A stretch of DNA of 24,453 nt from a virus. The position numbers and the translations under genes are program-made. The stretch covers positions 1 to 24,453 of the IMG/VR virus record IMGVR_UViG_3300004369_000140, one strand, 5' to 3'. Positions 1 through 24,453 of the stretch are shown here, one piece after another; positions within the stretch are counted from its first letter, which is position 1; every line of letters begins with the position of its first letter. The notes below the pieces were generated by a model that worked only from the letters and a program-made list of their open reading frames with translations, had not been told where the DNA came from and made no database searches.

Positions 1-363
1 CTTCAGTCGTGCCCATTCTTCATCACGCTGCTTGAAGTCCTGGTATTTCTTCTCCAGGTCCTCATCCATGGTCAGTTCATACTCTTTACAGACCTTACGT
101 TGCTCTTCTTCTTTTACCATATCATTGAATACCAATGACATAGCACCAGAACGAATAGAACTGGGGCACATACCCACACAGAGCATGAACTTCTCAAAGA
201 GTTTGAAATACTGTTTGCAGTTAAGGTCTGCTGCTGGTGCAGTGATCAAGAAATGCTCTTCGGGGAGGAAATCATCATCACCAAGGTGAGATGCAAACCC
301 ACGATTATAATCATGAGTATAGGTAGCATCAAATTTGAATTGAACTTCGGCGTTGTAAGTCAT
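1..363 (-). CDS. Conserved phage hypothetical protein (3' end outside window)
   Basis: The frame is open from an ATG at 363 to the left edge, 121 codons without a stop, so the C-terminus is missing. The start is fixed by an ATGA overlap with the stop of the gene before it (TGA at 362-360). The protein begins MTYNAEVQFKFDATYTHD and contains an acidic stretch (GDDDFLPEEHF), a Cys-containing middle (CVGMCPSS) and a charged, probably helical end (DLEKKYQDFKQRDEEW). No signal peptide or membrane segment is seen. I do not recognise a functional domain; the composition and context resemble small cyanophage proteins of unknown function. It is the last visible gene of the leftward chain of small genes. 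Confidence 0.75.
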   Translation of the reverse strand, partial: MTYNAEVQFKFDATYTHDYNRGFASHLGDDDFLPEEHFLITAPAADLNCKQYFKLFEKFMLCVGMCPSSIRSGAMSLVFNDMVKEEEQRKVCKEYELTMDEDLEKKYQDFKQRDEEWARLK

Positions 364-563
364 AACCATGTCTCCATGAATTGATCAAGTGTGAAGATGT
401 CGTCAGTGCTGGTCTCTTCTACCAGTTCATCATAGGGCAAATCTTTGATTGCGTCAAGGTATTGTTCTGGTGTGAAGTCTTCTTTAGGGTCAAAATCATC
501 ATGGCACAACCATTCGTACTCTTTGACCAATGCATCAATCAGTTGTTGATTAGTGTAGGTCAT
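360..563 (-). CDS. Small acidic phage protein, unknown function
   Basis: This 67-residue protein is strongly acidic (for example HDDFDPKEDFTPEQYLDAI) and starts MTYTNQQLIDALVKEYEWL. It has no Cys pairs other than a single Cys, no membrane segment and no recognisable catalytic motif. The start ATG at 563 overlaps the stop of the upstream gene as ATGA, and its own stop overlaps the start of the following gene in the same way, so translational coupling is likely. The high content of Asp and Glu is typical of small early proteins of T4-like phages, some of which mimic DNA or bind host enzymes, but no such role can be inferred here. Confidence 0.8.
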   Translation of the reverse strand: MTYTNQQLIDALVKEYEWLCHDDFDPKEDFTPEQYLDAIKDLPYDELVEETSTDDIFTLDQFMETWL

Positions 564-874
564 TTGATGAAGAAATCATTGAGTGTGGAGAAGAGTTTAT
601 TCTTCTTGTGTTTAGTAGGCAGAACGTGATTGTGTTCTGGGTAGATGTCTACTCTTGAGTTCTTTGGAGTGAAGTGGTATCGTTGTAGGTGTTTGTTGAG
701 GTGCTCTTCACATTGAAAAAAAGCAATGATCTTATCACCTTTGTCAACGTATTCCAGACGGTAAGGGAAGGAAGGAGCATGATCTGGCCAATCAGTGATC
801 TTTTTTCGACGATCGGTTACCGTTAGAGTTTTCGGCTTTCTTTTGGTAGTAGAGGGCTTCGAGTTCTTCGGCAT
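560..874 (-). CDS. Basic phage protein with lysine-rich N-terminus, unknown function
   Basis: This is a 104-residue protein. The first 30 residues are very basic and probably disordered (KPSTTKRKPKTLTVTDRRKK). They are followed by a folded-looking part with aromatic and His residues (YRLEYVDKGDKIIAFFQCEE, then HLNKHLQRYHFTPKN) and a basic tail (LPTKHKKNKLFSTL). The basic head suggests nucleic-acid contact, which is inference only. The N-terminal 27 codons lie out of frame over the end of the preceding gene (83-base overlap, 792-874). No ATG exists downstream in this frame before the overlap ends, so the long overlap is either real or the start is a rare codon. Confidence 0.7.
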   Translation of the reverse strand: MPKNSKPSTTKRKPKTLTVTDRRKKITDWPDHAPSFPYRLEYVDKGDKIIAFFQCEEHLNKHLQRYHFTPKNSRVDIYPEHNHVLPTKHKKNKLFSTLNDFFIK

Positions 875-1052
875 CGTAATACAGGATCAGGTCATCATCA
901 TCTTGGTGTTCTGGTGCTAACCATTCATAAAATTCGTCAGCAACAGCAATAGCATCATCCACACGTTCTTTACGAGTGAGGAACATGAAACGACGCTCTC
1001 TGTTCTCCACGATCTTATCCATTTGTCTGGACAGACGTTCTTCGTGACTCAT
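792..1052 (-). CDS. Acidic/charged phage protein, unknown function
   Basis: This 86-residue protein opens MSHEERLSRQMDKIVENRER, likely helical, continues through an acidic middle (APEHQDDDDLILYYDAEELE) and ends in a basic, Asn/Ser-rich tail. The start ATG at 1052 overlaps the stop of the upstream gene as ATGA and has an AGAGGTC Shine-Dalgarno-like stretch about 8 bases before it. Its last 27 codons overlap the start of the following gene out of frame, an unusually long overlap for this region. No domain is recognised. Confidence 0.75.
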   Translation of the reverse strand: MSHEERLSRQMDKIVENRERRFMFLTRKERVDDAIAVADEFYEWLAPEHQDDDDLILYYDAEELEALYYQKKAENSNGNRSSKKDH

Positions 1053-1276
1053 TTGGTGGTGACCTCTAGTTTATTCTGTAGGTGATCGTAGGATACGAAC
1101 TGATACTTATCAGGGAGTGCTTTGGCTACAGCAGCAGCGAAATCAGCAGGGAAATGTCCATGATAACGCCAGAAGAGTTGATACTCTCTGTCTGAAACAT
1201 CAAAGCGTGGACGTACTTTCAGTTCATCAGTGATGGGTTCTAGTAGTTCTAGAACATGGTCAGATACGATGCTCAT
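1049..1276 (-). CDS. Small phage protein, unknown function
   Basis: This 75-residue protein begins MSIVSDHVLELLEPITDELK and has a central segment rich in aromatics (YQLFWRYHGHFPADFAAAVA) that could pack as two helices. It has no Cys, no membrane segment and no recognisable motif. Both ends are coupled: its ATG overlaps the upstream TGA as ATGA, and its TGA overlaps the next ATG. It belongs to the short operon started by the promoter at 1523-1551. Confidence 0.75.
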   Translation of the reverse strand: MSIVSDHVLELLEPITDELKVRPRFDVSDREYQLFWRYHGHFPADFAAAVAKALPDKYQFVSYDHLQNKLEVTTK

Positions 1277-1497
1277 TTGGTATACACAGAATAGGTGTTA
1301 GAATAAGTCAGCAAGAAATCATATGCTGCCTTATACATTTTATACTCTTCGGGGAGCATATCTTCCCAGTCAACAGTGTCACCTGCTGTCCAGTCAATCG
1401 TACCATCATCCTCATCAACGAGGTATGATACTGCTGTTCCATTCTCGATCATGATTGCTTCGCCATTGACAACAACATACATGAGATCGTGGTCCAT
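1273..1497 (-). CDS. Small acidic phage protein, first gene after a sigma70 promoter
   Basis: The frame is open from 1551, but I place the start at the internal ATG at 1497 (74 residues, MDHDLMYVVVNGEAIMIENG). AAGGAG lies 5-6 bases upstream of that ATG, and the upstream promoter (-35 1551-1546, -10 1528-1523) would start RNA near 1516, inside the longer frame. The protein is acidic (VDEDDGTIDWTAGDTVDWED). The beta-like N-terminus and acidic middle do not match a family I can name. It leads a run of tightly coupled small genes to the left edge. Confidence 0.75.
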   Translation of the reverse strand: MDHDLMYVVVNGEAIMIENGTAVSYLVDEDDGTIDWTAGDTVDWEDMLPEEYKMYKAAYDFLLTYSNTYSVYTK

Positions 1498-1522
1498 TGT
1501 GCTCCTTGGTGTGAATGAAGAT

Positions 1523-1551
1523 AGTATACTATGTATTTGGTTGGGGGTCAA
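1523..1551 (-). promoter_or_regulatory. Sigma70-type promoter TTGACC-N17-TATACT
   Basis: Read on the minus strand, TTGACC (1551-1546) is separated by exactly 17 bases from TATACT (1528-1523). RNA would start about 1516, followed by a short leader with AAGGAG before the ATG at 1497. The -35 sits in a small GC-rich inverted repeat (GGGGT-TG-ACCCC) and overlaps the stop codon of the upstream 240-residue gene (TGA at 1550-1548). It is the best consensus promoter in the window and suits host RNA polymerase early in infection. Confidence 0.8.
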
Positions 1552-2270
1552 CCCCGCTTGTAGAGGTAACCACCAGCCCAGTCAGCATGTTCCATCAACC
1601 ACTCACGCTGTTCAATAATCAGCAGGTTGAAACGAACACCTTTGGCTGGTGCTTTGAATGATGCTGGTTTGTAAACCTCACCAGTCTTCTTATCAACGAA
1701 GGCATGAACACTGCGGGAAGGAGGACGATTGTGGTTAGGAACCTCCATGATGATCTTGTGATACTTACGACCAGACTCGATCACAAACTTATACTCTGGT
1801 GCAGCATGTCCACCGACAGTGCCATGGTTGCGATCTTTGAAGTTCTGCTCCAGCGCATCACACAGCATCAGTGTGTACTTACGGACGTTGAGTTGAATGG
1901 TGTTCCGCGCATCTTGAGTGGCAACGTAGTCAGCGAACGTGGTGGTCATGGTCTCTTGCGTTGATGAATCAATTATAGGGGCTGGTTGGTCCTCCTGTGC
2001 GCTGTCGAGTGACAGTTTGAGGAGTGGCATAGCCGTATACGGTGTGGTGTCGCGCAGATCTACCTTACTTCCGCGCTTGGTGCTTGATACTGGCGCATAA
2101 TAGCACTGTGCTTTTCCTCCATGATAGCCCCAGATTGTTCTAACAGGGTCAGGGTTATAAACGTATTGACGATGATGGCACAGCCAAATAACAGAATAGT
2201 TTTGTCGTCCTGTAGAAACTTCATAGTGATAACCTTCAGGTGCAGTGTGTGGGAAATCAGTTGGTAACAT
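1548..2270 (-). CDS. Two-part phage protein, probable fusion of two small families
   Basis: This 240-residue protein has two segments. Residues 1-86 (MLPTDFPHTAPEGYHYE..., with VIWLCHHRQYVYNPD and VRTIWGYHG) resemble a small stand-alone cyanophage protein I remember. A Gln/Asp/Pro/Ser-rich linker follows (about 90-107). Residues 108-240 contain HAFVDKKTGEVYKPASFKAP and end GGYLYKRG, a pattern I recall as a separate widespread phage protein. An in-frame ATG at 1949 (Met108) with a weak AAGAG upstream could also start the second part alone. Function is unknown for both. The start at 2270 overlaps the end of the upstream 47-codon gene by 14 bases. Confidence 0.8.
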   Translation of the reverse strand: MLPTDFPHTAPEGYHYEVSTGRQNYSVIWLCHHRQYVYNPDPVRTIWGYHGGKAQCYYAPVSSTKRGSKVDLRDTTPYTAMPLLKLSLDSAQEDQPAPIIDSSTQETMTTTFADYVATQDARNTIQLNVRKYTLMLCDALEQNFKDRNHGTVGGHAAPEYKFVIESGRKYHKIIMEVPNHNRPPSRSVHAFVDKKTGEVYKPASFKAPAKGVRFNLLIIEQREWLMEHADWAGGYLYKRG

Positions 2271-2400
2271 CGAGTGTCAGTTGTTCAAACTCAATGTGGT
2301 CACAGCATGAATCATCATCATGCAGATCAATCATGTCAGTGTCAACATGAGTGACCAATTTGTCAAACAGGAAGTCAACAAATTCTTTGTTAGTCATCAT
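2257..2400 (-). CDS. Very small acidic phage protein (47 residues)
   Basis: This short frame starts MMTNKEFVDFLFDKLVTHVD and ends EFEQLTLDVTN. The first ATG at 2400 overlaps the stop of the upstream gene (TGA 2399-2397); the second ATG at 2397 is an equal candidate. It fills the only gap between two supported genes and overlaps the next start (2270) by 14 bases. The protein is acidic with a DLHDDDSCCDH cluster whose Cys, His and Asp could bind metal, which is speculation. No family is recognised. Confidence 0.6.
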   Translation of the reverse strand: MMTNKEFVDFLFDKLVTHVDTDMIDLHDDDSCCDHIEFEQLTLDVTN

Positions 2401-2558
2401 TCTCCAAACATTGCAGTGTAAAGGTCGCCCATCTGTGCATCTTTGTATTGTTGACGGACAGCGTAGATTTCACGCTCAACCATCTCAACCTCGGCACGTT
2501 TCATTAACAGCTTGTGACGCAGTTCGTAGAGTCGTTGGTTCCGTTCGGTGATGGTCAT
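2397..2558 (-). CDS. Small coiled-coil-like phage protein (53 residues)
   Basis: The frame is open from a GTG at 2615, but the first ATG is at 2558, and the longer form would overlap the upstream gene. From 2558 the protein reads MTITERNQRLYELRHKLLMK and continues as one charged amphipathic helix to about residue 42 (RAEVEMVEREIYAVRQQYKD), so a short coiled coil is likely. A TATACT box at 2585-2580 lies about 22 bases before the ATG. No clear Shine-Dalgarno is seen. Function is unknown. Confidence 0.65.
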   Translation of the reverse strand: MTITERNQRLYELRHKLLMKRAEVEMVEREIYAVRQQYKDAQMGDLYTAMFGE

Positions 2559-2579
2559 GGGTCGTTTGCTGATGTGTTT

Positions 2580-2585
2580 AGTATA
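2580..2585 (-). promoter_or_regulatory. Candidate -10 box TATACT before a 53-residue gene
   Basis: TATACT on the minus strand lies in the 34-base gap between the stop at 2593 and the ATG at 2558. No -35 hexamer is visible 16-18 bases upstream and there is no TG extension, so this is a weak call based on the match to the other -10 boxes in this window. Confidence 0.3.
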
Positions 2586-2592
2586 GGGTGGA

Positions 2593-2841
2593 TCAGGCGT
2601 TGCGGATCTCACCACCGACCACTACGTCAGCTGGCACACGGGAGATGGTGTAGCAAGTGATCTGACCCTCAAACTGACGCCATGCATCGATGGTCTCGTT
2701 CACGATGCGATTGTGCTGACGCTCCATGCCCTTGGCAGTGCCACACTTGCCGCACTTGCGGAAATAGATGATGGGTTGCACAGCTTCCTTGGTGTCGATC
2801 TCGATCTTGTAGAAGGAGTGCTTCACGGTTTGGACGGTCAT
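2593..2841 (-). CDS. Small CxxC protein, unknown function
   Basis: This 82-residue protein begins MTVQTVKHSFYKIEIDTKEA. A CGKC pair at residues 30-33, with His43 nearby, looks like half of a zinc-binding site; a complete site would need dimerisation or other ligands. It ends VPADVVVGGEIRNA. The start at 2841 is supported by GAGGGAAC about 6 bases upstream and by the extended -10 promoter at 2870-2878 with a short leader. It is the first gene after the terminator at 2880-2902, so it begins a transcription unit. Family unknown; similar small phage proteins are common. Confidence 0.8.
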   Translation of the reverse strand: MTVQTVKHSFYKIEIDTKEAVQPIIYFRKCGKCGTAKGMERQHNRIVNETIDAWRQFEGQITCYTISRVPADVVVGGEIRNA

Positions 2842-2869
2842 GGGGTGTTCCCTCGATTGCTATGAACAT

Positions 2870-2878
2870 AGTATGGCA
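2870..2878 (-). promoter_or_regulatory. Extended -10 promoter TGCCATACT
   Basis: On the minus strand TGC (2878-2876) is followed directly by CATACT (2875-2870), the TGn extended -10 arrangement. No good -35 exists, because the position expected for it is occupied by the terminator stem at 2887-2902. The initial sequence ATGTTCATAG resembles that after the -10 at 1523 (ATCTTCATTC). The leader carries GAGGGAAC before the ATG at 2841. Confidence 0.6.
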
Positions 2879-2879
2879 C

Positions 2880-2902
2880 AAAAAAACCGCCCGTGGGGGC
2901 GG
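2880..2902 (-). terminator. Rho-independent terminator
   Basis: The minus strand forms a six-base-pair GC stem, CCGCCC (2902-2897) and GGGCGG (2892-2887), with a four-base loop and seven T residues (2886-2880). It lies 11 bases after the stop of the gene at 2913-3170 and closes that transcription unit. The T tract is one base away from the extended -10 of the next promoter. Confidence 0.9.
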
Positions 2903-2912
2903 TAGTGGACAC

Positions 2913-3170
2913 TCATTCAACTGTCATCATGTCTCGGATCAGCTGCAGGTTGGTGATCGTATTTTCGATGGTGGATCGATTCCAACCATAGGCATAGGCA
3001 TAGGATGCCTTCTGATCGCCTGTCAGGGGGTCCAGGAGGGGCGCTCCGTCAGCATCCACGGGGTCTACAGTGTCGATCGCCCTTGAACCCACTTGTAGGG
3101 CGTTCTGGAGGGACTCGATCACGGTGAGCAGGCTGCTGTCGATTGTCATGAGTGTGGGTGTTGAGATCAT
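2913..3170 (-). CDS. Small phage protein, unknown function
   Basis: The longest ATG form is 85 residues; a second ATG at 3149 (MTIDSSLLTVIESLQNAL) gives 78 residues and is equally possible, since neither has a clear Shine-Dalgarno. The body is a helix, a loop rich in Asp and Pro (DTVDPVDADGAPLLDPLTGD), a YAYAYGWN segment and a terminal helix (TIENTITNLQLIRDMM). No motif is recognised. It is the last gene before the terminator at 2880-2902. Confidence 0.75.
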   Translation of the reverse strand: MISTPTLMTIDSSLLTVIESLQNALQVGSRAIDTVDPVDADGAPLLDPLTGDQKASYAYAYGWNRSTIENTITNLQLIRDMMTVE

Positions 3171-3185
3171 CAGTGTAGAACTTAA

Positions 3186-3317
3186 TCAGAAGTCGTCGAG
3201 TTCAGGTGGGACACTCTCTTCACTGTCCCATAGAATCTCGTTTGCTGCTTCGCGCAGAATAGCATCTCGCACTGCTGGATCATCAGACCAGCGGTCATTC
3301 ATCATTTCTTCCATCAT
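3186..3317 (-). CDS. Very small acidic phage protein (43 residues)
   Basis: A short frame between two supported genes: MMEEMMNDRWSDDPAVRDAI at the start and SEESVPPELDDF at the end. The first ATG is 2 bases after the stop of the upstream gene (3320), so coupling is likely. Net charge is strongly negative and the middle is one helix. No family is recognised. Coding status rests on position, acidic composition like its neighbours, and lack of another explanation for this interval. Confidence 0.55.
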   Translation of the reverse strand: MMEEMMNDRWSDDPAVRDAILREAANEILWDSEESVPPELDDF

Positions 3318-3319
3318 AA

Positions 3320-3523
3320 TCAATCGCGTGAGTGGTTTCCTTTGAGTAGTTTAACTTGGTCGAATCGTTCTTCATGCACGACAATACAAACTTGTCGCAT
3401 GATACCTGTTTCAGGTTCAGGCCATTGGTGTGTGCAGATTACCATCTGCTTAAACTCTGGACTCGCAAACTTTACGAATCCTATTTGTCCTTCATACTCT
3501 ACTTCTGTCCCTACGGGTAGCAT
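3320..3523 (-). CDS. Small beta-rich phage protein, unknown function
   Basis: The frame is open from 3592, but the first part overlaps the end of the upstream gene; I place the start at the ATG at 3523, giving 67 residues (MLPVGTEVEYEGQIGFVKFA). AGAAGGA precedes this ATG but closely, so the ATG at 3571 remains possible. The pattern MLPVGTxVxYxGxIGxxxF, followed later by VCIVVHEERFDQVKLLKG, resembles a recurrent small cyanophage family that I remember without a known function. The repeated short strands suggest a small beta barrel. Confidence 0.65.
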   Translation of the reverse strand: MLPVGTEVEYEGQIGFVKFASPEFKQMVICTHQWPEPETGIMRQVCIVVHEERFDQVKLLKGNHSRD

Positions 3524-3758
3524 ATCCTTCTCTAGTAACTGGTTGATCGCTAATAACGAGGGAGAGGACATCAGGATACATAGTGTGTGCAATGTACTGT
3601 GCTAGGTCACGGTTGGGTGCGATGACATAAGTGTCAACGTCATACCAACCTTTAGGTGGATCAGCTTGTTCATCTGCCCACTCTAGTTCAAGTTCAACCA
3701 ACCAGACGTGACCACTGTCTAGATGGGAATCAAAGTCATGAATAAGATCAGCAATCAT
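3492..3758 (-). CDS. Small phage protein, unknown function
   Basis: This 88-residue protein begins MIADLIHDFDSHLDSGHVWL and contains LELEWADEQADPPKGWYDVD and a TYVIAPNRDLAQYIAHTMYP segment, then a basic tail (TREGYATRRDRSRV). The alternating strand/helix pattern suggests a small alpha/beta fold. The start overlaps the end of the upstream 47-residue gene by 11 bases; its 3' end overlaps the next gene by 32 bases or more depending on that gene's start. No catalytic motif is visible. Confidence 0.75.
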   Translation of the reverse strand: MIADLIHDFDSHLDSGHVWLVELELEWADEQADPPKGWYDVDTYVIAPNRDLAQYIAHTMYPDVLSLVISDQPVTREGYATRRDRSRV

Positions 3759-3891
3759 ACTCTTTGTTCTCCATGTCGCTCATTTCCTGTTGCAACTCTT
3801 TAATGTAAGCGTCTTGATTTTGGATCTTTTCGTTCTGGTCTTTGATGAGAGCCTTCATCTCGTCAACCATTGCTTTTTCGGAATTTGTCAT
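3748..3891 (-). CDS. Small coiled-coil phage protein (47 residues)
   Basis: A short frame starting MTNSEKAMVDEMKALIKDQN and continuing EKIQNQDAYIKELQQEMSDM. Hydrophobic positions at heptad spacing (M, L, I, I, I, L, M) from about residue 8 to 40 indicate a single coiled-coil helix, probably a dimer or trimer. It overlaps the next gene's start by 11 bases. The ATG lacks a Shine-Dalgarno; AT-rich boxes (TATACA, TAATAC, about 3911-3926) upstream could be a promoter but no -35 is seen. Confidence 0.65.
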   Translation of the reverse strand: MTNSEKAMVDEMKALIKDQNEKIQNQDAYIKELQQEMSDMENKEYDC

Positions 3892-3935
3892 GGTAGAAAA
3901 TGCGTCTACTTGTATTATGTATAGTGAGTAACAGT

Positions 3936-4061
3936 TTACATGAACTCTGCCATGTAATAATCAACCGTTACTTCCATCACTTTAGCACGCTCTTCGATTG
4001 CGGCAACAAATGCTTCATCCAACCAATAATTTTCGTGACTGTTGTCAGTGTTTTCAGACAT
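3936..4061 (-). CDS. Very small acidic phage protein (41 residues)
   Basis: The frame is open from 4178, but the best start is the ATG at 4061, which overlaps the stop of the upstream gene (4056-4054) by 8 bases. An ATG at 4088 would add nine residues. The protein reads MSENTDNSHENYWLDEAFVA and then AIEERAKVMEVTVDYYMAEF. It is probably a helix-turn-helix hairpin without a DNA-binding signature. The C-terminal pattern looks familiar from other cyanophage small proteins, with no known function. Confidence 0.65.
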   Translation of the reverse strand: MSENTDNSHENYWLDEAFVAAIEERAKVMEVTVDYYMAEFM

Positions 4062-4215
4062 AGGGTTGGACTTCGATTGATTTGACATTGTTAAAAGAAG
4101 CATAGCCGTTGTTGTTGATGTAGTCGCACAGTGTTTGTGCTGCACGTTGTGATACAATGTGCTCTTGCATAATCTCACCAGTTTGAGATTGAATTGTGAT
4201 GATGTACTTTTTCAT
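4054..4215 (-). CDS. Small phage protein (53 residues), unknown function
   Basis: A short frame beginning MKKYIITIQSQTGEIMQEHI and ending FNNVKSIEVQPYV. The order beta-strand, helix (SQRAAQTLCDYINNN) and strand suggests a compact alpha/beta domain of the kind common in tiny phage proteins. The ATG lies 2 bases after the stop of the upstream gene (4218). Its end overlaps the following gene by 8 bases. Coding support is the length, the coupled spacing on both sides and the plausible fold; no family can be named. Confidence 0.65.
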   Translation of the reverse strand: MKKYIITIQSQTGEIMQEHIVSQRAAQTLCDYINNNGYASFNNVKSIEVQPYV

Positions 4216-4217
4216 GA

Positions 4218-4382
4218 TCAGAATACGTTAGTCCAGCGATCGTGTTGTTTAAGAGTGATGTGACCTTCATGCAACATGTTGTCACACACATTGACGAAGA
4301 CTTGGAACTTTTCCTCACGAGTGAGACAGTGAGGAAGTGCCGTGGTCTTTACAACCTTGAGGATTTGTGCTTTGGTAATCAT
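4218..4382 (-). CDS. Small phage protein (54 residues), unknown function
   Basis: A short frame beginning MITKAQILKVVKTTALPHCL and continuing TREEKFQVFVNVCDNMLHEG to TLKQHDRWTNVF. It appears entirely helical. The ending (helix, HITLKQHDRWT) is similar in style to the ending of the 60-residue protein at 4882-5064 (GYIDQADRDTW), so the two may be distant relatives sharing a helix plus xxRWT/DTW cap. The ATG starts 4 bases after the upstream stop at 4387. Confidence 0.65.
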   Translation of the reverse strand: MITKAQILKVVKTTALPHCLTREEKFQVFVNVCDNMLHEGHITLKQHDRWTNVF

Positions 4383-4386
4383 CAGA

Positions 4387-4623
4387 TCAGCAGTAGACGG
4401 GAGAGTAATCAGAACCAGTGTATGCTTCAGTGTTAAAGTCAGTCACTTCTGCACCGTTAGCAAGATAGTTGCGAATAGAATACAGGGCTTCAGACTTAAC
4501 AACAGTGGAGAAAGAAGTCATCTCGCTTTCAGCACCAGGGTGCCAGATCACTCGCTTGACGAATCGCTTGCCGCTGCGGTCGGGATAGAAGTCGATTTGC
4601 GTGGCGCTGGTGAGGAGTTGCAT
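4387..4623 (-). CDS. Small phage protein, unknown function
   Basis: This 78-residue protein begins MQLLTSATQIDFYPDRSGKR and ends YTGSDYSPVYC. It has a basic N-terminal third (KRFVKRVIWHPGAE) and a Ser/Tyr-rich end; the fold is probably mixed. AGGGAAC stands about 6-8 bases before the ATG, and a TATACT box (4654-4649) lies 26 bases upstream in an 80-base gap, so this gene probably heads its own transcription unit. No function can be assigned. Confidence 0.75.
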   Translation of the reverse strand: MQLLTSATQIDFYPDRSGKRFVKRVIWHPGAESEMTSFSTVVKSEALYSIRNYLANGAEVTDFNTEAYTGSDYSPVYC

Positions 4624-4648
4624 GTGCTGTTCCCTTGACTACCTTTGT

Positions 4649-4654
4649 AGTATA
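4649..4654 (-). promoter_or_regulatory. Candidate promoter -10 TATACT in an 80-base gap
   Basis: TATACT (4654-4649) on the minus strand lies in the largest non-coding gap of the small-gene region and is followed by a leader with AGGGAAC before the ATG at 4623. No -35 consensus is seen 16-18 bases upstream. The rest of the gap (4655-4702) is GC-rich and holds no clear hairpin with a T tract. Confidence 0.45.
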
Positions 4655-4702
4655 GGCTGCAACGGGTGCGCGGTGTGCGACTGTGTGGCGGTTTGTAGAG
4701 TG

Positions 4703-4897
4703 TCACAGCGCGTCCAGATCGCCACCATGGCGCGTGGTACGCTGCGCCTCCTCTCGATACGAAACCAATTTGTTATATAATGGCGCGATTGCACCAACTT
4801 CTTCTTCAATACGCATTTGTGCAGTGCGTTCGAGATACTGTAGTGAGCATGTGAGCATGAACAGCTCACTATCAGTCAGTGTTACTTGAATGGACAT
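4703..4897 (-). CDS. Small helical phage protein (64 residues)
   Basis: The protein starts MSIQVTLTDSELFMLTCSLQ, then YLERTAQMRIEEEVGAIAPL, and ends TTRHGGDLDAL. A short strand is followed by two long helices, which would form a helical hairpin. The start overlaps the end of the upstream gene by 16 bases. No metal or catalytic motif is visible. It is followed by an 80-base gap with a candidate promoter, so it probably closes a transcription unit, although no terminator hairpin is apparent. Confidence 0.8.
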   Translation of the reverse strand: MSIQVTLTDSELFMLTCSLQYLERTAQMRIEEEVGAIAPLYNKLVSYREEAQRTTRHGGDLDAL

Positions 4898-5064
4898 TGC
4901 CAGGTATCGCGGTCGGCTTGATCAATATAACCCTTTTCGAGCATGGTGTCAAGGAAAAACTCCCAGTATTCTTGCTTCGCTGACACATCACCACGCATCT
5001 CCTTGTGCCAAATCTTCATCATGCGGCGGCAGATCCACACCGATTGTCTTTTAGTCAGCGTCAT
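4882..5064 (-). CDS. Small helical phage protein (60 residues)
   Basis: The protein reads MTLTKRQSVWICRRMMKIWH at the start, with KEMRGDVSAKQEYWEFFLDT in the middle and QADRDTWQCPFK at the end. It is basic, rich in Trp and Met, and likely to be three helices. The start overlaps the upstream gene by 14 bases and the end overlaps the next by 16 bases. Trp/Lys/Arg-rich helices can contact nucleic acid or a host partner, but no motif supports either. Confidence 0.8.
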   Translation of the reverse strand: MTLTKRQSVWICRRMMKIWHKEMRGDVSAKQEYWEFFLDTMLEKGYIDQADRDTWQCPFK

Positions 5065-5227
5065 CTGGGTTCCTTGGGTTGTTGTGTGTACCGTAGTGAT
5101 GTATATAGTTCAGAAAGCTATTGATACTTCGTTCAATACACAATGATTTCTTGACTTCCAGCCAATACTCATACTCTTCTTGCAGATCTGCACCCAATTC
5201 AATATTCACTCTACGATTGGACCCCAT
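5051..5227 (-). CDS. Small phage protein (58 residues), unknown function
   Basis: A short frame starting MGSNRRVNIELGADLQEEYE, continuing YWLEVKKSLCIERSINSFLN, and ending HNNPRNPDDAD. The order is an N-terminal strand with basic residues, then two helices, the second rich in hydrophobics. This strand-helix-helix pattern with an RRV strand is compatible with a ribbon-helix-helix DNA-binding fold, but the resemblance is only at the level of predicted structure. It overlaps the 3' end of the upstream gene by 22 bases and the start of the next by 14. Confidence 0.65.
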   Translation of the reverse strand: MGSNRRVNIELGADLQEEYEYWLEVKKSLCIERSINSFLNYIHHYGTHNNPRNPDDAD

Positions 5228-5427
5228 GTACCACTATCTCCTTCACGCCTATTCTCTAATTTATCCATGATCTCGTCCATTGTCTTCATTTGGTCAATCT
5301 TTTGTATCATATCTGCAATAATACCGCAGACAAATGGTTTCTCTTGACGTGCAGCAAATGCCAATGCATTGCGTAAGTTACTCTCTGCATCATCAAGAGA
5401 TTGTTCCACAGATTTAGACAGTGCCAT
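5206..5427 (-). CDS. Small helical phage protein (73 residues)
   Basis: The protein begins MALSKSVEQSLDDAESNLRN and is helical through residue 58, with ALAFAARQEKPFVCGIIADM in the middle and an acidic C-terminus (REGDSGTWGPIVE). Its start overlaps the end of the AbrB-like gene by 14 bases. The regular spacing of hydrophobics suggests a helical bundle. I have seen similar short proteins in T4-like cyanophages but know no function. Confidence 0.8.
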   Translation of the reverse strand: MALSKSVEQSLDDAESNLRNALAFAARQEKPFVCGIIADMIQKIDQMKTMDEIMDKLENRREGDSGTWGPIVE

Positions 5428-5626
5428 CAGTATTCTCCAGTTTTTTCAGTGTAAATGTTCCATCATTATTGTCAATCCATTCCAGTTCATCGCCTGCTTT
5501 CCATCCCAGTTTATCCATAAGTTCATCTGGAAATGTTAAAATACCATCTTCATCAATAGGAACAGTGTAGCTCGTGGGAGATTGTCCCCCTGGAGATGTC
5601 CAGAAGTCAGTGATAGCGTCTTTCAT
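5414..5626 (-). CDS. AbrB/MazE-like swapped-hairpin protein
   Basis: I place the start at the ATG at 5626, 2 bases after the upstream stop (5631-5629), giving 70 residues beginning MKDAITDFWTSPGGQSPTSY. Residues about 22-64 carry the pattern of an AbrB-type swapped hairpin: VPIDEDGILTFPDELMDKLG then WKAGDELEWIDNNDGTFTLK (strand, 'P-helix', GW-x-GDxLEW, strand). Family members are dimeric DNA-binding transition-state regulators or toxin antitoxins; small phage copies occur and their targets are unknown. It lacks the strongly basic N-terminal strand of true AbrB regulators, so DNA binding is uncertain. Confidence 0.75.
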   Translation of the reverse strand: MKDAITDFWTSPGGQSPTSYTVPIDEDGILTFPDELMDKLGWKAGDELEWIDNNDGTFTLKKLENTDGTV

Positions 5627-5628
5627 AG

Positions 5629-6141
5629 TTAGACCCAGTTTGGTTTGCGTTGTGGCATACGTCGGTAGTTGTCTGCTACCCAAGGTTTTGAAGCAATATA
5701 CATTTTGTATGCCGTAAATGTATCTATGCTGCTGTCAAGCTTGAACTCATCAGGCATAGCACGAACGAATGGTGTGACACTCTCGATGTTGCCCTTTGGG
5801 AACACATAATATGCATGAACTAGAGTATTATAGCACGAATGTTGCTTGTCAAAGCGTAATGAATACTCATCACATAGATTCATGCCATGTTTAATCAACC
5901 AGTACGCATTGTGAATAGACTCACGCGCCCAGATTGTGCATGGATGGTTACGAAATGCTCCCTTATCTGTTGCATATGGTGTGCCATCAAGTTTAGGGAG
6001 TGTGCCATAGCCGTGACCCCACTTATCTGATGCAACAATAGCAAGCATTTGACAACACTCTAATGGCATCTTGACAATGTGCTTGTCAGGTAAAACAATA
6101 GCACTCTCGGCAGGATATTTGTTGGTGACAAAGATGTTCAT
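5629..6141 (-). CDS. Phage protein of the DKHxVKMxLE family, unknown function
   Basis: This 170-residue protein starts MNIFVTNKYPAESAIVLPDK and contains DKHIVKMPLECCQMLAI at residues 19-35, then NHPCTIWARESIHNAYWLIK. These match a family recurring in large phages and other large DNA viruses whose N-terminal pattern I recall as MNIFVxDxDPxxxAxxxxDKHxVKMxLE. Conserved His, Lys, Glu and Asp residues suggest an enzyme, possibly acting on nucleic acid, but I know of no demonstrated activity. The gap to the upstream gene is 20 bases with no clear Shine-Dalgarno. Confidence 0.75.
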   Translation of the reverse strand: MNIFVTNKYPAESAIVLPDKHIVKMPLECCQMLAIVASDKWGHGYGTLPKLDGTPYATDKGAFRNHPCTIWARESIHNAYWLIKHGMNLCDEYSLRFDKQHSCYNTLVHAYYVFPKGNIESVTPFVRAMPDEFKLDSSIDTFTAYKMYIASKPWVADNYRRMPQRKPNWV

Positions 6142-6161
6142 GAGTAGATAGTTTTGCTTTT

Positions 6162-6356
6162 TCAGTCACTTGCTCGCCATTGTCCATAACTACGTGTTCT
6201 AAATGATTGGTATTCTTCTACGATCTCAAGAATATGTTGTGAGATCTCTTTTGCAGCTTCATCATCCCAGTCACTATCATCTAGTGTTCTACCCATGTTG
6301 AACACTTCAAATAGTTTCTGGTTGATTGTATCGATCAGCATGTCATGTGTTGTCAT
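6162..6356 (-). CDS. Small acidic phage protein (64 residues)
   Basis: The frame is open from 6371, but the ATG at 6356 overlaps the stop of the DUF4385 gene as ATGA and has GGAG 9 bases before it, so I use it. The protein reads MTTHDMLIDTINQKLFEVFN, then an acidic section (RTLDDSDWDDEAAKEISQHI) and a terminal helix with YQSFRTRSYGQW. It is probably helical. No domain is recognised. Confidence 0.8.
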   Translation of the reverse strand: MTTHDMLIDTINQKLFEVFNMGRTLDDSDWDDEAAKEISQHILEIVEEYQSFRTRSYGQWRASD

Positions 6357-6814
6357 TCCAATGTTCTCCACTGTTTGCGTAATTTCTGGTATATAGGGTC
6401 ATAAGCTGCCAGATCACGCTTTTCCTTGAAAATTGATGCACTTTGTGCTTTTTCGCAGGTTAATGCATCTTTCTCTTGCGGTCTGATAGTCTTATCCACA
6501 TTGTATTTCCTGCCCGACCTGTGGTTAGCATACCGTCGTGCGCGGGTAAAACCCATTTCAAGGAATTTCCTGCACATGTCCATTCCAATGAAATCCTGTT
6601 GTTCTTTGTATGTACAGAACATCTCGTAAATCTTATTAGAAGATTTAATAGCTGTTGGCGCATCTACGAACCTCCAATGACTACATATGTAGTCAGTGTA
6701 AGGGCGTACCAATAACACTCCTTGCTCTCCCCTTCCAATACGATAAAGTTTGCGAGTCTCTGTATCTGTAAAGTCAAGAGATTTGTAATCCAAGTCATAA
6801 TCAAACTCTTTCAT
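6353..6814 (-). CDS. DUF4385 family protein
   Basis: This 153-residue protein carries the full DUF4385 pattern: FDYDLDYKSLDF near the start, RIGRGEQGVLLVRPYTDYIC at 26-45, SHWRFVDAPTAI at 45-56, YKEQQDFIGMDMCRKFLEMG at 69-88 and FTRARRYANHRSGRKYN at 89-105. The family is found in bacteria and many T4-like cyanophages; it has no established function. A C-terminal basic region (residues 108-150) follows the domain. The ATG at 6814 overlaps the stop of the upstream 48-residue gene as ATGA. Confidence 0.92.
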   Translation of the reverse strand: MKEFDYDLDYKSLDFTDTETRKLYRIGRGEQGVLLVRPYTDYICSHWRFVDAPTAIKSSNKIYEMFCTYKEQQDFIGMDMCRKFLEMGFTRARRYANHRSGRKYNVDKTIRPQEKDALTCEKAQSASIFKEKRDLAAYDPIYQKLRKQWRTLE

Positions 6815-6957
6815 TGTGGGTTACAAATGATTAGTGCTGTGTAAGGATCAGGTTGTGTGCAAAAATATTGTGGTGGTGGCTCTGGTATCTTTGATAGTGT
6901 TACCAGAGCAATGATCACCTGAAAAAATGGGAGAATGAATACAATTTTATCTCTCAT
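6811..6957 (-). CDS. Small one-helix membrane peptide (48 residues)
   Basis: A short frame starting MRDKIVFILPFFQVIIALVT. Residues 5-21 form one hydrophobic stretch after a charged MRDK head, followed by a Pro-rich, Cys-containing tail (SKIPEPPPQYFCTQPDPYTA). This looks like a single-pass inner membrane peptide with the tail outside, or an uncleaved signal anchor. The start overlaps the upstream TAA as TAATG, and its TGA overlaps the next start as ATGA. Such peptides in phages can alter host membranes or block other phages; no evidence here chooses. Confidence 0.7.
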   Translation of the reverse strand: MRDKIVFILPFFQVIIALVTLSKIPEPPPQYFCTQPDPYTALIICNPQ

Positions 6958-7160
6958 TAGAATCCTTTCCCTCTCGCCTTCTGCTTCTTGTCGAGAACAA
7001 CTACAGTAGGATTATACAACGCCTGTGAGTGATGAAACCAGTAAGATCGAAGAACTTCATAGTCATCAAACACAGGTGATTTACCATGATCATGCACAAC
7101 TTGATAATTGTGTCTATCATACAATCCATCAGATGTGCATGTGAAAGTTTTAATGCTCAT
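6957..7160 (-). CDS. Small phage protein (67 residues), unknown function
   Basis: The frame is open from 7181 but the ATG at 7160, which overlaps the stop of the upstream gene by 11 bases, gives a compact 67-residue protein: MSIKTFTCTSDGLYDRHNYQ, then VVHDHGKSPVFDDYEVLRSY and WFHHSQALYNPTVVVLDKKQ. It has many His and Tyr residues and a basic tail. The opening FTCTSDGLYDRHNYQVV resembles a recurrent small cyanophage protein of unknown function. Confidence 0.75.
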   Translation of the reverse strand: MSIKTFTCTSDGLYDRHNYQVVHDHGKSPVFDDYEVLRSYWFHHSQALYNPTVVVLDKKQKARGKGF

Positions 7161-7347
7161 TGTGTGAATAGAACTCTTCATTACGACGACGGTCTAGATA
7201 CTGGATGACTTCATCACGCCATTCCATCAACTCATGGTAACATTTCTGGTTGTGAGCACACTGACGCAGCTCGTGATCTGGTTTCAATATCGACTCAAAG
7301 AATAGACCAAGGGCATCTCTGCGCTTTTCGTGTTTTTCCTGATCCAT
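7150..7347 (-). CDS. Small charged helical phage protein (65 residues)
   Basis: The start at ATG 7347 has AGAGG about 6 bases upstream; a GTG two codons earlier is less likely. The protein reads MDQEKHEKRRDALGLFFESI, then LKPDHELRQCAHNQKCYHEL and MEWRDEVIQYLDRRRNEEFY. CAHNQKCYHE contains two Cys and two His within ten residues and could bind a metal ion, though no classical zinc-finger spacing is present. The remainder is charged helix. Confidence 0.75.
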   Translation of the reverse strand: MDQEKHEKRRDALGLFFESILKPDHELRQCAHNQKCYHELMEWRDEVIQYLDRRRNEEFYSHNEH

Positions 7348-7361
7348 AGACACCTCTTGGG

Positions 7362-7371
7362 TTATTTTATA
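7362..7371 (-). promoter_or_regulatory. Possible AT-rich promoter element TATAAAATAA
   Basis: The minus strand has TATAAAATAA in the 73-base gap between the stop at 7421 and the start at 7347. It resembles both a sigma70 -10 (TATAAA) and the T4-type late element TATAAATA with one extra A. It is 15 bases from the start codon, which would leave a very short leader. No -35 is visible. Apart from this, the gap 7348-7420 contains AT-rich sequence with no hairpin. Confidence 0.3.
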
Positions 7372-7420
7372 TGTAGATGAATTTTAACAGGGAATGTGTT
7401 GAAATGAGTACAATTTAATA

Positions 7421-7606
7421 CTATTCACAGGATTCATTCTTGTTGAACTGTTTACGGCACTTCTTAACTTCTTTCAGTTCATCTTTAATTTGTTGATAGG
7501 CATCTTCGGGAGAGATCTTACGTGCCATTTCCATAGCCGTGATGATTTCTACTCTGGTGCCAAAGTGTTTGAGTGCTTCTTCGAAGCAATTTAATTCTTT
7601 ATACAT
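7421..7606 (-). CDS. Small helical phage protein (61 residues)
   Basis: The protein starts MYKELNCFEEALKHFGTRVE, then IITAMEMARKISPEDAYQQI and ends LKEVKKCRKQFNKNESCE. It is helical with a PEDAY turn and a basic C-terminal helix with two Cys. The ATG is 4 bases after the helicase stop (7612-7610), so it is co-transcribed with the helicase and may be translationally coupled. No function is known. Confidence 0.8.
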   Translation of the reverse strand: MYKELNCFEEALKHFGTRVEIITAMEMARKISPEDAYQQIKDELKEVKKCRKQFNKNESCE

Positions 7607-7609
7607 GGC

Positions 7610-8863
7610 TCAATAATCGGTAACTTGGATAGCGGGGAGACCCTTGACGAACACAGTATCTACGAGATTCTGCAGTCGCTTGATAGTATTTACACCGTAA
7701 TTCTTGAATACAGGCACGGTGACAAAACCAGTGGACTTACGATACATCTGACATGCACCAGGAGTGATAGATCCAGCAGCAATATCAGCAGCATCATCAC
7801 GATTGACACGGATAACACGACCGATAGTCTGTGCCATCTCAATCACATTCAGATTGCGAAGGAACACAGTCTGGGTGAGACCATGCACGTTGATACCTTC
7901 AGACAGGATGCTGTAGTGGAAGATGATGAACTTTTTGTTGGGATCTTTACCCCACTGGTCGAACTGGTGGAAGAACTGTTCGCGATTGACCTTGAGAGTG
8001 TTGACATAAGCGCCATACTTGCTGGTGATGTGCATCACCTCAAAGCCACGATTCTTACACTCGTCAATGATATTGGTCTTGGTGAGCAGGTTGAACATAA
8101 TACGGCTGTTAGGTGCCGCTACAAGGATCTTGTGGGCGGTTGTGTCGTCCAGTCGATCAAGGATGCCCAGCAGCGTCTCACGATCGCTGTCACACGCCTG
8201 TGCGCCCTTCAGACGCTCGAAATCAACCTCATAGGCATCAACAGTAGGAGGAAGAATAGAACCGTTGTTGATCAGTTCAGGAGCAGGACACTGCTCAATG
8301 ATGTCACCAAACACCATATAGTTGTTCATACCGTTGCCATAAGGAGAACGAGTGTGCTTGGGAGTAGCAGTGAAATAGTAATAACGCTTGGCATCACAGT
8401 TAGCAACTTCCTCGAAGAAGTTCTTCTTGGTAGCATTGTGAGCCTCGTCATAGTATGCTACATCAAACGTGAGGCCAGCATCGTTGAGACGACGGAGAGA
8501 ATTGTATGTGGTAAAGAAGATACGATGTGCCTGCATACCATCGCACATGTTATCGAAGGCAACAATCTTGTTCACTTTAGTAGTGCTGAAGTGAATAGAC
8601 TCACCACTATGAATGTGAGCAGGCACAACATCAGGACGATTGATGCCAGCATCCTCAAAAAACTCCTCACAAAGCTGTGTAGCGAGGAGAATACGAGGAG
8701 CAACAACAGCAACAGTCATAGGACGCTCTGCATTAGCAAAGCGTTCCGCGAGATCTTTGATCATGATCATGGTCTTGCCACCGCCAGTAGGCACGATGAT
8801 TTGACCGAACTTGTTACGCTGCATAGCAGCGAGAGCACGTTGCTGGTGGGGGCGGAGTTGCAT
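7610..8863 (-). CDS. Superfamily II DEAH helicase (UvsW-like role possible)
   Basis: I start it at the ATG at 8863 (417 residues, MQLRPHQQRALAAMQRNKFG); the open frame extends to 9022, but that part crosses the terminator and promoter. Motifs: Q-like LRPHQ at 3-7, Walker A PTGGGKT 25-31, Ia VVAPRILLATQL 53-64, DEAH 139-142, TAT in YYFTATPKH 162-170, and motif VI QTIGRVIRV 345-353. It should couple ATP hydrolysis to remodelling branched DNA or RNA. T4 UvsW (587 residues) is larger, so this is a compact relative of the RecG/UvsW/Res-subunit type. The leader has only a weak Shine-Dalgarno. Confidence 0.92.
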   Translation of the reverse strand: MQLRPHQQRALAAMQRNKFGQIIVPTGGGKTMIMIKDLAERFANAERPMTVAVVAPRILLATQLCEEFFEDAGINRPDVVPAHIHSGESIHFSTTKVNKIVAFDNMCDGMQAHRIFFTTYNSLRRLNDAGLTFDVAYYDEAHNATKKNFFEEVANCDAKRYYYFTATPKHTRSPYGNGMNNYMVFGDIIEQCPAPELINNGSILPPTVDAYEVDFERLKGAQACDSDRETLLGILDRLDDTTAHKILVAAPNSRIMFNLLTKTNIIDECKNRGFEVMHITSKYGAYVNTLKVNREQFFHQFDQWGKDPNKKFIIFHYSILSEGINVHGLTQTVFLRNLNVIEMAQTIGRVIRVNRDDAADIAAGSITPGACQMYRKSTGFVTVPVFKNYGVNTIKRLQNLVDTVFVKGLPAIQVTDY

Positions 8864-8885
8864 ACTGTATGTCGGATGTGAATAC

Positions 8886-8914
8886 AGTATGGCATGAAAA
8901 AGGGGGTTCGTCAA
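8886..8914 (-). promoter_or_regulatory. Sigma70 promoter TTGACG-N17-CATACT inside a terminator
   Basis: The minus strand has TTGACG (8914-8909), 17 bases, then CATACT (8891-8886), preceded by TGC, which makes an extended -10. The -35 lies in the loop and inner stem of the terminator hairpin at 8901-8920. RNA would start near 8880 and the helicase ATG is at 8863. The initial sequence GTATTCACAT resembles those after the -10 boxes at 2870 and 1523. Confidence 0.8.
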
Positions 8915-8920
8915 CCCCCT
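8897..8920 (-). terminator. Rho-independent terminator closing the tail-adhesin module
   Basis: The minus strand reads AGGGGGTT (8920-8913), loop GACG, AACCCCCT (8908-8901), then T residues to 8897. The eight-base-pair stem is perfect. It stands 8 bases after the stop of the gene at 8928-9869, the last gene of the tail-adhesin chain, and separates it from the helicase unit. Confidence 0.92.
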
Positions 8921-8927
8921 GTGACAC

Positions 8928-9869
8928 TTATAAAATTGGATTTCCGTCCTCGTCGAAGTGGTTAATAACTCTACGCGGAACCTGTATTTCTTCGAAGTCT
9001 TGATACTTTGGAATGTGAGCAATAATATCCACTAATTCAGATCCTCTGAATACATGCTCCAGCCTAACTTGCGCGTCTCTAGTTGTATCAGAAACAAGAG
9101 CATAGATATCATCAATTTGTGCTGCAGATAGAATCTCATACATCATGTATCCAGCAAGATGCTTTCTTAATGACTGTCTGAAGGATACAGTCTTAATGTT
9201 GTCTTTCTTGAGTGGTTCAGTGATACGATTTGAATAAAAATCTTTCTTTGGAATCTCCGAAATGGTAGTAGGGTACTTGAATCTGGACATCCACGAGATC
9301 TCATTGTTTCTGCGGACAGTAACAACACCCTTACAATAGTTTGGTGCATTACCAGCATACCACTCTAACTTTTCGAGCAGTGGATTATTATAATGCGACA
9401 AATTGTAGTATCTATCTACAACTGTACAACCAGTAATATATCCATGGGCATCATGATCATGACCGATAAATGCAGTGTTTCCCTTCCTATCAGTCTTCAC
9501 AACTTTATCCAATTCATCATACAAATCTCTATCGGATGATGAGTATGTCTGCATAATATAATCACCACGATAAGCTCTCCAACTGGAGAATCTCATCCTG
9601 AACTTTGTTCTATATGACACAGGTTCTATGCCATTATGATAGATGCCAAAGAGTTTTTCTTCTTCTTTGATTGCCTCTACATCAGCAATAGATGGTCTGT
9701 ACTTAAATACAACACCAAGTTGATTTCTTACACCAACTTCCATGTCTGGTTTGTATTGATCATCATACAGTGGTGTATATCTATATGGCATTTCAGAATA
9801 GTCAGCGAGTCTCTGACCACTCACAAGACTATATCTTTCTGCTACTGTATAGTTGTCGGAGAATATCAT
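8928..9869 (-). CDS. Unknown protein at the end of the tail-adhesin module
   Basis: This 313-residue protein starts MIFSDNYTVAERYSLVSGQR and ends NHFDEDGNPIL. It is rich in Tyr, Asp and Arg (YRYTPLYDDQYKPDMEVGVR; GHDHDAHGYITG at about 137-148), with no transmembrane segment or signal peptide. The HDHDAH cluster could bind metal. Its ATG overlaps the upstream TGA as ATGA (9869-9866), so it is made together with the 115-residue protein. Position and late-module membership suggest a virion or tail-assembly protein. I do not recognise a family. Confidence 0.8.
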   Translation of the reverse strand: MIFSDNYTVAERYSLVSGQRLADYSEMPYRYTPLYDDQYKPDMEVGVRNQLGVVFKYRPSIADVEAIKEEEKLFGIYHNGIEPVSYRTKFRMRFSSWRAYRGDYIMQTYSSSDRDLYDELDKVVKTDRKGNTAFIGHDHDAHGYITGCTVVDRYYNLSHYNNPLLEKLEWYAGNAPNYCKGVVTVRRNNEISWMSRFKYPTTISEIPKKDFYSNRITEPLKKDNIKTVSFRQSLRKHLAGYMMYEILSAAQIDDIYALVSDTTRDAQVRLEHVFRGSELVDIIAHIPKYQDFEEIQVPRRVINHFDEDGNPIL

Positions 9870-10213
9870 TCGTTGTCCAGGATAACTTGTCCTTCATCAT
9901 TATACAGAGCGAAGAAGATGTACTGTTCTTTTGGTGTTCCAGCTTGTTGTGTTGGGAAATTATCCTGCAAGAAATTCATAATATCACCCATCTCTTCTAG
10001 TTCCAAAACTACATGCTCACTATCTTTGAATAGAACCATATAGTCTACTGGAAGCATATCATTATACAGTGAGATAGATGCATTGATAGCATCTACATCA
10101 GTGCTATTGTTCCAACCATAGACACGGAAGTAAACTAGTGGCTTACCAGCGAGTGCAGCATATCTTCCGATAAATGTCTGCAAGTCATAAAGTTGATACT
10201 CTGTATTATCCAT
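9866..10213 (-). CDS. Unknown acidic protein in the tail-adhesin module
   Basis: This 115-residue protein begins MDNTEYQLYDLQTFIGRYAA and contains KPLVYFRVYGWNNSTDVDAI, a hydrophobic VDYMVLFKDSEHVVLELEEM stretch and IFFALYNDEGQVILDNE at the end. The pattern of strands and one or two helices suggests a small alpha/beta domain. Its start overlaps the upstream oxygenase gene by 8 bases and its stop overlaps the next ATG as ATGA. It could be a partner of the 313-residue protein; function unknown. Confidence 0.8.
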   Translation of the reverse strand: MDNTEYQLYDLQTFIGRYAALAGKPLVYFRVYGWNNSTDVDAINASISLYNDMLPVDYMVLFKDSEHVVLELEEMGDIMNFLQDNFPTQQAGTPKEQYIFFALYNDEGQVILDNE

Positions 10214-10745
10214 TTGTTCGTAATTTCCAAGCGATAGTGACTCTCAAAGATTTAAATGCTCTAGTAAGTGGTGCTGCACAGTGACGAATCAAACCAGGAA
10301 ATAATACTGCTTTGTTTCCATTTGGATAAACACCATGTACTTCACCAGAGTTCACATAAAAGTTTGTCGCTCCTCCCCAGTTTACATCCCATACAGGATT
10401 TACATAAAAAAGTAGAGTGCGTCCACTGTCATCATGTGCATCAACATGAATAGATCCATCTTGTCCAAATGTATGACCATTAGCATACACATGATATAAC
10501 TCAAAAGATTTATTCAGCTTCTGCTGTATCTTATTTAGAAGATGATCTGTGAAGAATGTGTCTTCAACAAAGTCTATCTTCCAAAATGGTGTGGTGGTGT
10601 GAAAATCTGGATGTTCTCTACCTAAAGATGTGTGTCCATACTTCCATTGCGACCCATATCCAGTCTTCTCTTTGATGATACGATAGTCATCTTCATCAAA
10701 GAAGTCATGATACTGAATGATGTCTGTCTGTTTATAGTTGTGCAT
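10206..10745 (-). CDS. 2OG-Fe(II) oxygenase, HxD type
   Basis: The 179-residue protein has the ligand set of the double-stranded beta-helix oxygenases: His100 and Asp102 (GSIHVDAHDDSGRT), distal His155 (FPGLIRHCAAPLTR) and Arg168 (SLRVTIAWKL), which would bind the 2-oxoglutarate carboxylate. NPVWDVNWGGATNFY is the usual loop after the second strand. It should oxidise a substrate with O2 and 2-oxoglutarate in the cytoplasm. Related phage proteins lie beside tail-fibre genes in cyanophages; their substrate is unknown, but hydroxylation of a fibre residue is one possibility. It overlaps the upstream oxygenase by 14 bases. Confidence 0.9.
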   Translation of the reverse strand: MHNYKQTDIIQYHDFFDEDDYRIIKEKTGYGSQWKYGHTSLGREHPDFHTTTPFWKIDFVEDTFFTDHLLNKIQQKLNKSFELYHVYANGHTFGQDGSIHVDAHDDSGRTLLFYVNPVWDVNWGGATNFYVNSGEVHGVYPNGNKAVLFPGLIRHCAAPLTRAFKSLRVTIAWKLRTNG

Positions 10746-11376
10746 ATTCTCTAATCATATTGATTCTCACAGATTCTAGTTTCTCTAATTGTGAGTGTGT
10801 GATATCATTTGCAACATCATTGATAGCATGTTTCATATCAATGATAAGTTCACGCATACGACTGTCTGTTATCAGACTTTCTATCCAACCAACAATAACT
10901 TTACGATCACCAGAAATCACTGGATTAACTTTATGCCATAAACCAGTATTATACATCACTATTGTGCCCGCTTTCTCTTTTAAAGAAATTTCTTTTGGAC
11001 CAACCTTGATAATAAGTTCACCACCTTCATATTCACTAGGATCATTCAGAAAACAAGTGAAGCTGTAGTGAGGAGCAATCCCAGCAATGGGAAATGCATC
11101 TAGGTGATAATCATAAAAATGACCTGACTTATACCATAGAAAGTATGGTTGTCCAACTCTCTTAATTAGATAATCTTCCATCTGTGGACGCAACTTATCA
11201 TAAAAATAGTTGCACTTATCATCATGATCTGGGTGATCATAATTCATTGCAAGATTCTTCTTTACTTCAGATCTTGGATTACTATCAGACCCACAATGAA
11301 AGATACTATCTTTCCAATCTTGTGTCAAATATCTAATATCACCACCATCAAGTACATTATCAATTAACCAAATCAT
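10732..11376 (-). CDS. 2OG-Fe(II) oxygenase, PKHD-hydroxylase-like
   Basis: I start it at the ATG at 11376 (214 residues, MIWLIDNVLDGGDIRYLTQD), which has GAGGA 9 bases upstream and overlaps the upstream stop by 17 bases; the open frame reaches 11427. Motifs: YHLDAFPI with His91 and Asp93, EYEGGELIIKVGP at 116-128, distal His148 in TGLWHKVNPVISGDRK and Arg158 in the same segment. This order, with EGGEL and GLWHxVxPVxxGxR, is typical of prolyl 4-hydroxylase/PKHD-type proteins. A helical C-terminal extension (residues about 170-214) may bind a partner. Substrate unknown. Confidence 0.92.
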   Translation of the reverse strand: MIWLIDNVLDGGDIRYLTQDWKDSIFHCGSDSNPRSEVKKNLAMNYDHPDHDDKCNYFYDKLRPQMEDYLIKRVGQPYFLWYKSGHFYDYHLDAFPIAGIAPHYSFTCFLNDPSEYEGGELIIKVGPKEISLKEKAGTIVMYNTGLWHKVNPVISGDRKVIVGWIESLITDSRMRELIIDMKHAINDVANDITHSQLEKLESVRINMIREYAQL

Positions 11377-12304
11377 TAATATCCTCTTCAGTATAAATTT
11401 GCGTGTAATCAATACCCGCTTCAACAAAGTCTTCGAGTCTCAATAGTTTCATCATCTCTTTAACTTCACTAGTAACTACTTTCTTACTATTGATGTAGTT
11501 CTGTCTCATTGTGGAGATGTTTGTAAGTCTAGATTCAATCAAGTCTCTAGAAGAATCTGTATCTCTTGCAACCCATTGATCATCTGTTGAGAGATATTCC
11601 ACAGGATTTCCATCATTATCTAAACCATCAGGATACATTTCCCTGTAAAACTTTGGATCGATAGGGAACTTAAATGTCTTGATTGCTCTAAAGAAATCAA
11701 GTGGTGTTGGATAATCTGTTGGCTCGCCAAACTTTAGATTTCTAATCTCTTGTCTGTATCTAATCCACAGTGCTCTTTCACCATCATATTTCTCTTCTAC
11801 ATCAGGACTCATACGCCAGTCTGTGGCAGCGAGAATCGCATTCTTTTCTTGCATTCTCTTCAACCAAGTATTTTCAAAGAATAGATATTCTTCGTCAATT
11901 TTGGAAAGACGTGTCTCTACATCATAGATTCTTGCTGTAGTTTGAGCTTCAATGAAAGTTCTTACTTTCTTCTCTAGTTCAATAACCTGATCTTCGGTGT
12001 AACCAGTGAAAGTATATGTGCTGTATACTTGCTGCTGTTGAGCAAAATCAAACTTCTTCTTCTTTCTTTGGCAATAGAGATAATTGTCACTGTAAAAGAA
12101 TAGAGCTTGTAACTGGTCATTCTCTGTGTGCCAGAACTCACCGAGTGCTTCTTCTTTAAAGCGATCCAACATCTCACCAGAAATAGAGAAAGTGGGAACA
12201 TATTCTCTACCATCTGGCAACAACACTCTGGCACTAGTGTTGTTAATAATTTTGTTTTGAAAGTCAACTTCTAACGTTGCGCTTCTAGCGAGTTGTGTTG
12301 TCAT
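11360..12304 (-). CDS. Putative tail-fibre assembly chaperone
   Basis: This 314-residue protein begins MTTQLARSATLEVDFQNKII. Residues about 154-191 (KNAILAATDWRMSPDV, then ALWIRYRQEIRNLKFGEP) match the hallmark of the phage tail assembly chaperone family: LLAxSDWxxxPD, a charged gap, then WxxYRQxLRxL. Before it lie a beta-rich N-terminus (1-100) and a coiled-coil-like helix (105-150, DQVIELEKKVRTFIEAQTTA). After it comes a Pro-rich TDYPTPLDF part and a helical C-terminus. In other phages this module helps fibres fold or is carried on the fibre tip. It lies between two oxygenase genes in the fibre cluster and overlaps the upstream stop as TAATG. Confidence 0.75.
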   Translation of the reverse strand: MTTQLARSATLEVDFQNKIINNTSARVLLPDGREYVPTFSISGEMLDRFKEEALGEFWHTENDQLQALFFYSDNYLYCQRKKKKFDFAQQQQVYSTYTFTGYTEDQVIELEKKVRTFIEAQTTARIYDVETRLSKIDEEYLFFENTWLKRMQEKNAILAATDWRMSPDVEEKYDGERALWIRYRQEIRNLKFGEPTDYPTPLDFFRAIKTFKFPIDPKFYREMYPDGLDNDGNPVEYLSTDDQWVARDTDSSRDLIESRLTNISTMRQNYINSKKVVTSEVKEMMKLLRLEDFVEAGIDYTQIYTEEDINDLVN

Positions 12305-12963
12305 TAATTTGACCCAGCTTTAATGTACCATCCTGTCACTATATATTTAGTTTGCTCTCCCATAACAAGATTTCCTTTGTGTACATGAGTCATGCCAGCA
12401 GGAAAAATAACTACAGTTCCTTTTTGCGGTTTGATTCTACGCTTTTGATACAAAAACTCCGTCTCGCCACCATCATCAATGTCGTTAAGATAAATCATCC
12501 ACGTAAGTTCTCTCTGTGCATAAGCAGCAGATGCGTTTTCATAATGCCATAGATGATATCCGCCGCCAGGTTCAGTCTTTTGAAACTTGATGTCGATTGA
12601 TGTCAGTGGCACAGTCTTCAACTGCGAGAACTTACTGACATAATGTTGGGCACACGATTTGAGAAACTGATTGATCTGCGTAGACCACTTCTCACTACCA
12701 TAATTAACTAAAAAAGCAGTATCATCTCTTTTAATATTGCCACCATACATTTCAGATCCTTCCATGATGTCAACCATATCACTGATAGTATGTCCAGATA
12801 CCTCATTAATAAATGATTCGCCATATGCTACGAGTTGATCACAAAATGCATCTGGTACAAATTTCTCCCAAACACCAATGAAATCATCAAATGACGATTT
12901 AGTCATTTTTTCATTCATCATCAATTCAAGTGGCCTGTAAGGCGCAAGTTCATTCTTTGCCAT
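12304..12963 (-). CDS. 2OG-Fe(II) oxygenase, HxE type
   Basis: This 219-residue protein begins MAKNELAPYRPLELMMNEKM. The oxygenase core is at about 120-215: GGGYHLWHYENASA with His140 and Glu142 as an HxE pair in place of HxD, IYLNDIDDGGETEF at 157-170, FPAGMTHVHKGNLV with distal His193 or His195, and Lys207 in KYIVTGWYIK as the probable 2-oxoglutarate contact. I recall similar GGGYHxWHxE proteins in phages. The residues indicate an active Fe(II) dioxygenase; the substrate is not known. It is the first gene below the 1044-residue adhesin, 6 bases after its stop. Confidence 0.9.
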   Translation of the reverse strand: MAKNELAPYRPLELMMNEKMTKSSFDDFIGVWEKFVPDAFCDQLVAYGESFINEVSGHTISDMVDIMEGSEMYGGNIKRDDTAFLVNYGSEKWSTQINQFLKSCAQHYVSKFSQLKTVPLTSIDIKFQKTEPGGGYHLWHYENASAAYAQRELTWMIYLNDIDDGGETEFLYQKRRIKPQKGTVVIFPAGMTHVHKGNLVMGEQTKYIVTGWYIKAGSN

Positions 12964-12969
12964 GAAAAA

Positions 12970-15900
12970 TTAATATGCTTTAATTATATATTTAACCTTG
13001 TGGAATTCTGGTAGAAGTTCTACCTTTCTGTTGGGAGAGAACGCAACGTTTGGAATTGGTTTCTTGATTGATGTATTAAGAGTAAATGTTCCCACATTCA
13101 GCTCCATACCGACATCACCTTGGTTAAAGGTTACGTTTACAGTTGTTGCTGCAGAACCTAATCCTTCTCTAGCACTACCCCATCCACTAACATTACCATA
13201 AGTATAGTCAGTAGTCAAGTCAGTAACTGGTTGCAATGTAATCAAGTGAGAATGAGACTCTGTAACACCAGTATCGCCATCAAGAATTGGTGGTGTATAT
13301 GCATCCACTCTAACAGTTTTGGGATTAGTGTCAATAACAGCAGTAACTTTTCTAGCACCATTGCCACCAACAACACCATATTCGGATAAACTACTGTCGC
13401 TAGCGACTGTAAAGAAATAGTCATTAGAAACAACACTATATGGTGATGGCCACCAAGTTTCAGCAACTAGTGTTTGTGTTGTTCTCATGTTAGCATCACC
13501 GCCTTGGTTTGCAAGACCAGGACCACCATTAAGACCAGCATTGTATGCTTTAGTATTAATATCACTAATCAACTGCGTGACAATCGTATTGAGATCATCA
13601 ACGCCATCAATTTCATCCCATTCATTCTGGAAGTTTGGTGCATAATTTTGCAGTGCTCCCAACCACAAGTCAACAATAGTTTGTGTATCAGTCTTTGCAA
13701 CACCATCAGGAAAATCGTTTAGACCATTAAGTCTAGCAGCATTAAGTCCGACACTACCATCGTTAGATAGTCTAGCAGAACCAGGCAATGATGCCATACC
13801 CCTGTCGCGCCACTCAATTAATGGATCTCCACTAACACCATCAACCAATCCAGTAACATACAAGTGAGTGTGTGGAGGAACTGACACTAGTGTGTCGAGT
13901 AGAGGACCAATCAATGCTGTTACACTACCAGTAATAGTAAAATCAATATCAGCCGTAATATCACCATCAAATACAGTTTTTACTGTACCCAGTGAGAAGA
14001 AATTACTCGTAGTTCCAGTAGTTCCACCTGCATCACCTAGAATCTGCTCATAAGGATTATCACCAGAAACGTCCACATCATCAACATACCACCAGCCACC
14101 AGTTTCTCCAGGATCGTAGATACTTCCACCACCTTCAAGTGGTGGGAAAGCAGAAGATGCTCTGTTACCATCAACAACACCAGTACCAACTAGTTTTCTA
14201 TTTCTTAAATCAGGAACTCTAAACTGTCCTGTATATGTTTTGTTTTGAGCGTCATATGTTACACCTGTTCCACCATATGTTTCTTCAATGACTTCATACA
14301 AATCAGGATAATCTGCAGCGTCATAAAGTTCACCATCACACTCCAAATAACCTGGGAATCTAGATGTAAGACTACCATCTAGTGTACCATAAGAACCATT
14401 AGGTTGCTTGAGAACAGAGACAACCGTACCAATAGAATGTCCATCCTCTTTATTCTCAATGATATCACCATTGCTATCTACCAGTGCATTCTTCTTACTA
14501 TACCACGCACCTTTTAGATCTGGTGGTGGTGGAGCAACAGCATAGTTACTTACTGTCCAAATAAATTGGTTTGGGTTTCCTGTACCTACCGTAACAGTTG
14601 TAGTTACTTGACCAGATAGATTAGGATCAGTGTCAATAAAGACACGGAATGAACTATTTACGGATGGATCAAATGTTACTGTAGATGATGTAGGAGTAGC
14701 AAAATCAACAGAGATTAGAGCACCATTTGTAGCAGAGATTGTAATTGGTCTATTGATTCCACTAACAGATACAATAGAGCTTACAACTTGAGTGCTTGGT
14801 ACTTGGTTTGTAAGGTTTGCTGGTGCTATCCAATCAGCATCAGTATCGGGTCCAGTGTTAGTAACAATCAACCACGGAGCAATAGTTCTACCACCAACTC
14901 TGATAGTAGTAGATACAGAACCGCCAAATGTAGCAGATGATCTGTTATAGAGAACGATCTTATCACCATTGTTTACTTTGGTTGGAAATACCCCAATAGA
15001 ACTCTCACCACCTTCTGCATATTGAATTTTAATTCTAGGTTCTGTTCCATCAGTTGTTACAAGAGTAACATCAACTTCAGTGCCAGTTCCTAATCCAGAA
15101 ATACCACTAGGTAATGGCGCTGGTTCAGATCCAATCAAAGCATCTTCCAATACATTATTCTTATCTTGGAACGAGAAGTTATCTGGTGTAGTAGATGGGA
15201 AGTTACCTGTAGTAATTGACCAGCTAGATCCATCTGGTTCATCACCAATACCAAGTGATGTAGCCGACTGTGCCCCAGCAGTATTTTCAGAAAGTAATCG
15301 AAGTTGTAGATACTGACCGTTATTGATTGTTGGATAATTAGGACCAATAACCTGTTCAAATGTTATACCAGATAATATATTATATCCATCACTGTTGGTA
15401 AAAAATGTATTTGTATCAGAAATACCAACATACAAGTCTGTGTCTGATGCAACAATCTGTGCTGTATCATTCAATCCTTGAATTTGTAAGATATTACTGT
15501 AAATATCAGTATTCAACTGAACATTTGTAAGATCAGTAAAATTAGGAAATGGTTCTGGAATATTTGGTGGTGATACCGCAGTACCAATCGTCCATCTTTC
15601 TACTCTAGCTCCGATAGAAAGATCAGCAAACGTTGTTAATCCTTGTGATACGTTTGATCTTAAGCGTAGTTGAACTTCATCAGTATTTGTTACTGTAATA
15701 TTTCCATTAGGAATCAGCCAATCACCAAATACCGTTTCTCCTTGACTTACACGTTTAACTCTGATGGAAAAATTATCAACTACTGCCGAAAGACTTCCAG
15801 TCAGTGTTACTGAAGCTTCTGTGGTTGGTGTTAGACCCGATACTGTAATAATATCTTCTCCAGGTCTTGTTCCATCACCATACACATACATTGTGTCTAG

Positions 15901-16104
15901 ATCTGCATCTACAAGAGGTGTAAATGGGAATGGATCAGGAGCAAAATCCTCGGGAATGGTAGTAATATACCAGATTGTTTGCTGTTCACCAATCTGAATG
16001 GTGACACTTTGAGTAGTATTCCACTGGGAGGGCGCTTTAAACTTGAAGCGTACTGTTTGTCCCTCGCTTACATATACTGGTGTATTAGAAAAAGAATATG
16101 TCAT
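12970..16104 (-). CDS. Large tail adhesin: Ig-like repeats plus tail-collar domain
   Basis: This 1044-residue protein starts MTYSFSNTPVYVSEGQTVRF. Residues 1 to about 520 hold four or five tandem Ig-like repeats of roughly 110 residues (recurring pattern near TDEVQLRLRSN, GQYLQLRLLSEN, GDKIVLYNRSS and VNSSFRVFIDT, each followed by a Trp-containing strand). After PPPPDLKG comes a tail-collar domain (about 560-650: GYLECDGELYDAADYPDLYE, then FRVPDLRNRKLVG). The C-terminal 400 residues contain two HxH motifs (PPHTHLY and ESHSHLI) and end VKYIIKAY. It should be a trimeric receptor-binding fibre. A late promoter lies 40 bases upstream. Confidence 0.88.
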   Translation of the reverse strand: MTYSFSNTPVYVSEGQTVRFKFKAPSQWNTTQSVTIQIGEQQTIWYITTIPEDFAPDPFPFTPLVDADLDTMYVYGDGTRPGEDIITVSGLTPTTEASVTLTGSLSAVVDNFSIRVKRVSQGETVFGDWLIPNGNITVTNTDEVQLRLRSNVSQGLTTFADLSIGARVERWTIGTAVSPPNIPEPFPNFTDLTNVQLNTDIYSNILQIQGLNDTAQIVASDTDLYVGISDTNTFFTNSDGYNILSGITFEQVIGPNYPTINNGQYLQLRLLSENTAGAQSATSLGIGDEPDGSSWSITTGNFPSTTPDNFSFQDKNNVLEDALIGSEPAPLPSGISGLGTGTEVDVTLVTTDGTEPRIKIQYAEGGESSIGVFPTKVNNGDKIVLYNRSSATFGGSVSTTIRVGGRTIAPWLIVTNTGPDTDADWIAPANLTNQVPSTQVVSSIVSVSGINRPITISATNGALISVDFATPTSSTVTFDPSVNSSFRVFIDTDPNLSGQVTTTVTVGTGNPNQFIWTVSNYAVAPPPPDLKGAWYSKKNALVDSNGDIIENKEDGHSIGTVVSVLKQPNGSYGTLDGSLTSRFPGYLECDGELYDAADYPDLYEVIEETYGGTGVTYDAQNKTYTGQFRVPDLRNRKLVGTGVVDGNRASSAFPPLEGGGSIYDPGETGGWWYVDDVDVSGDNPYEQILGDAGGTTGTTSNFFSLGTVKTVFDGDITADIDFTITGSVTALIGPLLDTLVSVPPHTHLYVTGLVDGVSGDPLIEWRDRGMASLPGSARLSNDGSVGLNAARLNGLNDFPDGVAKTDTQTIVDLWLGALQNYAPNFQNEWDEIDGVDDLNTIVTQLISDINTKAYNAGLNGGPGLANQGGDANMRTTQTLVAETWWPSPYSVVSNDYFFTVASDSSLSEYGVVGGNGARKVTAVIDTNPKTVRVDAYTPPILDGDTGVTESHSHLITLQPVTDLTTDYTYGNVSGWGSAREGLGSAATTVNVTFNQGDVGMELNVGTFTLNTSIKKPIPNVAFSPNRKVELLPEFHKVKYIIKAY

Positions 16105-16145
16105 GGAATATAGTTACCGCTTGCCATTTCTGGTAGTTCCCACTT

Positions 16146-16153
16146 TATTTATG
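16146..16153 (-). promoter_or_regulatory. T4-type late promoter CATAAATA
   Basis: The 52-base gap before the 1044-residue gene has CATAAATA (16153-16146) on the minus strand, one base from the T4 late consensus TATAAATA. It lies between the stop at 16157 and the ATG at 16104, and would give a leader of about 35 bases ending GGTAACTATATTCC. It is the only consensus late element I found in the tail module. Confidence 0.65.
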
Positions 16154-16156
16154 GGA

Positions 16157-17866
16157 CTATAATTGACGCACATCCACAAAGTTTCCATCGTTATCTATTT
16201 CTACTTGAATAGGATAGTCAGCCCTAATTTCTACTGGAATATCAATATTGTCAATTACAATTTGCTCCGTAGTAATTTCTACATCAGGAGTAACAATTGG
16301 TTCTTCGTTCTTGAAAGTATCTTCAGATTCAGGAATATCAACAGCGTCGGGCATCTGATCAATATACGGATAAATCGAAATACTATCAGTGTCCTGTAAG
16401 TTACCAAGACCAACACCTTTCAAGTTAAAATTAAAATTTGATGGTCCGCGATTAGTCCATGTTGGTGCATATGCATATGTTGATGTAGATCTATCAAGAT
16501 CAAATGTCTCGTTTGTTACAACACCATCTAGGTCTGTAGCAATCACTTCTAGTTGATAACTTACATCAGAATTGACTTCCGAATGAGACAGAGTTATAAA
16601 AGAGTCAGCATAATTCACTGTTAGTGGACCACTAATCGATACTTCTGGAGGTTGCCATACAGTCAAAGTAATTTCTTCTGTGTCTTGTCCACCAAGACCT
16701 TCGGCTACAGCAGTATATGTTGTGGTTACAGTTGGCGATACATTGCTGAATGATGTTAAATTTGTTGATCCAATACCAGGAGTGATGTTCATCGTAGTGG
16801 CATCACCAGTAGTTGACCATCTCAATACTGTGCCGCTGCCGCGAGGGATGGCATCATCATCCAAAGTAAGAGTAATTTCGGGTGGAATATAAACCGTATG
16901 CGAAAAAGTTGCGGTGTCTGTACCACCACTAAAGTATAAAGTTAAAGTCCAGTTGCCTGTTTGTTGTGGTTGTACAGTAAGCTGGGTAGTTGTTGATGAG
17001 AGATTGTAAATTGATCCATCTGGACTTTCTAATCTAATACTATTAATAAATTGTTGATATGTAGTAGTCCAAGAAAAAGTTACATTTTCACCAAGAATAA
17101 TTGCAGAATCAGATGCCGCGAATGATGTAATTTCTGGTGTTGCAAGATCGTAAGTGATACTTACATATCCATTAGCATAATTAGATCCATTACCGCTAAC
17201 ATATGTTGTATATCCTGTTCTATAGAAGCTTCCACCTCCTCCCCCACCACCAGATGGGTATCTACCAGCGCGGTCATCAGCACCTTCACGACCACCGCCA
17301 CCACCAGAAGCGCCGCCGCCTCCGCCACCGCCACCGCCGCCATCGTATCCTTGAGATCTACCAGTTCCACCATTAGAAATACTTCCAGGTGAAGTAGACC
17401 AACCACCAGCCGATCCTCCGTTGCCGCCTCTTAACCAAGAATCGGGGTGAGATCCACCACCCGCGCCACCGCCGCCGCCTGCGAGAATAATATATGTGCC
17501 AGCGATGCTATCATACACACCAGTAGCGCCGCCGCCGCCTCCTCCACCGCCAGAGCACCCCTGCGGACCAGTTCTGCCACCACCCCCGCCACTAGCGACA
17601 GGAGAACTACCACCACCTCCAGCTCCACTATTTGATACACACCCAAATCCATTTCCACCTTGACTGCCTACCAGAAGAGTGAGTGTTCTTGGTGTACTAT
17701 CAGGTAAACTGAATGTGCCCTTTCTTCCTGGTCCGCGTGTGCCCCCAGGAGCAGTATCATTTCCACCGTTGCCACCTTGAGCACCAGCAACAGTGATGCG
17801 TATATTAATCCATCTGTCATTAATACTTACATTGCTAGTTCCAGTGCCATAATTAATAGTTGCCAT
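16157..17866 (-). CDS. Glycine-rich/Ig-like tail adhesin, paralogue A
   Basis: This 569-residue protein has three parts. Residues 1-26 form an N-terminal strand pair. Residues 27-239 are a glycine-rich domain with runs of up to ten Gly and repeated GATGVYDS/YIILAGGGGGAG, typical of phage glycine-rich adhesin domains. Residues about 245-495 are three Ig-like domains, one with ITPGIGSTNLTSFSNVSPT. Residues about 498-569 are the C-terminal signature (QMPDAVDIPESEDTFKNEEP to DYPIQVEIDNDGNFVDVRQL). The GC-rich glycine codons contrast with the AT-rich surroundings. It starts at a TAATG overlap with paralogue B. Likely a receptor-binding tail protein. Confidence 0.85.
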   Translation of the reverse strand: MATINYGTGTSNVSINDRWINIRITVAGAQGGNGGNDTAPGGTRGPGRKGTFSLPDSTPRTLTLLVGSQGGNGFGCVSNSGAGGGGSSPVASGGGGGRTGPQGCSGGGGGGGGATGVYDSIAGTYIILAGGGGGAGGGSHPDSWLRGGNGGSAGGWSTSPGSISNGGTGRSQGYDGGGGGGGGGGASGGGGGREGADDRAGRYPSGGGGGGGSFYRTGYTTYVSGNGSNYANGYVSITYDLATPEITSFAASDSAIILGENVTFSWTTTYQQFINSIRLESPDGSIYNLSSTTTQLTVQPQQTGNWTLTLYFSGGTDTATFSHTVYIPPEITLTLDDDAIPRGSGTVLRWSTTGDATTMNITPGIGSTNLTSFSNVSPTVTTTYTAVAEGLGGQDTEEITLTVWQPPEVSISGPLTVNYADSFITLSHSEVNSDVSYQLEVIATDLDGVVTNETFDLDRSTSTYAYAPTWTNRGPSNFNFNLKGVGLGNLQDTDSISIYPYIDQMPDAVDIPESEDTFKNEEPIVTPDVEITTEQIVIDNIDIPVEIRADYPIQVEIDNDGNFVDVRQL

Positions 17867-19545
17867 TAGATTTGCTCCACATCTCTATAAATCCCATCAT
17901 TATCTATCTCGACCTGAATAGGATAGTCTGCTTTGATTTTAACTGGGACATCAATATCATTTATAAGCAATTTAACTGTAGTTACTTCCTGATCTGGAGA
18001 AATAACAGGATCTTCGTTCTTAATTGCATCATTATTTTCAGGAACATCTAAAGCATCAGGCATCCTATCAATATTAATATTGACAATGATGTCATCCTCA
18101 TCATTCAATCCACCAGCACCAATAGCATATAATTTATATTCGATAAAATTAGGACCAAAGTCATTGTAAGGCACAACAACAGTTTCTTCACCATTAAATG
18201 ATTCTGAAGGTCCATACTCTTCTACTATCTCATAAGATGTTCCAGGATTATCTTCGTAATGATACTTTGCTAGAAGCTGCAGCGAGGTAGTTGAATTTGT
18301 TGCCTCAATAGATAGTGTTATTGGTTGACCATAATCCACACTCACAGGACCAGTTAAACTTACTGTAGGTGGTTGTAGCACAGTAATAGTAACTTGATCC
18401 GAATCCTGACCAGCAAGAGGATGTGAAGCAGTAAGAGTATAAGTTGTATCTTGTGTTGGAGATACTTGTACTGGACCACCACTAATGTTCACTTCACCAA
18501 CTCCAGGTGTCATTTGAGCGGTAGAAGCATCTCCTGTTATAGTCCAACTTAAATTTACAGACTCACCCAAAATAATAGTATTATTTGTTGCATCAGAAAA
18601 AAGATTTACATCAGGAGGAATAATAACATCAATCGATGCTGGCACACTAGCCGTGCCTCCAGGACCATTTACAATCAAATTGTATGATGTGTCTTGAGTA
18701 GGAGATATTGTTATCGAGTCTTGTCTTGCTTGATTTGTTAATATAGGATCAACAGTGACTGTATTAATAGCACCAGTAGCAGACCAAGACATCACGGTAT
18801 TGTCCCCTAAAAGTATTTGAGATGGTTCGAGAGTAAAATACTGAATGGTTGGTGGAGCATAATCAAAATTTAAAATGTAATATCCGTTATTAAAGTTACC
18901 ATATCCACTATTTGTAGTCCAATCATAGTAACTGCTATTGCTATACCAAGCCGAGTTGCCACCAATACCAGAATATCCATTATAGGTTTGAGCACCACCT
19001 AATCCACCAGCGGTGCCAATGTTTGATCCACCACCGCCACCGCCACGGTGTCCAGCACCAGCATTTTGCCCACTACGACCAGAAAAACCTCCAGTTGTTC
19101 CGCCGCCACCAATACCACGACCAGCTGAATAATATCCAGAATATCCAGTATCACCATATCTACCAGCTCCACCTCCACCACCAACAATAACAGTATATCT
19201 ACCTAATCCAGAATCATAAACACCAGAGGCACCTCCACCTCCGCCGCCTGATCTATATCCCTGTCCACCAGAAGCAATAGGTGACCATCCACCAGAACCT
19301 CCAGGTATGTTACCATCATACTTCGTAGAACCTTTAGATCCAAGGTAAAAGGTTAATCTATAATCAGTTGTCCTTGTTTTTAATCTAAAATCTCCAGCTC
19401 TACCAAATCCCCCTCTAACATATCCCCAGCTTGGATTGGCAGAATCACCGCCGCCAGCAGCCGCAATAGTAAATCTAACATTAGTAGAATATGCTGGTAC
19501 AGTTACATTATACGTTCCAGGACTATAGGATGAATACTGTGGCAT
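17866..19545 (-). CDS. Glycine-rich/Ig-like tail adhesin, paralogue B
   Basis: A 559-residue protein beginning MPQYSSYSPGTYNVTVPAYS. Residues 5-30 form the strand pair (TYNVTVPAYSTNVRFTIAAA), residues 30-229 the glycine-rich domain with GASGVYDSGLGRYTVIVGGG and a His-containing GAGHRGGGGGG run. Residues about 230-485 are Ig-like domains (including WTITGDASTAQMTPGVGEVN), and 490-559 the C-terminal signature, ending DYPIQVEIDNDGIYRDVEQI. The signature is the most diverged of the three (LLINDIDVPVKIKADYP). Stop and start are coupled to both neighbours (TGATG above, TAATG below). Predicted role is host recognition. Confidence 0.85.
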   Translation of the reverse strand: MPQYSSYSPGTYNVTVPAYSTNVRFTIAAAGGGDSANPSWGYVRGGFGRAGDFRLKTRTTDYRLTFYLGSKGSTKYDGNIPGGSGGWSPIASGGQGYRSGGGGGGASGVYDSGLGRYTVIVGGGGGAGRYGDTGYSGYYSAGRGIGGGGTTGGFSGRSGQNAGAGHRGGGGGGSNIGTAGGLGGAQTYNGYSGIGGNSAWYSNSSYYDWTTNSGYGNFNNGYYILNFDYAPPTIQYFTLEPSQILLGDNTVMSWSATGAINTVTVDPILTNQARQDSITISPTQDTSYNLIVNGPGGTASVPASIDVIIPPDVNLFSDATNNTIILGESVNLSWTITGDASTAQMTPGVGEVNISGGPVQVSPTQDTTYTLTASHPLAGQDSDQVTITVLQPPTVSLTGPVSVDYGQPITLSIEATNSTTSLQLLAKYHYEDNPGTSYEIVEEYGPSESFNGEETVVVPYNDFGPNFIEYKLYAIGAGGLNDEDDIIVNINIDRMPDALDVPENNDAIKNEDPVISPDQEVTTVKLLINDIDVPVKIKADYPIQVEIDNDGIYRDVEQI

Positions 19546-21128
19546 CAGATTTGCCTCACATCTTGCCAGTTATCACTATTATCTATATCAACTTGAACTG
19601 GATAATCAGATTTTATTTCTACTGGAATATCAATATCATTAACTACAATTTGTTGCGTTGTAACCTCAACGTCAGGTGTCACGACGGGTTCCTCATTTTT
19701 AAAAGTATCGTCCGTCTCTGGAATATCTACAGTATCTGGTAACTGGTCAATGATAATAGGAACAATTAATGTATCACTTGCCGTTAAAGATCCATACCCA
19801 TCCACCGTAAACAATATTTCTACTCTTTCTGGTCCCAGAGGAAGAGGTAATGTACCATCATATGCAATGCTCACATCATATGCTTGAATGTTTATTTCAT
19901 CTCCCGTACTATTAGGGAGAGCCACAGAACTTTGGGCAGCAGATGTGCCGTCAGTAAAGTAATAAGTCGCGACGTAACTTATTCCACCTTCAGCATTAGT
20001 GGCTTCTATACTTACAGGTATATCTTGTCCCCAAAGCACATTTATAGGACCAGAAACACTTATAGTTGGTGGCTGCAATACAGTAATTTCAACTTCAGCA
20101 GAACCTGTTCCTCCAAGTCCAGATGCAACACCAGTATATAATGTAGTTATCGATGGAGATACTTGCGTACTGCCAGTTAAATTTGACTGCCCTATACCAG
20201 GACTTATCGAAAATGTACTTGCATCACCAGTAACAGTCCAACTAATATTAGCGTTATTACCTCTTATAATAGTAGAATTATCAACAGTAAAATTTACAAC
20301 AGGTTTTATATAAACATATACAGTAACAGTATCAGTTCGAGTATATGCTGGATTTGATGTTGTTAATCTAAAAATAGAACTTTCTGTAGGTGATACAACA
20401 TATGGACTACCCTGATTTCTATTTACTTGACCATAACTCTGCACAAGATTATTCGAAAGATCTAACCTATCTAAAGTTTCTGATGTGCTATCTCCACCGC
20501 CAGTTGACCACGTTAATCTTACAGTACCATCACTACCATCAGATCCATCTGCTCTAAAAGATAATGGAGTTGCCGTAATGCTAGGAGTTGGTGGATCATA
20601 TGTACATACACTGATGTATACAGCACCACTTTGACCCATTCTACATGAGCCAGTACCACCCTGTAATCCACCAGAACCCACAGTCCAATTCACATATTGA
20701 CCAGGAATAGCTCCACTACTACCTCTCGCTACTGTTGATCTTGAGGCACCTCCTCCACCACCTCCATAAGATTGACTAGGAGATCTCCACTGTCCAGCTC
20801 CACCGTACCCATAAGACCCATATCCAGGTCTTGCGCGAGCAGTATTTCCCCCAGAGCTATTATAAAATCCGCTCTGACCATAAGAATAGTTACCATAACC
20901 ACCGCTACCACCAGAATATATTCCTCCTGGTCCGCCCCCGCCAGCATATGGTCCGCCAGCAGAATAGTAAGTAGCTCCACCAGAAGTAGGAGATCTACCA
21001 AAATCATATCCTACATTAGGGCGAGCTCCACCACCGCCACCACCAACAGAAAAATAACAAATACATTTGGTGGCGGTTGGAACATAATATCCTGTACTAT
21101 TCGTATAGATATAGCATAAACGTCCCAT
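19545..21128 (-). CDS. Glycine-rich/Ig-like tail adhesin, paralogue C
   Basis: A 527-residue protein beginning MGRLCYIYTNSTGYYVPTAT. The N-terminus contains three Cys (Cys5, Cys22, Cys24) not seen in the other two. The glycine-rich domain (29-175) is shorter and rich in Tyr and Ser (GSYGYGGAGQWRSPSQSYGG), with SGAVYISVCTYDPP at its end. Residues about 180-455 are Ig-like (WTVTGDASTFSISPGIGQSN), and 458-527 the C-terminal signature closest to paralogue A, ending VQVDIDNSDNWQDVRQI. The start lies 3 bases after the stop of the collar protein gene at 21132. Confidence 0.85.
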   Translation of the reverse strand: MGRLCYIYTNSTGYYVPTATKCICYFSVGGGGGGARPNVGYDFGRSPTSGGATYYSAGGPYAGGGGPGGIYSGGSGGYGNYSYGQSGFYNSSGGNTARARPGYGSYGYGGAGQWRSPSQSYGGGGGGASRSTVARGSSGAIPGQYVNWTVGSGGLQGGTGSCRMGQSGAVYISVCTYDPPTPSITATPLSFRADGSDGSDGTVRLTWSTGGGDSTSETLDRLDLSNNLVQSYGQVNRNQGSPYVVSPTESSIFRLTTSNPAYTRTDTVTVYVYIKPVVNFTVDNSTIIRGNNANISWTVTGDASTFSISPGIGQSNLTGSTQVSPSITTLYTGVASGLGGTGSAEVEITVLQPPTISVSGPINVLWGQDIPVSIEATNAEGGISYVATYYFTDGTSAAQSSVALPNSTGDEINIQAYDVSIAYDGTLPLPLGPERVEILFTVDGYGSLTASDTLIVPIIIDQLPDTVDIPETDDTFKNEEPVVTPDVEVTTQQIVVNDIDIPVEIKSDYPVQVDIDNSDNWQDVRQI

Positions 21129-21131
21129 ATC

Positions 21132-22031
21132 TTAAAACTTGATAATGTAATGGACTAAAATAAACGGTGTAACTACTTGATTCAATAGATCTAAATCTTC
21201 AACGTCAACATCCACATAGGATGACATATCATCAATTTGAAGATCTGTATTTGGGTAAGAATATGAAAAATTACTCGTATAATTGTATGGTCTTGTAATA
21301 GTGTGATCGTGAGTTGTTGATCCAGGATCTTGTACGTTTAAAGATGTTTCTTCCAAAGAGTTACCAGCAGAAGCATTTGCACTATTTGCATCATCGCCTT
21401 TACCCTGACCACTAATATCATGCTGTCCAGTATAGTTCAATCTAATAAACCCAGTATCTCCACCTACATTGTGGTAGTGACCTTGGAACTCGTCAATAGC
21501 TAGAGAGTATGCGCTGGTGTCTCTAGGAAGATTATACTTTGGGACACCGTTGAAAGCAGCATTATCACCACTGATCTGCATATTTCCAATATAATTAACC
21601 ACTGCTCTATCACCAATGTTAGATTGTGGTACTACTTCTACACCAACTTTGCTTCTACCAGGATCGTTTTCCATGACAGTAGAAAAATATTCACCAGATC
21701 CTCGACTACCTATAATTACTTTAGATCCCAAGTCTGGTAATTGAAACTGTCCTAGATCATTAGTTTCTGCATCTGCATTTCTCACATTAGTATCAGGTTT
21801 TTTAAATCTAGACTCATCACCAATACCAAGAATTTGAGCCAAGAGGTAGTAATCTTTGGCATTCTGAACCGTACCATCGCATTTCAAAAATCCTGCTGGT
21901 AAATTTTCTTTAAACACAGCAGTTGTAGGATCATTATTGAATCCTAGACCAGGAACAGTATGAATCTGAATGGTTCCAGGAATACCACCCCAATATGATT
22001 TTTGTCTTGCGTAATTATTTCTTACTACCAT
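21132..22031 (-). CDS. Tail-collar fibre protein, short form
   Basis: A 299-residue protein beginning MVVRNNYARQKSYWGGIPGT. Residues about 19-110 form a tail-collar domain: ENLPAGFLKCDGTVQNAKDY, then YLLAQILG and GQFQLPDLGSKVIIG, the pattern shared with T4 gp12-like short fibres. The second half has two HxH motifs (FQGHYHNVGG and STTHDHTITR) and an Asp-rich segment before the end VTPFILVHYIIKF. HxH motifs bind zinc in T4 gp12 and iron in the T4 gp37 tip, so a metal-bound trimeric tip is plausible. It is 1 base from the upstream stop. Confidence 0.88.
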   Translation of the reverse strand: MVVRNNYARQKSYWGGIPGTIQIHTVPGLGFNNDPTTAVFKENLPAGFLKCDGTVQNAKDYYLLAQILGIGDESRFKKPDTNVRNADAETNDLGQFQLPDLGSKVIIGSRGSGEYFSTVMENDPGRSKVGVEVVPQSNIGDRAVVNYIGNMQISGDNAAFNGVPKYNLPRDTSAYSLAIDEFQGHYHNVGGDTGFIRLNYTGQHDISGQGKGDDANSANASAGNSLEETSLNVQDPGSTTHDHTITRPYNYTSNFSYSYPNTDLQIDDMSSYVDVDVEDLDLLNQVVTPFILVHYIIKF

Positions 22032-22032
22032 T

Positions 22033-23442
22033 TTAGTATGCCCTGATAATGTATATAGAGGTTACTCTTGGTTGTTCTACGTTAAAATCAATCTGCAATG
22101 CATTCCTATTTGCAGTATTATCTAGGTTTACAGTGAATGGTAAATTTACGTCAGCAGTGATATTACTTTGTGGTCTCATTCTAGTAGAGTCAAATGCAAC
22201 ATCAAATTCATCATGAGTATGTGCGAAAATCTGATCGTCAGCTGTCTCTGCAGTAAAGCTACGACCAGGATTACTTAATAAAGTATCACGAACAGTTGGA
22301 TCAGATGTTGTGTAGTAATTAGTAAATCCATCAGGAAGACCAACTGTATTGCCACCTACACCAAAAGGTACAGACCCAGAAATATATTGACCATCCGATT
22401 TTGATGGAGTAGTAAGAAAGTTTCTAGTAAGAGGAGATCTAGTAACAGAATTTGCTTTCAAGTTGATTGGTGGTTGCTCTGAAGCAACTTTAGCAAGAAC
22501 TTTACCCGCAGAACCTTGACCAAATCCATTCTCAATATCATCATCAGGACCAGGCCACTCTAAAGTGTAAAGGTCTTGCGAAGGACCAGATCCTGTTGAA
22601 TATCCAGAAGCACCAATAATACCACCAACAACGTCAGAAGTTTCACTATCAAACGTGATAGAGATGTTCGATTGTCCATTACCAGTTGCTGCTGGGGAAT
22701 CACCACGATATGAAATATCTGATGTCCAACCAAAGTAGAAAGTATCACCACCATCTTCATTACTACCGTCGTTATCAACACCTTGTGCAAAAATCTGATA
22801 AGAGATATCTCCATAAGGGACAACACCATCGCCAGGTGTCAGAATAGAAGCGTTATCAATAGTCTCAAGAGTTCCACTATGATTATGTCTTTTGATATGT
22901 GCTCTACCCAGTTTTCTAGGTCCAATATACATCGTCTGAAAAGCATCACCATTAATTAAAGTATTACCCTTAATTCTACCAACGTATCCAGTTCTATCGT
23001 CATCAGCAATAGCAAAGACTAAATCAACATAAACATCAGTAAAAATAGTAGTGACACCATTATCTTCATTTGTACCAATCAGAGGAGATAACAGCGTCAA
23101 TGCCTGTACGTCTAAATCTGCTGCACGACCAGTGCCTCCAGAAGCACGATCAGCAAAATATGATGTCTCAATATCCATCAATGTCTTCCCATTCAAGTTA
23201 GGAAGTTTGATATTACCACCATAATTAGGGAAAGAATTAGCACCAGTTCCAACAAAGTTACTGTTGCCTGCATTATAAGTGTCGCCAATGGCTTGTGCTA
23301 ACAGAGGAAATTCATTAGCAGCAACACTTTGACCATCACAAATAAGCCATCCAGCGGGGATTTGAGTCAATCCCCCTGTCCACGGCATAATGGTGCCGAT
23401 AGCGGCACCTTTTGCTGTCTTAATCTCTTGATAGAAGGGCAT
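22033..23442 (-). CDS. Tail-collar fibre protein, long form
   Basis: A 469-residue protein beginning MPFYQEIKTAKGAAIGTIMP. A tail-collar domain occupies about 12-95: TQIPAGWLICDGQSVAANEF, PLLAQAIGDTYN and GGNIKLPNLNGKTLMDIE. Two HxH motifs follow (IKRHNHSGTLE and FAHTHDEFDV), and the protein ends PRVTSIYIIRAY. The extra length over the neighbouring collar protein is mainly Gly/Ser/Asn-rich loops between about 200 and 350. It should be a trimeric virion fibre or baseplate-attached tip. The start has GAGGT about 8 bases upstream and lies 3 bases after the upstream fibre stop. Confidence 0.88.
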   Translation of the reverse strand: MPFYQEIKTAKGAAIGTIMPWTGGLTQIPAGWLICDGQSVAANEFPLLAQAIGDTYNAGNSNFVGTGANSFPNYGGNIKLPNLNGKTLMDIETSYFADRASGGTGRAADLDVQALTLLSPLIGTNEDNGVTTIFTDVYVDLVFAIADDDRTGYVGRIKGNTLINGDAFQTMYIGPRKLGRAHIKRHNHSGTLETIDNASILTPGDGVVPYGDISYQIFAQGVDNDGSNEDGGDTFYFGWTSDISYRGDSPAATGNGQSNISITFDSETSDVVGGIIGASGYSTGSGPSQDLYTLEWPGPDDDIENGFGQGSAGKVLAKVASEQPPINLKANSVTRSPLTRNFLTTPSKSDGQYISGSVPFGVGGNTVGLPDGFTNYYTTSDPTVRDTLLSNPGRSFTAETADDQIFAHTHDEFDVAFDSTRMRPQSNITADVNLPFTVNLDNTANRNALQIDFNVEQPRVTSIYIIRAY

Positions 23443-23445
23443 TTA

Positions 23446-24453
23446 TTAGACCTCGATTAGATACCAACCATCTTTACCAGCAGGAACTGCAGTGTCACCA
23501 TTTGGATCTGATGTACCAGCATATACAAGTGCGAATCCTGCATATGGAGTTTGAACAATAAGTTCTCCACCGTTATAACCACTAATAGCACCTTGTCCTA
23601 CACCCGATAGCATTGCTAAACCAGTATTCTCCGTAGAGTTCTGAACTGCAACACCAGTTTCTGCTCTAATAACCAGTGAACGGTTATAAGTTAGGGTTCC
23701 ACCAATATCTATAATGCGAATCATATCGCCAATTAGAGGATTAGGTGGCAGTTTAGCAACAGTATTCTGGGTTACGTTGAGGAAGTAATTAACATTGGCT
23801 TCAAGATCAACCTCAAATCCGTCTTCATATTGCCACTTACGACCACCAGTTTGTGAGAAGTAGTTCTCAATACCAGCGATCTTAACAGCACCATCATCAT
23901 CAACACCGAAGATTTCAGAACCATTTGAGTTGACCGTCAGATCTCCACCATTAATCGTAACATCTCCAGCAACGGAAAGTGATCCACCAAATGTACTCGT
24001 ACCAGTGCCCAGAGCAGAGAATGAACCATAAGTGGTAAAGTCACCAGAGGAATTATCAAATGTGAGTCTAGGCGTAGTACCATCAACTCCAAAGAAGTTC
24101 ATGTTACCACCATTAACGGTGATATCACCAGTTGCAGTATCAATCTGGAATGTAGTTCTGAATGGAACAGCAACAGTTGTTCCATCAGACAGATAAGAAG
24201 GACCACCATTTGTAATAGTGAAGAACTCTTGACCTTCAATAGTAGAACCGTTGATGGTAAGTGTGTTTTCGGTAGTAAGTGTACCAGCGATATCAGTGTT
24301 ACCAGTGGATCCTTGAACAACCAGTTTGTTAAATCCTTGACCGAAGTTCAGATTACCACTACCGAATGTATTACCAGTTGTAGACTCAATCTTAAAGTTG
24401 ACAGATTCTGGATCACCACCATCAGTAACAATGAATGACTGAATATCAGTAGA
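23446..24453 (-). CDS. Large tail fibre protein, C-terminal part (5' end outside window)
   Basis: The frame has no stop from the right edge (24453) to the TAA at 23446, 335 residues; the Met at 24102 is internal. The visible protein is made of short repeats with a GxxTVNG/GGxLTVN flavour (GDITVNGGN, GDVTINGGDLTVNSNG, GNTDIAGTLTTENTLTINGS), the type that folds as a beta-helix or triple-stranded fibre shaft. The last 130 residues (from about GGRKWQYEDGFEVDLEANVN through LPPNPLIGDMIRIIDIGG) form a globular end. Fibre proteins with this shaft are usual in T4-like cyanophages. It is the first visible gene of the module. Confidence 0.85.
   Translation of the reverse strand, partial: STDIQSFIVTDGGDPESVNFKIESTTGNTFGSGNLNFGQGFNKLVVQGSTGNTDIAGTLTTENTLTINGSTIEGQEFFTITNGGPSYLSDGTTVAVPFRTTFQIDTATGDITVNGGNMNFFGVDGTTPRLTFDNSSGDFTTYGSFSALGTGTSTFGGSLSVAGDVTINGGDLTVNSNGSEIFGVDDDGAVKIAGIENYFSQTGGRKWQYEDGFEVDLEANVNYFLNVTQNTVAKLPPNPLIGDMIRIIDIGGTLTYNRSLVIRAETGVAVQNSTENTGLAMLSGVGQGAISGYNGGELIVQTPYAGFALVYAGTSDPNGDTAVPAGKDGWYLIEV

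Follow-up and report, generated by a model that had tools for sequence, protein, structure and literature searches.

Marine T4-like cyanophages encode from a handful to two dozen 2OG-Fe(II) oxygenases, usually termed metabolic, and the three enzymes treated here, designated OxA, OxB and OxC, have been counted among these auxiliary metabolic genes (PMC3037559, PMC9602691). In the literature searched, the cyanophage oxygenases are linked neither to fibres nor to chaperones, and no allelic pair of them is described. The described systems that resemble the three enzymes are the collagen-type prolyl 4-hydroxylases for OxA (PBCV-1 vCPH, 5c5t; Bacillus anthracis P4H, 3itq/5hv0), the PKHD-type hydroxylases PiuC, YbiX and Sbal_3634 for OxB (9ghl, 9qn1, 3dkq) and, weakly, PHD2/EGLN1 and OGFOD1 for OxC, while the PF16778 phage tail assembly chaperones are the reference for a fourth protein encoded with them. 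In the stretch analysed here (the window, 24,453 nucleotides of IMG/VR record IMGVR_UViG_3300004369_000140), which belongs to a virus of marine cyanobacteria, three distinct oxygenases share one late block with a tail fibre gene and a chaperone-family gene. The reading we favour, to which we give a probability of about 0.5, is that of a late fibre operon in which OxA is a prolyl-type hydroxylase working with the chaperone, and OxB and OxC form a pair acting on another substrate. The gene arrangement suggests, although it does not prove, that fibres are chemically modified during assembly.

The genes lie on the minus strand, nearly all of them overlapping, in the order fibre (12970..16104), OxA (12304..12963), chaperone (11360..12304), OxB (10732..11376) and OxC (10206..10745). 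Two conserved proteins complete the block, both conserved in position on the same strand: T4-GC742 (PHROG 4883, 3e-47; 9866..10213), which overlaps OxC, and T4-GC743 (PHROG 4851, 3.1e-47; 8928..9869), the last gene. The order from fibre to OxC is identical in 11 marine T4-like cyanophage isolate genomes, which share it by common descent and do not represent 11 independent events. A sequence-only reading had placed three oxygenases bracketing a chaperone-like gene at 10206-12963, and all four genes are indeed there, with one oxygenase ahead of the chaperone and the other two behind it. The domain PF13640 (2OG-FeII_Oxy_3) exceeds its cut-off of 27 bits in OxA (52.8 bits, 8.1e-14), OxB (48.9 bits, 1.4e-12, frame 10732-11382) and OxC (31.1 bits, 4.6e-7), as repeated by an independent six-frame search. 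These correspond, respectively, to the HxE, PKHD-like HxD and second HxD types that had been distinguished. Their metal and 2OG ligands, earlier described as apparently intact, are invariant across all aligned orthologues (H140-Y-E142...H195...K206 in 31 OxA sequences, H91-x-D93...H148...R158 in 29 of OxB, H100-x-D102...H155...R162/R168 in 21 of OxC), so their integrity is not due to chance. In agreement with the proposed non-redundancy, the three enzymes form separate, old and position-specific lineages. The dN/dS values (OxA 0.03, chaperone 0.05, OxC 0.06, OxB 0.18) indicate that all four genes are under strong purifying selection.

The fibre gene at the head of the block encodes a short-tail-fibre-like protein of 1044 aa with a collar domain (T4-GC740 / PHROG 4924; PHROG 4924 E=0, 1275 bits; Pfam Collar 1.3e-9), a full-length homologue of which occurs in exactly the 10 isolates that have the standard cassette. 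The 52-bp gap upstream of it contains a T4-type late-promoter motif, CATAAATA (16146..16153, minus strand). ATAAATA is found only once in the whole window, against 5.4 occurrences expected from shuffling, and 10 of the 11 isolates carry [AC]TAAATA at -33 to -42 relative to the fibre ATG. By analogy with T4 biology, CATAAATA probably acts as the late promoter of the fibre block. Two other [AC]TAAATA sites, at 12351 (before the chaperone) and 10539 (in OxC), were not counted as internal late promoters, because their conservation follows from the codons for 'TKYI' and 'LLNK'. Just after T4-GC743 there is a terminator-like hairpin with a T-run (8901..8920, minus strand; 8-bp stem, 5 G-C pairs, T tail), which is weak evidence, since comparable sites are about as frequent in the region as expected by chance. 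Co-production of the oxygenases with the fibre, as proposed earlier, is made plausible by their compact arrangement with the fibre gene behind the late-promoter motif.

OxA (T4-GC240, 219 aa) resembles the collagen-type prolyl 4-hydroxylases in its sequence profile (~1e-5) and in carrying an invariant lysine, Lys206, at the 2OG-binding position, about 10 residues after the distal histidine. We take this residue to be equivalent to the lysine that binds 2OG in prolyl 4-hydroxylases. OxA differs from them in its HxE motif, present in all 31 sequences instead of HxD, and in an identity of only ~20%. The HxE motif is nevertheless able to form a metal site, since the D315E (HxE) variant of PHD2 has metal bound in PDB entry 4uwd. 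The AF2 model of OxA (pTM 0.84; alignments for the structure models were built from contig sequences) predicts a double-stranded beta-helix fold, and its best Foldseek match is the viral collagen prolyl hydroxylase 5c5t (2.6e-8). Very many PDB entries are of PHD2, which biases the top fold matches. The matches also include Pseudomonas putida P4H (4iw3/4j25), a bacterial prolyl hydroxylase solved with EF-Tu, as would fit a rival reading in which the oxygenases modify host proteins late (translation factors, envelope proteins) and the fibre operon is merely a convenient conserved slot. The genomic positions of the family lend this rival some weight: a sister clade of OxA adjoins talC/DUF680/hli instead of fibres, and OxA/OxB-like genes also lie near gp23 and uvsW, so the family as a whole is not specific to fibres. 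Of the 98 oxygenases in the 11 cassette genomes, 53 are no more than 5 kb away from the fibre block, where 5.7 would be expected, and 45 are elsewhere. The sequence-only reading had itself named oxygenases found as often away from fibre genes as near them as the outcome that would speak against it, and these counts, with the sister clade at talC/hli, go halfway there. Nonetheless, a mere slot would not account for the constant adjacency of OxA and the chaperone, seen in 34/34 non-redundant clusters of OxA relatives from metagenomes (105 contigs), or for the oxygenase-chaperone pairs met again in other fibre settings, and we consider the host-protein explanation possible but unlikely.

The chaperone-family protein (314 aa, PHROG 4697 / T4-GC741; PHROG 4697 1.4e-99) scores 19.1 bits against PF16778, below the cut-off of 26.6, although 4/12 of its orthologues match this family (best 2.5e-13). 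In several orthologues, in P-SSM2, in S-SSM7 and in the contig L148, PF16778 is matched by a conserved 'DWR.LPD....W...R' block, and the profile of the chaperone-family protein matches 2kz6 at 7e-5. By contrast with the 60-residue PF16778 domain, the window protein is much longer, its long helix and its beta domains being matched within its own family only, and its model gave no PDB fold match at E < 0.001. Its family membership points to a chaperone activity. The gene follows the fibre region in all isolates and clusters inspected, and an oxygenase adjoins it in 13/13 isolates with a chaperone match (16 isolates searched), including P-SSM2 and S-SSM7, which have other fibre types. L148 provides an independent case, where an OxA-like HxE enzyme and an OxB-like enzyme lie beside a Gly/Pro-rich protein and a PF16778 chaperone.

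OxB (T4-GC28), for which orthologue alignment makes the ATG at 11376 (214 aa) a more likely start than the TTG at 11427, is a PKHD-type (PiuC/YbiX-like) enzyme. Its profile aligns over the full length with the PKHD hydroxylase 3dkq (5.5e-40, 1-215 on 20-243) and with PiuC 9ghl (3.8e-35), sharing the HxD...H...R ligands and the C-terminal helical tail, a tail absent in two orthologues (S-CAM4, ACG-2014e). Unlike PiuC, YbiX and Sbal_3634, it is phage-borne and located within a fibre operon, and it falls below the curated NCBIfam PKHD cut-off (PRK05467 / PiuC; 120 bits in the window and 142 in S-PM2, against 143), which makes it a divergent PKHD relative and not an equivalog. To our knowledge, the substrates of PiuC itself are not settled. 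OxC (T4-GC166, 179 aa) shows a weak profile likeness to PHD2/EGLN1 and OGFOD1 around the HxD motif, with E values of only 1e-3 to 0.04, and differs from them in being short and single-domain. From homology, both OxB and OxC probably adopt the double-stranded beta-helix fold. The nearest solved structures of all three enzymes are protein hydroxylases, which supports reading them as such.

The public name of OxC, 'DNA endonuclease V', is a misname: profile searches found 2OG oxygenase-type domains only, and no T4 endonuclease V pyrimidine-dimer glycosylase domain, in OxC and likewise in two other proteins annotated DenV. That name, carried by PHROG 274, and published suggestions for cyanophage 2OG oxygenases (PMC3037559, PMC9146016) would speak for AlkB-like enzymes of DNA repair or modification, an explanation that we regard as hardly credible given that the AlkB domain is also absent, that the genes sit in a late fibre block and that the nearest structures are protein hydroxylases. 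It is also improbable, if less so, that OxA alone is fibre-related and that OxB and OxC act on a small molecule, a glycan or a nucleic acid instead of a protein. No solved structure is close to OxC (best 1e-3), which also gives a sub-cut-off match to the NCBI 2OG family FlmC (67.5 bits against 240; the literature search found no FlmC-oxygenase link), and the two enzymes are dispensable and exchanged together, yet OxB aligns end to end with PKHD-type hydroxylases, usually assigned to protein modification.

The exchange concerns a two-gene allelic unit (10250..11365, minus strand). Two metagenomic contigs, L006 and L011, are ~95% identical to the window outside this unit and 33-70% identical inside it, with sharp edges at ~11365 and ~10250. 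L011 and a third contig, L008, are 99.9% identical from the fibre 3' end through OxA and the chaperone, and only ~45% identical in OxB and OxC. An assembly chimera is an unlikely source of this pattern, because two separate metagenomes yielded L006 and L011, which share OxB (100%) and OxC (99%), and the flanks of L006 match on both sides. In four of the 34 OxA clusters both genes are missing. Pairwise similarities follow the same partition (OxA-chaperone r 0.92, OxB-OxC r 0.91, against 0.77 for OxA-OxB and 0.79 for OxA-OxC), and once OxA is allowed for, OxB/OxC correlate modestly with adhesin or fibre (partial correlations 0.28-0.49, not decisive). As far as the compared sequences go, OxA and the chaperone are inseparable, and OxB/OxC is a separately exchanged pair.

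The view of the three enzymes as one functional set is contradicted by these data, as OxB and OxC are replaced, or go missing, together and fibre, OxA and chaperone do not change with them. A single substrate for all three in the adjacent fibre was rejected as a simple model for the same reason, the OxB/OxC alleles dropping to 45% identity beside a 100%-identical fibre 3' end; the last 650 residues of the fibre are therefore not a sequence-matched OxB/OxC substrate. Such swapping is also what a host-facing factor would be expected to show. The role in fibre maturation proposed earlier is partly supported, by the constant pairing of OxA with the chaperone and by the structural kinship to protein hydroxylases. 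The Gly-rich adhesin domains suggested as prolyl targets fare poorly, with 10, 2 and 8 prolines in 222, 183 and 162 residues, and their prolines were rejected as the main target because they are too scarce. Cyanophage 2OG oxygenases as a whole have also been proposed to draw down or sense 2-oxoglutarate and to steer the nitrogen/NtcA state of the host (PMC3037559; again in PMC9602691). For this locus such a role appears very unlikely, since burning 2OG needs neither three distinct, separately conserved lineages at fixed positions nor fibre-linked late expression, and both the chaperone linkage and an allele swap restricted to two of the enzymes are left unexplained.

In our favoured reading, the block 16153-8901 would be a late operon that produces the tail fibre and completes it. 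OxA would act late, as a prolyl-4-hydroxylase-like protein hydroxylase, on new fibre polypeptide held by the chaperone, drawing on 2-oxoglutarate, iron and oxygen from the host and binding 2OG through Lys206 as in the collagen-type enzymes. One candidate site is a conserved proline hinge, 'YAV.P.PP...G.WYSKK', at about residues 520-540 of the fibre, before the collar domain. OxB and OxC would likewise hydroxylate protein, as a second and allelic pair whose substrate differs and varies: perhaps another adhesin or a host protein, and not the conserved C-terminal part of the adjacent fibre. A more elaborate version, which we hold to be rather doubtful, is a two-layer hydroxylation in which the fibre has an obligatory co-folding prolyl hydroxylase, made up of OxA and the chaperone, and swaps of OxB/OxC retune a receptor-binding or host protein.

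This analysis singles out three oxygenases with fixed positions among the many of these phages, separates the one tied to the chaperone from the two that are swapped together, and turns the vague question of what cyanophage 2OG oxygenases do into specific mass-spectrometry and gene-removal tests. If the reading is correct, hydroxylation of phage fibres would represent a kind of virion maturation of which the literature searched contains no relevant report. If the two-layer system also exists, related phages would diversify through exchanged modifying enzymes rather than through the sequence of the fibre.

The 24.4-kb virus record has its closest isolates among the Kyanoviridae, T4-like Synechococcus phages, S-CAM3 foremost. 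Its fibre block lies on the minus strand and is headed by three Gly-rich adhesin-like virion proteins, followed by a short-tail-fibre protein of 1044 aa (12970-16104), the HxE-type 2OG-Fe(II) oxygenase OxA (12304-12963), a tail-assembly-chaperone-family protein (11360-12304), the PKHD-type HxD oxygenase OxB (10732-11376), a second HxD-type oxygenase, OxC (10206-10745), and the conserved proteins T4-GC742 (9866-10213) and T4-GC743 (8928-9869), these last two bound to the cassette almost as closely as the enzymes. The fibre-to-OxA gap is 6 bp, and successive genes overlap from OxA onward. CATAAATA at 16153-16146, the sole ATAAATA of the window (5.4 expected), stands in the short gap ahead of the fibre gene and, judging from the T4 consensus, is a putative late promoter; of 11 isolates, 10 have [AC]TAAATA 33 to 42 bases ahead of the ATG of their fibre gene, and a terminator-like hairpin is found 3' of T4-GC743. 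Adhesins 2 and 3 (17866-21128) share 35-47% identity with the comparison contigs L008 and L009, against 92-100% in the remaining region, an apparent hypervariable adhesin exchange.

PF13640 scores above cut-off in all three oxygenases, and their ligands, checked in 12 isolate orthologue sets and wider metagenomic sets, are invariant: H140, E142, H195 and K206 in OxA (n=31 sequences), H91, D93, H148 and R158 in OxB (n=29), and H100, D102, H155, R162 and R168 in OxC (n=21). Since, in addition, synonymous changes prevail (dN/dS against L008 of 0.03 for OxA, 0.06 for OxC and 0.18 for OxB), all three are maintained as active enzymes. A tree built from 76 cyanophage oxygenases resolves the position groups of OxA and OxB as one clade each, with 99% support, and that of OxC as a single clade save for one P-SSM2 sequence. 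The sequence-only reading of three real and different oxygenases with intact ligands is borne out. The sister clade of OxA is located by talC, DUF680 and hli genes; therefore, the wider OxA family is not tied to fibres. Proteins that cyanophage records and PHROG 274 call 'DNA endonuclease V' or DenV are 2OG-Fe(II) oxygenases: OxC, SSSM7_124 of S-SSM7 and gp025 of ACG-2014i (records L182:16960-17514 and L185:5427-5927) bear this propagated misname, and a domain search found no pyrimidine-dimer glycosylase domain in any of them.

The order fibre-OxA-chaperone-OxB-OxC is shared by S-CAM3, S-PM2, S-CAM1, S-CAM4, Syn1, S-RIM32, ACG-2014i, ACG-2014e, S-H9-2 and Sf-CH11, exactly the ten isolates, among 16 searched, with the full-length fibre family; S-RSM4 keeps the order, but one extra gene is inserted and its fibre is divergent. 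When 105 metagenomic contigs were grouped at 90% OxA identity, the chaperone came next after OxA in 34/34 clusters and OxB next after the chaperone in 30/34; OxC was found in 25/34, and both OxB and OxC were missing in four. These loci share descent, as they were retrieved through similarity to cassette genes. The cassette genes were already annotated one by one; an incomplete literature search returned no paper tying cyanophage 2OG oxygenases to fibre assembly, nor any on an OxB/OxC allelic pair.

From the perspective of whole genomes, the expectation that oxygenases gather near fibres holds in part: 53 of the 98 in 11 cassette genomes are no more than 5 kb from the fibre block (5.7 expected under uniform placement), but the other 45 lie elsewhere. 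Once the three cassette genes are set aside, 20/65 remain within 5 kb (3.8 expected). Fifteen precede the giant fibre gene, several of them in a separate lineage; in several isolates, S-PM2 (165307-165888) for one, an oxygenase directly before this gene belongs to a lineage that makes up a clade of its own in five genomes. All 13 isolates with a chaperone match (of 16) have an adjoining oxygenase, including P-SSM2 and S-SSM7, which have different fibres and where, with 22-23 oxygenases, chance adjacency is about 17% for each. In Syn9 (NC_008296, 37-45 kb), which gave no chaperone match, some eight 2OG oxygenases are arrayed a few genes past a pair of tail fibre assembly genes and a pair of tryptophan halogenases. 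In the literature, the suggested targets of cyanophage 2OG oxygenases are 2OG/NtcA or DNA (PMC3037559; PMC9146016). Modification of host proteins is a serious, if less probable, rival to a role in fibre maturation.

The three enzymes do not behave as the equivalent set that had been supposed. Contigs L011 and L008 are 99.9% identical across 3570 bp (fibre 3' end, OxA and chaperone), whereas their OxB and OxC share 45% and 44% identity; L006 carries the same foreign pair as L011, with matching flanks on both sides. Relative to the window, the exchange has its break points at ~11365 (chaperone stop) and ~10250 (OxC end). Pairwise similarity is coupled at 0.92 for OxA-chaperone and 0.91 for OxB-OxC, against 0.77 and 0.79 across groups. 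We conclude from these comparisons that fibre, OxA and chaperone form a core, and OxB and OxC an exchangeable pair, swapped or lost while OxA and the chaperone stay. In contigs L012 and L013, OxB alone diverges (68%; OxA 98%, OxC 95% identical) and may thus vary without OxC.

The OxA model (pTM 0.84) best matches protein prolyl hydroxylases, namely PBCV-1 vCPH, PHD2 and Pseudomonas and Bacillus P4H, a ranking biased by a PDB rich in PHD2; its sequence profile separately returns P4H only. OxB resembles PKHD-type hydroxylases over its full length (3dkq, 5.5e-40; PiuC 9ghl, 3.8e-35), although it scores under the NCBIfam equivalog cut-off, and OxC is nearest, weakly, to OGFOD1 and EGLN1. The chaperone, assigned through PHROG 4697 and PF16778, had no solved counterpart for its model. 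As regards fibre maturation, the reading we favour, at about even odds, is that OxA hydroxylates the fibre polypeptide in the course of chaperone-assisted folding; a proline hinge ahead of the fibre collar domain, present in 11/12 sequences, is one candidate site. For OxB and OxC, hydroxylation of another, variable protein target is favoured, and a match in sequence to the fibre 3' end seems unlikely because that end is constant as the alleles change. Finally, an independent case is found in a different virus (L148:9088-12506), where three adjoining oxygenases, one HxE and OxA-like and one OxB-like, stand in a tandem row with a Gly/Pro-rich protein of 309 aa and then a PF16778 chaperone (5.8e-15); if hydroxyproline is to be sought in an adhesin of a phage, this row may be the most promising locus.
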